A stretch of 64,000 bases of DNA. It comes from Spirochaetales bacterium (GTDB lineage: Bacteria; Spirochaetota; Spirochaetia; UBA9216). A model generated the notes under the pieces. The model searched no databases, was not told where the DNA came from, and was given only the letters and a program-made list of their open reading frames with translations. The number at the start of each line of letters is the position of its first letter. Within the stretch, counting starts at the first letter, position 1. Shown here piece by piece: positions 1-64,000 of this stretch. Made by a program: the position numbers and the translations under genes. The stretch covers positions 62,001-126,000 of the forward strand of contig JAEKNX010000013.1 of NCBI GenBank assembly GCA_016839055.1, written 5' to 3'.

Positions 1-360
1 CGGAATAGTTGCACCTGTGGCTGTTTTCCTAAGATATAGGTATTTTGCTTGAAGAAATTTACCTAAAAAAATTGGATTAAGTTCAATTTCATTTATTATT
101 CTTAATCTTGCAATTGTACTACCAATATATCCTCGCTTACCATAACCAATTGTACCTGCATTTGCACCATCCCACGCAATAAGAACATCATCAACGTCTA
201 CCTCAGTACCATTTTCATCATCAGTAAAAACTATATTTTCATCGTTTCTTAAATCATCAATCCTGATAATCCTCTTTAAATTACTCTTTACATCTTCAGT
301 CTCACTATGCTTTTTTCCTTTTGATATTGTTATTAAATTTTTAAGAGACTCTGTTTTCAT
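1..360 (-). CDS. hsdS: Type I restriction enzyme specificity subunit HsdS (N-terminal part, cut by window edge)
   Basis: HsdS carries the target recognition domains that direct the HsdM/HsdR complex to its DNA sequence. Reading from an ATG at 360 the frame stays open for 120 codons to the window edge. Residues about 55-85 contain DVLIAWDGANAGTIGYG followed by GYIGSTIARLRI, the hallmark central block of a target recognition domain ('D-L-....G..G......G..'). The start overlaps the hsdM stop in an ATGA arrangement, so the two are translationally coupled. The C-terminal domain and second recognition domain lie outside the window. Confidence 0.9.
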   Translation of the reverse strand, partial: MKTESLKNLITISKGKKHSETEDVKSNLKRIIRIDDLRNDENIVFTDDENGTEVDVDDVLIAWDGANAGTIGYGKRGYIGSTIARLRIINEIELNPIFLGKFLQAKYLYLRKTATGATIP

Positions 361-1988
361 CCAATCATTCCTGTCAGCTCACTTAGCTCAGCATCTATCT
401 CGCCTTCAATGGTCTTCAGTTTTGTCAGAATTTCAGCAGGTGCTTCATACTCTATCTCCTCAAACACCTCTTCCTTGTATCGACTCATGGACAGGTCATA
501 TTTCTCTTTTTCAATTTCCTCTTTCGGAACAAAGAAATACTTGGCCTTGCGTTCGTTCTCCTTAGCTGATTTACGGGTTTTGAACTGAATCACTATATCC
601 TGCAGATCGCCAGAACCTTCAAGCTTGGTTCTTTTATCATCCAGAGAATAACCATCACTCTGCATATCGTAAAACCAAACTCTTTCTGTTTCACCGCCTT
701 TGGTGAAAATAAGGATGGCCGTGCTTACCCCCGCATAGGGCTTAAATACGCCGCTGGGCATGGTGATGACAGCCTTGAGCTCACATTTATCAATAAGAAT
801 CTTCCGTGCTTCCACAAAGGCGTTTCCGGCGCCGAATAGAACGCCCTGGGGCACTATAACTCCGGCTGTGCCGCCCATTCTGAGCAGGTTATATATCCGT
901 TCTACAAACAAAAGCTCCGTCTTTGTCGTATTTAGCTGAAAGGTTTGGTTGATATCGCCCTTATCGATACTTCCTGTAAACGGAGGATTTGCCATAATTA
1001 CATCGTAACAGCCCTCTTCATTAAAGCTCTTGCTTAATGTGTCTTTGTAATCTATGTGGGGCGTATCAACACCGTGCATCATCAGGTTCATTAGCGCAAG
1101 GCGAACCATTGTTACATCAATATCATAGCCGTACAAACTGTCATTCAGACTTACACTTCGTTCTTCCGTTAAAAGACCGCTTATGGAACTTCTTTTGAAT
1201 CCGTCCTCATCAGGCTCGATGTCATCCTGATTACTGCTTAACTTTGTCACCATATACTGGTAAGCGCCTAACAGAAAACCGCCTGTTCCGCATGCAGGGT
1301 CGGCAACCCTATTGCCATACTTGGGATCAACCAGTTCAGCAATCAGCTTAATTATATGGCGCGGCGTTCTGAACTGTCCGTTCTTGCCGGCGGATGCTAT
1401 CTCCGACAAAAGCATTTCATAGACATCTCCCTGAATATCCTGAAAAGCCTGCCCTCCTTCCTCGGAATCTCTTTCTATCTCGATAAAGATCTCGTCTATG
1501 GTAGCGACGGCTTCAGAAAGCAAACTTGGCTTGGGAATAATGAAAACTGCATTTTTCATATGATGGGTAAATGATGAGGCATCACCGTTCAGTTCTTTTA
1601 AAAACGGAAAGACTCTGGTCTGAACATGTTGGAGCATAGCCTCCGCGGGCATGTTTTTAAAATGCGACCAGCGCAGAGTTTCCTTATCAACTATAAAAGG
1701 TTTTTCCTTCTCTTCCTTTTCTTGTTGGGCTTCCGCAGCAGGTTTGTCTTCGTCCAATTTAACTCGGTTTTCAAGCGGAATCCAGTCGCCTTTAAATCTT
1801 GAAATATATGTTTCACCGGCAAACTCAGCATCACGTTTTTTCCTGGTATCCAGATCATCCAGACGTTTCATAAAGAGCAGATATGTTATCTGCTCTATTG
1901 CCGTAAGAGGATTAGAGATTCCGCCGCTCCAGAATTTGTTCCAGAGTTGGGCAATTTTACCTTTCAGGTTTGAATTATTTTGCAGCAT
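357..1988 (-). CDS. hsdM: Type I restriction-modification DNA adenine methyltransferase HsdM
   Basis: This subunit makes N6-methyladenine at the host target using S-adenosylmethionine and forms the M2S core of the type I enzyme. An N-terminal helical HsdM_N domain (about residues 8-165) is followed by the N6-MTase domain with motif I DPACGTGGF (about 230) and catalytic motif IV NPPF (about 335). At 543 aa it has the normal family length. It lies two bases after the AlbA_2 gene stop and overlaps hsdS by four bases, so it sits in the middle of the hsd operon. Both catalytic motifs are intact, so it should be active. Confidence 0.95.
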   Translation of the reverse strand: MLQNNSNLKGKIAQLWNKFWSGGISNPLTAIEQITYLLFMKRLDDLDTRKKRDAEFAGETYISRFKGDWIPLENRVKLDEDKPAAEAQQEKEEKEKPFIVDKETLRWSHFKNMPAEAMLQHVQTRVFPFLKELNGDASSFTHHMKNAVFIIPKPSLLSEAVATIDEIFIEIERDSEEGGQAFQDIQGDVYEMLLSEIASAGKNGQFRTPRHIIKLIAELVDPKYGNRVADPACGTGGFLLGAYQYMVTKLSSNQDDIEPDEDGFKRSSISGLLTEERSVSLNDSLYGYDIDVTMVRLALMNLMMHGVDTPHIDYKDTLSKSFNEEGCYDVIMANPPFTGSIDKGDINQTFQLNTTKTELLFVERIYNLLRMGGTAGVIVPQGVLFGAGNAFVEARKILIDKCELKAVITMPSGVFKPYAGVSTAILIFTKGGETERVWFYDMQSDGYSLDDKRTKLEGSGDLQDIVIQFKTRKSAKENERKAKYFFVPKEEIEKEKYDLSMSRYKEEVFEEIEYEAPAEILTKLKTIEGEIDAELSELTGMIG

Positions 1989-1990
1989 GC

Positions 1991-3370
1991 TTAGTCCTCA
2001 TCGATGATTTTCCAATATCCGCCCTTGGCCGGGCCTACCCTTTTCAGGAGCCCTTCATCCTGTAGTTTTTTAATGTTTCGTTCAATTGATCGTTCACTGA
2101 CACTTATTAGCCCGGACAGTTCGGGGATGGTGACGACGCTGTTTTCCTTAATATATTCAAGTATCTTCCCCGACGTTTTCCCCGACGTTTTCCCCGACGT
2201 TTTCTCCGACGTTTTCTCCGACGTTTTCTCCGAACTTTCTTCTTTGTAGGAAAGAGAGCGGCGAATTTCAACGGTAAAAAAGCTGTCGAAGGAAAATTTC
2301 GGCTCTTCTATTTTTGCCTGACTAAGAGCCTCTTTAATCCTTAAGATCCCTGTTCCCAGTTTTTCGATGTACCCAAGTCTCTGAAACAACGAAGCAATTA
2401 GCGGATTACGGGCAATGCTCTTTGTACCGAAATCTTTAGGAGCAAGCCCCTTTGGCAGACCTCCTGGATTAGAGACCTCTAGCCTGTCGTCAAAAATCGA
2501 GATTGTAACGTTTGCCCTCTTGTCAAAATAGTCCCGATGACTCACCGCATTAATCACTACCTCACGCAATGCAACCTCGGGTATTTCAAGAAGCTCTTCC
2601 CTTTGCAGAGAGTTTATCTTATAACGCAGCTGCAGGTGCTGCCTTAAAAAAAGCATTGCGTTATTTACGTTGGATACAAGATCTTCTCCGAAATCTTTCC
2701 TATCCAGAATAGTATGACGCTCAGTGCCTTTAAACAGTACACAGGTAACAATGCTGTGATAGAGATATTTTGTCGGCTCTTTCGCAAAGAAGAGTACCCC
2801 TGCGTTATTGAAATAGCGTGTGCCGTTACTATAGGTTAAAACTCCGAGATTTTGCAGGATAGAATAATTATCAAGGAGAGCCCTGATACGTGCCTTGTTT
2901 AAAAACGAGGTTAAAAGCTCTGTATCAAATATGGCATCAGCATCCAGATCATCACGGATAATCTCGTCGAACAGGACTTTCCCTTCTGAATGAATAAACT
3001 CCGTAATCTCTCTTGTACTCATTTTTTGTGAATTCGCGCCGTTTCGGATATAAAAACCTTTGTTGCAGCGATATGGTTTATTGCTGCCTTCCTTTATGTT
3101 TATGATCAAAAGGTTTTCAAAAGATTCCGTATTAATGGAAACAGGGGGATCACAGACTGAAGCCATATTCTGAACCTGAGAGAGAAGTGAATTGTTTATT
3201 TCGATACCTTTAATGGTATTATCATCTTTTATTCCGATAACAATCCGTCCGCCGGATGAATTAGCAAAGGCAACCATCTCTTTGGAAAGGTCTGAATTAA
3301 CAGACTCCTTAAACTCTAATGTATAGCCTTCACCATCCTGGGTTATCTGCTCCAGTTCTCTTTGAGTCAT
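1991..3370 (-). CDS. AlbA_2 (Schlafen-like) DNA-binding/ATP-binding regulator inside the hsd operon
   Basis: The N-terminus (about residues 10-130) is an AlbA_2 divergent domain with the characteristic EGYTLEFKES start and a GGRIVIGIKDD block. The middle (about 270-370) has the HATPase_c_4 / 'RecG-like' signature NAVSHRDYFD and VSNPGGLP. The C-terminus (about 410-459) looks like a winged helix (ELSGLISVSERSIERNIKKL). A low-complexity linker of EKTS/GKTS four-residue repeats joins the last two parts. Proteins of this type often accompany type I restriction operons, where they are thought to act as regulators, but the exact job is not established. It is packed between hsdR (2 bases) and hsdM (2 bases). 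Confidence 0.85.
   Translation of the reverse strand: MTQRELEQITQDGEGYTLEFKESVNSDLSKEMVAFANSSGGRIVIGIKDDNTIKGIEINNSLLSQVQNMASVCDPPVSINTESFENLLIINIKEGSNKPYRCNKGFYIRNGANSQKMSTREITEFIHSEGKVLFDEIIRDDLDADAIFDTELLTSFLNKARIRALLDNYSILQNLGVLTYSNGTRYFNNAGVLFFAKEPTKYLYHSIVTCVLFKGTERHTILDRKDFGEDLVSNVNNAMLFLRQHLQLRYKINSLQREELLEIPEVALREVVINAVSHRDYFDKRANVTISIFDDRLEVSNPGGLPKGLAPKDFGTKSIARNPLIASLFQRLGYIEKLGTGILRIKEALSQAKIEEPKFSFDSFFTVEIRRSLSYKEESSEKTSEKTSEKTSGKTSGKTSGKILEYIKENSVVTIPELSGLISVSERSIERNIKKLQDEGLLKRVGPAKGGYWKIIDED
2171..2235. repeat. 12-bp in-frame tandem repeat (cgacgttttcYc), five copies plus a partial
   Basis: Five consecutive 12-base units followed by a partial unit encode the EKTS/GKTS linker of the AlbA_2 regulator. 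Two units carry ccc and three carry ctc at their end, which gives the Gly/Glu alternation. Because each unit is four codons, slippage would change linker length without breaking the frame. Confidence 0.95.
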
Positions 3371-3372
3371 TA

Positions 3373-6180
3373 TTAGGCCACCTTCTTAGTCAATTCAAGT
3401 ATTTCGGAGATTTCCGATGGAGAAAACAACCCGCGGATACCGTCTGGATGAAGTCTCGTAAAAGGAGATTCTATCAGATTTCTCTTGCTGATGCTTTCCC
3501 TTTCAATAATAAACTCTTTTAAAAGGTTTAGAAAATCAAGCTGTCTTAAAGACATATTTGAATGCTCATGGATAAACTGCTCGAAAGCATGATTAACAGT
3601 GTCTGGATAGCTCTCAAGGAGCTCTAATCCTAAAATATGGCGTATAAACTGCAAAAAACTTGCCCTTCTATTCTTATAAACAGATCGTAAAAGCTCTTCC
3701 GTAATATGGGGTTTTTCTTCCTGTAGTAATTTACCTAGTGCAGCGGCTTCCTCATCACTAATCGCTTTGCCTTCTTTAATTTTTATTAATATTGGATTGC
3801 TTATGGTAAGTTCAAGAACAAGAGCCTCTACCATCTCTTTATATTTTGAGATACTCACTGATTCATGTTCCGGACCGAACTCCACCATATTTTTTGTTTT
3901 TACTATATCGGTAAGGTCCAGAGAGGCTGGCCCTGAAGTATTAACTTTACCATCCCTGAATCGCATTAAGGGACTGAGCTTATATGACAGCTCACCAAAA
4001 TCATTATCTTCAACATGACTCCAAAAATGATTAGTTTGAGCTTTAAGAATTATATCTTCCTCTTTTGCTACAATATTTACAGATAACGGAAGTTCCCCGA
4101 TAATTTCAATCAAATTATCCTTAAGAGTGTCAAATTTCTCTTTTTCACGATTATCGTCCTTTAACAGGAAGGCCAGTGATGTTTCCAGTATGTCTTTCTC
4201 AAATCGCATAGCTTTAAAATCTACCCCAGACATGGCTTTGAATAAGGGTTTTATGCGGCTTCTCAGGTATTCAATTTTATCGTGATTTATAGATGTCCAG
4301 AAATTTTCATCTTCAATTTTATACAGTTCAGCGGCTGCTTCACGGATTACAACTGAGTTTTCAGGAAGCCCTGCTATTTGAGCACGTAACGCAGCAATTT
4401 CCTTTCCGGCTATTTCCTGTTTGCAAAGGTCAATTGCTTTTTCGATCTTATCCAGACGAATCCCCACGAAGCGGACCGGAAGCGGTATCTGTTTTGTATC
4501 TATTTTACCTTTCGGGTTTAGTTTGAAATATTCAAAGTTATCCCAGCAGTCCATTATTAAAAATGTGCCTTTTTCGGTACACCAGGGCTTTATTTTGGCT
4601 TGCTCCAATAGACGTGTTCCACGCCCGATCATCTGCCAGAATTTGGTATAGGAATAAACTGGTTTTGCAAACACAAGATTTACAATTTCCCTTATATCAA
4701 TTCCGGTATCAAGCATATCAACGCTTAAAGCAATGCGAGGCATATTACTATTGGTAAACTGATCCAGAAGCCCACCTTTCCCGTAGACTCTGGAATCATC
4801 GGAAACCAGAACCTTTGCAAGCTCTCCGGTATATTCCGGATACAGTGAGTCTATTATCTGTTCAATACGTCGAGCATGGGATATGGAGGAGCAGAAAAAA
4901 ATTGTTTTGCCTGGAAGCACCCCGTCGAAGTCTTTAATTGACTCTTCCATAAATTCTTTGACAATCAGCGCATTCGTTCCCTTATTAATTACTTTCTTCT
5001 CTAAATCAGTACCTTCAAAGTTAATCTCAGAGACTTCTTTGCCTTCCTGAAATAGCTTCTTCTGATCTTCAAGGGATATTGTTCTTTTACTGATACCCTC
5101 ATTCTGGAATTTCGTATGGATCTTCATTACCTGAAAATTAGATAAATACGGAGGCACATTATTAACCGCTTCTTCATAGGTATATGCAAAGGACGGTAAA
5201 CCGTTATCACAGTCGAATAAATTAAACGTATTGTGATCAATTATATCTGTTGGTGTTGCTGTTAACCCAAGGGTAATTGTTTTGAAATAATCAAGAACCT
5301 CTCCATAGGTATTATATATTGACCTATGGCTCTCATCTACAACAATCAGGTCAAAGAAATAGGGGGATAATGATTCATTTTCATCACGGATGATATTAAG
5401 CATTGTAGGATAGGTTGAAACATAGATGCGTCTATCCTTTGCTATGGATTTTTCTCCCGCATTCGGCCAGCGAGGTTCATCCGGTAAATGTTCTTTAAAA
5501 GCGTCTATGGCCTGCTCTCTTAACGCAATGCGATCTACCAGAAATAATACTCTAACTGCATGCTTAGCCCTCATCAATGCATCGGCTAAAGCTATGCAGG
5601 TTCGGGTTTTTCCGGTTCCGGTTGCCATAACCAGCAGGAAATTACGTTTCTTTTTTTCGATTCCTTCCATCACAGAACGGATAGCCCTGACCTGGTAGCT
5701 TCTGCCGGCAATGGAGGTATTTATCAGTTCTTCGGATAATCTCTTTTTATATCCTCTGATATAAGATAAGCGCTGAAAATCATCTCTTGTTGGGTAACCT
5801 ATCACCTTGCGAGGCGGATAATGTTCCAAATCCCAGAAATAGATATCAAGTCCGTTTGTATAAAAACAGAAAGGCAGCTCACCACCAGTCTGCTTCTGAA
5901 TATTATAGCAATACTGTTTTGCTTGCTCTCTTCCAACTTCAGCATCTTTTGACGTTTTTTTCGCCTCAACAACAGCTAAGGGTTTACCGTCTTTACCAAG
6001 CAGAACGTAATCGCTGAATTGATGCCCTTCATATTTTGAACGGGGCTCAGCAACCTCATCAGGAAGAGGAACTGGCATGTCATATTCCAGTACAACCTGA
6101 CTTCTATTGCCAACATCCCATCCAGCTACTTTAAGCCTATGATCTATTATTTCTTTTCTGGTTTCTGCTTCAGTCTTCAT
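3373..6180 (-). CDS. hsdR: Type I restriction endonuclease subunit HsdR
   Basis: HsdR is the ATP-dependent translocase and nuclease of the restriction complex. The N-terminal PD-(D/E)XK nuclease domain is visible as DYVLLGKDGKPLAVVEAKK (about residues 58-76). The helicase part has Walker A MATGTGKTRT (about 185-194), DEAH-like VVDESH (about 282) and SAT-like LTATP. A second RecA fold has RIALSVDMLDTGID and QMIGRGTR. The C-terminal EcoEI_R_C region follows. At 935 aa it is full length. It is the first gene of the hsd operon; no strong Shine-Dalgarno sequence precedes the ATG. Confidence 0.95.
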   Translation of the reverse strand: MKTEAETRKEIIDHRLKVAGWDVGNRSQVVLEYDMPVPLPDEVAEPRSKYEGHQFSDYVLLGKDGKPLAVVEAKKTSKDAEVGREQAKQYCYNIQKQTGGELPFCFYTNGLDIYFWDLEHYPPRKVIGYPTRDDFQRLSYIRGYKKRLSEELINTSIAGRSYQVRAIRSVMEGIEKKKRNFLLVMATGTGKTRTCIALADALMRAKHAVRVLFLVDRIALREQAIDAFKEHLPDEPRWPNAGEKSIAKDRRIYVSTYPTMLNIIRDENESLSPYFFDLIVVDESHRSIYNTYGEVLDYFKTITLGLTATPTDIIDHNTFNLFDCDNGLPSFAYTYEEAVNNVPPYLSNFQVMKIHTKFQNEGISKRTISLEDQKKLFQEGKEVSEINFEGTDLEKKVINKGTNALIVKEFMEESIKDFDGVLPGKTIFFCSSISHARRIEQIIDSLYPEYTGELAKVLVSDDSRVYGKGGLLDQFTNSNMPRIALSVDMLDTGIDIREIVNLVFAKPVYSYTKFWQMIGRGTRLLEQAKIKPWCTEKGTFLIMDCWDNFEYFKLNPKGKIDTKQIPLPVRFVGIRLDKIEKAIDLCKQEIAGKEIAALRAQIAGLPENSVVIREAAAELYKIEDENFWTSINHDKIEYLRSRIKPLFKAMSGVDFKAMRFEKDILETSLAFLLKDDNREKEKFDTLKDNLIEIIGELPLSVNIVAKEEDIILKAQTNHFWSHVEDNDFGELSYKLSPLMRFRDGKVNTSGPASLDLTDIVKTKNMVEFGPEHESVSISKYKEMVEALVLELTISNPILIKIKEGKAISDEEAAALGKLLQEEKPHITEELLRSVYKNRRASFLQFIRHILGLELLESYPDTVNHAFEQFIHEHSNMSLRQLDFLNLLKEFIIERESISKRNLIESPFTRLHPDGIRGLFSPSEISEILELTKKVA

Positions 6181-6555
6181 CAGCCATCTTCATACCTTCT
6201 GCAGGAAAGTTTCAAAAGAGTTTATTTTTTAATCAAACTTCATTATTTATAACATATTTTTTGTCTATTAGGGCTGTAATATCTTGAACTTTAGATAATA
6301 AAAGCAAAGTAATTTAATGTGACTATACATACCTCACTCCTTCGAGTATGGGAGCCGGTTATCAGAAACATGCCATTTTTCAATATCCGCAGCCTAGTAC
6401 GCGATCAAAACTGCCCATGATAAAGGGAATAACCATACGTTTCAGATTTTCAGCCTTAAAACGTTAGTTTAATTCTAAATACCGCTTAACCATCCTAACC
6501 CCAGCCATTGAAACAACCTTATACGCCCACCGCTCAGACACAAAGCACCCCTTTC
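6181..6555. other. Gene-free stretch between hsdR and the AbiE toxin
   Basis: The AT-rich part next to hsdR (6181-6300) should hold the hsd promoter, but I cannot pick a convincing -35/-10 pair. The part near the AbiE toxin has a short minus-strand reading (about 6473-6548, starting GTG and containing SERWAYKVV and MVKRYLELN) that reads like the C-terminal tail of a lost protein. I do not recognise it. Confidence 0.4.
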
Positions 6556-7413
6556 TTATAATCCCAAGCTGAACATGGTCAATATAGAAGACTGAGCCCA
6601 TGGCGATCGATAAAATCGCTTCTTAAACTCGACAACATCTTTTAACAGTTTTAAATCTGCAAGAGCATCAGTTTTCACCTGGGTATCTGCCATACGGTGC
6701 AGATCATAATAATGGCGGGAATATCGTAATGGTAAAGCTTTACTCTCATCACGAGGCGCTTCCTGATGCAAGATTGTGGCTTTTTCCCAAAAAGTTCTCT
6801 TTGCCATTACTGTACGAATTGATGTTTCAGGATGTTCATATACATCCGGATAATAATCAGCTGAATATGGTTTGATTATCTTTTCTTCAGACGGAACCCA
6901 AGCCGCCAGAGGCCCTATTTCCAATAGAATTGTTTGTAAAATTGATTCATTTTTAAAGCTTCGCGGATAGGCAAATCTCACATTTTGATTCTCATCTGAG
7001 GAGATATCTGCTTCTATTCCAAGAATCTTTGAAAAATCATTTTTCAAAACAGGGACAAATGATTCAGAGAGAAATTGAACTGTCTTTAGATTTGCTTCCC
7101 GATTAAACCTATCCTGTTGATTATTACTTCTATCATCCCAAGGTTCATCAGTTTTATAGCCCAAAAGAGTCCAGTCGATTATCAGATCTATGTCTTCAGA
7201 AAACCTTTGTATAAGGTTGTATGCCTTTGAAAGACTTGTTCCACCTTTGAAAGATAATTGCTCTTTCCAATTACTCTTATGAAATAAATAATCAAGAGTC
7301 CAGCATACCCAGAAATCCTTTTCAATAATAGCTTCGTTTATTCCCATCTTCTGAGACGAAGCCCGAAACAGCTCCAGTCTGTCCTTATCGGGTAAATTTG
7401 CAACTCTATTCAT
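6556..7413 (-). CDS. abiEii: AbiEii-type nucleotidyltransferase toxin (type IV toxin-antitoxin / abortive infection)
   Basis: The protein belongs to the AbiEii/AbiGii DUF1814 nucleotidyltransferase family. Known members pyrophosphorylate or nucleotidylate tRNA and cause growth arrest, giving phage resistance. The family motif is seen at about residues 56-80 as FKGGTSLSKAY followed by FSEDIDLII, with Gly-Gly-Thr-Ser and the metal-binding D-x-D. The 285 aa length is typical. Its start overlaps the end of the antitoxin gene by 8 bases, the usual coupled arrangement. No operon partner follows downstream. Confidence 0.88.
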   Translation of the reverse strand: MNRVANLPDKDRLELFRASSQKMGINEAIIEKDFWVCWTLDYLFHKSNWKEQLSFKGGTSLSKAYNLIQRFSEDIDLIIDWTLLGYKTDEPWDDRSNNQQDRFNREANLKTVQFLSESFVPVLKNDFSKILGIEADISSDENQNVRFAYPRSFKNESILQTILLEIGPLAAWVPSEEKIIKPYSADYYPDVYEHPETSIRTVMAKRTFWEKATILHQEAPRDESKALPLRYSRHYYDLHRMADTQVKTDALADLKLLKDVVEFKKRFYRSPWAQSSILTMFSLGL

Positions 7414-8029
7414 TATTTTGAATCTCCAGCTGGCATGCTTTCTTTATAACATCATAAACCCAATCAGTAACATACATCGCTTCTTTCAGAATTCTTTTCC
7501 GTTCTTTTTCATCAAGGTGCTTGGAAACGGTCATTATCACATTATCATCAACATTTTTCTCACCAAGGGCTTTAAGAGCCTGTACAATGAGTGCAGTTTT
7601 AGGAGAAAGGATAGTAGTTTCCTTGTTTGTCCGGTGTTTAAATTTCATGGTGTTCCCAAACCATTCATAGCTTCTGTAGGGACCATCACTTAAGTATTCC
7701 CAAGTTGACGGTACCTGGGTAGATAAGCCCAGCAAATTAAGGGCAGTATTACCGTCGGGCAGTATCGTCCAACCATGCGAACGTGCAATTGCCTGTGCTA
7801 TTTTATCCGGATCCGGTGGTGATAATTCATTTAATAGTTTGCTTTCGGCAGGATAGTCATAAACGCCGCGCATAATTCTCCGGATATTTCCTTTGTCAAC
7901 TATCCTGGATAATACACTCCAAGCGGTTGCCGGATTTGCTATATCAGAAAAATCTGACGACACAAACACCCAACCCCTACCATGTCCATATATGCGACTA
8001 ATTACTTTATCTGTAGTACTTTCCGACAT
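7406..8029 (-). CDS. abiEi: AbiEi-type antitoxin / transcriptional regulator (DUF6088-like)
   Basis: This is the cognate antitoxin of the downstream nucleotidyltransferase. The N-terminal winged helix is visible (FSDIANPATAWSVLSRIVDK, about residues 27-46), followed by IRRIMRGVYDYP, the standard AbiEi/DUF6088 block that follows the helix-turn-helix. The C-terminal half is the neutralising domain. AbiEi proteins repress their own operon by binding inverted repeats, and a 32-bp palindrome lies just upstream at 8046-8077. A good ribosome binding site (AAAAGGTGG) is placed 8 bases before the ATG. Confidence 0.87.
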   Translation of the reverse strand: MSESTTDKVISRIYGHGRGWVFVSSDFSDIANPATAWSVLSRIVDKGNIRRIMRGVYDYPAESKLLNELSPPDPDKIAQAIARSHGWTILPDGNTALNLLGLSTQVPSTWEYLSDGPYRSYEWFGNTMKFKHRTNKETTILSPKTALIVQALKALGEKNVDDNVIMTVSKHLDEKERKRILKEAMYVTDWVYDVIKKACQLEIQNNE

Positions 8030-8045
8030 ATTTTAAGCCACCTTT

Positions 8046-8077
8046 TTGCAAGGAAAAGTATATACTTTCCCTTGCAA
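8046..8077 (-). promoter_or_regulatory. Near-perfect 32-bp palindrome upstream of abiEi, putative AbiEi operator
   Basis: The outer arms are TTGCAAGG/CCTTGCAA and the inner arms AAAGTAT/ATACTTT, with only one mismatched pair across 16 pairs. It lies 16 bases before the antitoxin ATG, where an autoregulatory site is expected, and contains TATACT on the minus strand, usable as a -10 box. Confidence 0.7.
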
Positions 8078-8163
8078 TATAGAAAGAAAAAAACTCGTGC
8101 ATCATTACTTCATTGCAATGATTGATTCTGTTCAAGAAGTATATCAATCAACAAATCCAAGTT

Positions 8164-8752
8164 TCAAATCCCCTGCGTAATCTCCAATACATCCTTATAT
8201 TCATCCGCATGAAAATAGTTCTCCGTCATCCGGTCGGTGGAATGGCCGGTGATAGTCTGCACCTTCGGAATCGGAACTCGTGAATTGATAAGCAAAGAAT
8301 TGAAGAAGTGCCGCCAGGAGTGGAAAGTGATATTACGTTCACGACGAAGCTTTTCATCGATTCCGATATTCTTCAATGCTTTGTGAAAGTTCACCTCGAT
8401 TATCCGGGTATCGAGAGGGGCTTCCCGCTTGCGGCCGAAGAAGATTAGATCATCCGGTTCCTTATCTGGGGCTATTTCCATCACTTCATCAAGTGCTGTC
8501 TTGGTTCGCTCAGGTATAGGAACATACCTGCTTCTGCCAGTTTTAGTGCCTTTTAAACCATGCCCCCTTTTCCCATGAAACCGATACATCAATATAGTCA
8601 TCAAACACAGATTTCAGCTGCAGGGCACGAATTTCACCCATACGCATGCCTGTAGTGGCTGCTATGAGGTTTATTGCAAAATATCGATTATCGTCCCAAT
8701 CCCTTGCAAAGAAGGCCTGAACCTCTTCCACACTAAGTATTCCTCGATCTCT
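8164..8752 (-). pseudogene. Tyrosine recombinase (phage-type integrase), frameshifted and N-terminally truncated
   Basis: Two overlapping reading frames together encode a tyrosine recombinase catalytic domain. The upstream frame (8752-8543) has TTGMRMGEIRAL with the first catalytic Arg. The downstream frame (from about 8570 to 8164) has HSWRHF (H-x-x-R), TGHS and TENYFH with the nucleophilic Tyr. They would join as EKG-HGLKG if one G were removed from the five-G run at 8563-8567 (minus strand), so a single-base insertion explains the break. Upstream the frame ends at a TAG at 8753-8755, so the N-terminal arm-binding and core-binding domains are missing. It lies next to tRNA-Pro, as expected for an island integrase. 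A sequencing error in the homopolymer would not explain the missing N-terminus. Confidence 0.85.
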
Positions 8753-8761
8753 CTATGCTAC

Positions 8762-8840
8762 AATCTGCCGATCAGGTATAAAAAAAGGATTGATTGTAAT
8801 TAAACAATCAATCCTTTGAATTGTATCGGGCTGGGCAGAT
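8762..8840. repeat. Left copy of a 79-bp direct repeat (tRNA-Pro 3' end plus terminator)
   Basis: This copy matches 8969-9047 at a constant offset of 207 bases; the main difference is six bases (8818-8823). It contains the terminator stem-loop ggattgattgt/acaatcaatcc and the last 14 bases of tRNA-Pro (cgggctgggcagat), after which the sequences diverge. A partial tRNA 3' end beside an integrase remnant is typical of an attachment-site duplicate. Confidence 0.85.
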
Positions 8841-8968
8841 GGAGGAAGGATAAACTTCTTCGAAGTTTCCCCTTCCTCTGAAGTTTGTCGGTGCCAAACT
8901 TCCAGATTTTATTATTCAAACCATTAGAAATGATAAAGCAGCTCTAAACATTCAACCGGCCTAGTTCA

Positions 8969-9047
8969 AATCTGCCGATCAGGTATAAAAAAAGGATTGA
9001 TTGTAATTAAACAATCAATCCTTTTTTAACTATCGGGCTGGGCAGAT
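8969..9047. repeat. Right copy of the 79-bp direct repeat, continuous with intact tRNA-Pro
   Basis: This copy holds the terminator and 3' end of the complete tRNA-Pro gene. It also starts inside a 14-base sequence, agttcaaatctgcc at 8964-8977, which is the exact inverse of the tRNA T-arm at 9041-9054. The terminator is therefore flanked by an inverted repeat of T-arm sequence. Confidence 0.8.
8986..9027 (-). terminator. Rho-independent terminator of tRNA-Pro
   Basis: A perfect 11-bp stem (8994-9004 with 9011-9021) closes a six-base loop, with an A/T run on each side. On the minus strand the T run directly follows the stem, 12 bases past the tRNA. Confidence 0.85.
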
Positions 9048-9106
9048 TTGAACTGCCGACCCCGTGTCCCCCAGACACGTACGCTAAACCCCTGCGCTAC
9101 AGCCCG
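9033..9106 (-). tRNA. tRNA-Pro (anticodon GGG)
   Basis: The minus strand folds into a cloverleaf with acceptor stem CGGGCTG/CAGCCCG, anticodon stem CGTGT/ACACG closing the loop CTGGGGG (anticodon GGG), T-loop GTTCAAAT and discriminator A. CCA is not encoded. The gene marks the right border of the defence island. Confidence 0.93.
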
Positions 9107-9122
9107 TTTTTAATCGAGAATC

Positions 9123-9151
9123 ACGATACCATCTTAGACTCTCTCTGTCAA
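9123..9151 (-). promoter_or_regulatory. Sigma-70 type promoter of tRNA-Pro
   Basis: On the minus strand TTGACA (9146-9151) and TATCGT (9123-9128) are separated by exactly 17 bases, about 17 bases before the tRNA 5' end. Confidence 0.8.
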
Positions 9152-9177
9152 CAATTGCTGAAAAATTGGCATTTTTT

Positions 9178-9960
9178 TCACTGCTCTTTTGACCAGGCCT
9201 TGAGAGCCACTCTTACCGAGCGGTTCATCTCCTTCGCGTATTCTGTGGCATACTTCCGCGCGTATATGTGAATACCGATGTTGCCGCCCTTGTATTCAGG
9301 CGGCGTGCCTTTATACTGCCACTTTTCAAGACGGTCAGCCATGTGCAGAAGCTCTTCAGCGCCGAATCTCTTGTAGGTGTTCTCAAAATGAACATACTTC
9401 TCATCATATCTTGGAACGGGGGTCTTTGGTCCGTCAGTCTTCGGATAACCGAAACAGAGGAGGGTCACCGGAAAAACAAAATCCGGCAGCTCAAACAGCT
9501 CCTTGTGATACTCAAACTGCTCCATGATGTCCCCAATGTAGCAGGAGCCTATACCGAGCGATTCAGCGGCCGTTACAGCCGACTGGGCGGCAATAAGAGC
9601 GTCATTCACTGCAAGAAGGAGATCTCCTTCCTGAGGTTCCGTAAACTCAATACCCTCTTGTTTTGACCAGGCCTGTGCGCCAGAGTAACGGTAGTAGTCA
9701 AACATCCGCTGAAAATCAGCCACAAAGAGAACCACCAGAGGCGCCTTTGCAATGAAGGGCTGATTATCGCAGCTGACCGCGAGTTTATCCTTCACATCCT
9801 GACTGGTTATCTCGATCATCGAGTAGAGCATCATGTTCCCGGCAGTAGGCGCCCTCATAGCGCAGTCGAATATGGCCTTCTTTTCATCATCAGCAATCGG
9901 TTTATCCGCATATGTCCGTACCGAACGTCTATTCAGCATCAATTCAATCGTCTTGTTCAT
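9178..9960 (-). CDS. Nitroreductase family flavoprotein (NfsA/Frp-like)
   Basis: This should be an FMN-dependent NAD(P)H oxidoreductase reducing nitroaromatics, quinones or flavins in the cytoplasm. The N-terminus has the family start LMLNRRSVRTYADKPI with the FMN-phosphate binding RRSVR, then MRAPTAGNMMLYS. The central part has AAESLGIGSCYIGDI, and the region FPVTLLCFGYPK is the standard FMN-binding end. I chose the ATG at 9960 rather than one nine codons upstream because AGGAG sits 6 bases before it. At 260 aa the length fits. The gene stands alone between tRNA-Pro and a divergent gene. Confidence 0.88.
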   Translation of the reverse strand: MNKTIELMLNRRSVRTYADKPIADDEKKAIFDCAMRAPTAGNMMLYSMIEITSQDVKDKLAVSCDNQPFIAKAPLVVLFVADFQRMFDYYRYSGAQAWSKQEGIEFTEPQEGDLLLAVNDALIAAQSAVTAAESLGIGSCYIGDIMEQFEYHKELFELPDFVFPVTLLCFGYPKTDGPKTPVPRYDEKYVHFENTYKRFGAEELLHMADRLEKWQYKGTPPEYKGGNIGIHIYARKYATEYAKEMNRSVRVALKAWSKEQ

Positions 9961-10105
9961 TTTATCTCCTCGCGATTCCAATAGCAATTCAAACTATGGG
10001 CTCAGAAAGTGATATTAACTCCATCTCAGCCACAATAATTTAATTCATCTTCTTTCCCTCGGTTTCATTTGTACAGAATAACACTTCCTGAACCGGGAGT
10101 TGTTA

Positions 10106-10185
10106 AAACTTTGGCTGTATTTGTATGCCGCCGCTGCGGGACCTGCAGCAAAGGCCGATTAATTATTAGCCTGCAGCCAAAGTTT
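10106..10185. repeat. Inverted repeat (12-bp arms) in the leader of the ornithine cyclodeaminase-like gene
   Basis: AAACTTTGGCTG at 10106-10117 is mirrored by CAGCCAAAGTTT at 10174-10185. The 56-base loop contains a GC-rich mini-hairpin and two similar cctgcagc blocks. It lies 47 bases before the gene start. I do not recognise it as a known riboswitch. Confidence 0.6.
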
Positions 10186-10232
10186 AAATTGCTACGATTG
10201 CAGTATAACCCTATTTTAAGTAGAATATTCTC

Positions 10233-11435
10233 ATGAATAGAAAATTTATATCAACTGGCCACCTGATAGACTCAGGTATTCTCTCTTCCATCCTTAATTT
10301 AATCATTGAGGAAGGAGCGGATTATGAGATCATAAGATTTACTGTCGGAAAAGTAAACTCCGAAGAATCAGAGATTGAGATTGAACTGATCGCAAAGACA
10401 GCGCAGCAGCTTGAGACACTGACATCTAAACTGATTCAGCAGGGATGCTATGAAAAATCAGCCGCAGAAGCCGCTTTTATCCCAGCTGTGAAAAACAGAT
10501 GTGCCCCGGAACCATTTTACTCTACAACAAATCACCGGACTGAGGTCTATATCAACGGCAGCTGGCGGAAAGTTGAGCATCAGAGAATGGATGCGGCGAT
10601 TATCAGAACCGATAAAGTTTTGGAATGCAGAAAAATCAGGGACATAAAAGAAGATGATCCGGTCCTGACAAATGCAGACGCAGTCCGGATATTCCCCCCT
10701 GCAAGGGAGCGCCAAAAAGACAGTTTCGGCTTCATGTCGGGTGAAGTCTCCTCCGAACGGGCCACGAAAAATGCCGTCAACAGAATTGCCGAAGGTCTGA
10801 AGACAATGAAGAAAAATGGAGAGAAAGTCGTCGTTGTTGCTGGTCCTGTAGTAATACACACAGGAGGGGCCGCAGCCCTGGCAGCCCTGATCGATAAAGG
10901 CTATGTAACCGGCCTTCTTGCAGGAAACGCTCTCGCAGTTCATGATCTTGAATCAGAGTTCTACGGTACATCCCTCGGCATCGATCTTCAGAGCGGAAGA
11001 CCCACCCATGAAGGACATAAAAACCACATGCGCGCGATTAACCGAATCTATCACCACGGCTCGATTGAAAAAGCAATAGAAAACGGAGATCTCAAGACCG
11101 GATTGATGCATACCGTGATTAAAACAGGTATTCCATACTGCCTCGCAGGCTCTATCCGCGATGACGGGCCCCTTCCTGAAACAGAAAATGACATGATAGC
11201 AGCCCAGCAGAAGTACTCTGAAATCATCAGAGACGCCTCGGCAGTATTGATGCTCTCAACCATGCTTCACTCTATCGGAACAGGAAATATGCTGCCATCC
11301 TGGGTTAAAACAGTCTGCGTTGATATAAATCCGGCAGTCGTCACCAAACTTGCCGACAGAGGTTCGGCACAGGCAATCGGAATTGTCAGTGATGTAGGAT
11401 TATTTCTAAACCTGCTGATGGAGAAATTAAATTAA
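10233..11435 (+). CDS. Archaeal-type ornithine cyclodeaminase / LOR-SDH family protein (TIGR00300)
   Basis: The protein matches the TIGR00300 family, first described as LOR/SDH-related and later shown in methanogens to contain an archaeal-type ornithine cyclodeaminase converting ornithine to proline and ammonia. The N-terminal ACT-like LOR/SDH domain (about residues 1-110: FISTGHLIDSGIL, GADYEIIRFTVG) is followed by an NAD-binding catalytic domain with VVVVAGPVVIHTGGAAALA, GLLAGNALAVHDLE and SMLHSIGTGNMLPS-like blocks. At 400 aa it is full length. A nearby arginine or proline gene is not seen. No clear Shine-Dalgarno sequence precedes the ATG. Other catalytic roles within the family are possible. 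Confidence 0.8.
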   Translation: MNRKFISTGHLIDSGILSSILNLIIEEGADYEIIRFTVGKVNSEESEIEIELIAKTAQQLETLTSKLIQQGCYEKSAAEAAFIPAVKNRCAPEPFYSTTNHRTEVYINGSWRKVEHQRMDAAIIRTDKVLECRKIRDIKEDDPVLTNADAVRIFPPARERQKDSFGFMSGEVSSERATKNAVNRIAEGLKTMKKNGEKVVVVAGPVVIHTGGAAALAALIDKGYVTGLLAGNALAVHDLESEFYGTSLGIDLQSGRPTHEGHKNHMRAINRIYHHGSIEKAIENGDLKTGLMHTVIKTGIPYCLAGSIRDDGPLPETENDMIAAQQKYSEIIRDASAVLMLSTMLHSIGTGNMLPSWVKTVCVDINPAVVTKLADRGSAQAIGIVSDVGLFLNLLMEKLN

Positions 11436-11452
11436 GAAGGCCGGCAGTCTAT

Positions 11453-12802
11453 TCAGACTGTGCCGGATGCGAGCCCTATCTGATCATACGCCTTCTGTTT
11501 TTTCATCTGCTCTCCACGCTTAAAACTAAGATAGTCATTGCGGGTCACAATTCCACAGAGTCTGCCGTCATCAAGAACTGGGAGGTGGCCTATGTTATTC
11601 TCGAACATGAAATCATCTATCTCTCGGACTGTGCTGTCGAGGTTGGCCGTTATCGGCTTCTTTGTCATATATCCCTTCACGGGAGCATGCATCTGCCCGC
11701 TCTTGCGGCCCTTCATTATATCCCGCAGCGTCAGAAAGCCGGTTAATATCCCCTGTTCATTAAGAACCGGCGCTCCGGTATGCGACATCTCTTCAAGCTT
11801 CATCGAGGCATCAAGCAGACTGCTGTTCTCATCGAGTGATATTACATCCTCGGTCATTATGTCAGATGCGGTATAAGCCGGGAGAAGAATCTTACCAAGA
11901 TATTCGAGAATCTGATTGTAAATGGGTCTTCCGTTTTCAGTTTTAACTACAGCCGACGCGGCCTGAGGGTGTCCTCCGCCGCCGAACTCACCCATGATCT
12001 CATTGAGCTTGATATTGGCTTTTGTGTTTCTTCCGACTATTAGTAGTTTCTTTCGTTTCTTTATATAAAAAAAGGCCAGGTATACTTCGGTATTTTCAAC
12101 CTCGAAGACCTTCTCTACAACCGCGTTTATCCCGCTTGATTCCTCATCAAGGCCTATATAGCTTGTTACGATAATATGTCCCTGGATTGTTCTGTACTCC
12201 AGAGAATTCAATACCTGATGAAAGAGACTTATCTGAAGCTTCTTGCGAAGCGGTTGGAGAAAATGCGAGACAAGCTTCATGGAAGCGCCGCTGTCTATCA
12301 AAAAAGAAGCAACCTCAAAATCTTCGCAGGTCACATTGAGATGAGTAAAATTCCCGGTGTCGGCATATATTCCGGCCAGAGCTATGGTGGCGTCCTCGGG
12401 TGATACCATTATTCCCTGCTTGATGATTTCCATCCCGAGCTGAGTTGTATTTGCCCCATAAGGTTTTTCATGAATGATCGCGTTCGGAATATCCTTATCA
12501 TCAGCGGGATGATGATCAAAAACCTCGACCTCAAAATCATCATTTTCGATGTGGTCTAGATATTCCGCTATCCGCCCCGAAGTTCTTGTGTCAACGACAA
12601 TCATTTTACTTACATGCTGTCCCTCAAGATCCTTGGCATTTAGAAAGGCCAGATGGTTCTGATACATATTATGCAGATTCGATGCAACAGGATGAATCAT
12701 ACGGCTCTTAACTGCCTCATAATCAGGAAAAAGATAGCGGGCAAGAACTATTGAGCCTATACAGTCCAGATCCATATTGCTGTGACCGACAATTATTTTC
12801 AT
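11453..12802 (-). CDS. DHH/DHHA1 phosphoesterase with a CBS pair
   Basis: The N-terminal DHH domain has GHSNMDLDCIGS (residues 5-16), VVDTRTSGRI, FDHHPADD and YADTGNF, all metal-binding signatures of the NrnA/GdpP-like phosphoesterases. DHHA1 follows with GGGGHPQAAS (about 275). Two CBS domains (about residues 310-430) probably bind an adenine nucleotide. This layout equals the N-terminal half of the long CCA-transferase proteins of some bacteria, but here there is no nucleotidyltransferase domain and the gene ends normally at 449 aa. Likely substrates are small oligoribonucleotides or cyclic dinucleotide products. Confidence 0.85.
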   Translation of the reverse strand: MKIIVGHSNMDLDCIGSIVLARYLFPDYEAVKSRMIHPVASNLHNMYQNHLAFLNAKDLEGQHVSKMIVVDTRTSGRIAEYLDHIENDDFEVEVFDHHPADDKDIPNAIIHEKPYGANTTQLGMEIIKQGIMVSPEDATIALAGIYADTGNFTHLNVTCEDFEVASFLIDSGASMKLVSHFLQPLRKKLQISLFHQVLNSLEYRTIQGHIIVTSYIGLDEESSGINAVVEKVFEVENTEVYLAFFYIKKRKKLLIVGRNTKANIKLNEIMGEFGGGGHPQAASAVVKTENGRPIYNQILEYLGKILLPAYTASDIMTEDVISLDENSSLLDASMKLEEMSHTGAPVLNEQGILTGFLTLRDIMKGRKSGQMHAPVKGYMTKKPITANLDSTVREIDDFMFENNIGHLPVLDDGRLCGIVTRNDYLSFKRGEQMKKQKAYDQIGLASGTV

Positions 12803-12823
12803 ATTTTCTCCATATTTGCAGTT

Positions 12824-14278
12824 CTAAACGGTCTGTCTCAGATCATGCAGATCATTCTTCAATTTTTTCTTCTTTAATTCAGCCTTCTTTGCGTACATTC
12901 TCTTATCAGCCTTGTTAAGCAGTGTATCATAGGATTCTCCGTCCTCAGGACAAAATGAAATTCCATAACTGAAATAACAGGAGACATCTCTATCCTCAAA
13001 CGCAATAGGATGTTCTACAAAATACTTCTGTATGTCGGTGAGTCTCTCGATAAACTGTACAGACTGGGATGAGAAGAAGCAGATAGCAAATTCATCTCCT
13101 CCGAGTCTCGCGAGAAGATCGGTGCCCCTCATGCTTTTCTGCATAACTCTTACAAACTCCAGAAGCAAACGGTCACCGGCGGCATGTCCCCAGTAATCAT
13201 TCACGGTTTTAAGATCATTTAAATCAATCATGATGATACAGCAGGACTCATAATGTTGCCGGTTACGCAGGAAGGTTATCACCTGTTCTTCAAAGGCACC
13301 ACGGCTCACCACATCTGTCAGCTCATCATGACTTGCCTGATGCATCATCTTGTTATACAGAAGCTGATTTTCCAGGGCAATCTGAATCTGGGTTCGCAGA
13401 TATTCTATGCTGTTAAAATCATCTTCGGTGAACGCGTTCTTCAGACTGCTGTCTATAGATAGAATTCCGTAGAGTTCTTCGTTGAGCAGAATGGGGGTCT
13501 GGAGAGTTGATCTGATTTTATATCCCTGGACTTCGACAAGGGTCTGATCAGGGCAGCAGAGACTGTCAATATCATCAATCACTATGGTCTGATCAAGCAG
13601 ATGCCCGAGCTTCATCCAGGAGAAAGACAATTCAACAGGAAGTTCAAATTCTTCCATGACTTCCCATGAATATCCCCGGGAAGCCACTGGCACAAATTTA
13701 TCATTATCGACGAGTCTCATAATGGAGCAATAGTCAGCCTGTTCGATGGTCTTTTCTGCAGCTTCAAGAACCAGGGAGTAGAAATTCTGGATGTTCTCGA
13801 GTCTTATAAGTGACTGACTGATATTCAGAAGATAATCCTTAAGTCTCACCATCTGCTCGACCCGTTCTCTTTCCCCCCTCTCCCCGTAAAAGGTGGGCTG
13901 TTCAATCATCTGGCAGAGCCATTTGTCCTCAGTCTCAGTATTAATCAGGTTGAGCATCATCAGACATTTTATTTTTCGTCCGTCTTCATGAGAAAGTCCG
14001 ACAAGGAGCTTCCTGTCGACAGTTCTTATTTTCTGCTGTTTTTTTCTTGTTTCGGAGATCAGTCTCTGATTCCTCGTGATTCTCTCGATTGATTCCGAAT
14101 CAAAAGCCCTGCGGTAACCCCGTCCTTTAAGATCCTCTTCAGTTAATCCTGTCAATTCCAAAAACGCAGAATTGGCTGAACTGAAATTTTCTCCTGCCGT
14201 AATAACTATGCTTATGTCTGTCTCATTCAGAAGCTGAAGCAGTTCTCCGTTGCTGAATTCGCTATTTGATATATTCAT
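12824..14278 (-). CDS. PAS-GAF-GGDEF diguanylate cyclase
   Basis: It makes the second messenger c-di-GMP from GTP. An N-terminal PAS domain (about residues 10-125) and a GAF domain (about 165-310) precede a GGDEF domain (about 320-475) with intact active site RLGGDEF. An inhibitory I-site RGTD lies exactly five residues before it, so product feedback is expected. No membrane segment is seen, so it senses a cytoplasmic signal. It ends 21 bases before the DHH-CBS gene, with which it may be co-transcribed. Confidence 0.9.
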   Translation of the reverse strand: MNISNSEFSNGELLQLLNETDISIVITAGENFSSANSAFLELTGLTEEDLKGRGYRRAFDSESIERITRNQRLISETRKKQQKIRTVDRKLLVGLSHEDGRKIKCLMMLNLINTETEDKWLCQMIEQPTFYGERGERERVEQMVRLKDYLLNISQSLIRLENIQNFYSLVLEAAEKTIEQADYCSIMRLVDNDKFVPVASRGYSWEVMEEFELPVELSFSWMKLGHLLDQTIVIDDIDSLCCPDQTLVEVQGYKIRSTLQTPILLNEELYGILSIDSSLKNAFTEDDFNSIEYLRTQIQIALENQLLYNKMMHQASHDELTDVVSRGAFEEQVITFLRNRQHYESCCIIMIDLNDLKTVNDYWGHAAGDRLLLEFVRVMQKSMRGTDLLARLGGDEFAICFFSSQSVQFIERLTDIQKYFVEHPIAFEDRDVSCYFSYGISFCPEDGESYDTLLNKADKRMYAKKAELKKKKLKNDLHDLRQTV

Positions 14279-14389
14279 GCTACCCTTCTAATAAAACTAT
14301 ATATTAAAAAGCTCCAACATGCAAAAAATAAACCTAGCGAACATGTTTTTTTATTCGCCTTCATTAAAAGACGCTGATATTCAGCCCGT

Positions 14390-15019
14390 CTACGATAGCC
14401 CCGGAAGCAGGACTTTAAGCCCGTTAGTGAAGATGATGAAAGCAAGACTAAGCAGAATTATACCTCCTACCCGTGTTATAACGGCGCTTCCTTTTCCGCC
14501 GAGTTTTCCGGCCAGCGGAATTGCTAAAATGTAACTGGCAAATACAATGAAACCATGAATCACCAGAACAATGGTCAGGGCAAGCCTGTCTGGTAAGGTT
14601 TCAACCATACCGGCTTGAGTTACCACCAGTGAAATACTACCTGCGCCCATGGTAAGAGGGAATACCAGAGGCGAGACGACAAGGCTCTCCCAGCCTTCAT
14701 CAGGATCACTCTCATCATCAGGATTAAGCTTCCGCCTTGGCGACTCTCCCTGCATAATCATAGGAAGAGAGGTCAGGATTAATACCATACCTCCGGCGGC
14801 AGCCAGTGCTTCGAGAGAAATGCCGAGCATCTTCAGAAGTGCTTCACCGACCCACGCGATAATGATGAGAAAAATAGCGGTGTACAGACTTACCCGGAAA
14901 GCGACTTTCCCCTGCGTACGCCTCGAGAGGCTCTCGGTAATGGCAGCATAGGGGCCGATTACAGCAAACGGACTAAAGACTGCCGCAAGAGCAATCTGAT
15001 AAAGTAATAATTCATTCAT
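14390..15019 (-). CDS. MarC family integral membrane protein
   Basis: The protein has about six hydrophobic segments and the family features SPFAVIGPYAAITES near the start and FPLTMGAGSIS in the middle. MarC/UPF0056 proteins were once linked to multiple antibiotic resistance, but their transport function is unproven. I start it at the ATG at 15019, since the earlier in-frame ATG at 15100 would add a hydrophilic 27-residue extension running through the tRNA-Cys promoter. 15037 is another possible start. Length 209 aa fits the family. Confidence 0.85.
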   Translation of the reverse strand: MNELLLYQIALAAVFSPFAVIGPYAAITESLSRRTQGKVAFRVSLYTAIFLIIIAWVGEALLKMLGISLEALAAAGGMVLILTSLPMIMQGESPRRKLNPDDESDPDEGWESLVVSPLVFPLTMGAGSISLVVTQAGMVETLPDRLALTIVLVIHGFIVFASYILAIPLAGKLGGKGSAVITRVGGIILLSLAFIIFTNGLKVLLPGLS

Positions 15020-15061
15020 GGTAAAACTAAGATTCATATGTGTATTATAATGAGTATTTAC

Positions 15062-15090
15062 TGGACATAATAGGGGATATTTGATATTCT
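15062..15090 (+). promoter_or_regulatory. Promoter of tRNA-Cys
   Basis: TGGACA (15062-15067) and TATTCT (15085-15090) are separated by 17 bases, about 21 bases before the tRNA 5' end. Confidence 0.65.
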
Positions 15091-15111
15091 CACCATACAT
15101 TTAAACAACAA

Positions 15112-15183
15112 GGCGCCGTACCCAAGTGGTAAGGGAGAGGTCTGCAAAACCTCGATGCAGCGGTTCGAATCCGCTCGGCGCCT
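15112..15183 (+). tRNA. tRNA-Cys (anticodon GCA)
   Basis: The acceptor stem GGCGCCG pairs with CGGCGCC, the anticodon stem GAGGT/ACCTC closes the loop CTGCAAA (anticodon GCA), the T-loop is GTTCGAAT and the discriminator is U as usual for cysteine. CCA is not encoded. Its last 14 bases start an 85-bp repeat array. Confidence 0.95.
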
Positions 15184-15194
15184 TTCATATTCAG

Positions 15195-15220
15195 AACCCG
15201 GCTATTATGCCGGGTTTTTC
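15195..15220 (+). terminator. First terminator after tRNA-Cys
   Basis: Stem aacccggc/gccgggtt with a short loop and a T run (15214-15219) lies 12 bases after the tRNA. A smaller ccgc/gcgg hairpin with a seven-T run follows at 15228-15248 as a possible back-up. Confidence 0.8.
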
Positions 15221-15277
15221 ATCATAACCGCAAGGCGGGCTTTTTTTCAAAAAGTCCGCTCGGCGCCTTCTTTACTT

Positions 15278-15304
15278 AAAGACCAGCTTTCAGCTGGTCT
15301 TTTT
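15278..15304 (+). terminator. Second terminator hairpin in the tRNA-Cys repeat
   Basis: Stem aagaccagc/gctggtctt closes a small loop and is followed by a T run. It occupies the same position in repeat unit two as the first terminator does in unit one. Confidence 0.8.
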
Positions 15305-15459
15305 CGTTAGAGGGTCAAGGCGAGTATTGCTTCACATTATCCGCTCGGCGCCTCTCACATACAAACCGCCCTTATTTTCAGCAAAAAGGGTCGAAGAATT
15401 TCCGGGCACAGACTTCAGTAAACTGTCTACTAATCAAGACAAGATTTGTCAGGTTTTTC

Positions 15460-15488
15460 TTGTGCTGGGATATAATCCCGGTTATAAT
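15460..15488 (+). promoter_or_regulatory. Promoter of the CZB chemoreceptor gene with a small palindrome in the spacer
   Basis: TTGTGC (15460-15465), a 17-base spacer and a perfect TATAAT (15483-15488). The spacer contains GGGATATAATCCC (15468-15480), a palindrome that could be an operator. Confidence 0.6.
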
Positions 15489-15517
15489 TGCAAATTACTT
15501 GCCGAGGAGAGCATCAG

Positions 15518-17179
15518 ATGGGAAAAAAATCTTCCAATGTCTCAGTTTCACCACTTTTTTTTATAGTATTAATTTTTTCAGTAGCAGCGGTCATTTCTAC
15601 CGTCTTTATTTCTTCGGCGCTGATTAAGAATATAATTATAATTGTTTCTGTAATTGCAATTGCCCTCTGTTATGTTTATTCAGAGCAGAAAAAGATAAAA
15701 GTCATTTCAAAGTTTAATAGAATAATAGATAAACTTTTCTTATCTGAGGACGACATTGGCTTAGGTTCAGAGCAGCCACACGAAAGACTAAACTATTACA
15801 TTGATGCCTGTAATAGTTCCAGGTTAAATACTGAGGATCTGATAAAGAAGAATGAAGCTCCGTCAATTGATTTTACCAGAGAGATGAAGGACTCTGTATA
15901 TCTTGTGACATCATTAAATGGCAGTGTCATGAAAATTAATGAAAAAATGGAAAAGCTGAATAACGGCATTTTAAATTCATCCTCGGCAATAGAAGAAATT
16001 TCGCAGACAATAGGCGAATTCACGCATCAGATTAACGAACAGTCCAGTTCAGTAGTCCAGACATCGGCCTCGGTCGAAGAGATGGACGCTTCAATAAATA
16101 ATGTACGCGACATCACAATCAGAAAGAAAAAATCTTCTCTGAACCTTCAGGAGCAGACCGAGACAAGCCATAGCCAGATGCAGGAAATGAATGATCTGAT
16201 TGAGCAGGTTAACAACAGTGTAGATTCAATTCAGGAAATAATCTCGGTTATAAATAATATTGCCTCTCAGACTAATCTTCTCTCGATGAACGCTGCAATA
16301 GAAGCCGCCCACGCCGGAGATGCAGGAAAGGGATTTGCAGTTGTTGCTGATGAAATAAGAAAGCTGGCGGAATCAACCGCGACTAATTCCTCGCTTATCT
16401 CGAACACTCTTAAGGCAGTCATTGATGATGTAAGCCGGGTGCGGACTGCAGGAAAGGAGGCTCTCACATCATATGACCTTATTAGTAATGAGGCTTCGGG
16501 ATTGGTTGAAGCCTTCGAAGAAATTATCAACGCCACCGCGGAGCTCAACATAGGCAGCAGGGAGATTGTAAGCGCCACACAGATTCTCAACGATATCACA
16601 ATAAGTATAAAGGACGGCTCGAGAGGAATTTCGGATAGTTCTAACGATATCAGAGATTCTACTAATACAATAGTAAATACAAGCCGCGAATTCACTCAGG
16701 AAATTGCAACAATTTCCGGAATTATACAGGATATAAACATGATGTTTCTGTCAATATCAAAGGCCGTAATTAACTATGAGGTGTATCTGGATGAAATTCA
16801 TGAGTTTCAAAATTTTGGATCAGCCGCTGAAAAAAACGGTTTTCCTGTTGTTAAAATTATTCTCCAACACCTTCTCTGGGTATTGCGGGCACGAGCCGTA
16901 ATAGATGGAAAGCTCAACCTTAAGAATAATGAACTGTCTGACCATCATTCTTGTGATCTTGGAAAATGGATGGCTTTTCAAACCTCCTCTATATTGAAGA
17001 ATAAAACGGAATATCATTTAATGGAGCAGGAACACGAAAAACTGCATTCAATCGTTAATGACCTTATACAGAACCTCGGGAGCACCGACAGAGAGGCCTT
17101 AGAGCATCAGTATACATTACTCCTGGAATGTTCGGATCATGTAATAAAATCACTACTCGCCATTCATACCGAATATTAA
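15518..17179 (+). CDS. Methyl-accepting chemotaxis protein with C-terminal CZB zinc-binding domain
   Basis: Two adjacent N-terminal membrane helices with almost no loop (about residues 10-55) show that it lacks a periplasmic sensor. The coiled-coil signalling domain contains the standard hairpin tip ([20 protein letters not shown]). The C-terminus (about 440-550) is a CZB domain: a His in [13 protein letters not shown], then HHSCDLGKW and HEKLH, the 3His/1Cys zinc site. CZB chemoreceptors sense cytoplasmic zinc or oxidants such as hypochlorite. I use the ATG at 15518 because GAGGAG precedes it; an in-frame ATG ten codons upstream lacks one. Confidence 0.92.
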
Positions 17180-17188
17180 CATTAATAT

Positions 17189-17650
17189 TCACGGTGTCTT
17201 GGTCATATGCCGCTTATCTTTCCATCGTTCAAAAAAGAATGTTACCTCATAATAGGGAAACTGCCGGTTATAAAGCAGGATTCTAAGGCCGGTTAATCCC
17301 TGAAATACTCCTATTACAAAGAAAATAATATGAAGAGCGGCAATATCCCTCATAAATAAGCACTGAATAATCAGCCAAAGGCATAGGATGACACCCATTA
17401 TTCCTGAAAGATATCCGCGGACCTCTTCAAACCGGCGGGATAGGATGAAGCTGAAAATATTTCCCAGCCCTATGACCGCAAAAAGAAAAATTCCAGGTAA
17501 AAGATAGCTGCCGAAGGGTGAATGCTCAAGAACTTCAATCGGGATCCCCATGGGGGATTGGGGTTCGAGGATTCCAGCCATACCGCCGGCAACCGCCCCT
17601 ATACCGGTAAACAGGTAGAGGAAGGCCGAGAGTCTTTTAAATCCTTTCAT
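17189..17650 (-). CDS. Small four-helix membrane protein of unknown function
   Basis: This 153-aa protein has about four hydrophobic segments and no recognisable motif. The C-terminal tail is short and basic. A good ribosome binding site (GAGGAG) precedes the ATG. It is the last gene of a minus-strand run with the S10 peptidase (25-base gap). I do not recognise the family. Confidence 0.65.
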   Translation of the reverse strand: MKGFKRLSAFLYLFTGIGAVAGGMAGILEPQSPMGIPIEVLEHSPFGSYLLPGIFLFAVIGLGNIFSFILSRRFEEVRGYLSGIMGVILCLWLIIQCLFMRDIAALHIIFFVIGVFQGLTGLRILLYNRQFPYYEVTFFFERWKDKRHMTKTP

Positions 17651-17675
17651 AATATACTCCTCACTTTAAAACTCC

Positions 17676-19154
17676 TCAATTAAAAAACTTTTTCATATCA
17701 TTAAAGAATTGTTTACGGCTTTCTTCCCATGCATAGAACATATGGCCTCCACAGTAATGCTTTACGGTCAGCTTCTTTTTTAATTCCGGCGGCAGCTTCA
17801 TCAGAGCCGATATTCTGTCGGTAGAAAAGAAGGGGGTTACAAGATCATAGACGCCGTGAGTTATATAGACCTTCATATCTGGGTTAAGGCTCATTCCATA
17901 GCGCAGATCATCGGTCGCGCCTATCTGCGTATCGAGGGCATGGTTCTTCGTATCAACAGCCCAGCTCTCATTGACCTTCATGCTGAGCAGGTTATAATCG
18001 CGCTCGGTCTTAAGCCCTAACTCGACCCTCAGCTGGGTATTGATTCCGGCGGCAAATACCCTTTCCAGGCTATGCAGCGTCGGATCCGGCCCGTCAAGGT
18101 TGTCCCTGTCAGGATAGGGGTCATCAACTGTAAGACTCGCGTCATAGAGGCCGAGGAGCTTCCTCCTGCTTCTAAGTAGATTTTTAACGAAATACTCGAT
18201 ACTTATCCTGCCGTTGTTTCGGTTTACAAGCTGCCGCTCGAGGCCGAGATAATCGGCCGCCGTATTCAGTATCCTGGTTTTCTTAGCCTCCGGGCAGAGA
18301 TCCCCTGCGGCGAGTACAGGAAGCAGCTCATTTAAGGCAAAGTCGGCGGCGCGGCTCCGGTAATTTTCGAGGCTCTCGCCGTCCTTAAGCTTCCGGGCCA
18401 TGCCGTGAAAGGCCGCGGCTCCTGCCATAGTCGGGAATACGTCAACCCACGGGAGCACATCATAGTCTGAGCCGTTGAGCAGAGTGAACTCAAGCGCAGG
18501 CGAGATGAGTACGGCACCCGAGAGTCCTATTCCGTAGTCTTGCTGAAGCATCTTGACCAACTTTCCTACCCGGAAGCCGCCGTAACTCTCTCCGGCGAGA
18601 TAGATAGGGCTCTCCCACCGGCCGAATTTAGACAGGAATTTTCTCATAAACTCCGAGAGAGACTCAAGATCCCGCTTCAACTTCCAGTATTCGTCCTTCT
18701 CGTCCTTGCTCTCTTTTGAATCTTTGTTCTCATCCTCTATCAGTCGGCTCAGGCCCGTCCCGACCGGGTCTATAAATATAAGATCAGTGAATGACAGCCA
18801 GCTCTCCTTGTTATCGGTGAGAACATGAGGGGGAGCATCAGGCTCACCATGGTCTTTCAGCATCACTCTTCTCGGCCCAAGTGCGCCCATATGAAGATAA
18901 ACCGAGGAAGCCCCCGGGCCTCCGTTGAACACAAAGGTAAGGGGCCGGGGATCATCTCCACCGTCGATGAGAGAATACCGGACATAGAACATCTCCGCTT
19001 TAGGTTTGTCATCCTTTCTGAGGATAATCCAGTCGGCTTCAGCCTGATAATCAACTAAAACACCGTCCAGCTTCATACTTCTTATAACGGTCGATCCATC
19101 GGGTTTTACGAAATCAGCCTGCTTAGCGTCCGTCTTTTCATTCACTTTATCCAT
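17676..19154 (-). CDS. Serine carboxypeptidase-like peptidase (family S10)
   Basis: The alpha/beta-hydrolase fold of the S10 family is indicated by FNGGPGASSVYLHMG (oxyanion region, about residue 78), the nucleophile motif YLAGESYGG (about 168), an Asp in THGVYDLVTPF and the catalytic His in CGGHMFYAW near the C-terminus. All three catalytic residues are present. No signal peptide is visible, so unlike eukaryotic relatives it may act in the cytoplasm, releasing C-terminal residues from peptides. It starts 8 bases after the HD-NUDIX gene. Confidence 0.88.
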   Translation of the reverse strand: MDKVNEKTDAKQADFVKPDGSTVIRSMKLDGVLVDYQAEADWIILRKDDKPKAEMFYVRYSLIDGGDDPRPLTFVFNGGPGASSVYLHMGALGPRRVMLKDHGEPDAPPHVLTDNKESWLSFTDLIFIDPVGTGLSRLIEDENKDSKESKDEKDEYWKLKRDLESLSEFMRKFLSKFGRWESPIYLAGESYGGFRVGKLVKMLQQDYGIGLSGAVLISPALEFTLLNGSDYDVLPWVDVFPTMAGAAAFHGMARKLKDGESLENYRSRAADFALNELLPVLAAGDLCPEAKKTRILNTAADYLGLERQLVNRNNGRISIEYFVKNLLRSRRKLLGLYDASLTVDDPYPDRDNLDGPDPTLHSLERVFAAGINTQLRVELGLKTERDYNLLSMKVNESWAVDTKNHALDTQIGATDDLRYGMSLNPDMKVYITHGVYDLVTPFFSTDRISALMKLPPELKKKLTVKHYCGGHMFYAWEESRKQFFNDMKKFFN

Positions 19155-19162
19155 CCTCTCTT

Positions 19163-20506
19163 CTAATCTAATTTTATCTTTCCGCTTTCCCTCAGATAAT
19201 ACATCAGAGCCATCAGCATTGTACCATTGCTGTATTCCCCGCTTCCCATTCTACGCACAACTTCACTTACCGGAATAAGATCATAGTCGACATATTCATG
19301 TTCATCAAGATTCTGGGTTCCGGTGGACGTGAGTTCTTCGGCAAGGTAGGCGGTGAAATTATTTGTAAGGAAGGCCGGATTCGGGTTTACACTGCCAAGC
19401 CAGGTCATCCTGCCGGCCTTATATCCGGTCTCCTCCTGAAGTTCGCGGAGGGCAGCCGTCTCAGGCTCCTCTCCCGGCTCCAAGGTTCCGGCGGGAAATT
19501 CTGTCGTAACATCCATCGAACCGTGACGGTACTGACGGACCATAACAAAATAATCCTCACCGCCTTTTTCAATGAGCGGTACAATGGTGACCCAGTCCGG
19601 AGCCTCAATCATGTAGGCGGTTGATGTTGTTCCGACGCTTGATTCCCGCTGCGAACTGTAGAGAGAGAATATCCGGCAGTCATGAAGCTTTTCACGCGAT
19701 ATCTCTGTCCAGCTCAGACGTTTTTCATCATCAAGAATCTGTATAAACGTCCTATATCTCTCGGCCACCGCCGTGGTGCGCACTGTCACCGGCATAAGTG
19801 AAATTATTCTCTCAACATAACCTAGTTCAGACAGAATCCGAAGCGCTGCCCTATTGTTGATGTCCCAAACCCAGCCTATCTGAAAAACCTTGAAATCGAC
19901 TACCGATTTCATAAAATCAAAGGTTACATGACCCTCATGCATGAACTCTTCAAAGACCTCATCACAAACGTCCTCCCCCTCAGGGAGGTTATGAACAACC
20001 GTCCTGTCCTTCAGGGGATCATCGTCAAGATAATACTCCACAACAACATTGAAGATATCAATCTTGTCGGCGTCACGGGTCAGCTCGGTGAAGTATCTCT
20101 GTTCGGCGGTAAGATTATCAGGAAGGGCCTTGGCATTATGAAGAAGAACGGCCTTTGTAATAATTTCGGCCGTCTTCGAAGTCAGATCCGTCAGGACATC
20201 ATTCTCCTCAAGAACCTTCACTCCCAGCCTACCGTGATTCTCGGACCGAACATCCGCATAGGTTCGGTATTTTTCAAACTGCTCAAAACGGCCGCAGTCG
20301 TGTAGAAGGGCGCAGGTAAGGGCTATACTGCGTTTCTTCCCGCCAAGCTTAAGCCTATCGGCAATGTCGGACATCCGCTCAAGCACCCGATAGGAGTGAT
20401 CAATTTTAAGCCGGATATTCTTATCATTCATCTCGTCACCAGTGAGAAAACTCCCGGAGTACGCTTCAAACCATGCCCTAATTCGCGGGATATCGGTATT
20501 GTTCAT
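19163..20506 (-). CDS. HD-domain phosphohydrolase fused to a NUDIX hydrolase
   Basis: The N-terminal half (about residues 25-190) is an HD-type metal phosphohydrolase: DHSYRVLERM, CALLHDCGRFEQF and TRDADKIDIF. The C-terminal half (about 265-430) is a NUDIX domain of the ADP-sugar pyrophosphatase type, with EFPAGTLEPGEEPET leading into RELQEETGY, the complete NUDIX box. Nucleotide-sugar or nucleotide house-cleaning is a reasonable guess. I start at the ATG at 20506, with AAAGGA 9 bases upstream; a TTG at 20512 would add two residues. It overlaps the end of the KamA-like gene by 29 bases. Confidence 0.85.
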   Translation of the reverse strand: MNNTDIPRIRAWFEAYSGSFLTGDEMNDKNIRLKIDHSYRVLERMSDIADRLKLGGKKRSIALTCALLHDCGRFEQFEKYRTYADVRSENHGRLGVKVLEENDVLTDLTSKTAEIITKAVLLHNAKALPDNLTAEQRYFTELTRDADKIDIFNVVVEYYLDDDPLKDRTVVHNLPEGEDVCDEVFEEFMHEGHVTFDFMKSVVDFKVFQIGWVWDINNRAALRILSELGYVERIISLMPVTVRTTAVAERYRTFIQILDDEKRLSWTEISREKLHDCRIFSLYSSQRESSVGTTSTAYMIEAPDWVTIVPLIEKGGEDYFVMVRQYRHGSMDVTTEFPAGTLEPGEEPETAALRELQEETGYKAGRMTWLGSVNPNPAFLTNNFTAYLAEELTSTGTQNLDEHEYVDYDLIPVSEVVRRMGSGEYSNGTMLMALMYYLRESGKIKLD

Positions 20507-21572
20507 TATCAAGTCCTTTTACTGTAAAAAAATCACCTTCTCTCTCTAATTGGTGATGCTGTGACGGAAGGGTAATCTTCCCGCCTCCGCCCGGAAGGTC
20601 TACCGCAAAACGCGGCATCGCCATCCCCGAAATCAGGTCTTTAAGTTCGGCCGTAAGCCGGAGCGCCTCTTCAAGCGGAACCCTCAGATGCGATGTGCCT
20701 GCCGCAAGATCCCCCTGAAAAAGGTAGTAGGGTTTCACGCCCTTCGACAAAAGCCTCCGGAACAGACTGCTGAGGGTTTCCAAATTATCATTCACACCTC
20801 GGAGCAGCACGGTCTGGTTCAGAACAGGAACGCCGGCCTTGCGCATTGCTCTAATTCCGCCTGCCGCCTCTATGGTAATCTCTGAGGGGTGGTTGAAATG
20901 CGTCACAAGCCATATTCCGTCATAGCTGCCGAGCATCGCTACAAGTTGTGCTGTTATCCTTGAGGGCAGCACAACCGGCATCCGGGTGCACAGGCGGATT
21001 ATCATCTCTGGCCTTACATCCTTAATTCTGCTGATTATAGATTTGAGCCTGTCATCCGAAAGGGTCAGCGGATCACCTCCTGTCAGAAGGACTTCCGAAA
21101 TCTCCGGCTTACATCTGAAATACTCCAGAATCGGATCAAGCTCAGCATCAGTCAGGGCGCCCTTCATACCGCCGGTGAATGACCGCCTGAAGCAATGCCT
21201 GCAAAACATGGCACATTCATCGGTTACAAGAATAAGCGCCCTGTCAGGATAGCAGTGAACGAGCCTCGGAGCAGGTGAATATTTCGCCTCGCCAAGGGGG
21301 TCGGAAAGCTCATAATCTTTTACAACAAACTCTTCGGCGCTGGGAATAATCTGCCGCAGAATTGCTGCCCTTCCATCCGGCCCGGCCGCGAGGGCCGTTT
21401 CGAGATAATAACGGCTTGTCATAAAAGGGAGAATATCATCGCCCTTCTCTTCTGACTGCGTAAACCAGGCCGCCTGCGCAGCCTCCAATTCAATATACTC
21501 TTCAAGCTGTGAACGTTTTTTAAGTCTGCCTTTCAGCTCATCGTTCCAGCTGTTCTCATTGTTTTCTTTCAT
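20478..21572 (-). CDS. Lysine 2,3-aminomutase family radical SAM protein (KamA/EpmB-like)
   Basis: The radical SAM cluster motif CAMFCRHC (C-x3-C-x2-C, about residue 120) is followed by LLTGGDPLTLSD and the KamA-family region RMPVVLPSRI. At 364 aa it is closer to EpmB, which makes beta-lysine for elongation factor P, than to the 416-aa catabolic KamA. No epmA or efp gene is nearby, so the substrate stays open. First gene of a four-gene minus-strand run; no clear ribosome binding site precedes the ATG. Confidence 0.85.
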   Translation of the reverse strand: MKENNENSWNDELKGRLKKRSQLEEYIELEAAQAAWFTQSEEKGDDILPFMTSRYYLETALAAGPDGRAAILRQIIPSAEEFVVKDYELSDPLGEAKYSPAPRLVHCYPDRALILVTDECAMFCRHCFRRSFTGGMKGALTDAELDPILEYFRCKPEISEVLLTGGDPLTLSDDRLKSIISRIKDVRPEMIIRLCTRMPVVLPSRITAQLVAMLGSYDGIWLVTHFNHPSEITIEAAGGIRAMRKAGVPVLNQTVLLRGVNDNLETLSSLFRRLLSKGVKPYYLFQGDLAAGTSHLRVPLEEALRLTAELKDLISGMAMPRFAVDLPGGGGKITLPSQHHQLEREGDFFTVKGLDNEQYRYPAN

Positions 21573-21648
21573 AATCGGGCAAATGATAACATATTACCGT
21601 ATTTAGTTCAGCTAAACTGTTACTAACGAACATCTAAAAAAAGATTTC

Positions 21649-21677
21649 TTGACAAATTTTTCCCCTCAACATAAGGT
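21649..21677 (+). promoter_or_regulatory. Promoter of the MFS transporter gene
   Basis: TTGACA (21649-21654), a 17-base spacer and TAAGGT (21672-21677). The region shared with the divergent KamA-like gene also contains TTTAG-N5-CTAAA at 21602-21616, a possible regulator site. Confidence 0.6.
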
Positions 21678-21706
21678 AAGAAAACAATATAGAAAAGAAG
21701 GAAAAA

Positions 21707-23047
21707 ATGGAAAAATCAAAAGAAGGAATGAAGGCTTATTATGGAATCACCTTCCTGATAGGTATCGGCTTTTTCACTATGGGTCTCATGGATCCTCTCT
21801 ATGACACCTATGTTCCCATGTTTCTGAGTAACTATCTTTCATCAGACAGTCTCGTCGGCGGAATCATGGGTATTGATAATATCTTTGCAATCCTGCTGAT
21901 ACCGATTATCTCAGCCGTTTCAGATAGGACCAGAACCCGAATTGGACGAAGGATGCCGTACATAATTGTACTGCTTCCGGCGGCAGCAGTATTCTTTTCC
22001 CTGCTCCCGGGCGCCGCTCTTAAATCACTTGCGTTCCTGATTATCTGTATATTCTTTCTGAATTTATTCAAGCAGGCGGTCCGCGGACCCGTTGTTGCCC
22101 TTATGCCTGATATTATTCCAGGAGAATACCGCTCGGAAGCAAACGGTGTAATAAACACTATGGGCGGAATCGCGGCCATTGTTGGAACCGTTGCCCTCGC
22201 AAAACTCTATGATGTCAAGGTCAGAATACCCCTGTTCGGGGACAGTATTGTCCCCTTTACTAATGGAGCAGCAGGAAGTGAGTCAACCTATATAGGAAAA
22301 CTGCCCTTTGTCATTTCTGCCCTTCTTGTACTCCTGGCGGTAATTCTACTGTTTGTTTTTGTAAAAGAGAAAAAGAATCCTCTGAACTCGGAAGAAGAAG
22401 CGGCGACTCCTATCATGAAGTCGCTGAAGCTCATCTTTACAGCCAAAGACAAAAGCGCGTTCTTCATACTTCTTTCCCTGCTGTTTTGGTTTATCGGTTA
22501 TCAGGGAGTACTGCCATGGGTTGGTATCTATTCAAAAGAATTCCTGGGCCTGTCTCCGGGAACTGCGGCCCTCTCCTCCGGAATGGTCGGAATTGCCTAC
22601 GCGCTCTGTGCCATTCCATCGGGCATCATCGCGCACAGAGTCGGCCGAAAGAAAGCCATCAGGTTTTCTCTCGTAGTCATTGCCGTTGTAATGCTGCTGC
22701 TCTTCCTCCATCATCCTGTAACAACTGCACTCGGCCTCTCTCATAGCGCACAGTACATGAGCTTCTGGGCCCTGCTATTCATCTTCGGAATGTTCTGGGT
22801 ATCTATTGTCACAAACTCTTTCCCGATGCTCTGGCAGATGGCAACCTATACTGATATGGGAATCTATACCGGTTTGTACTATTTCTTCTCTCAGGCAGCG
22901 GGCATAGTCGCGCCGATTCTGACCGGAGGCCTCCGTGACCTTTTCGGCGACAGAATCATTTTCATTAATGCCGCCGTCTTCATGATGATAGCATTCGTGA
23001 TGATGGGAAAGGTTAATAAAGGAGAGGCGGAATCTCTGGCAAAATAG
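21707..23047 (+). CDS. MFS transporter, glycoside/cation symporter-like
   Basis: A 446-aa protein with about twelve membrane segments. The loop after helix two has DRTRTRIGRRMPYI, the cytoplasmic motif of the GPH/SLC45-type sugar symporters, and later GIIAHRVGRKKAIRF in the second half. It probably imports a sugar or glycoside with H+ or Na+; the substrate cannot be read. The ribosome binding site is AAGGA, 6 bases before the ATG. The end overlaps a DUF1232 gene. Confidence 0.82.
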   Translation: MEKSKEGMKAYYGITFLIGIGFFTMGLMDPLYDTYVPMFLSNYLSSDSLVGGIMGIDNIFAILLIPIISAVSDRTRTRIGRRMPYIIVLLPAAAVFFSLLPGAALKSLAFLIICIFFLNLFKQAVRGPVVALMPDIIPGEYRSEANGVINTMGGIAAIVGTVALAKLYDVKVRIPLFGDSIVPFTNGAAGSESTYIGKLPFVISALLVLLAVILLFVFVKEKKNPLNSEEEAATPIMKSLKLIFTAKDKSAFFILLSLLFWFIGYQGVLPWVGIYSKEFLGLSPGTAALSSGMVGIAYALCAIPSGIIAHRVGRKKAIRFSLVVIAVVMLLLFLHHPVTTALGLSHSAQYMSFWALLFIFGMFWVSIVTNSFPMLWQMATYTDMGIYTGLYYFFSQAAGIVAPILTGGLRDLFGDRIIFINAAVFMMIAFVMMGKVNKGEAESLAK

Positions 23048-23415
23048 CTGCAAGGCTTAAAAAAAAGGCAGGGGAGCTCAAACGGGAAATTACAGCAGTT
23101 TATTATGCGTATAAGACTCCCGGGCTCCCCTTCCTGCCGAAGCTCGTCATACTCATTACCCTGGGTTATGCTCTCAGCCCCATCGATCTGATACCGGATT
23201 TCATTCCCGTACTCGGATACCTCGATGATCTGCTCATCATCCCCGGGCTTTTGGCCCTCTCAATAAGACTGATACCCGAGGATATAATGGAGCAGGCCAG
23301 AATCAAGGCCGAGGAAAAACCGCTGCGGCTGAGTAAAAATCCTGCGGCAGCGGTCATTATTATTCTGATATGGGCAGCTGTAATTTTTATTATTATACGG
23401 CAAGTTCTTAAATAA
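23032..23415 (+). CDS. DUF1232 (YkvA-like) membrane protein with a non-standard start codon
   Basis: The frame reads as a clear DUF1232 protein of about 127 aa: YYAYKTPGLPFLPKLV, then YALSPIDLIPDFIPVLGYLD, the invariant family block, and a C-terminal membrane helix. The reading frame has no ATG, GTG or TTG before this domain. The best placed initiator is ATC at 23032, seven bases after AAAGGAG and overlapping the last 16 bases of the MFS gene, which would give SGKIAARLKKKAGELKREI as N-terminus, a typical start for the family. An ATT at 23089 is a second option. Real use of a near-cognate codon or a sequence error are both possible. Confidence 0.8.
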   Translation: MSGKIAARLKKKAGELKREITAVYYAYKTPGLPFLPKLVILITLGYALSPIDLIPDFIPVLGYLDDLLIIPGLLALSIRLIPEDIMEQARIKAEEKPLRLSKNPAAAVIIILIWAAVIFIIIRQVLK

Positions 23416-23428
23416 AATCAGCGCTCAC

Positions 23429-24376
23429 CTACTGCTGCCCTACATTAATATCACCTTCGATGAAGGTATTATTTATAAACCAGTTAGTAACCTTGCTCAT
23501 TGCCCAGGGGCCGTATATACCTACCGTAATTATAGTAAGAAGCCCCTGACCCCAAAGAAGGCCGAAGCCTTTTCCGGCCATGCCGTCAAATCCGAAAGTA
23601 CCGGACGCGACCCCATCCTCAGTGGTTATTGAGCTTCCGTCTGCCACAAAACGGTAAATTTTCACACAGGCCGCCGGGTAATATATGAAGATCGTTATAA
23701 TACTTAGCAGTATCTGACCGACAAGGAAGCCTGTGGTCTCGGCGAGGTTTCGCGTGAAATTGATTTTGTATCCGGCAAATTTTACATTTACAATCCAGGT
23801 GAAATAAAAATAAATAAATGGAATCATGACTAGGAAAATAATTATAATTGTCACGGCGGCAAAACCGTAGGCTGAATCAGGATAATAATTACCGGAGGAC
23901 CTGTAAAGGAAGAAGGCCATTATCGCCATTAGAATAATGAGCGGCAGATAGAGAGTAAGCAGCATGTACTTCAAAAGCGTACCGGGACGGCTCAGAAACT
24001 CAGCGCTCTGCTGCTTGTAGCCGAATCTCTCAAGATAAAAACTTACTATGTTTCTGACATACCACGGACTGTAGATGCCCAGGGTGATTACCGTCAGGAA
24101 GAGCCACAGGAGAACCTTGGGTGCAAACTCCCCCAGCCTGCCGGAAAATAGAAATCCTTCATCCTTGAAGAATACGGATTTAACGGCATAGCAGAAAAAT
24201 GAGAAACTTAACAATATTGAGACATATGATTCAGCAAAAGAAAAGAATGAGGAACGCAGTGTTGCTTCGTCGTTGTTTGTTGTTAATATTGTCAGCACTA
24301 CAATTAGAATTAGAAAGGGAATATAGGTCTTAAAAAAGCCGCGGCCCTGAATATCGGCCTTAAAATAATTCTTCAT
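23429..24376 (-). CDS. DUF898 (YjgN-like) integral membrane protein
   Basis: About six to eight membrane helices and two copies of the family motif: LGIYSPWYVRNIVSFY (about residue 98) and VGIYGPWAMSKVTNWF near the end, consistent with internal duplication. YjgN-like proteins have no established function. It stands alone, converging on the DUF1232 gene with 13 bases between them. Confidence 0.8.
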   Translation of the reverse strand: MKNYFKADIQGRGFFKTYIPFLILIVVLTILTTNNDEATLRSSFFSFAESYVSILLSFSFFCYAVKSVFFKDEGFLFSGRLGEFAPKVLLWLFLTVITLGIYSPWYVRNIVSFYLERFGYKQQSAEFLSRPGTLLKYMLLTLYLPLIILMAIMAFFLYRSSGNYYPDSAYGFAAVTIIIIFLVMIPFIYFYFTWIVNVKFAGYKINFTRNLAETTGFLVGQILLSIITIFIYYPAACVKIYRFVADGSSITTEDGVASGTFGFDGMAGKGFGLLWGQGLLTIITVGIYGPWAMSKVTNWFINNTFIEGDINVGQQ

Positions 24377-24433
24377 ATAGACTCCTACAAATAATTATTA
24401 TTTTAAGGCATAACAGGCAAAATGACAAATTTA

Positions 24434-24461
24434 AAAAAATCGGCCCGCTTTCGCGGAACCG
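24434..24461 (-). terminator. Terminator of the fliS-polA-coaE-SPOR operon
   Basis: On the minus strand the stem CGGTTCCGC/GCGGGCCG closes a GAAA loop and is followed by a run of seven T. It lies 50 bases beyond the SPOR gene. Confidence 0.8.
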
Positions 24462-24511
24462 ATCAAAACCCAATATCTATAATGCGAACACCTGAATCAA
24501 AAAAACAGGGC

Positions 24512-25204
24512 CTATTTAGTTACATATACCTCTGACACATAACTGCTCTCGAACCCCTCTACAACCTTTATCCAGTTCAGAAACTTTTCAGCTTCCATCT
24601 TTTCGCCGTAGGGACCGAGTCTGACCCTGTAGTAATTTGTTCCGTTTACATTTGTAGTCGATATAGTACTCGCAGTACCTATTTTAATCAAATTTGTCTT
24701 TACATCTGTTGCTTTCGAGAGAGAAGAGAATGATCCGGCCTGTATCCAGTATTCCGTTCTGCTGACAGCCTTCTTGACAACCGGTTCGCTCTGCTGCGGT
24801 CTAATTCTCTGTACTGCGGCCGCAGGCTGAACCTGAACAACAGAAACAGCAGCTGATGGTTTACGCTCGGGGATATCCAAAGTGATAACCTTATCCTCAG
24901 CCTTCTGCGTCGGTTCTGACTCCCTATACGCTCCCTCGGGTATTCCATAAACGAATTCATCAGAAACAACTACGAACTCATCTGTCTGTTCTTCTTTTTC
25001 TTCCATTCCAGTGAAGGTTTCATCTTTACGAACCCATTCCACCGGATCAAAACCGGCTTTTCCTGACTGTACGGCAGTTTGATTCCCGCCCGCGGATGCT
25101 ACACTCGAGTCTTCCGGCAGAAACCAGAAAAAACCGACGGCTACAACCACCAGTACACATACACCTATTCCAAAAATGATCCACAGGGTTTTCTTATCTT
25201 CCAT
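24512..25204 (-). CDS. SPOR-domain membrane protein
   Basis: A single N-terminal membrane anchor (about residues 7-29) is followed by a Pro/Glu/Val-rich periplasmic linker and a C-terminal SPOR domain (about 152-228: YWIQAGSFSS ... YYRVRLGPYGEKMEAEKFL). SPOR domains bind denuded peptidoglycan glycans at the division site, so a role in septation or wall maintenance is likely. It overlaps coaE by 11 bases. Confidence 0.88.
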   Translation of the reverse strand: MEDKKTLWIIFGIGVCVLVVVAVGFFWFLPEDSSVASAGGNQTAVQSGKAGFDPVEWVRKDETFTGMEEKEEQTDEFVVVSDEFVYGIPEGAYRESEPTQKAEDKVITLDIPERKPSAAVSVVQVQPAAAVQRIRPQQSEPVVKKAVSRTEYWIQAGSFSSLSKATDVKTNLIKIGTASTISTTNVNGTNYYRVRLGPYGEKMEAEKFLNWIKVVEGFESSYVSEVYVTK

Positions 25205-25829
25205 GACTTCCCTTCTGCTCTATTAAATCCAAGACGCTCCTGATTTCCATTCTCAGTGAATCCATCCCGGATTTGTTCACTATTCTATATATATCGACAT
25301 ATTTTTCTAATGGTTTAGGCTTGAGTTTCCTCTGCGCGTAAATTCTTTTCAGAACCGCCGGAAGATTTAGAGGATCACGATTAAGCGCCCGGATAATTCT
25401 CATGTATAGCGGAGCTTCCACCCACACAACACAGTGACAATGGGAATGAAGTCCCATTTTAAAGAGGATGGCAGCGTTTATAACAATATGCCTGCTGCCT
25501 CCGCTCGTGTATTCCCTTATTCTCCGCTCGGTCTCGCTCACCATCCATGGATGAATTATACTCTCTAGGGCCTTCAGTTTTTCAGGCTCGGCGAACACTA
25601 TTTCCCCGAGGGCTTTCCGGTCGACAGTCCTCGCGGCCGCTCCGCCCTTACAAGACTCTTCTTCCTGAATCACCCGGGAACCGAACTCCTTCTCTATCCG
25701 CCCTATCTCCGATTCAAGGGCAAGATGCCCGAGCTTATCAACATCTATGGACGGTATCTGCATTCCCTCAAAAATAGTAGCGGCGGCGTTCTTTCCGGAA
25801 CAATACTTTCCGCTGAGCCCGATTACCAT
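25194..25829 (-). CDS. coaE: Dephospho-CoA kinase
   Basis: CoaE adds the 3' phosphate to dephospho-CoA, the last step of coenzyme A synthesis. The P-loop GLSGKYCSGKN is at residues 4-14, followed by the family's DVDKLGH (Asp for ribose binding) and IIHPWMVSETERR. In this enzyme the P-loop ends GKN instead of the common GKS/T, which is unusual. Length 211 aa is normal. It lies between polA (64-base gap) and the SPOR gene. Confidence 0.88.
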   Translation of the reverse strand: MVIGLSGKYCSGKNAAATIFEGMQIPSIDVDKLGHLALESEIGRIEKEFGSRVIQEEESCKGGAAARTVDRKALGEIVFAEPEKLKALESIIHPWMVSETERRIREYTSGGSRHIVINAAILFKMGLHSHCHCVVWVEAPLYMRIIRALNRDPLNLPAVLKRIYAQRKLKPKPLEKYVDIYRIVNKSGMDSLRMEIRSVLDLIEQKGSHGR

Positions 25830-25893
25830 GAATAACTCCGAGAGGAGTCATCTGTGAGTATCTCCTCAAAACTGCGTTTTATCGGAGAACTCA

Positions 25894-28674
25894 TTAATGC
25901 ATATCTCCCCAGCATGAACCTGTCTCAATAGAAACTCGAAGTGGTATATCGAGCTTAATGACAGATTCCATTGTTTCTTTCACGAGAGCCTTCATCCTCA
26001 CAATCTCGGCATCAGGAACCTCAAATATCAGTTCATCATGAACCTGTAAAATAAGCTTCGACGCGAGGCCCCTTTTCTCAAGTTCGGCACTGAGCCTAAG
26101 CATCGCCATCTTGACTATGTCGGCGGCCGAGCCCTGTATAGGGGTGTTAACTGCTATCCTCTCGGCTCCTGCCCTTTCGGTAGCGTTCCGGCTGTTTATA
26201 CCGTGAATATGCCGCTCATGACCGCGAATGGTCTTAACGGTGCCGGTAGTCCTTGCCTCATCTCCGACCTTCTCGATGAAGTCCTTTATCCTGCTGTAAC
26301 GGCGGAAATATGCGTCTATAAACTCAGCAGCCTGCTTCCTTGGAATCTTGAGTTCCCGGGACAGCCTGAAGGCGGACATTCCGTACATGACGCCGAAGTT
26401 AATAGTCTTTGCAATCCGGCGCTGCTCCGGGCTCACAGTCTCAGGGAAAACTCCGAATATCAGCGCCGCGGTCTCCTTATGAACATCTTCTCCGCCAGTG
26501 AAGGCTGATTTAAGCCCGTCGTCTCCCGAAAGATGGGCAAGAACAACAAGTTCAATCTGCGCATAGTCGGCACTTAGGAAGGTACATCCGTCTGCGGGAA
26601 TGAAGGCCTTCCTTATCTTTCGGCCGTTTTCGCTCTTAATTGGTATGTTCTGCAGGTTCGGATCCTTGGATGACAGGCGGCCGGTTGCCGTTCCAGTCTG
26701 GATGAACTGGGTGTGAATGCGACCTGTTTCCTCATTTATCAGGACAGGAAGCGTATCAACGTAGGTTGATTTGAGCTTAGCCAGGCTTCGGTGTTCTAGT
26801 ATCTTCTCCGGAACGGGGTCCTGATCGGCGAGGATCTCGAGAACCTGAACATTCGTGGAATAGCCGGTCTTCGTTTTCTTTACAGGTTTCAGCCCCCGCT
26901 TCACAAAAAGTATTTCCGCAAGCTGCTGCGTAGAGTTAATATTAAACTCCTCTCCACAGAGCTCGTAGATCTCGGCTTTTATCTTCTTAAGATCCTCTCC
27001 GAGGCTCTGGCCCAGGTCTTCCAGCATTTCCGGTTTCAGCCTTATACCATCGAGCTCCATGTCCGCGAGCAGCTTCACGAGAGGCAGCTCAAGGCTGTAG
27101 TAAAGCTCGGTCATGCCCCTTGCCTCGAGCTCCGGCTCGAATGCCTTGAATAACCTGAGGGTAATGTCAGCATCCTCGGCCGCGTATCTGACCGCGTCAC
27201 TGAGCTTTACCGTATCAAAGGTAGAGTTTTTCTCAACGACATCGCTGAAATGCACGGTTGTGTATCCGAGCGCCCTCTCAGCTAAAAAGTCCATATTGAA
27301 AGCTCCGAGACCGGCGTCGAGAACCCAGGCCGCTGTCATCGTATCGAATGCTATATTCTTTATCTCCACGCCCCATCGCCTGAGAACCTTGTAATCGTAT
27401 TTGATGTTCTGCCCGACAAGCTTCAGGTCGGGATTCTCGAGAATCCTCCGGAGTGCCTCCCGGACAGTATCCTCATCGAGATAATCCTGAATCACGCCGT
27501 CTTCATCGGCAGCCTTTAGCGGAATATAGCAGCCGCTACCCTGTTCAACAGAAAGGGAGAAGCCCACGGGAACGGCCTTCATCGCATCCAGGCCGCTGGT
27601 CTCAGAGTCGAAGGCAAAAACCCCGGCCTCTTCCACCTTACTAATCCAGAGGTTGAGGGCCTCAGTTGTAGTCACCGCCTCATACCGGCCCTGCTCCGCC
27701 CTGACCCCGTATTTCTGTCCGAGCCCTGATATTCCGGTAAACGCTGGTTCTGCGCCCTCTTCGGGCTTTTTAACCGGCATTGAAGCCTGCATTTTCTCTG
27801 AGGTTTTTCCGGAAAACCGATCGGCAACGCTTGTAACCTCTTCACGATAGAGAACCTGGGCTCCCGCGGCCTTGTCCAGAGAATCGGTGCTGAGGACTTC
27901 CGGGGCAAGGCTGACACCGAAATCATCGGCGAGGGTAACCAGTTTGCGGCTCAGATAGGCATTTTCCCGGCCTTCGGTCAGTTTCTTCTGGTTTCCAGCC
28001 GAAAGCTTACCTACATTCTCGTAAATGTCGTCGAGAGTCTCAAAATCCGCGAGAAGACTAACTGCCGTCTTGGGTCCTATTCCCTTTACCCCCGGAATAT
28101 TGTCGGACGCATCTCCGGTAAGTGCAAGGTAGTCGATAATCTGATCAGGTCTGACGCCCCATACATCGGCAACATCACCTTCATCGAGTACCTGATAATC
28201 ACCCTTGTCGGGCTTCATAATTTTTACACCCTTCCCGACAAGCTGCAGAAGGTCCTTGTCTCCGGTTATAATATAGCAGGGGCGGTCTTCTTCCACGCAT
28301 TTGCGCGCAAAATACGCTATGATGTCATCTGCCTCATAGCCATCCATACGAACGGATTTGATGTTCATAGCCTTCAGAACTTCCTGAATTACAGGTATCT
28401 GGGAATGGAGATCTTCGGGGGCTTTCTCACGGTTCGCCTTATATTCCGGGTACATATCATGCCTGAAGGTCGGAACACTCGAATCGAGGATTACTCCGAA
28501 TAGCTTAGGCTCATATTTCTCAAACAATGCTGCAATGCTTCGAAAAAAGCCGAAAACAGCCGAAGTATTAAAGCCGCTGGAGTTCAACAGCGGTCTGTTT
28601 ATAAAAGCAAAATACGACCGGTAAATAAGGCTGTATCCGTCAAGGAGATATAAGGCATCTTTATCATTTTTCAT
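25894..28674 (-). CDS. polA: DNA polymerase I
   Basis: The N-terminal 5'-3' exonuclease (about 1-300: LLDGYSLIYRSYFAF, ITGDKDLLQLV) is followed by a 3'-5' exonuclease domain with intact exo motifs FDSETSGLD, NIKYDYKVL and YAAEDAD, so proofreading should be active. The family A polymerase follows with motif A FLSADYAQIEL, the O-helix RRIAKTINFGVMYGMS and motif C LQVHDELIFEVP. It serves Okazaki fragment maturation and repair. At 926 aa it is full length. The start overlaps the FlgN-like gene stop as ATGA. Confidence 0.97.
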   Translation of the reverse strand: MKNDKDALYLLDGYSLIYRSYFAFINRPLLNSSGFNTSAVFGFFRSIAALFEKYEPKLFGVILDSSVPTFRHDMYPEYKANREKAPEDLHSQIPVIQEVLKAMNIKSVRMDGYEADDIIAYFARKCVEEDRPCYIITGDKDLLQLVGKGVKIMKPDKGDYQVLDEGDVADVWGVRPDQIIDYLALTGDASDNIPGVKGIGPKTAVSLLADFETLDDIYENVGKLSAGNQKKLTEGRENAYLSRKLVTLADDFGVSLAPEVLSTDSLDKAAGAQVLYREEVTSVADRFSGKTSEKMQASMPVKKPEEGAEPAFTGISGLGQKYGVRAEQGRYEAVTTTEALNLWISKVEEAGVFAFDSETSGLDAMKAVPVGFSLSVEQGSGCYIPLKAADEDGVIQDYLDEDTVREALRRILENPDLKLVGQNIKYDYKVLRRWGVEIKNIAFDTMTAAWVLDAGLGAFNMDFLAERALGYTTVHFSDVVEKNSTFDTVKLSDAVRYAAEDADITLRLFKAFEPELEARGMTELYYSLELPLVKLLADMELDGIRLKPEMLEDLGQSLGEDLKKIKAEIYELCGEEFNINSTQQLAEILFVKRGLKPVKKTKTGYSTNVQVLEILADQDPVPEKILEHRSLAKLKSTYVDTLPVLINEETGRIHTQFIQTGTATGRLSSKDPNLQNIPIKSENGRKIRKAFIPADGCTFLSADYAQIELVVLAHLSGDDGLKSAFTGGEDVHKETAALIFGVFPETVSPEQRRIAKTINFGVMYGMSAFRLSRELKIPRKQAAEFIDAYFRRYSRIKDFIEKVGDEARTTGTVKTIRGHERHIHGINSRNATERAGAERIAVNTPIQGSAADIVKMAMLRLSAELEKRGLASKLILQVHDELIFEVPDAEIVRMKALVKETMESVIKLDIPLRVSIETGSCWGDMH

Positions 28675-29093
28675 ATTTCTATATCCATCATTGTTGGTAT
28701 TTCTCCTGAATAATATACTCTGCGGCCGGTTATTGGAAGTTTATTTGCCGACAATCGGGCCTTCAGCCGGATTAATTCCCCGCTGAGCAGCTCAATATTG
28801 TCCCTGCTCATTAAGCGGGCTTCTTCTTTCAGTCTGATGGCAGACTTCAGCAATTCCTCCGCCGCGGCATCCGGTTTAATTTTCTCAAGATATGTATAAA
28901 TGGTCCCGGTCAGCGAAATGACAGCCTCCGCGGCCTCGGATTCAAGCCGCGTATGTTCAGATAGAGATATTTCATCGGAATTTTCAATATCTTTCCTTTC
29001 AAGATTCAGTATCTTAATGAGACGATTGTAGGTTGAAGTTAATTCTCTGAGATATTTGGTTAATACTATGGAAGCTTCGGCCGGGCCGGACAT
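28671..29093 (-). CDS. FlgN-like flagellar export chaperone (probable)
   Basis: A 140-aa mostly alpha-helical protein with a heptad pattern and no membrane segment. Size, helical character and position directly after fliS suggest FlgN, the chaperone of hook-associated proteins FlgK and FlgL, which is poorly conserved in sequence. No diagnostic motif can be quoted, so this rests on context. Its start overlaps the fliS stop and its own stop overlaps the polA start. Confidence 0.55.
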   Translation of the reverse strand: MSGPAEASIVLTKYLRELTSTYNRLIKILNLERKDIENSDEISLSEHTRLESEAAEAVISLTGTIYTYLEKIKPDAAAEELLKSAIRLKEEARLMSRDNIELLSGELIRLKARLSANKLPITGRRVYYSGEIPTMMDIEI

Positions 29094-29518
29094 CAGCCCG
29101 CTATATTAACCCCGCTGGATATTCCCGAAGAACCCATTCCGGCTTTCAGGAAGACCTGAGCCCAGGTTTCCTTCAGATCCTTCATCATATCACATACCGG
29201 TTTAATCATTTCGGCGTCTTTCTGCACATTGGCCTGCATAAGCTGCCTGTTGAAAAAGACATAGAGACTATACAGATTGTTCGCTATCTCCCCGCCCTTC
29301 TCAAAATCGAGTGAAACCATCAGCTCAGTTATGATATCCTGCGCTTTAATAATTGAGTTATTGATCCGATCTAGCTTCGGAGTTTCAGATTCAAGACCAT
29401 GAACCCCAACTTCCATCTGCCGAACTGCTTCCTCGTAGAGCATAATTATCAGTTTACCCTGACTTGCTGTTTTAATATTAGTTTCTCTATATGCATTCAA
29501 AGGATTCAGATTGCTCAA
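29093..29518 (-). CDS. fliS: Flagellin export chaperone FliS
   Basis: FliS binds the C-terminus of flagellin in the cytoplasm and keeps it unfolded for export. The sequence has the typical NAYRETNIKTASQGKLIIML start (residues 8-27), the YEEAVRQME helix and SLDFEKGGEIANNLYSLYVF in the middle. Length 141 aa fits. Translation starts at TTG, supported by GGGGAG 9 bases upstream. It leads an operon with polA and coaE and has a possible flagellar sigma promoter at 29569-29596. Confidence 0.92.
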   Translation of the reverse strand: MSNLNPLNAYRETNIKTASQGKLIIMLYEEAVRQMEVGVHGLESETPKLDRINNSIIKAQDIITELMVSLDFEKGGEIANNLYSLYVFFNRQLMQANVQKDAEMIKPVCDMMKDLKETWAQVFLKAGMGSSGISSGVNIAG

Positions 29519-29568
29519 GATATCATCTCCCCTAATAATTTGGGCAGCCGGTTAAAGCGCCTCTCTGA

Positions 29569-29596
29569 TTATCGACCCCGAAGCAAAGCTGCTTTA
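29569..29596 (-). promoter_or_regulatory. Putative sigma-28 (FliA) promoter upstream of fliS
   Basis: On the minus strand TAAAGCAG and GTCGATAA are separated by 12 bases, close to the flagellar consensus TAAAGTTT-N11-GCCGATAA. It lies about 50 bases before the TTG start. Confidence 0.5.
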
Positions 29597-29755
29597 GGCA
29601 TAATTTAAAATATCGAGTTTACGTCATAAATAGGGCATTTTTGACAGCAATCTCGGAAATCTTATAAAATAAAAAATTGTCAAAAAACTTCTTCAAAATC
29701 CAAGGCTGTAAATCAATTCACCCGGACTGCGAATCCATCAGCCGGGGCACATCAA

Positions 29756-32029
29756 TCAGCGCCTCGCTCTGTCCATCAATACCGAGACGGGAACTATTGA
29801 ATATCCCTTCTCAATCAGGTTGTTAAGCAGAAGATCAAGATTGCTGTACAGCGCTCCCGTACCTTCTTTTCCCTCGCCAAGCCGGATGGGTATAATAGAC
29901 CCAGGCTTCTTATTGTCCATGATCTTCTCAACCATCTGAGGTACGGATAACCCGGCGCTGCCGTAGCTGTCCATACTCCAGGCCCACTCTAGTGGATCAA
30001 CATCCCTATTCACGTAGGTATAATTCATCTCTCCTGACGCTTTGATTATATCGGTATTCACGACATAATATGGAGCATGCCAGAAAAGAGCAAGCTCTTT
30101 CCCTGTTAAAGCATAGTAATCATCTTCGTTCCGCGCAAGTCCCCGCTTGATAAATTCTTTATCAAGACGATACCTTGAATCGGTCATATTAAAATATGCA
30201 TAGAACAATGACCCGACCTCATGACTGGACTTCGCAAGCTCCTGAACCGCTTCAGGATTACGCCGCATGAAATTGCCGTTAACAAAGAAAGTCGCATTAA
30301 TATCGTAATCATCGAGTATTTTCAACACCTCTGTCAATCCCTCGGCCGAATCAACCGCGTTAAAAACTAATGAAATTTCACGCCTTCTTATCCTCGAGCC
30401 ATGACTGAAGTTATTAAAATCAATCTCTTCCTCCCTGACTGGAAAGGGTTCATAACTTGTTTCCGGATAAGGAAAGAGTGATTCCGTTCCGAAGCTGTCA
30501 AGCTTCCGGAGCATTATCATATTAGCGTAGGGGCCGGATGAGAGTGTCTGTGTATATACGCGGTATTTATCAGAAATCGAGATCGGGGCGGCTTCATCTA
30601 TGCTGAACACACGCTTCCATGCAGATTCAGACGATTGAACAAAGAGGTTTCCGTTCGAAGACGCAAAAATTGAACCATCTCTGGTATAACCAGAGGAATC
30701 TGCCTGCGAGACAGCCAGTACTTCCGACTTTCTCGACACGATGTTGTAAACTTCAGTCGAATACCTGCCTGATATGAGCATCCTGTCATCCTCAATCCAG
30801 AATGCCTTAACAGGCTTGTCATATTTAAAAGTCTCCGAGGAACTCCAGGTGCGGTAATCCTTGATAATAATCTTATCCGAATATAGAACCGCTACTGAAT
30901 TATTATCCAACGACAGCTCAATATCGACAACATCTGACTCTGGAATCTTCTTAAACTCGAGAGGCTTATCGGTATAACGCAGATCGAAGCGAAACACCGA
31001 GGTTTTCTGAACACCGCCTTCGATGCTGTTTGCCAGTATTGTAACTATATCATTCGAAGGCCATATTACCTTCTTAAGCCTTGTATTCCGCGGAAGATAA
31101 AGATATGGCAGGGACACTACGTCACCGGTTGAGATATAGTCCGAATTCTTTAGAAAATAAAGGAATATGTTTGTTCCAGCCTTATTGAATATAATTTTCT
31201 CTCCGTCAGGCGAGACATAAAAACTGTCGAAGGCCGGATCAAAATCAAACGGAATCTTCCCGGCTATCTCACCGGTCTCCATGAGACCTCCATAGAGAGA
31301 TGTCGTAAATAATTGGGCGCTGATTATCTTATATATTATCGAATCCGACAGGTAAAACAGCTCTTTTCCCGCCGACCACCGGATATTGGAGATCAAGCCC
31401 TTACCTATTTTACGGAATTCTTCAGACAGAGTCTTTCCCTGATAGAACTGCTCGAGTGAGTAGTAATAAACATTGGCATCCTTACTGTAAACAAGGAAAT
31501 CAGAGTCAGGAGACCAGAGTACAACCTCATCGCTGTAGCTCAGGTCGAGGTTGGATGAGATTATTGTCTCCTTTCCGTTGTCTACATTGTAAAGAACAAG
31601 ATTACCCCAGCCGTAACTAACTGGTTCGAGGTAGGCGAGATACTTTCCGTCAGGTGACGGATGAGAGGGAAACATCTTTCCGGTTTTAATCTGCTTTCCA
31701 TCAATAAATCCGGGAAAGGAGGTCAGCATCCTAAGCCCGCTAAAATCATTCTCTGTCCTGAACAGCCCATACCTGTTACGAATTTGCAGCGTTCTTCCCG
31801 CGTCAAGCATGACAGCCTCTTCGGGAAATACGGTGAGCTGCTGGAGCTTCTTGTCTCCAAGGGTTACGTTAAACAGAGTCGAATAATGTCCGAAACCCGG
31901 AACTTCCATATCCGCTGAAAATAGAAGATTATCGTCCTGTCCGAATACAGGAGATTCAAAAACTACCTCCGCATAAGCAAAGGCCGCGGCTAATAATAAT
32001 AATATCAGCAATATAGGGATCTTTTTCAT
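29756..32029 (-). CDS. Exported beta-propeller protein with a degenerate polysaccharide deacetylase (NodB) domain
   Basis: A signal peptide (residues 1-20, ending AFAYA) is followed by a long region with TolB/WD40-like repeats (HPSPDGKYLAYL, LWSPDSDFLVYS, VSPDGEKIIF) up to about residue 500. The C-terminal part (about 555-757) resembles NodB deacetylases: INATFFVNGNFMRRNPEAV, SSHEVGSLF and a final SIVPVSVLM. The catalytic FDD, second zinc His and RxPY are altered (FNAVD, FYAYF, HAPYY), so deacetylase activity is doubtful. It may bind a wall polymer instead. Confidence 0.75.
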   Translation of the reverse strand: MKKIPILLILLLLAAAFAYAEVVFESPVFGQDDNLLFSADMEVPGFGHYSTLFNVTLGDKKLQQLTVFPEEAVMLDAGRTLQIRNRYGLFRTENDFSGLRMLTSFPGFIDGKQIKTGKMFPSHPSPDGKYLAYLEPVSYGWGNLVLYNVDNGKETIISSNLDLSYSDEVVLWSPDSDFLVYSKDANVYYYSLEQFYQGKTLSEEFRKIGKGLISNIRWSAGKELFYLSDSIIYKIISAQLFTTSLYGGLMETGEIAGKIPFDFDPAFDSFYVSPDGEKIIFNKAGTNIFLYFLKNSDYISTGDVVSLPYLYLPRNTRLKKVIWPSNDIVTILANSIEGGVQKTSVFRFDLRYTDKPLEFKKIPESDVVDIELSLDNNSVAVLYSDKIIIKDYRTWSSSETFKYDKPVKAFWIEDDRMLISGRYSTEVYNIVSRKSEVLAVSQADSSGYTRDGSIFASSNGNLFVQSSESAWKRVFSIDEAAPISISDKYRVYTQTLSSGPYANMIMLRKLDSFGTESLFPYPETSYEPFPVREEEIDFNNFSHGSRIRRREISLVFNAVDSAEGLTEVLKILDDYDINATFFVNGNFMRRNPEAVQELAKSSHEVGSLFYAYFNMTDSRYRLDKEFIKRGLARNEDDYYALTGKELALFWHAPYYVVNTDIIKASGEMNYTYVNRDVDPLEWAWSMDSYGSAGLSVPQMVEKIMDNKKPGSIIPIRLGEGKEGTGALYSNLDLLLNNLIEKGYSIVPVSVLMDRARR

Positions 32030-32090
32030 ATCTATGAAATTTTCGGCATTACATGGCTAAGGGTACAGTAAAATTTACTGATGGCTGACG

Positions 32091-32318
32091 CTATTTTGCC
32101 TTAAGAAGAAATTTATCAAGTTCTTCCTCCATTGACAGCAACCTATTTGATATGTTTTCGAGTCTAAGCAACATGTCACCCTTCGCTACTTCCTCAAGAG
32201 CCTGAAAAGATTCGTCGATGACCTGTTTCAGCTGTTCATTTCCATTTAAATGACTGCCGCAATGGGGACAATATATATATTCCGCGTTAACCGTCTTGCC
32301 GCAAACTGAACACTTCAT
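32091..32318 (-). CDS. Zinc-ribbon protein with coiled-coil tail
   Basis: A double CxxC zinc ribbon (MKCSVCGK and YCPHCGSH) is followed by a helical tail of about 45 residues, 75 aa in total. I start it at the ATG at 32318, preceded by GAGGAAG, instead of an upstream start at 32387. No function is known. It could be a small adaptor for nucleic acid or protein binding. Confidence 0.7.
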   Translation of the reverse strand: MKCSVCGKTVNAEYIYCPHCGSHLNGNEQLKQVIDESFQALEEVAKGDMLLRLENISNRLLSMEEELDKFLLKAK

Positions 32319-32560
32319 AACAACTTCCTCTGAATCTGTGGTAGCTTTCAGAAAACTTCTGTTCTTCCGAAAACCTCCTTTACTCAAATATAAGAAATGA
32401 TCTCAATCATTGCAAATAGAAAAAGTGAAAATATGAAAACTTAAAGCGAATTTCTTCACCGCAGATTTGAATAAACAGTTCTATAAAATAAAACCTCTTG
32501 TTGACCAGTCCCGAACAAAAGATTTATCTTACTGATAAACAGATGTTGCGGGAGAGAATA

Positions 32561-32977
32561 ATGACATTCGAAGTCTTATGGAAGGTTCACGGCATCCTGA
32601 TGAGCTCATCATTCACAGCAATGCTTTGCGGTATAATTATCTCACTGTTTTTCAAAAAGAATAAGTGGAGATACAGAATCCACAGGAAGCTTGGCATCTA
32701 TGCGGGAATATCGGGGGCGGCCTCCCTTCTTGTTGCCGCCATCATGGTACAGATTTTCACAGGAGCTCATTTCACCTCCGCCCATACCCTAGCCGGCGGG
32801 CTCACCGGAATCTTCCTGATATTAACTCCCATTTTCGGACTGACGATCAGGACCGTTAAAAACAAGGCACTTATGAAGCTATTACACCGTATTGCCGGGT
32901 TTCTTACTGCCGCTCTCATGCTCCTGACGATTCTCCTCGGTCTCAGCCTGTCCGGTATCTTAAGTCTTCAGTTTTAG
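32561..32977 (+). CDS. Four-helix cytochrome b561-like membrane protein
   Basis: About four membrane helices with regularly placed histidines (WKVHGIL, RIHRKLG, HFTSAHTLAGG, LHRIAGF) that fit heme b ligation in the b561 fold. It would move electrons across the membrane. I start at 32561 with GGGAG upstream; an earlier in-frame ATG at 32498 lacks a ribosome binding site. Length 138 aa. Assignment rests on helix and histidine pattern only. Confidence 0.6.
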   Translation: MTFEVLWKVHGILMSSSFTAMLCGIIISLFFKKNKWRYRIHRKLGIYAGISGAASLLVAAIMVQIFTGAHFTSAHTLAGGLTGIFLILTPIFGLTIRTVKNKALMKLLHRIAGFLTAALMLLTILLGLSLSGILSLQF

Positions 32978-33004
32978 AAAAAATCCCGACCCCGGAAGGT
33001 CGGG
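32977..33004 (-). terminator. Terminator of the PhoH gene
   Basis: On the minus strand the stem CCCGACC/GGTCGGG is followed by ATTTTTT. It lies 25 bases past the PhoH stop and touches the stop codon of the converging b561-like gene. Confidence 0.8.
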
Positions 33005-33028
33005 ACCGGAGTAAGACAAGGGGAGAAC

Positions 33029-34339
33029 TTACAGCAGCTGTGCGGCAAGCTCCGCGAGCTCGGATCTCTCGGTATGCAACAGAGTCACATGACCGAACAG
33101 CGGCTGCCCCTTGAAAGCTTCAACAAGGAATGACAGGCCGTTTGAGTTCGTATCAAGATAGGGACTGTCAATCTGGTACGGATCACCGGTTAAAACAACC
33201 TTCGTATTCTTTCCCGCACGGCTTACAATTGTCTTTATTTCATGCGGCGAAAGGTTCTGTGCCTCATCGACGATGATCATCTGCTCAGGAAGAGAACGTC
33301 CCCGGATGTAAGTCAGGGCTTCTATTTCTATCAGGTTATTCTTAATAAACCAGTCGACTCCCTTCTCCTCATCTTTTTTCTTTGTGATACCAAGGATATA
33401 TTCCAGGTTGTCAAAGATGGGCTGCATCCAGTGAGACATCTTCTCATTCTTATCACCGGGAAGATAGCCGATGTCCTTGCCCATCGGAATTACCGGACGT
33501 GAGACAAGAAGACGATTGTATCGGGCTTCATCTATTACCTTGCTCATTCCCGCGGCAAGTGCCAGCAGGGTCTTGCCTGTTCCCGCCTGACCGACAAGCG
33601 AAACAAGTGGAACCGAATCATCCAGAAGCAGCTCAAAAGCCATTTTCTGCTGCATATTAAGCGGCTTCACACCCGAAACAGAGGGACGTTTATTCGGAAT
33701 AAGCCTGAGTTCTAAGGTTTGACTATAATATCTGCCGAGAAGGGTCTCAACTTCATCGGCAGTCTTCATAATGATGAACTCATTACTCTTTAAGGCATCA
33801 CGCCACTCGAGTTTTTTCTCAGTCCTGAATTTTCCGAAGGTATCCGGGGAAACCTGAACCTCACGCCAACCGAGATACATCGAGGCGATGTCTACCTTCT
33901 GTTTTTCATAGTCCACGGCGCGGAGTCCGAGGACTTCGGCTTTGACTCTCGCGTTTATGTCTTTTGAAACAAAGAAAACCTGCCGCCCCTGATTCTGGAG
34001 GTCCAGAGCAGTCTGAATTATCCGGTTGTCAGCCTTATCCTTGTGAAGCTCAGGGGGAAGGGTGCTCACCCCGGCCCGAAGAACTTTTAAAATTGAACCA
34101 TTATCCATCTTCACGCCACTGTGAAGCGAGCCGCCTTTGGCGCTCTGGGAATCAAGAAAACGTATTGCGTGTCTGGCATTGCGCCCCTTCTCATCACTGA
34201 ACCGCTTTAGGTTATCCAGTTCCTCAAGAACCGCAAGTGGAATTATTACCTCACTGTTCTTGAAAGATGCTATTGCATCAGGCCGGTGAATAAATACATT
34301 TGTGTCGATTACAAAAGTCTTGATCTTATTTTCAGTCAT
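33029..34339 (-). CDS. PIN domain-PhoH ATPase (YlaK type)
   Basis: An N-terminal PIN ribonuclease domain (FVIDTNVFIHRPDAI at residues 9-23, VFFVSKDINARVKA) is joined to a PhoH-type P-loop ATPase (SLVGQAGTGKTLLALAAG, about 248-265; MIIVDEAQNL; VLTGDPYQID). PhoH2-like proteins of this architecture act as RNA helicases/ribonucleases, including in PIN toxin contexts. At 436 aa it has the full family length. It is a single gene with its own terminator. Confidence 0.92.
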   Translation of the reverse strand: MTENKIKTFVIDTNVFIHRPDAIASFKNSEVIIPLAVLEELDNLKRFSDEKGRNARHAIRFLDSQSAKGGSLHSGVKMDNGSILKVLRAGVSTLPPELHKDKADNRIIQTALDLQNQGRQVFFVSKDINARVKAEVLGLRAVDYEKQKVDIASMYLGWREVQVSPDTFGKFRTEKKLEWRDALKSNEFIIMKTADEVETLLGRYYSQTLELRLIPNKRPSVSGVKPLNMQQKMAFELLLDDSVPLVSLVGQAGTGKTLLALAAGMSKVIDEARYNRLLVSRPVIPMGKDIGYLPGDKNEKMSHWMQPIFDNLEYILGITKKKDEEKGVDWFIKNNLIEIEALTYIRGRSLPEQMIIVDEAQNLSPHEIKTIVSRAGKNTKVVLTGDPYQIDSPYLDTNSNGLSFLVEAFKGQPLFGHVTLLHTERSELAELAAQLL

Positions 34340-34465
34340 GGCAGGCTCCTCTATGCTTTATACATATAGAATAAACAATTAAGCATTTGGAATCCAGTAT
34401 TTTTTATTTAACTATGACCATAATAAAAATAAGATCTCATTAATTGACTTATTTACTCATATTCA

Positions 34466-34494
34466 TTGACTACTATACCCCCCTATAGTATATT
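34466..34494 (+). promoter_or_regulatory. Copper-responsive promoter with CsoR operator filling the spacer
   Basis: TTGACT (34466-34471) and TATATT (34489-34494) are 17 bases apart. The palindrome TACTATACCCCCCTATAGTA (34471-34490) fills the spacer and touches both boxes. Six C flanked by inverted arms is the classic operator form of the CsoR/FrmR/RcnR family, and a CsoR gene is second in the operon. Confidence 0.9.
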
Positions 34495-34527
34495 TAAATA
34501 TAGATATTTTAATATAAGGAGAAACCA

Positions 34528-34788
34528 ATGGGCTTATTCGGCTGTTTCTCATCGGGCGGCGTGCGTGGCGGATGGGGCATGAATAGTAATTTTCTTTCTA
34601 CAGGAGGCATTTTTATGATGATTGGATTTTTATTAATTGCAGGACTTATTGTCTACTTAATTGTAAAAAATTACAGAGGAGCAGAAAATACAGTTAATGA
34701 CCCCCTGGGGATATTAAAAGCAAGACTTGCAAAAGGGGAAATAACCGTAGAAGAATATAATTCACTGAAGAAGGAAATTCTCGGATGA
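34528..34788 (+). CDS. Small SHOCT-domain membrane protein, first gene of the copper operon
   Basis: An 86-aa protein with a Gly/Met-rich N-terminus, one membrane helix (about residues 29-49) and a C-terminal SHOCT motif (LGILKARLAKGEITVEEYNS). SHOCT modules are short oligomerisation motifs. Membrane-anchored SHOCT proteins are common next to copper exporters, but the role is not known. AAGGAGA precedes the ATG. It overlaps csoR by four bases. Confidence 0.85.
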   Translation: MGLFGCFSSGGVRGGWGMNSNFLSTGGIFMMIGFLLIAGLIVYLIVKNYRGAENTVNDPLGILKARLAKGEITVEEYNSLKKEILG

Positions 34789-35072
34789 CCGAAAAAAGGA
34801 TGGCTCACCACCCCTATAAAACAAAGGAAAAAATGATTACTCGCATGAAGAAGATTGAAGGTCAGATTCGAGGAATCTCCCGGATGATTGATGAAGACGT
34901 CTACTGTGATGACATCCTTCATCAGTTCATGAGTGTCGAGTCTGCAATAAACGGCGTTAAGAATACTCTTCTCGAAGCTCATATGAAAAGCTGTGTAATA
35001 AATCAGATTCAATCTGGAGATCTCGAGGTAGTCGATGAACTTCTCAAGACGATTGGCAAAATGACTAAATAG
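34785..35072 (+). CDS. csoR: Copper-sensing transcriptional repressor CsoR
   Basis: The 95-aa all-helical protein has the family start MITRMKKIEGQIRGISRMI. The Cu(I) ligands Cys-His-Cys are present: Cys in VYCDDIL (about residue 41), then His and Cys in EAHMKSCV (about 66 and 70). This pattern separates CsoR from FrmR and RcnR. It represses the operator at 34471-34490 and releases it on binding copper. It is embedded in the operon it controls. Confidence 0.93.
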   Translation: MTEKRMAHHPYKTKEKMITRMKKIEGQIRGISRMIDEDVYCDDILHQFMSVESAINGVKNTLLEAHMKSCVINQIQSGDLEVVDELLKTIGKMTK

Positions 35073-35091
35073 GCACAAGCGGAGACTGGAA

Positions 35092-37557
35092 ATGGAAATA
35101 ATACAACTTGATATAGAGGGAATGACTTGCGCGTCCTGTGTGAGCCATGTTGAAAAAGGGATTTTAAAGTCAGACGGTATTGATATGGCCGCGGTTAACC
35201 TTGCAACAGAGAAGGCAACCGTCAGCTATGATCCCAAAGTCACTAATATTGAAAATATAATAAAGAGCGTCTCAAATGCAGGCTACAGCGCAGCTATCGC
35301 GGCGGAAGCGGAAGACAGTGACGCTGACAGGCGTAAGAAAAAAGAAATAAACAGGCTGAGAAATCACACGATAGTGTCGATCATTCTAAGCTCTCCCCTT
35401 ATGCTCGCGATGGCGGCAGGGCTCCTGAAGATCGATGCTCTGATGTTTCTGCATAATCCATTGCTACAGCTTATCCTTGCAACACCCATCCAGTTCTGGA
35501 TTGGAGCAAGGTACTATAGGGGAGCCTACAAAAGTATTAGAGCCGGAAGCCCGGGAATGGATGTACTTGTAGCCCTTGGCACCTCGGCGGCTTATTTTTA
35601 CAGCATATTTAACGGTTTCTTCGCCTCATCCTTCGGTATTGAAAGTGCGGGACTCTATTTCGAAGCTTCGGCTGTTATTATCACCCTCGTACTTCTCGGA
35701 AAATATCTTGAAACAAATGCGAGAGGGAAGACATCTGAGGCGATAAAGAAGCTCATGGGGCTTCAGCCCAAGAACGCGAAAGTCAAACGCGGCGCGGATT
35801 TTGAAGAAGTTCCGGTGAGCGACCTTGTCCCCGGAGACATTGTGCTGATTAAACCGGGAGAACGGATGCCCGTTGACGGGAAAATAGTCCAGGGAGCCAC
35901 GGCGGTTGATGAGAGCAGCATAACCGGTGAAAGCATGCCTATTGAAAAGACCGTAGGCGACAATGTAGTCAGCGGCACAATAAATACCTACGGCTCAATT
36001 GAGTTTATTGCTGAACATGTCGGCGAGGATTCGGTTCTTTCCCGGATAATCGCTATAGTTGAAGAAGCGCAGGGCTCTAAAGCCCCGATTCAGAAATTAG
36101 CCGATAAGGTCGCCGCGATCTTTGTTCCAGCAGTTCTTGGCATTGCTGTGGCGACATTCACTCTTTGGATGCTGCTGTCGGGAAATCTCTCCGACTCTCT
36201 TGTTTCGGCTGTTGCGGTTCTTGTTATTGCCTGTCCATGCGCCCTCGGCCTTGCGACTCCTACAGCAATCATGGTTGGAACGGGAATAGGCGCGACAAAC
36301 GGAATACTTATACGGAACGGCGAAGTGCTTCAGGCTGCCGGTAAAATTGATACAGTAATCCTGGACAAGACCGGAACCGTAACCCGCGGAAAACCGGAGC
36401 TCCAGGAGCTCATCCCCCTCCCCGCGGCCACATCAGCCGGCCTTAACAAGGAGAAGCTTCTTCATATTGCCGCATCACTCGAGAGCCTGTCTGAACACCC
36501 TCTTGCCTCGGCAATTGTAAGCGCGGCAGAAGATCAGAAAATCGGCCTTGTTAAACCGGAGGGCTTTAGCTCGGTTCCCGGAAACGGAATTACCGGAAGT
36601 ATAGATGGCAAGAAATACATCATCGGCAAGGTGAAATATCTTGAGTCCATGGGAATAAGCTCAAGCCCTTTCCGGGAGCAAATGAGTGAGCTTGAAAACC
36701 TTGGCTGGACCGTGATTATTCTTACGGATGAGGCCTCGCCTCTGGCCCTTCTCCCGGTTGCAGACAGCCTGAAAGAGCATTCGGCCGAAGGGGTAGCAGC
36801 TCTCATTGCCTCCGGAATTGACGTCTACATGCTCACCGGTGATAATAAAAGAACAGCCGAGGCGATTGCCCGCGAGGCGGGAATAAAAAATGTAATTGCC
36901 GAAGTCCTTCCGGAGGAAAAAGCCGCGGAAGTGACGCGGCTGAAAAAAGAAGGAAGAACTGTTGCCATGGCAGGCGACGGGGTCAATGACGCTCCGGCGC
37001 TCGCTACTGCCGATATCGGCTTTGCTATGGGCAGCGGATCAGACATAGCTATGGAATCATCAGACATAACCCTGATGAGGGGAGATCTCAGAGATATCTC
37101 AGCGGCCATCCGGCTTTCAAAAAAGACAATGACGAAGATAAAGCAAAATCTGTTCTGGGCTTTCATCTACAACGTAATAGGAATTCCTTTTGCGGCTCTT
37201 GGTTTTCTGAATCCTGTTATCGCAGGCGGTGCGATGGCTTTCAGTTCAGTCTCGGTAGTATCCAATTCACTAAGTTTGAAACGAATGAAATTAAAACCAG
37301 CTTATAGTCGTCCAGAACCTGCAAAAAATATTAAAAACAATAAGGAGAATAAGATGGCAACAGTAATCAAAGTAGAAGGCATGAGCTGTAATCACTGTAA
37401 AATGGCAGTTGAAAAGGCAGCAGGCTCTATTGCCTCAGTCATCTCAGCGGAAGTAAATCTTGACAAGGCAGAGCTGAGCGTTTCATTCAAGGAAGGGCAA
37501 GAGGCCCTGGATGATGTAAAAAAAGCCGTCATTGACGCAGGCTATACGCCGCTTTAA
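35092..37557 (+). CDS. copA: Copper-exporting P1B-type ATPase with an extra C-terminal CopZ-like domain
   Basis: An N-terminal heavy-metal-associated domain (GMTCASC, residues 10-16) is followed by about eight membrane helices with the metal site CPC (in VIACPCALGLATP, about 380), phosphorylation motif DKTGT, SEHPL (His of the N-domain), TGDN and AGDGVNDAPA. All catalytic residues are present, so it should pump Cu(I) out of the cytoplasm. After the last helix a hydrophilic linker (RPEPAKNIKNNKENK) leads into a second HMA domain with GMSCNHC. The linker DNA carries a ribosome binding site and ATG for that domain (see the next entry). Confidence 0.95.
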   Translation: MEIIQLDIEGMTCASCVSHVEKGILKSDGIDMAAVNLATEKATVSYDPKVTNIENIIKSVSNAGYSAAIAAEAEDSDADRRKKKEINRLRNHTIVSIILSSPLMLAMAAGLLKIDALMFLHNPLLQLILATPIQFWIGARYYRGAYKSIRAGSPGMDVLVALGTSAAYFYSIFNGFFASSFGIESAGLYFEASAVIITLVLLGKYLETNARGKTSEAIKKLMGLQPKNAKVKRGADFEEVPVSDLVPGDIVLIKPGERMPVDGKIVQGATAVDESSITGESMPIEKTVGDNVVSGTINTYGSIEFIAEHVGEDSVLSRIIAIVEEAQGSKAPIQKLADKVAAIFVPAVLGIAVATFTLWMLLSGNLSDSLVSAVAVLVIACPCALGLATPTAIMVGTGIGATNGILIRNGEVLQAAGKIDTVILDKTGTVTRGKPELQELIPLPAATSAGLNKEKLLHIAASLESLSEHPLASAIVSAAEDQKIGLVKPEGFSSVPGNGITGSIDGKKYIIGKVKYLESMGISSSPFREQMSELENLGWTVIILTDEASPLALLPVADSLKEHSAEGVAALIASGIDVYMLTGDNKRTAEAIAREAGIKNVIAEVLPEEKAAEVTRLKKEGRTVAMAGDGVNDAPALATADIGFAMGSGSDIAMESSDITLMRGDLRDISAAIRLSKKTMTKIKQNLFWAFIYNVIGIPFAALGFLNPVIAGGAMAFSSVSVVSNSLSLKRMKLKPAYSRPEPAKNIKNNKENKMATVIKVEGMSCNHCKMAVEKAAGSIASVISAEVNLDKAELSVSFKEGQEALDDVKKAVIDAGYTPL
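37354..37557 (+). CDS. copZ: CopZ-like copper chaperone from an internal in-frame start within copA
   Basis: The last 67 codons of copA form a complete HMA domain (VIKVEGMSCNHCKMAVEKA). The ATG at 37354 is preceded by AAGGAG at 37342-37347, six bases away, an ideal ribosome binding site in the middle of a coding region. The site makes sense if a free copper chaperone is made as well as the fused form. It may also be the fossil of two separate genes whose intervening stop was lost. Function: carry Cu(I) to CopA or CsoR. Confidence 0.7.
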   Translation: MATVIKVEGMSCNHCKMAVEKAAGSIASVISAEVNLDKAELSVSFKEGQEALDDVKKAVIDAGYTPL

Positions 37558-37577
37558 ACAGCGGCCGGGAGGGCTGT

Positions 37578-38954
37578 ATGAAACGAATTATTCTGATTTT
37601 AGTATTAATCATTTTAGGAGCTGACTGTACTTTCACAGAAGGGACGAGTGAAATAAAACCGGGCTCACCGCTTCCCATACCTCCGATTCTCAGCGGCATG
37701 AATCTTAATCTGCAAATTCAGGAGGGCAGCCTGGAGCTTCCCTTCGGAACCAGTGCAAGCTATGGTTTTAACGGTGACTATCTTGGACCGACAATAAGGG
37801 TTCGAAAAGACGACTACATCACGATGCAGATTGAAAACACCCTCAGTGAATCAACAACGGTTCACTGGCACGGCCTCCATGTTCCGGCTGAATTTGACGG
37901 CGGCCCGCATCAGATCATCAAAGCAGGACAGGTCTGGAAGCCGAAATTCCAGATAGCGCAGAACGCCGCTACCCTCTGGTACCATCCCCACCTCATGGGA
38001 AAAACAGCCGAACATGTTTACAGGGGACTTGCCGGAATGTTTATCATCGATGATGATTATTCCGACTCTCTGTCGCTGCCTGATGAATACGGAGTCAACG
38101 ATATACCTCTTATTATCCAGGACAGGGAATTTGACCGCAACGGCAGCTTTACATACGGCCCCTCACATGCGGACCTCATGCAAGGATATATTGGGAATGC
38201 GGTTCTGGTCAACGGAGCTTTTAAGCCTGAACTTGAATTGAGCAGAGGAACCTACAGGTTTAGAATACTCAATGGATCTAATTCTTCAATATACAGACTT
38301 ACTTTCTCTGACAGCCGGCAGTTTACCGTAATTGCCGGAGACGGAGGGTTCCTCCCGAAATCAGTCGGTGTCGAAAATTTGATACTATCGCCCGGTGAGC
38401 GTTTTGAAATCCTTATGGACTTTAAGACCAGTGAAATTATCAAGCTGAATCTTGAAATATACGGAAGTACCGGACATGAGATTATGACTATGAAGATCGT
38501 GGGAAATAACGGCCGATATTTTGAGCACCCGGCGAACTTCCTCTATGAGCCCGCGAACTTTGAATCATTAGACCTTAAAAAACGTTCATTTATAATGGAA
38601 ACCCGCGGTATGGGTATATTTACAATTAACGGCGCTCGAATGGACATGAATGTAATAAACTTCACGATGGATAAAAACAGCAATGAAATCTGGACAATAA
38701 GAAACCAGGGAATGGGCATGATGAACATCCCCCACTCCTTTCACGTACATGATACCCAGTTCAAAGTTTTATCATTTAACGGCCGGCTGCCTGGCCCGCT
38801 TTACAGCGGCCCGAAAGATACAATCCTGGTGATGCCGGGTGACGTGGCGGTTATCGGTGTAAGCTTCAAAGACTATACCGGAATCTACATGTATCATTGC
38901 CACCTTCTTGAACATGAGGACACCGGCATGATGGGTCAGTTTAAGATAGAGTAG
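37578..38954 (+). CDS. Multicopper oxidase (CueO/ferroxidase type), exported
   Basis: A hydrophobic signal region (residues 1-16) suggests export; the Cys after LGAD is a poor lipobox. All copper sites are present: HWHGLH and WYHPHL for the type 2/3 cluster, then HSFHVHD and YHCHLLEHEDTGMM at the C-terminus with the type 1 Cys, His and axial Met. Family members oxidise Cu(I) or Fe(II) in the periplasm using O2. It is the last gene of the copper operon (20 bases after copA), and its 3' end overlaps the converging FTR1 gene by 14 bases. Confidence 0.92.
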   Translation: MKRIILILVLIILGADCTFTEGTSEIKPGSPLPIPPILSGMNLNLQIQEGSLELPFGTSASYGFNGDYLGPTIRVRKDDYITMQIENTLSESTTVHWHGLHVPAEFDGGPHQIIKAGQVWKPKFQIAQNAATLWYHPHLMGKTAEHVYRGLAGMFIIDDDYSDSLSLPDEYGVNDIPLIIQDREFDRNGSFTYGPSHADLMQGYIGNAVLVNGAFKPELELSRGTYRFRILNGSNSSIYRLTFSDSRQFTVIAGDGGFLPKSVGVENLILSPGERFEILMDFKTSEIIKLNLEIYGSTGHEIMTMKIVGNNGRYFEHPANFLYEPANFESLDLKKRSFIMETRGMGIFTINGARMDMNVINFTMDKNSNEIWTIRNQGMGMMNIPHSFHVHDTQFKVLSFNGRLPGPLYSGPKDTILVMPGDVAVIGVSFKDYTGIYMYHCHLLEHEDTGMMGQFKIE

Positions 38955-39810
38955 CAGCCGATTTTGAGCTGTTCCGGGTCTGCCCGTCTGTGATTCTCGT
39001 CCATGTTATTAATGCAGCGGTTGTAAAACCGTACTGGGCTATGAACTGAATGACTTCAGGCTTGGAGTACCATCCGAAGAGGAAGTTCAGAGGAACTCCG
39101 AGCGCCCCGCTCTTGTGGTTGAATACAGTCTCTGAGAAATCAAACATCTTTGTCAGAACGAGGCTGTCGCCGCCGAGATAGCCGAGGGTCTTCAGTGCCG
39201 ACAGGAACTCATGGACCGAATACCCAAGCATATAGCCTGCCTGAAGGATGAGGTATGCCAGGGTAATGTTAAAAAACACCGAGAGCCTCACTTTAACAAG
39301 TGAGCGGTTAATCAGTACTGCGAGAACCGCAGCAATCAAAAGGCCCGATAGAGTCCCGAGAAGGTACGCCTGCTTGTCTGCCGCGGTGAACGTAAACAGG
39401 ACAATCTCGGCTCCCTCCCTTAGAACCATTACCATTGCAAGAACAAATAATCCCCTCGATGACATATTCCTGCTGACCTCGGTTTCGACGTCGCCGGTTA
39501 TTGTTCGGCCATGCTCAATCATCCAGTATATGAAGGTGGCAATAAAGATGAGGGCAACAAGAGAGGCTCCGGATTCCCAGAGTTTCGAGACTGCCCCGCC
39601 CTCCTTTCCCATCAGGGTCGAGATTCCCCAGAGAATCAATCCGAAAACGGCCGAGCCTCCAATTCCTGCCAGCAGACCGGAAGAAACATTCTTCTTCAAC
39701 TCCGGCCGGTTAATTTTACTCAAGTATTGTAGCATTATTCCAATAATAAGGAATGCTTCCATGCCCTCCCGAAAACCTACAATTAGCCCCGGAACAATTT
39801 GTGTAAACAT
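38941..39810 (-). CDS. FTR1 family high-affinity iron permease
   Basis: The membrane protein has seven or so helices and both REGxE iron-passage motifs: FREGMEAFL (about residue 14) and VLREGAEIVLF (about 145). FTR1-type permeases move iron supplied by a ferroxidase. The ATG at 39810 is chosen because AGAGGAG precedes it; an in-frame ATG at 39858 would lie inside the promoter. It converges on the multicopper oxidase gene, a plausible ferroxidase partner. Confidence 0.88.
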   Translation of the reverse strand: MFTQIVPGLIVGFREGMEAFLIIGIMLQYLSKINRPELKKNVSSGLLAGIGGSAVFGLILWGISTLMGKEGGAVSKLWESGASLVALIFIATFIYWMIEHGRTITGDVETEVSRNMSSRGLFVLAMVMVLREGAEIVLFTFTAADKQAYLLGTLSGLLIAAVLAVLINRSLVKVRLSVFFNITLAYLILQAGYMLGYSVHEFLSALKTLGYLGGDSLVLTKMFDFSETVFNHKSGALGVPLNFLFGWYSKPEVIQFIAQYGFTTAALITWTRITDGQTRNSSKSAATLS

Positions 39811-39835
39811 ATCATAGTCTCCTCTGTTAACTTTA

Positions 39836-39877
39836 TTAGCGTTAACTAACATTAACAAAACACTACAAGCTTGTCAA
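39836..39877 (-). promoter_or_regulatory. Promoter of the FTR1 gene with a DtxR-like operator
   Basis: On the minus strand TTGACA (39872-39877) and TAATGT (39849-39854) have a 17-base spacer. Just downstream lies TTAG-TTAACG-CTAA (39836-39849), the half-site spacing seen in DtxR/IdeR-type iron or manganese boxes, positioned to block transcription start. Confidence 0.6.
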
Positions 39878-39907
39878 TACATGAGTACTTTACTTATGTA
39901 TTCTTAC

Positions 39908-39939
39908 AAAAAAAAGACAGAGCCGATACAGCCCTGTCT
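39908..39939 (-). terminator. Terminator of the enoate-reductase-like gene
   Basis: On the minus strand AGACAGGGC pairs with GCTCTGTCT (nine pairs, one G-T) and is followed by seven or more T. Confidence 0.8.
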
Positions 39940-39961
39940 CCTTCATAAGTAACTACCTGAC

Positions 39962-42229
39962 CTACAGGCATATTCCTATCTGATAGGCAGCCTTCACGGC
40001 CTCAAAGACCCGCCCGCAGCGAAATGAATCTCCGATATTGTAAAGCTCCGGAGCAGCATTAGTCTGCTGGCATTCATAGAAAAATGAATCATCAGGCGCG
40101 GCCCCGGCAGCAAGAACGATGAGGTCAGCCGCGACTTCTACCTCCTGGGTCTCACTCTTTATTGCCTTGGCAAACGGATTCTCTACATTTTCAGGGAGAA
40201 TCGGCGTCCAGGTTACGTAGGGGTCCGGAACTGTTTTCGATATATTTTTAAGAAGAACAGCCGATTTACTCTTTACTTCCTTAAGTTGTGTGCAGTTGTG
40301 AAGAGGGACGCCGAGTTCCTCAAGATAGTGAATAAGCCAACCCCTGTTTGCCGTACAGACCCCCTCCATGAACTGGGGCAGCATCTCAACAAGCTGTACA
40401 TTCTTACCCATTTCATGCTGGAGAAAATACGCGGTCTCACATCCTACAACACCTCCGCCGACAACAACTACATCCTTCGCATTTTCTGCTATAGACGGCT
40501 CTCTTAGAAGGTCGACTGCATGAACAACATGCGGGGCATCTATTCCTGCAACCGGCGGCCTTTTCTGAAGAGTTCCGGTGGACGCGACAATTACATCCCA
40601 GCCCTCGGCTTTCAGCTGTGCCGGAGTCGGAGCGGAATTAAGTTTAAGTGTCAGTCTGTACTCAGATGATGTCAGTTCAATCTGCCTGCCAAGGTAATTT
40701 ATATAATTTACGATATCAAATTTAATCTTTGGTCTCGAACCTGGATTAAGCATTCCGCCGATTACTCCGCTTTTCTCAAAAAGAGTCACATCATGGCCGC
40801 GCCTTGCAGCCGTGACCGCCGTCATTACTCCCGCAGGACCCGCGCCTATTACCGCGACCCTGCGCGGCTTTTTGACGGTTGACATCTCCGTGCCGTTAAA
40901 AATATCCTCAAAGCCCGTCACAGGATTGAGCGCGCATTGAGGATGTCCGCCTTCGACAAATTCATTAATGCATCCTTCCTGATCTCCTATACAGGGCGCA
41001 ATCTCATCAACGCGTCCGGCATAGACCTTCTTTGGCCAATCAGGATCGGATAGAAGAGGCCGCCCAAGCATAATCATGTCGCAAAGTCCGTCCCGAAGGG
41101 CCCTCTCGGCGAGGTCGGGATAACCAAGTTTCCCGACACCAACAACAGGAACTTCAACTCCTGCATTGGAGATAATCCTGTTTTCCTTAAAATACTCTTT
41201 AACTATCTGCGATACTTCGAGAAAACAGCCTGGAGGCATCGGTCCTGGAGGATGCGGAAGCCACCAATTATCATAACAGCCGAGATCGACATCAAACACA
41301 TCAACACCGGCCTCTACGAGGGCTTTCATATATTCAAGGGTCATCTCTACAGTGCGCTCATTTCTGAACTTTTTCAGAGATTTCACTTCATTCATCTTCG
41401 AGGTATAGGTTTCATTAAGAACCAGCGAGAGATCTATCCGGTACATAATCGGATAGGAAGCGCCAGCCCTCTTTCGTATTTCCTTCACCATCTCAACCCC
41501 GAAAGCCTTCCAGTCAGCAAATTTCCCGAGCTTCCTCCTGTTAAAGGCGGGATTTGTCATCTGCTCGAGAAAGTAACCTTCGTGTCCATGCAGATAAACT
41601 CCGTCTATCGTCAGAGATTTGGAGTCGGCTGCCGCCTGGCCGGCATTCTTTATAATCTTCCAGGCTCCGCGGTTTGATATGGGTTTGCAGGGAATTGACG
41701 GAATATAAAAATTAGGATTCCATGAAGCGGAGATTGGAAACTTCTTCTTGTTCACCAGACATTCCGGTGAGCCGACTCTGCCGAGTCCCGGGGTAAGCTG
41801 GATAAAAAAGGCTGCGCCGTGTCCATGACATTTCTCGGCAATGTCCCGCCAGCCGGCAAAAACCGATCGGCTCTTGTCTATCCTCGGGAAATATGAGCGG
41901 TCGCCGAGTTCGGTAACGGTACTATCAATACCGTGGCTGATTGGAACCAGTCCCGATGTTATCAATCCCACTCCTCCTTCTGCGCGCCTTGCAAAATACT
42001 GGATCATCTTCATTGCTGGCCGTCCAGTCTCATCAGACATACTGATATTTCCCATGGGTGCCATCACAAGCCGGTTTTTAATCTTCAGCCGGTTAATCTG
42101 TATCGGTGAGAACATAGAGACATAGGGGTGAAGATTCGAGCTCATCCTGCCGTCATCAAGCAGACTCTCATCTTCATACCAGGTTCCATAGCTGTCAACC
42201 AGCTTTTTTATTCTTTCCTGATTTGTCAT
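39962..42229 (-). CDS. 2,4-dienoyl-CoA / 2-enoate reductase-like flavoprotein (OYE barrel, [Fe-S], FAD/NAD domain)
   Basis: The N-terminal half is an Old-Yellow-Enzyme TIM barrel binding FMN (NRLVMAPMGNISM, ITSGLVPISHG, ADLIVLAAGA later in the FAD part). The C-terminal half binds FAD and NAD(P) (VAVIGAGPAGVMTAVTAA, VVVVGGGVVGCETAYFL). Between them is the cluster region PCIGDQEGC followed 12 residues on by PQC. FadH has C-x2-C-x3-C-x11-C here, and this protein has Asp in place of the second Cys. The substrate is probably an enoate or enoyl-CoA. Start ATG at 42229 with AGAGGA upstream. A TetR gene is divergent. Confidence 0.85.
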   Translation of the reverse strand: MTNQERIKKLVDSYGTWYEDESLLDDGRMSSNLHPYVSMFSPIQINRLKIKNRLVMAPMGNISMSDETGRPAMKMIQYFARRAEGGVGLITSGLVPISHGIDSTVTELGDRSYFPRIDKSRSVFAGWRDIAEKCHGHGAAFFIQLTPGLGRVGSPECLVNKKKFPISASWNPNFYIPSIPCKPISNRGAWKIIKNAGQAAADSKSLTIDGVYLHGHEGYFLEQMTNPAFNRRKLGKFADWKAFGVEMVKEIRKRAGASYPIMYRIDLSLVLNETYTSKMNEVKSLKKFRNERTVEMTLEYMKALVEAGVDVFDVDLGCYDNWWLPHPPGPMPPGCFLEVSQIVKEYFKENRIISNAGVEVPVVGVGKLGYPDLAERALRDGLCDMIMLGRPLLSDPDWPKKVYAGRVDEIAPCIGDQEGCINEFVEGGHPQCALNPVTGFEDIFNGTEMSTVKKPRRVAVIGAGPAGVMTAVTAARRGHDVTLFEKSGVIGGMLNPGSRPKIKFDIVNYINYLGRQIELTSSEYRLTLKLNSAPTPAQLKAEGWDVIVASTGTLQKRPPVAGIDAPHVVHAVDLLREPSIAENAKDVVVVGGGVVGCETAYFLQHEMGKNVQLVEMLPQFMEGVCTANRGWLIHYLEELGVPLHNCTQLKEVKSKSAVLLKNISKTVPDPYVTWTPILPENVENPFAKAIKSETQEVEVAADLIVLAAGAAPDDSFFYECQQTNAAPELYNIGDSFRCGRVFEAVKAAYQIGICL

Positions 42230-42408
42230 TATAATAATTCCTCTTATATAAGTTACCCACATGGATGCGGGTTTCAGAGATGAGGTTTGAAAGCGACGCT
42301 TATCAAACTTCAAAATAATAAAACAGCAGAAGGTGTCTACACCTTAGGCTGTCTTTATCATTTCTCCTTATTTCAAAATTACTGTCCCGTCACTTTTTAT
42401 TTCCACTC

Positions 42409-42492
42409 TCATACCTTACGCAGGGTCTCCCCCTTGCCGCCGGAGAGAATCTCACGTTCATCCGCAGTTAAAGACATATTGTAATTAGTCAA
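42409..42492 (-). pseudogene. N-terminal remnant resembling aconitase X (AcnX/DUF521)
   Basis: A 27-codon reading frame from a TTG at 42492 (GGAGG seven bases upstream) gives MTNYNMSLTADEREILSGG then KGETLRKV. The LTADEREILSGGKG part matches the usual start of aconitase X proteins (L-T-x-E-E-x-x-L-x-G-x-x-G). It stops there, so only the first residues remain, with no downstream homology seen. A short leader peptide is the alternative. Confidence 0.4.
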
Positions 42493-42514
42493 AATTCAAC
42501 CTCCACTTCTTGAT

Positions 42515-42550
42515 GACCATAGTCACTGACCGCAGTCACTGACTATGGTC
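42515..42550. promoter_or_regulatory. 36-bp palindrome, putative TetR-family operator
   Basis: GACCATAGTCA at 42515-42525 is mirrored exactly by TGACTATGGTC at 42540-42550. Inside, AGTCACTGAC is repeated directly (42521-42530 and 42534-42543). It lies just before the promoter of the TetR gene and between it and the divergent enoate-reductase gene. Confidence 0.75.
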
Positions 42551-42553
42551 ACT

Positions 42554-42581
42554 TCCACATCTTAACATGACATGTTATAAT
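42554..42581 (+). promoter_or_regulatory. Promoter of the TetR gene, predicted start of transcription at the ATG
   Basis: TCCACA (42554-42559), 16 bases, then perfect TATAAT (42576-42581). The ATG is at 42588, the normal distance for transcription to begin on it. Confidence 0.6.
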
Positions 42582-42587
42582 AAGTAA

Positions 42588-43223
42588 ATGAAAACCTACC
42601 CAGAGCAGTCAAAAACAAGCAGACAACTTCAGGCCGAACGAACAAAACATAATATCTATATGACTGCAAGAAAATTGATTGCCGATAAAGGCTTTGATAA
42701 TGTAACTATTGAAGAAGTTTGCAGAACTGCCGGAATTTCCAAGGGGCTTTTCTACCATTATTATAAATCAAAGGATGATATCATCATCGAAGGGTATTCG
42801 GAGTGTGATGACTACTTCGAAACTCATGTCAGAAATTCTCTGTCGAAAGAGAATTTTTTAGATAGAATTGTTGAATTCATTGATTATCAGATCCTCTATG
42901 CCGACAAGCTTGGAATAGATGTGCTCATCCAGGCATACAAGAGTCAGATTCAGCATGGAAATGATTTTTTCGTATCCGAAGGGCGAAGTCTACCGGTTAT
43001 TCTGAAAGAAATCATAGATAGAGGCAAGGAGAAGGGAGATATACGCATAGATCTCTCCACCGATTATATAACAAATTTCATCCTCCGATTCTCGAGAGGA
43101 CTTCTCTACGACTGGTGCCTGCATGACGGGAATTACGATATCAAAGAATCCGCTCATGAGGCTGTTAAAAGACTCGTTGAACTGTTTAGGATTGAACAAA
43201 TTTCAAAAAATCCCTCTAATTAA
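42588..43223 (+). CDS. TetR family transcriptional regulator
   Basis: The N-terminal helix-turn-helix (about residues 20-65) has the standard ARKLIADKGFDNVTIEEVCR and AGISKGLFYHYYKSKDDI. The C-terminal ligand-binding part (about 70-205) does not identify a subfamily. It probably represses itself and the divergent enoate-reductase gene through the palindrome at 42515-42550. No Shine-Dalgarno sequence precedes the ATG, and the -10 box ends only six bases before it, so the mRNA may be leaderless. Confidence 0.9.
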   Translation: MKTYPEQSKTSRQLQAERTKHNIYMTARKLIADKGFDNVTIEEVCRTAGISKGLFYHYYKSKDDIIIEGYSECDDYFETHVRNSLSKENFLDRIVEFIDYQILYADKLGIDVLIQAYKSQIQHGNDFFVSEGRSLPVILKEIIDRGKEKGDIRIDLSTDYITNFILRFSRGLLYDWCLHDGNYDIKESAHEAVKRLVELFRIEQISKNPSN

Positions 43224-43257
43224 TTTTTATTAAAGCATAACTATATTATAATTAAAT

Positions 43258-44685
43258 ATGTTACTTTCAAACCGCATACGACTGATTGTTCTATTGAGTA
43301 TCATTCTGGTAATCGCTTTTACGGCGGTAAGCCTGTTAAATGTCCATACAGCCAGAACCGCAATGATTGAAGAGGTCTCAAAAACTTCGCTACCACTCCT
43401 CCGTGAAAATATCTTTTCCGAAATCCAGGAAGATTTTCTGCCTGCGCTTAATATAGCATCTATGATGGCAAATGATTATTTCCTCGTTCGATGGACGGAA
43501 GACGGTGAAAAAAATGCGCAGGAGGTACAATCATATCTACAACGGATACAGCAGGAATACGATTTTTTCTCAACCTTCTTCATCTCCGACAGAACGAAAA
43601 AATATTACCATTTCTCCGGAATTAACAAGACAATATCAACCGAAGATGAGCATGATGTCTGGTATTTTAATTTCGTAGATTCGGGAAGGGAATATATCCT
43701 CGACGTCGACACCGATGAGGTCAGGAATAATCTTTTGACAATTTTCCTGAATTTCAGGCTTGAAGATCATCAGGGGAATCTCATTGGAGTTACCGGAATA
43801 GGAATTGAGATGGAGAGTTTCTCAAATTTCCTCCAGCAGAAACAGCAGAAATACGATAGAACCATCTTTCTCACAGACGCTGAAGGTCTGATTCAGGCAC
43901 ATTCGGATATCTCCAATATTGAAGCTGTCAATATCTATAACGAGCCCGGAATAAACGTAGTCGCGCAAAAAATTCTCACGGACAGACAGACTCCGCTGGA
44001 TTTTAATTACAACAATGCAGGGGAGAACATCCTCATCTCATCACGCTACATTCCTGAACTGGACTGGTTTCTCATTGTCGAACTTCGAAACGCTGAAGAA
44101 CTCGGCGAGAGCAGCAAAGTTCTCAAACGTTCGATAGAAATTGGCTTATTATCATCCGTCCTCATCATCATTATTGTTTCAATGATGATAACCTCATACA
44201 ACAAAAAGCTTGAATCACTTTCAACAACCGACCCTTTAACAAGCATTTATAATCGGAGAGAATTTGACAGACTGCTTCATAGGGCATCTTATAGAAATGG
44301 AAGACACGGCACGCCTTTTTCGGTGATTATAATTGATCTGGATAATTTTAAAAATATCAATGACAAACAAGGTCATCCAGCAGGCGACAAGGTCCTGGTA
44401 GAATTCTCGAGTTTTCTGTTTTCAATAAAAAGAACTGATGACGTCCTGGCCAGGTGGGGCGGGGATGAATTCATCCTTCTGCTTGAGTCTGATCTCAGAG
44501 AATCTGAAGCTTTTGCCGAAAGACTTCGGTTTGAGTATAGAAAACTTAATTACTCCATTACTCTGAGCATGGGAATAGCGCAGCTTCAGAGGGAAGAAAG
44601 CATGGAGTCCCTGATTAACCGATCAGACCAAGCCCTCTACAGGGCTAAAAAGAACGGCCGAGACCAGATAGCTACTGCAGGATAA
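43258..44685 (+). CDS. Membrane sensor diguanylate cyclase (Cache-GGDEF)
   Basis: Two membrane helices (about residues 8-28 and 285-305) enclose a periplasmic Cache-like sensor domain (FDYNNAGENILISSRYIP-like end). The GGDEF domain (about 320-475) has active site RWGGDEF and an I-site RTDD five residues before, so it should make c-di-GMP and be product-inhibited. A TATAAT at 43247-43252 ends five bases before the ATG and there is no ribosome binding site, again suggesting a leaderless mRNA. It starts 34 bases after the TetR gene. Confidence 0.9.
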   Translation: MLLSNRIRLIVLLSIILVIAFTAVSLLNVHTARTAMIEEVSKTSLPLLRENIFSEIQEDFLPALNIASMMANDYFLVRWTEDGEKNAQEVQSYLQRIQQEYDFFSTFFISDRTKKYYHFSGINKTISTEDEHDVWYFNFVDSGREYILDVDTDEVRNNLLTIFLNFRLEDHQGNLIGVTGIGIEMESFSNFLQQKQQKYDRTIFLTDAEGLIQAHSDISNIEAVNIYNEPGINVVAQKILTDRQTPLDFNYNNAGENILISSRYIPELDWFLIVELRNAEELGESSKVLKRSIEIGLLSSVLIIIIVSMMITSYNKKLESLSTTDPLTSIYNRREFDRLLHRASYRNGRHGTPFSVIIIDLDNFKNINDKQGHPAGDKVLVEFSSFLFSIKRTDDVLARWGGDEFILLLESDLRESEAFAERLRFEYRKLNYSITLSMGIAQLQREESMESLINRSDQALYRAKKNGRDQIATAG

Positions 44686-44884
44686 AAGAATACTGCTGCC
44701 AATAATCAATATCCTCGCGTTATCCTGCCGCTTTTCATGTAATACGCATTACGAAAGAAAAAGCCGGTTTTCGCCGGAACATCTTTCACTACCTTAAGAT
44801 CCATCGATAGTATAGAATGAGCAGTGCAAATGCACTTATTTTTATATTTTTTTTGTGTATTTGTCATTTTTATAAAATGTTTTC

Positions 44885-44913
44885 TTGACCATCACACACT
44901 ATCATCTTAAAAT
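44885..44913 (+). promoter_or_regulatory. Promoter of the Lrp/AsnC-type regulator
   Basis: TTGACC (44885-44890), 17 bases, TAAAAT (44908-44913). Seven bases later is the ATG (44920), so transcription would begin at the start codon. The remainder of the 234-base gap before it shows only a weak GC-rich hairpin near 44765. Confidence 0.7.
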
Positions 44914-44919
44914 ATTTCA

Positions 44920-45375
44920 ATGTCAAAGAAATATAAATTAGATAAAACCGATCTCGAAATTGTTCAGAATCTCTGGGACGGCCGAACTCCGTACAGCGAG
45001 ATAGCTGATAAAATAGGACTCACCACAAATACCGTTCGAAACAGGGTTAATAAACTTCTTGAACTGGGAGTTCTTCAGATCATCAGCCTGGTAGAGCCAA
45101 GCGCGATTGAAGGACACCACTCAGCCTTCATTGGTTTCAAAGTACTGCCAGACAAGGTGAAGTCATGTCTAACCCAAATATCGGAGCTAAAAGGAATTGT
45201 CGGCGCGGCGCGAGTAAGCGGCAGATTCGATGTCATCGCGGTGCTGCTGTACAACGATGAGTATTCATACGAGCGGTTTCTTGAAGAAGAACTGCAGAAG
45301 GTTGAAGGTGTAACAAGCACTGAAACTTTCTTTACGATAGGCGGAGCGAACTTCCAGCTTCGTTATGTGCTTTAA
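44920..45375 (+). CDS. Lrp/AsnC family transcriptional regulator
   Basis: The N-terminal helix-turn-helix (about residues 5-55: KTDLEIVQNLWDGRTPYSEI, TTNTVRNRVNKL) is followed by an AsnC_trans_reg/RAM ligand-binding domain (about 70-150: VSGRFDVIAVLLY). Such regulators sense amino acids or related compounds. It lies 140 bases upstream of the DUF917-HyuA-permease locus in the same direction, with an inverted repeat between, so it probably controls it. Confidence 0.9.
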   Translation: MSKKYKLDKTDLEIVQNLWDGRTPYSEIADKIGLTTNTVRNRVNKLLELGVLQIISLVEPSAIEGHHSAFIGFKVLPDKVKSCLTQISELKGIVGAARVSGRFDVIAVLLYNDEYSYERFLEEELQKVEGVTSTETFFTIGGANFQLRYVL

Positions 45376-45464
45376 GAAGAAAACGAAATTAGTTATTTCA
45401 GCTTCTTCTTCAGGAGCAATTTTACTGCTTTACTGCAAAATTACTCTATTAAAACTAAGGAAAC

Positions 45465-45493
45465 AAAGTCAAATTTTTCTCATTTTTGACTTT
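45465..45493. promoter_or_regulatory. Inverted repeat upstream of the DUF917 gene, possible Lrp-type operator
   Basis: AAAGTCAAA (45465-45473) is mirrored by TTTGACTTT (45485-45493) across an 11-base AT-rich loop, 22 bases before the DUF917 start. It may bind the upstream Lrp/AsnC regulator. Confidence 0.5.
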
Positions 45494-45515
45494 CATTTAT
45501 AAACAAGGAACAAGA

Positions 45516-46604
45516 ATGATTTACTTAACAGAAGAAGATTTGGATTATATCGCAGTAGGCGCTGCAATCCTCGGAGCCGGTGGCGGAGGCGATCCTTATG
45601 TCGGAAAACTGATGGCAAAGCAGGCCATCAAGAAACACGGAAAGGTCAGGCTTATCACTGCCGACGAAGTACCTGATGATGAAATTGTTATTCCATCGGC
45701 CATGATGGGCGCCCCGTCGGTAATGCTTGAAAAGCTGCCGAACGGAAATGAGCCGGAGAATGCCTTCCGTTCCCTTGAGAAATATCTCGGGAAAAAAGCA
45801 TATGCCGTTATTCCAATTGAGGCAGGCGGACTTAACTCGACTATTCCGATTTATACTGCCGCCTGCCTCGGGCTGCCTCTGGTTGACGCCGACGGTATGG
45901 GCAGGGCATTTCCCGAACTTCCGATGACAACATTCAGTGTCGGCGGTATATCAGCCACTCCTATGGTTGTCTGTGATGAAAAGGGAAACAAGATGGTCAT
46001 TGAGACTGTTACGAATGCCTGGGCTGAGACCCTGGCACGTACGGCTACCATAGCTATGGGCCTGTCTTCGATGATAGCAATCTACTGCATGAACGGCAGC
46101 CAGCTTAAAAAGTTTTCGGTTAAAGGAACAATTTCCTTTGCAAAGGCAATCGGAAAGCGGCTGATTGAAGCAAACAAGGAAAAAACCGATCCGATTGAGG
46201 GCCTGCTGGAAGTAACTAAGGGATTCAACCTCTTCGAGGGGAAGATTACCGATGTCCAGCGTGATCTAACAACCGGCTTTGTGCGCGGAAAGGTCTTAAT
46301 GGAAGGAATTGAGAGCTGCAAAGGCTCGAATTTCCAGCTTGATTTTCAGAATGAAAATCTTGCTGGAACCATAGACGGTATTCCTGTAGCCCTGACTCCT
46401 GATCTAATCACGGTTCTTGACAAGGAAAAAGGATTTCCGATTACAACTGAAAATTTGAAATACGGACAGCGCGTGGTCGTACTCGGCATCCCCTGCGATT
46501 CGTTCTGGCGCACAGAGGCCGGACTTGCCCAGGTAGGCCCAAGATACTTCAAATATGATTATGATTATACACCAATTGAAAAACTTGCAGCCGGGAGAAA
46601 ATAG
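45516..46604 (+). CDS. DUF917 family protein (S-methyl-thiohydantoin desulfurase-like)
   Basis: The protein starts with the family block AAILGAGGGGDPYVGKL (about residues 14-30) and has the Gly-rich PIEAGGLNSTIPI and VDADGMGRAFPELPM regions. DUF917 proteins are nearly always encoded beside HyuA-type hydantoinases; one branch removes sulfur from an S-methyl thiohydantoin in ergothioneine breakdown. The true substrate here is unknown. I start at the ATG at 45516, with AAGGA upstream. The stop codon is directly followed by the hyuA start. Confidence 0.88.
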   Translation: MIYLTEEDLDYIAVGAAILGAGGGGDPYVGKLMAKQAIKKHGKVRLITADEVPDDEIVIPSAMMGAPSVMLEKLPNGNEPENAFRSLEKYLGKKAYAVIPIEAGGLNSTIPIYTAACLGLPLVDADGMGRAFPELPMTTFSVGGISATPMVVCDEKGNKMVIETVTNAWAETLARTATIAMGLSSMIAIYCMNGSQLKKFSVKGTISFAKAIGKRLIEANKEKTDPIEGLLEVTKGFNLFEGKITDVQRDLTTGFVRGKVLMEGIESCKGSNFQLDFQNENLAGTIDGIPVALTPDLITVLDKEKGFPITTENLKYGQRVVVLGIPCDSFWRTEAGLAQVGPRYFKYDYDYTPIEKLAAGRK

Positions 46605-48161
46605 ATGAAATACAGACTAGGAATTGATGTAGGCGGAACAAACACAGACGCGGTCATCCTTGATGAGAACAATAAGGTTGTAGCCAAATGTAAAGAAGCA
46701 ACAACAAGCGATATTTCAACTGGTATAACAAAGGCCGTTAAGCATGTACTCAAAGAATCGGGGATAAACCCCTCCGACATAGCCGACGCTATGCTCGGAA
46801 CAACCCACGCTACAAACGCCATTGTCGAGCGTAAGGGGCTGTCTAAGGTCGGTGTAATCCGTATTTCCGGCCCCTCAGGATATGCAATTCCTCCTTTCAT
46901 TGAATGGCCCGAGGATATTCTAAAAGTTATCAACCATTTCTACGTAATCGTAAAGGGCGGATATGAATATAACGGGGAATTACTCTCGGATATTGATGAG
47001 GATGAAATAAGGGACGCACTAAAACAGATAAAAGACAAGGGTGCCGAGGCGCTTGCAATCTCCGGCGTATTCTCTCTCGTAAATGACGAGCAGGAAAAGG
47101 CAGTAGCCGAGCTTGCCCATGAGGTGCTCGGAGAGGACTTCCCTGTAACAATGTCGAATGAAATCGGCAGTATTGGAATAATTGAGCGTGAAAATGCGGC
47201 CATTCTGAACGCCGCAATCAGGAAACTTGCCGACAGTGCCTATAGTTCTTTTCAGGATGTCCTTCGGTCACATAACATCGAGGCCGACCTTTTTATTACC
47301 CAGAATGACGGAACCCTTATGTCCATCGAATACGCCAAGCAGTATCCGGTTCTCACTATAGCCTCCGGCCCTACTAACTCACTACGCGGTGCGGCCTTCC
47401 TTACCGGAATGAAAGAGGCGATAGTAGCTGATGTCGGCGGAACTACAACTGATGTCGGAGTTCTCAGTAAGGGCTTTCCGCGTGAGTCATCCTCCGCGGT
47501 TGAAATCGGCGGCGTCCGGACAAACTTCCGCATGCCCGACCTCATAACCCTGGGACTAGGCGGCGGCTCTGAAGTCAAATCCGAAAACGGAAAAATCACC
47601 GTCGGCCCACAGTCGGTAGGTTATAGAATTCATACTGAAGCAAAAATCTTCGGCGGAAACAGTCTTACAGCCACCGACATTGCGGTTGCCGCAGGAATGT
47701 TTGTGCTCGGCGACAAGACAAAGGTCAGCAATCTATCCCCCGAAACCGTCGCGGACACTATAGGCGTAATAAAGGCGATGATTGAAGAGGTCATCGATAA
47801 AATGAAAACAATGGCAACAGACCTTCCGGTCATTGTTGTCGGAGGCGGAAGCATCTTAATCCCCGATTCACTCGTTGGCGCTAGCCAGGTTATCAAACCC
47901 GAGCACTTCGAGGTGGCAAACGCTATAGGCGCCGCAATTTCACAGGTTTCAGGCAGCATTGACGGTGTTTACGATATTGTAACCAAGGGCCGCGAGGCTG
48001 TAATAGAGGAAGTGAAAGCAGCCGCAATGGCCGAGGCCGTCAAAGCAGGAGCTGACGAGTCAACCCTCGAAATAGTAGAACTTGAAGAGATCCCCCTCGC
48101 CTATCTGCCTTCAAACGCTGTACGGTTCAGAGTAAAGGCAGTCGGTGAACTGAAACGCTAA
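46605..48161 (+). CDS. HyuA-type hydantoinase/oxoprolinase family protein
   Basis: The actin-like ATPase fold is evident: RLGIDVGGTNTDAVIL (residues 3-18, phosphate 1), GTTHATNAIVERK, VADVGGTTTDVGVL (phosphate 2) and VVGGGSILIPD near the C-terminus. Members hydrolyse cyclic amides such as hydantoins or 5-oxoproline with ATP. At 518 aa it is the short type that pairs with DUF917. It starts immediately after the DUF917 stop, so the two are translated together and probably form a complex. Confidence 0.9.
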   Translation: MKYRLGIDVGGTNTDAVILDENNKVVAKCKEATTSDISTGITKAVKHVLKESGINPSDIADAMLGTTHATNAIVERKGLSKVGVIRISGPSGYAIPPFIEWPEDILKVINHFYVIVKGGYEYNGELLSDIDEDEIRDALKQIKDKGAEALAISGVFSLVNDEQEKAVAELAHEVLGEDFPVTMSNEIGSIGIIERENAAILNAAIRKLADSAYSSFQDVLRSHNIEADLFITQNDGTLMSIEYAKQYPVLTIASGPTNSLRGAAFLTGMKEAIVADVGGTTTDVGVLSKGFPRESSSAVEIGGVRTNFRMPDLITLGLGGGSEVKSENGKITVGPQSVGYRIHTEAKIFGGNSLTATDIAVAAGMFVLGDKTKVSNLSPETVADTIGVIKAMIEEVIDKMKTMATDLPVIVVGGGSILIPDSLVGASQVIKPEHFEVANAIGAAISQVSGSIDGVYDIVTKGREAVIEEVKAAAMAEAVKAGADESTLEIVELEEIPLAYLPSNAVRFRVKAVGELKR

Positions 48162-48171
48162 GGAGGAAAAT

Positions 48172-48385
48172 ATGGAACTAAAAGAAGCTGTATTCAACCG
48201 CAGAAGCGTGAGGAACACTTACCGCTAACGGCTACGAGGATGAGGATTTTCTTAAATCACTTCAGCAGGAAATTGATGAAAGGAAATTCCTGGTAATGAC
48301 TGATCTGGAAGAGTTCAGAGCATTGGCTGATGAAGCTGTTCATGACATGACGCTTCATCTGATTGAAAAAAGTAATTCTGAATAA
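48172..48385 (+). pseudogene. Chimeric remnant: nitroreductase N-terminus joined to an unrelated C-terminal fragment
   Basis: After a strong ribosome binding site (AGGAGG) an ATG opens MELKEAVFNRRSVRNTYR and stops at 48226-48228. MELKEAVFNRRSVR is the typical start of a nitroreductase. In another frame from about 48210 to 48385 an open stretch reads NGYEDEDFLKSLQQEIDERK, LVMTDLEEFRALADEAVHD and ends LIEKSNSE, which I do not recognise. A deletion seems to have joined the beginning of one gene to the end of another. Confidence 0.65.
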
Positions 48386-48422
48386 TTTCTAATTTGACAA
48401 ATAGAAGGATGGGGTAGATTTT

Positions 48423-49754
48423 ATGAAAAAAAATAAACAATCGTTATTAGAAGACTACGGATCAAAACCGGTACCCGAAGGAAAAGGAAAAAACTGGTTC
48501 CAGATTGGAATTATTTACTGGGGTTCAGCAATATGCCTTCCCGCATTTCTTATTGCGGGCATAATTGCCGGACCGGCAAAACTCAGTACTGCTATCGGAG
48601 CCTTCATTGTCGGAGCTGTTGTTCTCGGCGCTATAGCTATTCTAATCGGTGTTCTCGGCGCGCAGACCAGACTCTCGACAGGAATGTCAGCAAGATTTAC
48701 TTTCGGCAAGTACGGCGCAAATGTACTCCAGATACTGCTTTTTCTCGGTCTTTGGGGCTGGTTCGGCGTACAACTAGGGTTCATGGTTGCAGGTCTTGGC
48801 GACGGCGGACTCTCCTTCGCGCTCGGCGGTGCTGTTCCGGTATGGCTTCTGAAAGTTCTCGGCGGTATCTTAATGACTCTTACCGCGATGTTCGGTTTCA
48901 AGTCAATTGAAAAACTCAGTATGGTAGCTATTCCGCTTCTTCTGGTTATCATAATTGCAACAATCGCGACTCTTTACAGCGGAGAACAGAGTCTTGCAGT
49001 TGTTGCAGCTCAGAGCACAGATGCTGCTATGCCGATTGGTATTGCCATCTCGATAGTTATAGGCACCTACATTGTAGGAGCGCTGATAGCGCCGGATATT
49101 ACCCGCTATGCGAAAAGTAAATCGGCAGGCGGATTCGGAATGGTTTTCGGGATGCTCATTGGTTTTCCTGTAGTGCTTATTCTCGGCGCAATCATGGTTA
49201 AGGGCGCAGGCGGAGAAATGGACTTCTCCAAAGTAATGCTGATGAATAACAGCGGCTTCTGGGCATTTCTTGCCGTAGTAGCAATCATTCTCGCGGCATG
49301 GACGACAAACGACAACAACCTTTATTCAGGAGCACTGTCGATTAATGCGATGTTTCCGAAGCTGAATAAATGGGTCATAACGGTTGCCTCAGGCGCAATC
49401 GGAACCATCCTTGCGCTGCTCGGCATAAATACCGCAGCAGGATTCCAGACCTTTCTTGGAATAGTCGCAATTCTTATTCCGCCGGCCGCGTCAATCATGA
49501 TACTCGATTATTACCTTTTCAAAGGCAAGGTAAACTGCTATTTTGATTCTGATAAAATCGAAGAATCGGCAAACTTCAGAGCCCTGCCCTTTGTTGCATG
49601 GATTGCAGGTTCCGCCTTCGGATTCATTGTTCAGTACACAGCAGTAAAGCTTACCGGTATTACCGCGCTTGATACAATCATCATAGCCGGCGTCGTTTTC
49701 ACTGCAATCATGCTGATTGCCAGGAAGACATCAAAAGAAAAAACTACAGCCTAA
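48423..49754 (+). CDS. NCS1 family permease (cytosine/purine/hydantoin transporter, CodB-like)
   Basis: About twelve membrane helices with the family start GKNWFQIGIIYWGSAICLPA (about residues 22-41) and later features AAWTTNDNNLYSGALSINAM (about 291-310), the conserved helix-8 region of CodB-like carriers. NCS1 proteins import nucleobases or hydantoins with H+ or Na+. Its place after DUF917-HyuA suggests uptake of the substrate of that pathway. A good bidirectional terminator follows. Confidence 0.88.
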   Translation: MKKNKQSLLEDYGSKPVPEGKGKNWFQIGIIYWGSAICLPAFLIAGIIAGPAKLSTAIGAFIVGAVVLGAIAILIGVLGAQTRLSTGMSARFTFGKYGANVLQILLFLGLWGWFGVQLGFMVAGLGDGGLSFALGGAVPVWLLKVLGGILMTLTAMFGFKSIEKLSMVAIPLLLVIIIATIATLYSGEQSLAVVAAQSTDAAMPIGIAISIVIGTYIVGALIAPDITRYAKSKSAGGFGMVFGMLIGFPVVLILGAIMVKGAGGEMDFSKVMLMNNSGFWAFLAVVAIILAAWTTNDNNLYSGALSINAMFPKLNKWVITVASGAIGTILALLGINTAAGFQTFLGIVAILIPPAASIMILDYYLFKGKVNCYFDSDKIEESANFRALPFVAWIAGSAFGFIVQYTAVKLTGITALDTIIIAGVVFTAIMLIARKTSKEKTTA

Positions 49755-49777
49755 GATTTGCTTTAATGAAAAAAGGG

Positions 49778-49811
49778 GCTGACTGAGAAGTAATCTCGGT
49801 CAGCTTTTTTT
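49778..49811. terminator. Bidirectional terminator between the NCS1 permease and the amino-sugar operon
   Basis: An 11-bp stem (49778-49788 with 49794-49804, one T-G pair) is followed by seven T on the plus strand and preceded by an A-rich tract that serves the minus strand. Confidence 0.88.
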
Positions 49812-50533
49812 CACAGCCTGCTTCCTGCAGCCCCGTCAAGAAACAAAGTAATATCCGGATGCATCTGAAGAATTGATGAGGGACAATCAAGTGTAACCGG
49901 CCCATGGATGGTATTATATAAAGCATCAGCCTTCTCATTTCCAACTGCAATAAGAATAATCTTGCGGGCATTCATGATGCTCTTAACCCCCAATGTAACA
50001 GCCTTCGTAGGTACTTCATCAAGCGAGGTAAAAAAACGGGAATTATCTTCCCGCGTATGAGTGCTAAGCTCGGCAATGTGGGTTGTCAGCTCAAAGGGGG
50101 TTCCGGGTTCATTGAAACCAATGTGCCCGTTCCGGCCAATACCGAGAATCTGAATGTCTATTCCTCCTGCCTCTTCGAGTTTCTTGTCATAAATCCGGCA
50201 GTTTTCCTCAAGCTCGCCGAGCCCTGAGGGAATGTTTATGTTTTCAATTTTAACATCGAGAGCTCTAAAGAGATTATCCATCATAAATTTGAAATAGGAG
50301 TTAGGATCATCGCGGCTGAGCCCAGCATATTCATCGAGATTGAAGGTGACTATATCCTCATAACTGAAATCACCTTCCGAGAAACCGTCGGTCATGAATT
50401 TGTACAAACCCAGAGGCGTAGAACCGGTAGGAAGCCCGAGTACGGCAGAGCTGTTCCGCTTGAGCTCTTCAAGAAGCAGCTTATATGCCTTCTGTGAGGC
50501 ATCATCATAGTTATCACAAAGTATTATGTTCAT
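49811..50533 (-). CDS. nagB: Glucosamine-6-phosphate deaminase
   Basis: NagB converts glucosamine-6-phosphate to fructose-6-phosphate and ammonia. Active-site blocks are present: GLPTGSTPLGLY (phosphate binding, residues 34-45), TFNLDEYAG (catalytic Asp) and GIGRNGHIGFNEPGT (His and Glu for ring opening). At 240 aa it matches the short, Bacillus-type enzyme. It is the last gene of the eleven-gene operon and feeds its product into glycolysis. Confidence 0.95.
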   Translation of the reverse strand: MNIILCDNYDDASQKAYKLLLEELKRNSSAVLGLPTGSTPLGLYKFMTDGFSEGDFSYEDIVTFNLDEYAGLSRDDPNSYFKFMMDNLFRALDVKIENINIPSGLGELEENCRIYDKKLEEAGGIDIQILGIGRNGHIGFNEPGTPFELTTHIAELSTHTREDNSRFFTSLDEVPTKAVTLGVKSIMNARKIILIAVGNEKADALYNTIHGPVTLDCPSSILQMHPDITLFLDGAAGSRL

Positions 50534-50550
50534 GTTGTGTAAAACTTCCT

Positions 50551-51570
50551 TTATATCTTTATAGCCCTTGCCGCCCGGCAGAAGGCTGTAAAATTTTCAA
50601 TGCTTGTCTCTCCCGGTATTTCACATCCGGCCGAAATAATAAGCCGCCCTTCCGCGTCAATGTAATCACTCCGTATCCTATTATATATTGTTTCAGGGCT
50701 GTTCATAAAGAGCACGTCTTCAACGGGATCACAAAAACCGGAAAAAACCTGATGTTCCGACATCGATGATCGGAAGTCCGAGACACTTCCGACAAGATGA
50801 TCCACATCAATAATATCAAATCCGGCAGCCATCATCATTTTCTGTATCTTTGAAGTGTCACCGCAGATATGAATCTTCGCAAGAGCTCCTTCAGCATGAA
50901 TGAGATCAACAAGCTCTTTCTCAAACGGAAAAATGAACCGCTGGTAGAGCTCAGGTCCTATCTGGCTAGCCGCCGCGTCACCGATGCCTATACAGTCGGC
51001 CCCCGAACGGATCTGCTGCTTTATGAACTGCTTTGCGTTTTCGGTTACTAATCTGAAGACCCCGTCCAACTCATCTTCGTGATCAAAAAAATCCATACAT
51101 GCGTCCGACAGGCCCCTGAGCAGCGAATAAGCCGCCATAGGGCCCTCAGCCCAGCCGACAATGAAATATTTACCGCCGACCCTTTTCCTGAATGTCTCAA
51201 CCTCTTTAATTCGCTCAAGCATCCGTCTGCTTTGAGAAATGTCCGGAAGCCTCAGCTTATCTACATCGCCGAAATCCTTCAGCAAGACCCCGTCAGCAGG
51301 TTGAGGCAGCCTGTTTTCAGGGTAGGTGACCTTCATTCCGAAAGCCTCCCCCTCAGCGTATGGGTCGGACATAACAGTTACCCAATCGAGCATAAAATCA
51401 TCGGCGCATTTGATCATGGCAGTGCATTTATCTTCATGGTTCAGACAGAAATCCCGGTAAGATGTGCCTGCGTACGCAGAAGCAAACCTCATTATTATCG
51501 GATGAAGAGGAAGATAATCAATTTTACTGCCGTTAATAAAATTCAGAGTACGTTCAAGTCCCGTCATCAT
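50551..51570 (-). CDS. Uroporphyrinogen decarboxylase (URO-D) family protein in a sugar operon
   Basis: The TIM-barrel of the URO-D superfamily is shown by LERTLNFINGSKIDYLPLHP (start), FIVGWAEGPMAAYSLLRG (about residue 137) and IHICGDTSKIQKMM (about 232). The superfamily includes HemE but also corrinoid-dependent methyltransferases. The key HemE motifs are not seen and no heme gene is near, so a HemE role is unlikely. The function inside an amino-sugar operon is unknown. It starts 12 bases after the dehydrogenase gene. Confidence 0.8.
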   Translation of the reverse strand: MMTGLERTLNFINGSKIDYLPLHPIIMRFASAYAGTSYRDFCLNHEDKCTAMIKCADDFMLDWVTVMSDPYAEGEAFGMKVTYPENRLPQPADGVLLKDFGDVDKLRLPDISQSRRMLERIKEVETFRKRVGGKYFIVGWAEGPMAAYSLLRGLSDACMDFFDHEDELDGVFRLVTENAKQFIKQQIRSGADCIGIGDAAASQIGPELYQRFIFPFEKELVDLIHAEGALAKIHICGDTSKIQKMMMAAGFDIIDVDHLVGSVSDFRSSMSEHQVFSGFCDPVEDVLFMNSPETIYNRIRSDYIDAEGRLIISAGCEIPGETSIENFTAFCRAARAIKI

Positions 51571-51582
51571 CCGCCGTTCCCC

Positions 51583-52587
51583 TTAGATATTTATGACTTT
51601 CCCACTCTCAAGTGATTTTTTTATAGCTTCTATTACCTTCAGTACGTACAACGAATCGGAAGGCCTGGCCTCAGAAATTTCGACATCATCCCTGACACAG
51701 CTGGTAAAATACTCAAGTTCCCTTCGGTAAGCGTCAAACTCATCGATCTCCAGCGACTGAGGGTCTTTCCCCTTTTTAAAAAGCAGGGCCGACCTTTGTG
51801 CTGATTCAGGATCTTCAAGATTGAACCCGGCTTTGAAAAGATACTCATAAGTAGCTTCCGTTCCGTTTATTCTCATGCTCATCGTGAACGGATAGTTGTC
51901 GGTCATTTCAAATGCTCCTTCAATAACGGCCTTAACCCCGTTTTTGAAAGTTACAGATGACATCACATGGTTCCAGCAGTCATTGCCGTCCTTGTCGCCT
52001 AGAGCGTACACCTGAAGAACCTCACCGAAGAGATAACACATATAATCAACGTCATGGATGTGGAGATCAAAAAGGCCTCCTCCGGATTTACTAACATCAC
52101 GGTGCCAGGTGGTCCAGTCAGGATGCTGCGCGAGCCTCGAAGCATGAACAAGCTTGATATCACCGAACTCACCGGCGGAATAGAGTTCCTTAGCCTTAAC
52201 GTATTCAGGCCAGAATCTAATAACCTGGGCAATCATGAAATGTACCCCCGCCTTGTTAACTGCATTAATCATGCTCTCTGCTTCTTCAACCTTCAAAGCG
52301 AAGGGCTTCTCGCAGACTATATGTTTTTTATAAGACGCGGCTAAAAGAACAAATTTTTCATGCATGAAGGTTGGAAGACAGATGTCGACAATATCAAGCC
52401 GCTCATTTTTGAGCATCTCCTCGGCATCTGCATAAAATCCGCATCCGAACTTAGAGGCGGCCTTCTCTCCCGCCTCAGGGTTTACATCGGCAATAGCCGC
52501 GAGCTCGACTCCGTCTATTTCCTTATAAGCGGCCGCATGAGCCCCTCCTATAAATCCGCTTCCAATTATTCCTACTCTAATCATCAC
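51583..52587 (-). CDS. Gfo/Idh/MocA family sugar dehydrogenase
   Basis: An N-terminal Rossmann fold (RVGIIGSGFIGGAHAAAYKE, residues 4-23) binds NAD(P), followed by the family Lys motif CEKPFAL (about 92-98) and the C-terminal barrel with GGGLFDLHIHDVDYMCYLFG. Members oxidise or reduce sugars at various carbons. In this operon it likely acts on the imported sugar or its deacetylated form, which the neighbouring isomerases then process. Confidence 0.9.
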   Translation of the reverse strand: MMIRVGIIGSGFIGGAHAAAYKEIDGVELAAIADVNPEAGEKAASKFGCGFYADAEEMLKNERLDIVDICLPTFMHEKFVLLAASYKKHIVCEKPFALKVEEAESMINAVNKAGVHFMIAQVIRFWPEYVKAKELYSAGEFGDIKLVHASRLAQHPDWTTWHRDVSKSGGGLFDLHIHDVDYMCYLFGEVLQVYALGDKDGNDCWNHVMSSVTFKNGVKAVIEGAFEMTDNYPFTMSMRINGTEATYEYLFKAGFNLEDPESAQRSALLFKKGKDPQSLEIDEFDAYRRELEYFTSCVRDDVEISEARPSDSLYVLKVIEAIKKSLESGKVINI

Positions 52588-52595
52588 GATTCTCC

Positions 52596-53438
52596 TTAGT
52601 CTTCCCTGAATATTCTGTCCATTGCTGCAGCGGTATTATAAATAATCTGCTCGGGATAATGCTTATACGGAGGCATCATCTCGGCGTTGCAGTATCCGTC
52701 ATAGCCGACATCCCGGAAGGCCTTCATTACCGCCGGGTAATCAACATCACCGGACAGAAGATCAACAAATGCGCCGAATCCGCCGGGTTCCCTTCGGTAA
52801 TCCTTGAAGTGAACCTTCTTTATCCTGCTTCCGAGGATTCTAATCCACTGGTCAGGATATCCGGTAAGTATTACATTTCCGACATCAAAATAGGCTCCGA
52901 CAAAATCAGATCCTATCTTATCTATGAAATCCCGGAACTCGAGAGGCGACAGGAGGAATTTATTCCAGACATTCTCAACTCCGATGATAATTCCGGCCGC
53001 CTCGGCGTAGACGGATAGAGAGGAGAGAGCCTCAAGGGCCCTGTCATAGACCTTATCGTAATCACAGACCTCGCTTCCGGCAACAAAATCTACCCCGACA
53101 TAGCCCGGAACAACAAGGACGGTGTCCGCCTCTAAAATTGCCGCCGCGTCTATCAGCTTTTTAACAACATCCCTGGCAATCTCCCGTCTGGCGGGCTCAT
53201 TACTTGTCAGAGAATTCTCCCAGGGAACCCAGGAAGCGAGGCTCGAGATTTCAAGTCCGACATCTTCAGTCATCCGTTTTACGGCTAAAACATCTGCTTC
53301 CGAACTTTCTGTACACAACTCACCGCTTTCGGCAAGACAGTACTCGATACCGTCAAATCCGGCCTTCTTCGCGGTAACCGCTGCATCCCGCAGCGGAGTT
53401 CCGTCCGGAAATGACCAGAAATTAATCCCTTTTTTCAT
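52596..53438 (-). CDS. Sugar phosphate isomerase/epimerase family (xylose isomerase-like TIM barrel)
   Basis: The AP-endonuclease-2/xylose-isomerase-like barrel is shown by AKKAGFDGIEYCLAESGEL (about residues 23-41), IIIGVENVWNKFLLSP with a metal-binding Glu, GAYFDVGNVILTGYP (Asp) and VHFKDYRR (His). It probably interconverts keto/aldo or epimeric forms of the sugar. It starts 14 bases after the NagB-like gene. The operon encodes a second protein of this fold at 58717-59544. Confidence 0.88.
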   Translation of the reverse strand: MKKGINFWSFPDGTPLRDAAVTAKKAGFDGIEYCLAESGELCTESSEADVLAVKRMTEDVGLEISSLASWVPWENSLTSNEPARREIARDVVKKLIDAAAILEADTVLVVPGYVGVDFVAGSEVCDYDKVYDRALEALSSLSVYAEAAGIIIGVENVWNKFLLSPLEFRDFIDKIGSDFVGAYFDVGNVILTGYPDQWIRILGSRIKKVHFKDYRREPGGFGAFVDLLSGDVDYPAVMKAFRDVGYDGYCNAEMMPPYKHYPEQIIYNTAAAMDRIFRED

Positions 53439-53452
53439 AATTCTCCCCGCCT

Positions 53453-54403
53453 TTAATTACATTCCGCGTTTAGCGGCCCTGCCAGTTCTTTTATAAAAAA
53501 CAGTTTCCCCGGAAGGGTTGGTATAAAGCTTGACGGAACCCAGATATCCGGTCCGTATCGGAGCGTTACCCAGAGTGAGACGCCCTGCCACTGCATTCCG
53601 CGGCTGAATGTGCCGTCACAGCCTCCGATAATCCTGTCAGACTGCAGAAAGAGTCCGGGGCCTATTGTATTCGCGCGCGCGGGAACGAGAGTATACCTGC
53701 TCTTGAAGCTGGTTATTGCGTTCTGCTCAATTGTCAGGGGGTGAAGCTTTGCTCCAAGCCTGTAATTCTGGGCCTTCCAATCCGCTTCAGATTCAAATTC
53801 CGAAGCAAAATGCGGCTCCCAGAAAGCAATATGGAAAACCCTGCCTATACCGAAGATTGTTATAAGGCGCCCGCCTCTGTTTTTAATCTCGGAGATTTTC
53901 TGTGCATAAAGGGGGAGGTTTGTCCTTGTGGCAAAATTCCGCTGATTTTCAGGGACTGTCAGCCTTCCAAGAGGCCCGAAGAGGACTTCATTCATGGCAT
54001 TTTGAAACGAGGCCTTGTCGTCTGAACTCAGGGTGTTTCCTTCAGCGTCACTCCATTCATCCATAGAAAAAGTAGTTACGTGCGAGCAGTCCACGCCCCA
54101 TTGCGTCAGGAAATATACGGTCCACCGGTACATTCCCATCGGTCCTACCGGAGTAATCAGGGCGAGCTCTTTTTTCTCATCCGCGGCTTTTTTTATTTCA
54201 AGGGCTATCTCATGGCCCATCATTACTTCAAAATCAGCGACATCAGAACATTGGGTAGGCTGAAAATCCTTATTCCAGAAATCCTGCCGGATAAGAATAT
54301 CCTCGGGTTTATTCGACGCGCAGCTGTCTATCCTGCCAAGATCCCAACCCTCAGGATAAAAATCTTCAACAAGTGAGCCTTTAATAGTATTTAATAAATT
54401 CAT
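53453..54403 (-). CDS. Divergent NagB-like sugar-phosphate deaminase/isomerase
   Basis: This 316-aa protein has the NagB/RpiA/SoxR fold with recognisable but altered blocks: [13 protein letters not shown] (phosphate loop; NagB has G-x-T-G-S-T-P), [13 protein letters not shown] (catalytic Asp-Glu) and [15 protein letters not shown] (His and Glu kept). It carries an extra N-terminal extension of about 40 residues and several insertions compared with NagB. The catalytic residues are retained but the phosphate-binding loop is not, so it may act on a different or unphosphorylated amino sugar. Confidence 0.8.
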
Positions 54404-54415
54404 TTAATCCTCCAG

Positions 54416-55126
54416 TCAGGGAAGCAGACGCTTCGTTGTAATACGCGGCCAGACCTGAGCCTGCCTGAATGCCTCAGCATAGGGAACACTTGACTGCAGG
54501 CCCCTGAACTTCGAACATGTCCGCACAAAATCAGGAAAATCTATCTTGTCATGTTCCCGCATCCATTCTATCTGACTCTTGTGACAGGACAGAGCCTTGA
54601 GTTTCAATTCTATTGTTTCGGTTATATCAACGTACTCGGTCGGCATAAATCCTATTCCTGCCAGAGTATCCATGTAAAATATTGGAACTATCTTTTCAAT
54701 TTCAGGTGATCTGGTAATGATATTGGTTACAGTCGCGCTGAAGCTTGCGGTAAAGGTCAGCCTGCTTGTTTCTATATGGTCCCTCATATAATCAGCCGGA
54801 TCATGGGTTATTATGAGATCAGGATTTGCATAACGGATAACCTCAATCAGTTTTTTAACTACATCCTGATCATCTGACTCAACCGTGCAATCTCCGACAT
54901 CAATTGTAAAAGATTCAGCGCCAATGAGTTCTGCCGCAGCAAGAGTTTCCTTACGCCTTAAAGTCCTGAGCTCATCAGGTTTTATTTCCTTATGACCGAG
55001 ATTTCCATTGGCAACATGGCATGTAAAAACATTATGCCCCTGTTTTTTATATAACCCGAGTGTTCCAAAACATGCTATTTCCAGATCATCGGGATGGCAG
55101 CCAATTGCTAGTATATTCAAGTTCAT
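54416..55126 (-). CDS. PIG-L family N-acetylglucosamine-type deacetylase
   Basis: The zinc-binding motif CHPDDLE is at residues 10-16, the family's second zinc His may be in THDPADYMRDH (about 111-121). PIG-L/MshB/BshB proteins remove the N-acetyl group from GlcNAc-containing molecules. In this operon it would deacetylate the imported sugar and yield the free amine for the NagB-type enzymes. No signal peptide, so it is cytoplasmic. 12-base gaps on both sides. Confidence 0.88.
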   Translation of the reverse strand: MNLNILAIGCHPDDLEIACFGTLGLYKKQGHNVFTCHVANGNLGHKEIKPDELRTLRRKETLAAAELIGAESFTIDVGDCTVESDDQDVVKKLIEVIRYANPDLIITHDPADYMRDHIETSRLTFTASFSATVTNIITRSPEIEKIVPIFYMDTLAGIGFMPTEYVDITETIELKLKALSCHKSQIEWMREHDKIDFPDFVRTCSKFRGLQSSVPYAEAFRQAQVWPRITTKRLLP

Positions 55127-55138
55127 CTCCTATTCTTT

Positions 55139-56107
55139 TTATTTCCTGATTCTATCCATATTGCTTACGATGACCGCGACAACGATTATACCGCCGGAGA
55201 TCGCGGTCTGGGCGTAAGGCCATACCGACAGAATATTCATAGCATTTGTAATAACCCCCATGAGCAGTACTCCAATAAATGCGCCGCCTATAGTTCCTCT
55301 GCCGCCCTCAAAGGTGACCCCGCCCAGAATTGCCGCGGTAAGTGCTTTAAGCTCATATCCGCCGCCGGCAGTAGCGGTAATTGAATCCAGCCTTGATACG
55401 AAAACCAGGGCTGCTACGGCACTTATTAAACCTCCGATGGAATAAATGAGAATCTTGTGTCTGTCCACATCAATTCCTGAGAGAAACGCGTTCCATTCAT
55501 TTCCGCCTATGGCAACTATCCGCCTGCCGAATTTCGTCTTATTAAGAAGAATATAGGACAGGATGATCATAACAATAAGGAAGATCAGCATCACGGGAAA
55601 GACATCAAAGATTTTAGTTCGGCCGATAAAATCAAACCTGCCTCCAAAATTCATGAATCTTCCGCCTGTTATCATGAGAGATGCCCCGAAAAAAATCTGA
55701 CTGGTTCCGAGAGTTATTATAAGCGGCAGACACTTGCTTTTACTGATAAGAAGTCCGTTTATAAGACCGCACAATATCCCTGTAATGAGTCCCGCAAAAA
55801 CAGCAAAAATGATGTTCCCGTCATTCATTAATATCTTCGAGATAACAACGCCTGAGAGGACCATGATGTTTCCGATTGATAAATCGATTCCACCGCTTAT
55901 CAAGAGCAGCGTCATTGCCATTGTCAGGATTCCGAGTACTGAAATCTGCTGAAAAATTGCTACAATATTCTTGATATCTATAAATCTAGGATTGATTATC
56001 GAGACAATGATGGAAATTCCGATTATCACCAGTCCCATCTGCAACTTCTGATTCTTCAGAAGTTCTTTGCCTTTAAGCCCCGTTATATTGCTTTTAGTTG
56101 TTTCCAT
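55139..56107 (-). CDS. ABC transporter permease, ribose type (RbsC-like)
   Basis: About nine membrane helices and the BPD_transp_2 signature region AGGGYELKALTAAILGGVTF (about residues 254-273) define the inner-membrane channel of a carbohydrate-uptake-2 transporter. SGGIDLSIGNIMVLSGV (about 70-86) is the other conserved block. It overlaps the ATPase gene by 14 bases and works with it and the binding protein to import a monosaccharide or derivative. Confidence 0.93.
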   Translation of the reverse strand: METTKSNITGLKGKELLKNQKLQMGLVIIGISIIVSIINPRFIDIKNIVAIFQQISVLGILTMAMTLLLISGGIDLSIGNIMVLSGVVISKILMNDGNIIFAVFAGLITGILCGLINGLLISKSKCLPLIITLGTSQIFFGASLMITGGRFMNFGGRFDFIGRTKIFDVFPVMLIFLIVMIILSYILLNKTKFGRRIVAIGGNEWNAFLSGIDVDRHKILIYSIGGLISAVAALVFVSRLDSITATAGGGYELKALTAAILGGVTFEGGRGTIGGAFIGVLLMGVITNAMNILSVWPYAQTAISGGIIVVAVIVSNMDRIRK

Positions 56108-57617
56108 TTTCCATCCCCAACGCGCTTCGAATTATATTTTCTTCAGTAATATACTCTTTTTTTATTTCCTTATTAATTCGGCCATTTTGAACAACCAGTA
56201 TTCTATCACTCATTGAAATCAATTCAGGCATGTCGGATGAAATCATGATAATCGACTTCCCCTCTTTAGTTAGATCAGACATTATTTTATAAAATTCCGC
56301 CTTGGCGTTTACATCTATTCCCCTTGTAGGCTCATCAAAAACATAGGTATCAGCCCCGGCGAACAGCCATTTCCCGAGCACAACCTTCTGCTGATTTCCG
56401 CCGCTTAAATAACCTGCTTCCTGAAACACCGACGGTGTTTTAATATTCAGAGAATCTATAACACCGGCTATTAGCGGAGGATGCTTTTTTACATTAACAA
56501 AAAAACCCTTAATCTTTTCGGAGAGTCCGACCAGGGTTATATTTTCGAGGATACTATTGAACAGCATAAGACCTAACTTCTGCCTGTCTTCAGTAATATG
56601 CGCTATTCCCGCTTTTATGCTGTCCTTGGGGGTTCCGGGAGAAAGTTCTTTATCCTTATAAATTATTCTGCCGCTGTAGTATTGATCAGCACCTGTTATA
56701 GCCCGAACTATTTCAGTACGTCCCGAGCCTACCATCCCGGCAAATCCGAGAATTTCACCACTCCGTAATTCAAATGAAACAGGAATAGCATCCTTCGTTA
56801 ATTTCAATTCTTCAACTCTCAGAATAATGTCACCAATTTCGCTAACGTCTTTTTTATAAAACATATCTACCGGTCTGCCGACCATGTCCATCGTGACTAT
56901 ATCAAGATCAATATTCCGGTCATTATTCCCGTAGGTGTTAACTACACTTCCGTCTCTAATTACCGTAATTCTGTCGGCTATCTGAACTATCTCTTTCAGA
57001 AAATGAGAAATATAGATAATGCTGATACCTTTTGCCGTTATTCGTTTTGTCAGGTCCAGAACCTTATCTACATCCTTCACATTAAACATTGAAGTCGGCT
57101 CATCCATTATTAAAATCTGAGGGTTAAGCACGAGGGCTTTAAGAATTTTCACAAACTGCTGCTCGGAAACCGATAATTTTTCGACCATACAGAGAGGATC
57201 AATATCAATCCCGAGAGACTTCATTTCCTTTTTTACCGCTTCTATTGTAGCCTTGAAATCAAAAAAACCAAACCGTCCTGTTTTTTCAATTCCGACAAAA
57301 ACATTCTCGGCCACCGTCATTGTGGGAATAAGGTGGTTCTCCTGATAAATCACACCTATTCCATGCTTCTGAGACAGATGGGGTGTTAATTCTTTATAGG
57401 AGGTTCCGCTTATAAAAATCTCACCGCCGTCCGGACGATAGGCACCGCTTAAAATTTTCATCAAGGTAGATTTACCAGCCCCGTTTTCGCCGACCAGACA
57501 ATGAATTTCACCTTTATACAGATTAAAGGTTATTCCGGACAAAGCTTTTACTCCCGGGAATTCTTTTCTGATATCAGTCATGCTTACGATCGGTTCACTG
57601 TTATAATCAATACTCAT
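56094..57617 (-). CDS. ABC transporter ATP-binding protein, ribose type (RbsA-like, two ATPase domains)
   Basis: The first ATPase half has Walker A VGENGAGKST (about residues 41-50), LSVSEQQFVKI in place of a standard LSGGQ and Walker B ILIMDEPTS. The second half has the degenerate GMVGSGRTE, an intact LSGGNQQKV and VFDEPTRGIDV. This asymmetry is normal in the family. At 507 aa it is full length. It energises the neighbouring permease. Confidence 0.95.
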   Translation of the reverse strand: MSIDYNSEPIVSMTDIRKEFPGVKALSGITFNLYKGEIHCLVGENGAGKSTLMKILSGAYRPDGGEIFISGTSYKELTPHLSQKHGIGVIYQENHLIPTMTVAENVFVGIEKTGRFGFFDFKATIEAVKKEMKSLGIDIDPLCMVEKLSVSEQQFVKILKALVLNPQILIMDEPTSMFNVKDVDKVLDLTKRITAKGISIIYISHFLKEIVQIADRITVIRDGSVVNTYGNNDRNIDLDIVTMDMVGRPVDMFYKKDVSEIGDIILRVEELKLTKDAIPVSFELRSGEILGFAGMVGSGRTEIVRAITGADQYYSGRIIYKDKELSPGTPKDSIKAGIAHITEDRQKLGLMLFNSILENITLVGLSEKIKGFFVNVKKHPPLIAGVIDSLNIKTPSVFQEAGYLSGGNQQKVVLGKWLFAGADTYVFDEPTRGIDVNAKAEFYKIMSDLTKEGKSIIMISSDMPELISMSDRILVVQNGRINKEIKKEYITEENIIRSALGMENGNN

Positions 57618-57646
57618 CGTGCTCTCTTATTCTCATTAAAATTAAC

Positions 57647-57663
57647 CGGCGCCAAAGGCGCCG
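57647..57663 (-). promoter_or_regulatory. Hairpin between the binding-protein and ATPase genes
   Basis: A perfect 7-bp GC stem (CGGCGCC/GGCGCCG, loop of three) just after the binding-protein stop. On the minus strand it is followed by a T-poor stretch, so it looks like an mRNA-stabilising or partial-attenuation hairpin, which would allow more binding protein than membrane parts. Confidence 0.65.
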
Positions 57664-57675
57664 ATTTGAAAAAAC

Positions 57676-58665
57676 TTATTCGAGACCGCCGATATAGGCA
57701 AGGGCAGCTGCCGGGTCTTCCCAGCTTATAACCTTATCCATTTCAGCCGCTGAGGCTGGAACGATTGGAAGAGGAGTAAACTTGTCTATATTCCTCTTTC
57801 CTAAAACTACATATTGATAAAGGTTTTTAAAAGTCTGTACCCCCTGAATTGAAACAGGAGCAGTCATGTTTGCGGCTTCAATGCCGTCGGCCATCATCTG
57901 AAGACCATCTGGTGATCCGCCAGTTGAAATGATGGGAATATTTTCCATACCTGCTTCAACCAGAGCATTGTAACAACCCTTAGCCATCAGGTCATTGTTA
58001 GCAAAAATCATATCAAAGTCTGTACCTGTCTGGATGAAGTTCTGAGTAACATTCATAGCTTTTTCAGTCTGCCAGTCACCGTGTTCGATTCCAACTATTT
58101 CAACCTTACCGGCGAAATCAACGAGGGCCCTATCAATGCCTTCCTGATAGGTTTCATAAACTCCGCCGCCCTTGGCACCGGCTGCGTAAAAGATTTTTGC
58201 ACCCGGATTTGTTTCTGCGGCAAACTTGATTGCGGCGTATCCTATATCTCCATAGAGACATGCTACACAGGAGATATAGTCACCGGCATTATCAGCTGGC
58301 GGAAGGTTCTCAACTGTAATTGGAATTCCCGCGTCATTTGCCATCTTAATCAGGGTTGAAGCCTGATCAGGTGAAATAGGAAAGATGGAAATACCGTCTA
58401 CTTCCTTTTGGATGAGATCTTCCATGCATGCAACTGATTTCTCAAGATCATTTCCCGCGTCGAGAACTACAGTCTTCACACCAACCGTACCGGCCGCATA
58501 TTCAAATGCTTCCGCGCCGTACATATTCCAGATATCCTGCATGTCATAAGCGATATATCCGAAAGTATATCCGTCTTTTTCCTCAGTCTGCCCACCGGCA
58601 AACAAAGCTGTTCCAGTAAGAAGTAATGCTGAAACTATCAGCATTACCATTAATAGTTTTTTCAT
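57676..58665 (-). CDS. Periplasmic sugar-binding protein, ribose type (RbsB-like)
   Basis: A signal peptide (about residues 1-23, ending LTGTALFAGG) leads into a Peripla_BP_4 fold: TFGYIAYDMQDIWNMYGAEA, DGISIFPISPDQASTLIKMA and DMIFANNDLMAKGCYNALVE. It captures the sugar outside the membrane and hands it to the RbsC/RbsA-like pair. First transporter gene of the operon, 51 bases after the isomerase gene. Confidence 0.93.
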   Translation of the reverse strand: MKKLLMVMLIVSALLLTGTALFAGGQTEEKDGYTFGYIAYDMQDIWNMYGAEAFEYAAGTVGVKTVVLDAGNDLEKSVACMEDLIQKEVDGISIFPISPDQASTLIKMANDAGIPITVENLPPADNAGDYISCVACLYGDIGYAAIKFAAETNPGAKIFYAAGAKGGGVYETYQEGIDRALVDFAGKVEIVGIEHGDWQTEKAMNVTQNFIQTGTDFDMIFANNDLMAKGCYNALVEAGMENIPIISTGGSPDGLQMMADGIEAANMTAPVSIQGVQTFKNLYQYVVLGKRNIDKFTPLPIVPASAAEMDKVISWEDPAAALAYIGGLE

Positions 58666-58716
58666 CTCTTTCCTCCGCTTTAATATATAAAATCGGTCCC
58701 GGCCGATTCTTCCGCT

Positions 58717-59544
58717 TTAAACAAGTCCAGCACCATTTAAAAAAGCAAACGCGTCCTTGACTGCTATATTAACAACATCAATATCTTCAGGTTTTTTCGG
58801 ATTCATTGTAAAGGCTTCGGTAAATTCAATTTCAACACTTAAGGGGCCTCCGTAACCTGAGCCCTCGAGATACTCAATTGTCTCAATCAATTTAAGATCA
58901 CCCTTGCCGGGAGCAGGAAAGTTCCATTCATCCATAGCCCCGGCCTTGTCTTTCAGGTGAACATAACCGACAGCCTGAGAACAGGTTTTAATATCTTCAT
59001 CCGGAAGTTTTTTACCATAGAAAACCACGTTGGCAGTATCATAATTTATCTTCACCCACTGCGAGTCCACCGCGTCAATTACCGTTTTAAGCTGTGCTCC
59101 GGTTCCATATTCCCCATGGACTTCAATAACAAGCTTCACCCTGTGCTTTTTACATTCGGGAACTATTCTCCGCAAATTTTCAATCAGCAGTTCATCCATC
59201 GTCCCTTTATCTTTTCCAAAATGTGCCTCTCCGGCCGATGAGACTATAAAATCGCAGCCTAGCCTTCCGGCAAGTTCTATGTTCCTCGTAAAATCTTTCA
59301 ACCTATCATCATCCATGAGATCACAATGACCGCTGAGCGCAAAGGCTTTCAGTCCGCGTTTTTCCAGCATCTCCTTAAGTTCAGCAAGTTCAGCATCAGT
59401 CATTGATGCCGAGACGTGTTCAGTCCAGCCTTTAACTTCTGTGAGTTCCACATAAGAAAAACCTGCAGCGGAAATTCCATCCAATGCCTGCTCTAATGAA
59501 AAACCATGGTAAGTATTGGTACTTACACCTGCAATATGTTTCAT
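58717..59544 (-). CDS. Sugar phosphate isomerase/epimerase family (second copy in the operon)
   Basis: The AP-endonuclease-2-like barrel has GISAAGFSYVELTEVKGWTE (about residues 24-43), VKLVIEVHGEYGTGAQ (metal Glu and His), VKINYDTANVVFYG (Asp) and VGYVHLKDKAG (His). These metal ligands are all in place. It differs clearly from the copy at 52596-53438 and probably catalyses another step. Second gene after the ROK regulator (20-base gap). Confidence 0.88.
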   Translation of the reverse strand: MKHIAGVSTNTYHGFSLEQALDGISAAGFSYVELTEVKGWTEHVSASMTDAELAELKEMLEKRGLKAFALSGHCDLMDDDRLKDFTRNIELAGRLGCDFIVSSAGEAHFGKDKGTMDELLIENLRRIVPECKKHRVKLVIEVHGEYGTGAQLKTVIDAVDSQWVKINYDTANVVFYGKKLPDEDIKTCSQAVGYVHLKDKAGAMDEWNFPAPGKGDLKLIETIEYLEGSGYGGPLSVEIEFTEAFTMNPKKPEDIDVVNIAVKDAFAFLNGAGLV

Positions 59545-59564
59545 CCCCTTCTCCTTGCCGATAA

Positions 59565-60824
59565 TCAGCAGATAATCAGCTCATCCTTTTTATTTCCTGA
59601 TATTCTGAAAATATTATCAAGATAATATTTTGCCGCGCCCTTATTCCTGTAATTAAACGATGACAATTCTGTAAAGATGATATCTACACTACTGACAATC
59701 TTCCGGAACCCCGCTATTTTTGTCTGAGTTCTGACTTCACCCAAAAAGGCAGGCCCCAGCCGCTCTATTCCTCCGCCAAGAACTATGGTCTTCGGATCAT
59801 AAAAGCTGATAATATTGTTCAGTGCGAAAGAAAGGATTCTGGCAACATCGGAAAGAATCTCTGTAACAAGCTCATCCCCGTTATTATATGCCACAGCTAT
59901 CATAGGAATATCTATCATCGAGAAATCCCCTATACATAATGCCTCTACCTCAGAATGCTTTCCGTTTTTAATTCCATCGATAACAAGTTCGATAATCCTC
60001 GGTGTTTTAATCAGCCGTTCGAGACACCCTCTGTTACCGCATGAACACTCAGGTCCGTTAACATCCATGGAAATATGCCCGAACTCTCCTGCCATTCCAT
60101 GAGCACCTCTGTAAATCTCGCCATTCTGTATTATTCCGGCACCTACGCCCACATTAATATTTATATAAATCAGATTCCGTGTATCCTGCAGAGAAGAAAA
60201 CTCATGCTCCGCGTATGCATAAAAGGCCGACTCGTTCCCGATCATAACCGGCAGTTCCGGAAATTTATTATTAATTCGACTTAAAATGTCATCGTTTTCA
60301 TCAATATCGAGGACAGATGTGATGACTTTCTTGTTTGTAGAATCGATAATTGCAGGAATCGAGAGGCATATGGCGAGGATCTTTTCAGTGTCGATCAGTT
60401 GAGACCTGTTTGTTATTATTTCTTCAATTACATCTTCGAAAGCAGCGCCGGAAGGAACTATTACAGAAAACTCTTCAATCTCACTACAGCCGAGATCCAG
60501 CAGAGAAAAGGAAAATCCGGATTTCTGCCACGCGATTGTAGCTATCTGCGCGCAGTCCCTGTTTACTTCTAGCATAATTGGCTTTCTACCGCTCGTCTTA
60601 GACTCACCTACTCCCATCGTACAAATCAATTCATATTCAAGAAGTTCCTCAACGAGGGCTGAAACAGTAGTAGGACTTAGACCGGTTAGTTCTACCAGAT
60701 TAACCCTGGATATCCCGGAAGATGAGTAGATAAGACTGAATACATTTTTAAGATTTGTTTCCTTAATGAGCTGCTGATTTTTAATAACCAGATCTCTACC
60801 CCTTCTGTTTCCCGCGAGCTTCAA
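59565..60824 (-). CDS. ROK family transcriptional regulator (NagC/XylR type)
   Basis: An N-terminal winged helix (about residues 15-75: SSSGISRVNLVELTGLSPTT) is joined to a ROK sugar-kinase-like domain with YININVGVGAGIIQNGEIYRG (about 222-242) and the zinc motif CSCGNRGCLE (about 262-271). ROK repressors sense a sugar or its phosphate. It starts with TTG after GAGGTAAGG and is the first gene of the eleven-gene operon, so it should autoregulate it. Sugar kinase activity is not expected, and no other kinase gene is present in the operon. Confidence 0.92.
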   Translation of the reverse strand: MKLAGNRRGRDLVIKNQQLIKETNLKNVFSLIYSSSGISRVNLVELTGLSPTTVSALVEELLEYELICTMGVGESKTSGRKPIMLEVNRDCAQIATIAWQKSGFSFSLLDLGCSEIEEFSVIVPSGAAFEDVIEEIITNRSQLIDTEKILAICLSIPAIIDSTNKKVITSVLDIDENDDILSRINNKFPELPVMIGNESAFYAYAEHEFSSLQDTRNLIYININVGVGAGIIQNGEIYRGAHGMAGEFGHISMDVNGPECSCGNRGCLERLIKTPRIIELVIDGIKNGKHSEVEALCIGDFSMIDIPMIAVAYNNGDELVTEILSDVARILSFALNNIISFYDPKTIVLGGGIERLGPAFLGEVRTQTKIAGFRKIVSSVDIIFTELSSFNYRNKGAAKYYLDNIFRISGNKKDELIIC

Positions 60825-60860
60825 ACCTTACCTCTTTTTGTTTCTCCAGTGACCTTACTA

Positions 60861-60890
60861 ATTATATTATTACATTATTTAATCTGTCAA
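60861..60890 (-). promoter_or_regulatory. Promoter of the amino-sugar operon
   Basis: On the minus strand TTGACA (60885-60890) and TATAAT (60861-60866) are 18 bases apart, about 37 bases before the ROK start. The surrounding AT-rich sequence would suit a NagC-like operator, but I cannot define the site. Confidence 0.8.
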
Positions 60891-60967
60891 TAAAAAAACG
60901 GAGGAGGAAATATGGTATATTAAAAAACGTTGGCGTCGTTATAGATTTGAGGTCCCATGGAGTAAAA

Positions 60968-62422
60968 ATGAGCAGAACACCATTATTTGATGCACTTAAA
61001 GAGTACAACAGAAGATCCCGGGGGTACTTCCGCATCCCCGGACACCGGTTCCAGCGTGGAATTCCGAAAGAGTTCAGAGATTTCGCCGGCGATAACATTT
61101 TCAAAATAGATATCACCGAGACCCCTTTGACCGATGATCTGCACAACCCCAGGACCGTGATTGCCGAAAGCCAAGGGTACACCGCAGAAGCTTTCGGCGC
61201 GGAACGCAGTTTCTACCTTGTAAACGGAACTACCTGCGGTAATCAGTCAATGATAATAGCCGCGGCCAGCGAAGGCGAAAAAATCCTTGTTCCAAGGAAC
61301 GCGCATAAATCGGTAATGGCGGGGCTGATTATAAGCGGCGCCGTCCCTGTTTATATGCCTGTGGATTACATAAGGGAAATAGGGATTACCGGAGCTCTCA
61401 AACCGGAGACAGCCAGAGTGGCGGCGCTGGCAAATCCGGACGCCAGGGGTATCTTCGCGGTGAGTCCGAACTACCACGGACTCTGCAGCGATCTAGGCAG
61501 CCTGGCTGAAACAGCTCATGAAAACGGAATGCCCCTCCTTGTTGACGAGGCTCATGGCGCCCACTATTATTTCTGTGACTCACTGCCGGATGGAGCGCTC
61601 AGCCTGGGCGCAGACGCCGCAGCCCAGAGCCTCCACAAGGTTGCCGGTGCGCTTACCCAGAGCTCTCTCCTGCATCTTAAATCAGAACTCATCGATGCGG
61701 CAAAGATAGACTCCGCCCTCAGAATGACTATGAGCACGAGTCCATCCTACATCCTGATGACTTCTCTCGAACTTGCCCGGGATGAACTGGAGAAAAACGG
61801 TTCGCAGCTCTGGGAGCAGACAATCTCCCTGGCAGAACGCATGAAATCCGAAATAAACCGGGCAGGTTGTTTCCACTGCCCCGGGAAAGATGAGCTTGAG
61901 ACCTACGGCGTCCATGACTCAGATCCTACGAGAATAATCATAAATTGCGACAATGCAGGCATCTCCGGCTATGATCTCAAGACCAGGCTATGGAAGATGT
62001 ACAGCATTGATGTTGAGATGGCTGATTCACGGAACATTCTGCTTCTTCTGACTCCGGGAAACACGGCAGTGGAAGCAGACAATCTAATATCCGCCTTACA
62101 AACCTTCTCACCTGCCCCCATAACGACAGAAAAACCCGAAGCCGGGGAACTTATTCCTGAAATCCTGGGCATCCCCCAAATGGCGCTGCCCCCTAGAAAG
62201 GCCTACTTTTCAAAGACAAAGATTATTCCATGGAGTGAAATAACCGGGAAGGTAGCCGCGGAACCGGCAGCACCCTACCCTCCGGGAATTCCCGTGCTCT
62301 ATCCCGGAGAAATAATTACTAAAGAAATATTTGAATTCCTCAATTCAGTAAAGGCGGCCGGCCGGCATATGCATGGCCCGGGGGATCACAGTTTGTCTAC
62401 ATTCAGGATCTGCGATATATAA
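60968..62422 (+). CDS. Orn/Lys/Arg decarboxylase-type PLP enzyme
   Basis: The fold-type I PLP domain of the lysine/arginine/ornithine decarboxylase group is seen: GYFRIPGHRFQRGIP (start), FYLVNGTTCGNQSMIIAA (about residues 77-94), LLVDEAHGAHYYF (PLP ring contact) and SLHKVAGALTQSSLLH with the PLP Lys. The C-terminal domain ends ICDI. At 484 aa it is the short arginine-decarboxylase-like form without the wing domain. I start at the ATG at 60968, after GGAG. Polyamine synthesis is likely; the substrate is not certain. Confidence 0.88.
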   Translation: MSRTPLFDALKEYNRRSRGYFRIPGHRFQRGIPKEFRDFAGDNIFKIDITETPLTDDLHNPRTVIAESQGYTAEAFGAERSFYLVNGTTCGNQSMIIAAASEGEKILVPRNAHKSVMAGLIISGAVPVYMPVDYIREIGITGALKPETARVAALANPDARGIFAVSPNYHGLCSDLGSLAETAHENGMPLLVDEAHGAHYYFCDSLPDGALSLGADAAAQSLHKVAGALTQSSLLHLKSELIDAAKIDSALRMTMSTSPSYILMTSLELARDELEKNGSQLWEQTISLAERMKSEINRAGCFHCPGKDELETYGVHDSDPTRIIINCDNAGISGYDLKTRLWKMYSIDVEMADSRNILLLLTPGNTAVEADNLISALQTFSPAPITTEKPEAGELIPEILGIPQMALPPRKAYFSKTKIIPWSEITGKVAAEPAAPYPPGIPVLYPGEIITKEIFEFLNSVKAAGRHMHGPGDHSLSTFRICDI

Positions 62423-62448
62423 AAAAGAGGGCTCCGGCCCTCTTTTTT
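62421..62448. terminator. Bidirectional terminator after the decarboxylase gene
   Basis: Stem GAGGGC/GCCCTC (62427-62432 with 62437-62442) flanked by six A and six T, serving both the decarboxylase and the converging chemoreceptor gene. Confidence 0.9.
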
Positions 62449-62461
62449 ATATATAATATTG

Positions 62462-64000
62462 TTAAAACTCCACAAAATCAGAATCAACCCCATCCGCTGA
62501 AGCAGCCACAAAGGTTCGCATTATGTCCGGCTCATCAATCTTCAACTCCACCTTCTTTGGAATAACCTTTACAGTAGCTCTTTCTTGTTTAACGGGCCTG
62601 CTCTGATGCTGCCGGGGGGCCTGCCTATCCGCCCTTAAGGCGGTTGCCGTCGAAGAGTCGATATTGAAGAATTTCATGCGGCTCTGAAGCTTGTCCGCCT
62701 GAGCCGACAGCTCTTCGGCCATAGACGCTGACTCTTCAGCTGCCGAGGCGTTTTGCTGGACAACCTGATCAAGCTGCGACAGGGCCTGGTTTATCTGAAA
62801 GGCTCCTGATTTCTGCTCATTACTCGAAGCGCTTATCTCCTGAACAAGGTCGGCAGTCTGCTGAATCTTCGGCACTATGCTTTTCATCAGCGCTCCCGTC
62901 CTGTCGGCAAGACTGACGCTGGATGAAGCTAGAGCGGAAATCTCATTCGCCGCAATCTTACTCTGCGAGGCAAGCTTCCCGACCTCCGCCGCAACAACGG
63001 CAAAGCCCTTTCCGTGCTCACCGGCACGGGCCGCTTCTATTGCCGCATTCAGGCTGAGCATATTAGTACTGCGGGCAATCTCTTCAATTATCGTTATCTT
63101 CTCGGCAATGTTCTTCATTGCCTCAACGGTCTGAAAAACAGCCTCACTTCCTTCCTTAACCACAGCTACCGCGTCGCGTGCTATGGCCTCGGTCTGAGAA
63201 GAATTATCGGCGTTCTGGCCGATACTTGAGTCCATTTCCTCCATCGAAGACGAGACTTCCTCAGTTGATGCCGCCTGCTCCGCCGCCCCCTGGGAGAGCT
63301 GCTGCGCTGTGGCGCTGAGCTGCTGGCTGCCTCCTGAAACATTGTCGGCACTATGGAGAACATCAGTTACGACTTCGGTGAGACTCTTCTTCATCTCTCG
63401 GAGAGAATCGACGAGTTTTCCGAATTCGTCCCTCTGATGCAGATCTATACTTGCCGTGAGATCTCCCCTGGACAGTTGATCCGCGAAAACCATTCCCTTC
63501 TTGAGGGGCGCAGTGATTCCTCGAGAAATGAATACGGCAAACAGTATACCTACTATAAACGCGATGATGCTTATCATTACTACCGTAATCCTCGTATTAA
63601 CAGCGGCCTTCACCATCTCAACATCAGTCATGATATTCGCGCGGGCTTCCGCCCTTATTTCATTAAGGACTCTCTGAACATCCTTAAGTGCCGGTTGCGT
63701 TTCACCGCTGTATATTAAATTGGCTTTCATCATCTGCTTTACATCAGCTTCTGCATATTCAATAAGCTTATCGATCCTGCCGAGGGTTTCATCAAGATTT
63801 ACAACTATGGTATTTTGAAAAAAGCGCTGGGCTTCGGCGGTATTCCTGGCCATTAAACCGCTTAGAGTAATAGCTGAAACATGGAGATTCTCATGATTCT
63901 CGAGCATCTCGTTCCAGAGCATTTTAAACTCACTGCCGCCCTTATCATACATATTCAGAGCGGCAGCGCTTCCAAGCCATCTTCCTAAACCGCATTCTTG
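62462..64000 (-). CDS. Methyl-accepting chemotaxis protein with an N-terminal CZB-like sensor (5' end outside the window)
   Basis: The frame is open to the window edge, so the true start lies beyond it and an ATG at 63952 is internal. The first visible residues read [10 protein letters not shown], followed by [15 protein letters not shown], the Cys-x-x-Gly-x-W and His-x-x-x-His pattern of a CZB zinc site placed before the membrane helix. Next come a coiled stalk, a membrane helix (about 130-150 of the visible part), HAMP ([12 protein letters not shown]) and the signalling domain with [20 protein letters not shown]. The C-terminal tail is long and charged. A periplasmic location of the CZB site is expected. 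Confidence 0.9.

Follow-up and report, generated by a model that had tools for sequence, protein, structure and literature searches.

A tRNA-Cys repeat array in a spirochaete genome and its probable place in a large RtT-like class of non-coding repeats at tRNA and tmRNA 3' ends

INTRODUCTION

The rtT RNA is a processed RNA that is linked to the stringent response. RtT repeats (Rfam RF00391), found at the E. coli tyrT-tyrV and Salmonella tRNA-Pro loci, resemble the spirochaete arrays reported here in plan and in parts: tandem units of about 170 to 180 bp lie behind a tRNA and end in its tail, with an arm complementary to that tail, a GA-rich folded core and a spacer between units. At E. coli tyrV there are three steps of 178 bp, with the arm GGGGAAGGAT against the tail ATCCTTCCCC, and at Salmonella tRNA-Pro the steps are 168 and 169 bp, with a terminator in the spacer and an arm GAGGAT against ATCCTC; the Tyr and Pro loci have different tails and, correspondingly, different arms, much as in the spirochaete units. 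A passage in one paper notes a tandem GA motif in RtT (PMC7657543), and an entry in another lists rtT RNA with a 175-bp VNTR of varying copy number in Salmonella (PMC2658671).

Here, we follow up a tandem repeat behind the tRNA-Cys gene of a Spirochaetales genome, within a 64-kb stretch of DNA that was analyzed as a whole (the window). The original prediction had likened this locus to E. coli tyrT and its rtT repeats, and the likeness proved closer than claimed, extending to the spacer, the tail-complementary arm, the tail copy and, in longer units of the same kind, the GA-rich core. The spirochaete units share with RtT a position behind a tRNA, a boundary formed by a copy of that upstream tRNA's 3' end, and a closing helix of 5' arm and tail copy (5 bp in the Cys units), although the Cys units, at 85 bp and with a single hairpin, are shorter than RtT. 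A search of the full-text literature, in which few subscription journals are covered and which is thus weak evidence of absence, found no description of spirochaete tRNA-tail repeats.

RESULTS AND DISCUSSION

The tRNA-Cys array of the window

The array comprises the resident tRNA, two intrinsic terminators and two short units, which we call type S:

15111..15184, plus strand: tRNA-Cys (GCA), the resident tRNA, whose tail (15170-15184) the units copy (ARAGORN; Rfam tRNA, 64.4 bits)
15195..15219, plus strand: intrinsic terminator 1, AACCCGGC..GCCGGGTT plus T-run (fold z -5.2)
15230..15269, plus strand: type S unit 1, with GCAA, arm GGCGG (15234-15238), stem-loop and tail copy TCCGCTCGGCGCCTT (15255-15269)
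15278..15304, plus strand: intrinsic terminator 2, unrelated in sequence to terminator 1 (fold z -6.6)
15316..15353, plus strand: type S unit 2 (degenerate), with CAAGGCG, weak stem-loop and tail copy TCCGCTCGGCGCCT (15340-15353; z -1.9)

As originally predicted, the tRNA-Cys 3' tail occurs three times at exact 85-base steps: TCCGCTCGGCGCCT stands without mismatch at 15170, 15255 and 15340, a repeat finder gave spacings of 85 and 85, and with up to two mismatches the sequence matched four times in the 64 kb against 0.33 expected, a count that none of 100 shuffles gave. The constant offset of caaggcg (15231 and 15316, 85 apart) was likewise borne out, as was the description of two terminator hairpins that differ in sequence on both sides yet stay paired, both being far more stable than their shuffles. 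The notion that a unit is nothing but tail plus terminator was wrong, as each Cys unit holds a second hairpin, GCAAGGCGG...TCCGCT, whose 3' strand is the tail copy itself. The order within a unit is GCAA, the 5-nt arm GGCGG, a variable stem-loop and the tail copy, of which the T-stem strand CCGCT pairs with the arm. This arm:tail hairpin is strong in unit 1 (z -4.9, equaled by 0 of 200 shuffles) and weak in unit 2 (9 of 200 shuffles equal), and by eye no U-run terminator lies directly 3' of the third tail copy. The tandem GA motif is absent from these short units. We dropped the idea that caaggcg is the 5' remnant of an internally deleted tRNA-Cys, as GCAAG also occurs in the Leu-caa unit, where the tRNA starts differently.

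Longer units at other tRNA genes of the same genome

The Cys array is real and no local oddity: 8 of the 44 tRNA genes of the genome (Cys, two Met, Thr-cgt, Pro-cgg, Pro-ggg, Leu-caa and Leu-cag) carry tail repeats, counted as an exact 14-nt copy of the gene's own tail within 400 nt and excluding copies that belong to another tRNA gene. Five of the eight (two Met, two Pro and Leu-cag) have longer units with steps of 181 to 207, ordered as spacer/terminator, arm complementary to tRNA positions 56 to 65, GA-rich structured core of about 105 nt and tail copy; in one example the arm GGATTTGAAC is the reverse complement of the resident tRNA's T-loop and T-stem. One such array, at Pro-ggg, is the second array of the window and runs on the minus strand from 9106 down to about 8762:

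9033..9106, minus strand: tRNA-Pro (GGG), the resident tRNA
8987..9027, minus strand: terminator behind tRNA-Pro (by eye)
8967..8976, minus strand: arm GGCAGATTTG, a perfect reverse complement of positions 56-65 of tRNA-Pro
8826..8840, minus strand: tRNA-Pro tail copy (ATCTGCCCAGCCCGA) that closes the long unit (identical over 14 nt, at +207)
8762..8776, minus strand: start of a second Pro unit (part of the arm), broken off beside a broken tyrosine recombinase gene

The broken recombinase gene (8164-8752, minus strand) lies directly behind the array and its broken second unit, with a Phage_integrase (PF00589) match in the piece 8164-8613, and an open reading frame with DUF6088 (7406-8032, minus strand), which may belong to an island or a toxin-antitoxin-like module, adjoins the remnant.

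Elsewhere, a Gly-ccc unit is a truncated copy, and at tRNA-Thr (CGT) (L046) the anticodon arm recurs along with the tail and the spacers are identical, which marks a tandem repeat of another kind, derived from the tRNA. Among Rfam families only tRNA reached its gathering cut-off, other matches at E<=1 falling below their own cut-offs and looking chance-like. The Met array gave no blastn match in phages or plasmids, and we rejected a phage or plasmid origin on that ground. Pattern matches at L038, L039, L041 and L042 look like chance, with coding-like context and, at L038, L041 and L042, no tRNA by eye.

A repeat class across the spirochaetes

We built a covariance model of the core 3' hairpin (R1; 49 positions, 12 pairs) from five units of the same genome, and it matched 114 of 394 genomes of the taxonomic class, in 55 of 132 genera (E<=0.01). 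A pattern scan of contigs returned at least 118 stretches, and because 78 of the 80 matches listed bear titles that name spirochaetes (the other two say only "bacterium"), the repeat class looks spirochaete-bound, at least for the scanned motif. Type S units also lie behind Cys in G021 and behind Pro-ggg in G191. The Cys array of the window is a small, partly degenerate member of the class that owes its place there to its architecture and not to an R1 match. A covariation test would need a longer core than that of type S.

The genomic position of the units was read from 140 R1 matches in 114 loci, 43 of 51 from one match list (without a site that was listed twice and seven matches that were weak or overlapped) and 97 of 99 from another (two weak or cut matches left out). 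A same-strand tRNA gene lies upstream in 119 of the 140, at 70 to 170 nt in 91 of these, and in 97 of the 119 the match continues into 12 nt or more (median 18) copied from the upstream tRNA's tail, against 1 in 2,206 control comparisons with the tails of other tRNAs; 13 of the 119 share less than 9 nt of tail. The tail copy usually starts at C56/R57 of the T-loop. Eleven of the 21 matches with no upstream tRNA have less than 400 nt of sequence upstream, and of the remaining 10, eight lie by eye behind 3' fragments of tRNA genes or tmRNA, leaving L123 and L142. Fourteen tRNA kinds are occupied, as well as tmRNA, and no single tRNA is always occupied. The tmRNA 3' ends that carry units (L188, L194 and L358, by eye) include one on an IMG/VR viral contig. 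The units behind 3' tRNA-gene fragments (L094, L104, L108, L112, L180 and L195) give the impression that the array was separated from its gene when a larger element inserted into the tRNA.

Arm pairing, fold and covariation

The long-type arm pairs with tRNA positions 56 to 65 at 84 to 100% Watson-Crick per position and fades from position 66, as read from 80 units that were preselected, among 91 with a tail copy of at least 15 nt, for an arm pairing at 9 or more of 12 positions; the type S arm pairs with positions 61 to 65. Pairing at positions 63 to 65 reaches 88% with the unit's own tRNA against 29% with others (76 units), and the 200 of 228 own-tRNA pairs compare with a maximum of 93 in 2,000 permutations. 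When 58 full units were aligned, both sides had changed in 28 to 32 sequences at each of the three closing pairs. These counts show that each unit closes with the 3' end of its resident tRNA in copy and that arm and copy both change with that tRNA.

RNAalifold recovered the closing helix and the 3' hairpin from the same 58 units, with just two pairs in the 5' domain, and the fold of that domain thus rests on single-sequence predictions. In an alignment fitted to the model, 94.6% of 3'-hairpin cells are paired and 151 double changes occur, where shuffles give 70% and 38.7. Over 108 distinct model-length matches in fixed columns, 1,169 of 1,296 cells are Watson-Crick, 41 GU and 4 AC, and the excess of GU over AC is why we read the fold on the tRNA-sense strand. 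GU makes up 3.4% of core-hairpin pairs, against 8 to 15% in the tRNA stems of the examined loci, a rarity that would also fit folded single-stranded DNA. Columns 17-31 and 18-30 hold GA/AG in about half of the 108 long-type 3' hairpins and are mostly paired in the rest. Judged by these comparisons, the sense strand of the long type carries a conserved, covarying GA-rich fold.

Terminators, array changes and turnover

A T-run in the spacer was found in 0 of 7 units with another tRNA gene within 450 nt downstream, against 52 of 75 elsewhere (Fisher p 5e-4). A terminator thus lies mostly between tRNA and arm where no tRNA follows and is missing where another does, and because their spacers lack a T-run, operon-internal units look built for read-through. 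Stacked termination, offered earlier as one possible role of the Cys array, looks like a by-product, since units inside tRNA operons have no terminator.

Unit number varied when the tRNA-Cys locus was compared in relatives. Three species of one genus carry type S arrays behind tRNA-Cys, with three units in G036, two in G011 and one in G071, whereas tRNA-Cys has none in G055, of another genus of that family, or in G002, G003 and G004, of the window's own genus. The last of the three G036 units has a partial tail, the G036 and G011 arrays have their downstream flank in common, and no inserted element was seen between units at these tRNA-Cys loci. At tRNA-Ala, two homologous cores (A and B) stand in opposite order in G036 and G011. 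By such comparisons, both the number and the order of units differ between species. No clean pair of empty and filled sites emerged: the one sought at tRNA-Met in genus g61 did not hold up, and Ser-cga at L190, which had looked empty, is probably what remained after a deletion, to judge by its spacer.

The examined loci, in which carriers are overrepresented, contain 331 tRNA genes, of which 148 are followed by a 15-nt tail copy, and tail-to-tail steps peak at 160 to 219 and never exceed 440, from which it follows that no gene-carrying version of a unit was seen. In G179 and G173, the gene that follows the tRNA-Met array (L164, L327-L332) recurs at different sites in four further genomes of the genus, in copies 88 to 94% identical; it looks mobile and is possibly, by eye, a type I restriction gene.

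Comparison with known systems

The spirochaete class is RtT-like by kind and a non-member by the RF00391 model, which matched 0 of 41 spirochaete genomes, and none of nine loci of the window's own genome at E<=1, while a positive E. coli control was recovered and both the E. coli and the Salmonella loci (L357 and L359) were recognized. Conversely, R1 does not find E. coli RtT. The two also differ in the breadth of tRNA kinds occupied, in the stretch that the arm pairs with (56 to 65 in spirochaetes, about 60 to 69 in E. coli RtT), and in the encoded CCA, which the E. coli RtT copy includes, unlike the spirochaete class.

Three other systems offer partial parallels. Integrative elements that enter tRNA genes at the T-loop likewise leave a duplicated 3' end from the T-loop onward and an intact tRNA, whereas the spirochaete unit has neither integrase nor cargo and a fixed size of about 190 bp. 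Integron attC sites and cassette arrays consist of tandem units bounded by a folded site; spirochaete arrays are built in the same manner and change order, although their units contain no gene and their paired foot matches the host tRNA, not a fixed consensus. REP/RAYT repeats are short, non-coding, folded palindromes, which the spirochaete units resemble in being short, folded, non-coding and several per genome, but the latter are bound to tRNA ends and do not need a Y1 transposase.

The interest of the spirochaete repeats lies in their scale, as the RtT kind of repeat has a counterpart class in the many sampled spirochaete genera listed above, with a base-paired foot that tracks the host tRNA. 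Given a counterpart at 14 tRNA kinds and tmRNA, what looked like an oddity of the tyrT repeats becomes testable as a general phenomenon, and it raises the question of how a non-coding element tracks tRNA sequences and whether it is a parasite, an RNA gene or both.

Origin and maintenance of the arrays

Taking the explanation as a whole, we think it rather probable that the Cys array is type S of a large RtT-like class of non-coding repeats at tRNA and tmRNA 3' ends that are transcribed, gained, lost and shuffled. A unit would be transcribed with its tRNA, within operons or elsewhere by read-through, and would fold into an RNA whose 3' end resembles that of a tRNA. New units would arise at the tRNA 3' end, where a tail on both sides would leave the tRNA and its termination intact, and arrays would then grow, shrink and reorder via recombination between identical tails. 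Units may persist because insertion at a tRNA 3' end is nearly harmless, and a cellular role is possible. A simpler origin, in which the tRNA-Cys 3' end was duplicated locally in tandem with its terminator and left a recombination scar of no wider meaning, would account for the tail identity, the exact steps and the degenerate second unit, and tandem growth does occur; however, homologous type S units are found at other tRNAs and, in other families, at Cys too, and the long type is found class-wide. We give this origin hardly any credence, the type S units of other genomes having already largely refuted it.

The main alternatives turn on what moves or maintains a unit. T-loop borders such as the C56/R57 start of the tail copy are used by tRNA-targeting integrases, and that start, together with an arm that covers just positions 56 to 65, is what one would expect if a tiny non-coding cassette were inserted in the T-loop by a trans-acting tyrosine recombinase, with arm and tail copy serving as a folded single-strand attachment site, attC-like, and the terminator keeping the tRNA working. 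The swapped order of cores A and B, the scarcity of GU pairs (which would suit folded DNA) and the broken tyrosine recombinase beside the Pro array of the window point the same way, yet no gene-carrying unit occurred at the 331 tRNA genes, homologous recombination between tails explains the shuffling equally well, and G004 has an integrase-like gene (by eye) behind tRNA-Cys without any unit. On this circumstantial evidence, the best specific candidate for the spread is a tyrosine recombinase that acts in trans at the T-loop, though as an account of the arrays we consider it rather unlikely. Selection on the units as host RNA genes, either useful small RNAs or regulators of tRNA processing or stress response whose tail copy is there to use tRNA 3'-end maturation, would fit the strong covariation with its sense-strand bias, the terminator-free state in which operon-internal units are kept and the annotation of E. 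coli RttR as a small RNA. Against this stand a patchy presence (280 of 394 genomes have no R1 match) and the varying number and order, the truncated Gly-ccc copy and the 14 tRNA kinds, all of which fit turnover better than a fixed gene, and we regard it as unlikely. Copying by a reverse transcriptase or a Y1 transposase, as in a retroelement or a REP/RAYT-like HUH transposon, has in its favor a folded repeat that ends near a terminator and an arm that is guide-like in being complementary to the sequence beside the unit. We find it highly improbable: reverse transcriptase (PF00078) occurs in 18 of 40 R1-positive and 19 of 40 R1-negative genomes, Y1 transposase (PF01797) in 20 of 40 and 14 of 40, and neither was found in the window's own genome. 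Complete or near-complete R1-positive genomes that lack both also exist (e.g., G221 and G393), and we rejected the two enzymes as required partners, given their absence from the own genome and from some other carriers.

Beyond the RtT-like explanation that we prefer, it is conceivable, if on the doubtful side, that the units form an unnamed class of gene-less mobile elements at spirochaete tRNA and tmRNA 3' ends, convergent with RtT or distantly related to it, in which a folded strand moves and the arm is rewritten for each host tRNA by base-pairing-guided insertion or hairpin-templated correction. For annotation, the tail copies can mislead the recognition of attachment sites and genomic islands, and the many matches near contig ends suggest that the arrays break assemblies. 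A further core type, CAATCCATTCC...GCGACGCATGGCGC, forms a long array behind a tRNA-Gly-like gene on the minus strand of L136, where R1 misses it.

Follow-up and report, generated by a model that had tools for sequence, protein, structure and literature searches.

The copA gene of this Spirochaetales bacterium likely yields two products: a Cu+-ATPase that carries a copper chaperone domain at its C-terminus, and the same chaperone, CopZ, as a free protein translated from an internal start. Dual output by internal initiation is the best explanation of our observations, and we assign it a probability of about 0.88. In the window (the whole stretch of 64,000 nucleotides that was analyzed), the fused copA-copZ gene is found at 35092..37557 on the + strand and encodes a Cu+ P1B-ATPase of 821 amino acids with an HMA domain at both the N- and the C-terminus. 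Ribosomes starting at 35092 would synthesize the full Cu+ pump with CopZ tethered to its cytoplasmic tail, and other ribosomes would bind the AAGGAG motif at 37342 and start at the ATG at 37354, giving a free CopZ of 67 amino acids from the same mRNA and the same frame. The free form would gather cytosolic Cu+ and pass it to the pump, perhaps also to CsoR, and the tethered form would act as a built-in donor or sensor. Since both starts are carried by one mRNA, pump and chaperone would be co-induced by copper. Ribosomes translating the full-length frame could hinder binding at the internal site. We infer from the sequence that a 7-kDa protein would be made in the cell, and the same holds for the ratio of the two products and for the functions of free and tethered CopZ.

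Reading the sequence confirmed the signal described in the original prediction, an AAGGAG located six bases 5' of an in-frame ATG (37354) and ahead of the C-terminal HMA domain. The local sequence reads AAT ATT AAA AAC AAT AAG GAG AAT AAG ATG GCA ACA, where the Shine-Dalgarno motif (37342-37347, + strand) is separated by AATAAG from the ATG (37354-37356). This ATG is in the frame of copA and the stop codon (37555-37557) is common to both open reading frames, such that the internal one (37354..37557, + strand) would encode a putative free CopZ of 67 aa and 7.01 kDa. This site is predicted to pair more tightly with the 16S tail (dG = -7.9 kcal/mol) than the site at copA's own start (-6.6). Predicted mRNA folding is at its weakest around the internal start (about -2 kcal/mol per 40 nt vs about -6 to -8 elsewhere), as would be typical for the beginning of a gene. 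The region directly 5' of 37354 showed no excess of promoters (7 candidates vs 6.8 expected from shuffled background). Of the 393 in-frame ATGs that lie inside long ORFs of the window, 7 (1.8%) have an equally strong upstream site. Taken alone, the site in this copA is suggestive and could be due to luck; its conservation in 116 of 123 fused relatives, which is presented below, places it far beyond chance. The internal frame presents the sequence properties of an in-frame gene within a gene: a shared frame and stop codon, and a conserved, well-spaced ribosome-binding site above background. Elsewhere in the window, at 31282 on the - strand, a Shine-Dalgarno motif with a dG of -10.2 precedes an in-frame ATG at about codon 249 of the ORF 29756-32029, which encodes a polysaccharide-deacetylase-domain protein; translation may start internally here too, or the gene start may have been misplaced.

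The fused protein presents the features of Cu+-exporting P1B ATPases, namely E1-E2 ATPase and HAD domains, a CPC motif and an N-terminal HMA domain, and it scores 593 bits against the TIGR01511 model (cut-off: 397). The Pfam HMA model PF00403 matches both ends of the protein, with the ATPase core in between: the N-terminal HMA carries CASC and the C-terminal HMA carries CNHC (GMSCNHC). The MxCxHC motif is the signature of CopZ2-like chaperones such as Pseudomonas aeruginosa CopZ2 (PMC7558416), and the C-terminal piece of 67 aa presents both the size (~70 aa) and the motif (MSCNHC) of these chaperones (PF00403; E = 1.6e-11). Its top match among all models was NCBIfam CopZ NF033795, at 69.8 bits and under the cut-off of 91, and the nearest solved structure by sequence was the PDB CopZ 6ff2 (E = 6.5e-14). 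Judging from these matches, the piece is CopZ-like but outside the named NF033795 subfamily. Across the genes that we compared, a His before the second Cys (CxHC) was found in the C-terminal domains of 102 of 115 fused genes and in 33 of 40 separate CopZ proteins, and in none of 78 N-terminal HMA domains.

The gene is located in a putative copper operon whose first gene encodes a small SHOCT-domain membrane protein (34528..34788, + strand; PF09851), followed by csoR (34785..35072, + strand), which encodes a CsoR/RcnR-type metal-sensing repressor (PF02583; E = 1.2e-28). A candidate sigma-70-like promoter, TTGACT-17-TATATT (34466..34494, + strand), was identified by consensus match only. It is overlapped by the palindrome TACTATA-CCCCCC-TATAGTA (34471-34490), which is probably a CsoR operator, given its operator-like shape and the csoR gene just 3' of it. 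Twenty bases 3' of copA and on the same strand starts the gene of a CueO-like multicopper oxidase (37578..38954, + strand; PF07732/PF07731/PF00394), whose top NCBIfam model is PRK10965 CueO, below the equivalog cut-off. An FTR1-type iron permease gene (38941-39858, - strand) converges on the oxidase gene and slightly overlaps its 3' end, an arrangement of copper oxidase and iron permease that resembles Fet3-Ftr1-like iron uptake.

We found no free copZ in the genome from which the window originates: its only HMA domains are the two of CopA and one in the C-terminal tail of a permease. This permease gene (locus L002, positions 1477-2805 on the - strand of contig C1) encodes a CGHC-type HMA tail, and an AGGAG is located 9 bases 5' of an in-frame GTG, which makes it a weaker candidate for an internal start.

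We surveyed about 800 genomes and gathered 123 non-redundant fused copA-copZ genes, which are present in Spirochaetota, Bacillota and Deferribacterota according to the named records among these loci. The hypothesis that an assembly or sequencing error deleted a stop codon between two genes, which the existence of common separate copZ genes elsewhere would make conceivable, was rejected and has a negligible probability: the same fusion is found in the relatives G001, G006, G024, G031, G048 and G052 and in more than 100 other genomes. A Shine-Dalgarno motif with dG <= -5 kcal/mol was found before an in-frame ATG or GTG in 116 of the 123 fused genes, and 112 of them reached <= -7; these genes are mutually related and the counts are not independent. 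When limiting the set to representatives sharing less than 64% identity, the signal was observed in 36 of 39 genes (dG <= -5). The gap between motif and ATG is mostly 5-9 nt, and the ATG is 11 codons from the CxxC in 77 of 115 genes. In L171, a GTG replaces the ATG and the Shine-Dalgarno motif is kept.

These sites are found in a linker that varies widely between species. The charged linker that had been predicted ahead of the C-terminal domain is indeed present in the window (LKPAYSRPEPAKNIKNNKENK; 37291..37353, + strand), where it also holds the internal ribosome-binding site, but it is not a conserved feature of the protein: linkers are 3-159 codons long among fused genes and neither their length nor their sequence aligns. 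Their final codons almost always present a Shine-Dalgarno motif at the correct distance. This distribution bears on the possibility that free CopZ is released by protease cleavage of the linker, a charged and probably flexible segment that is long in many relatives. The unconserved protein sequence offers no common cleavage site and it is the nucleotide signal that is conserved, so that cleavage has only a very small probability of being the explanation, although it could add to initiation. The same spacing argues against an elongation pause, which would aid insertion of the eighth transmembrane helix or folding of the HMA domain with no initiation involved. Slower translation at SD-like sequences inside genes has been proposed, and the site is located 3' of the last transmembrane helix. 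However, its distance to the membrane varies between 3 and 159 codons, whereas the distances from motif to ATG (5-9 nt) and from ATG to domain are nearly fixed. Moreover, the ATG is kept even though the HMA fold needs none (an ATG is found in 4 of 17 control HMA domains), and L171 retains a GTG start with an intact motif. We therefore consider a pause to be an even slimmer prospect than cleavage.

We scored three types of controls in the same manner: separate copZ genes, second N-terminal HMA domains located inside the ORF, and in-frame ATGs of the ATPase core. Sites with dG <= -7 were found at 33 of 40 separate copZ starts, at none of 17 second N-terminal HMA domains and at 61 of 1617 in-frame ATGs in the ATPase cores of fused genes. 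Among a set of 115 fused genes, 100 sites reached this threshold, when synonymous recoding (same amino acids, with random codons drawn by each gene's own usage) predicts 33.9 and shuffling of the linker codons predicts 4.9. Lys-Glu pairs were encoded as AAGGAG in 36 of 52 cases near the ATG vs 41 of 345 in the core (P = 9e-18), and Gly-Asp/Glu-type pairs (G-x) contained GGAG in 26 of 34 cases near the ATG vs 153 of 638 in the core (P = 6e-10). The motif was observed in all three codon registers (68/33/5), where it encodes KE, KG(D/E) or KRS. Because synonymous codons are biased toward the Shine-Dalgarno motif and all registers are used, these sequence comparisons indicate that selection is acting on the RNA and not on the protein. 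None of the relatives from Bacteroidota that we fetched presented a C-terminal HMA domain; Bacteroidota hardly use Shine-Dalgarno motifs.

It could be argued that the signal is a relic: a merger by stop loss would have left an undecayed copZ start signal, and only the fusion protein would matter. The 40 relatives with separate copA and copZ genes in our set make it plausible that motif and ATG were inherited from a free gene, and a small number of fused genes no longer carry the signal. Yet the signal persists below 64% identity (36/39) and in non-aligning linkers of up to 159 codons, and synonymous codons are held to the motif (P = 9e-18) in all three registers. We consider a relic very unlikely, since a neutral six-base site would decay under such divergence. 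Overall, the original prediction that a free CopZ arises by internal initiation finds sequence-level support in the 116 of 123 conserved sites, the selection on nucleotides, the control linkers devoid of such sites and the CxHC domain.

Seven of the 123 fused genes are without a strong site. One of them, L005, presents no internal site at all, and no free copZ was found in its genome either, which suggests that a free chaperone is dispensable in some genomes and not needed everywhere. In the genome G736 (locus L247), the internal motif has been lost and a separate HMA ORF of 79 aa is found directly upstream of copA; this ORF is possibly a replacement for the internal product. The motif has also been lost in G339, yet no HMA ORF is found beside copA, and any link between loss of the motif and gain of a free copZ is anecdotal. 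By visual inspection of 40 fused genomes, 16 contained no chaperone-sized HMA ORF outside longer proteins and the others did, and a second check showed a similarly mixed pattern; in those with extra small HMA ORFs, the internal product need not be the sole chaperone.

We further analyzed the evolution of the fusion using a tree of the ATPase core. Fused genes are found at several places in this tree, and a single origin of the fusion was rejected (single clade; AU test, p-AU = 4e-44). The gene of the window is located apart from a large group comprising Clostridia, Mucispirillum and many spirochaetes, and L008, which branches near it, is without the C-terminal domain. The original prediction attributed the fusion to a stop codon lost between former copA and copZ genes, and it asked for relatives to be compared: separate pairs do exist (40 in our set), which makes this origin plausible. 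The event is undated, however, and splitting has occurred besides fusing, since L254, a split gene in which about 100 bases separate the stop codon from the copZ start, sits within a fused clade. In an unrooted count, several gains or several losses fit alike; with either, the start signal was kept in nearly every fused lineage. We lean toward the interpretation that this is a conserved device that evolved repeatedly in three phyla, in which tethered and free CopZ are both kept and the tethered form has a job of its own, and which would represent a second independent solution beside frameshifting. For example, the tethered CopZ might sense copper or donate it locally, with pump activity set by its exchange with free CopZ.

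If this proposal is correct, the production of pump and chaperone from one gene has evolved through at least two translational mechanisms. Annotation of many spirochaetes and clostridia would then overlook a free CopZ, and some of these genomes, including that of the window, would only seem to be without a copper chaperone. It would also be a clear case of comparative genomics predicting internal initiation, one that could be tested at sites in many species. A further question that arises is the task of the tethered CopZ.

Our search of the open-access literature yielded no earlier description of a copA gene with an internal start; frameshifting in copA and in-frame internal starts in other genes are already known. 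A C-terminal HMA metal-binding domain is also present on the Cu+-ATPase CopA of Archaeoglobus fulgidus, where it has been regarded as part of the pump; we know of no report of an internal start in that gene. The copA gene of E. coli produces CopA(Z) by -1 frameshifting (Meydan 2017 and Drees 2017, as cited in PMC7558416 and PMC9548414). It is similar in that one copA gives a full Cu+-ATPase and a free HMA chaperone of ~70 aa, the latter being predicted here from sequence. It differs in that the E. coli chaperone is the first N-terminal domain, freed by a frameshift to a stop codon, whereas here it is the C-terminal domain, preceded by an in-frame internal Shine-Dalgarno motif and ATG. The original prediction drew the same contrast and it is apt. 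We found no suitable slippery site in this gene. Although the precedent of E. coli (PMC7558416, PMC9548414) invites the same explanation, programmed frameshifting is extremely unlikely here: 3' of the N-terminal HMA there is no slippery heptamer, and the features of a frameshifting cassette are missing; the sole heptamer nearby, TTTAAAG (35163), is within this domain, and a shift at this point would yield a product of ~30 aa; and the domain carries CASC, not the CxHC of chaperones.

Dual output by internal initiation resembles the in-frame internal starts described for RpnS in rpn (PMC10327210), Cas11 in cas genes (PMC11899642) and two-polypeptide endolysins (PMC9430671), in which the C-terminal part is translated separately through an internal ribosome-binding site and start and is also contained in the long product. 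Those cases belong to other families; here the short product would be a free-standing form of a known soluble chaperone, which other bacteria encode in a gene of its own. The putative chaperone itself is similar to P. aeruginosa CopZ2 (PMC7558416) in its MSCNHC motif, size and HMA family, but differs in being encoded as the tail of copA. Finally, operons with separate copA and copZ genes are the typical arrangement (PMC7558416, PMC10187127). They encode the same two proteins with a similar Shine-Dalgarno motif and ATG before copZ (<= -7 in 33 of 40), whereas here no stop codon stands between the two parts and the pump also bears a tethered CopZ.
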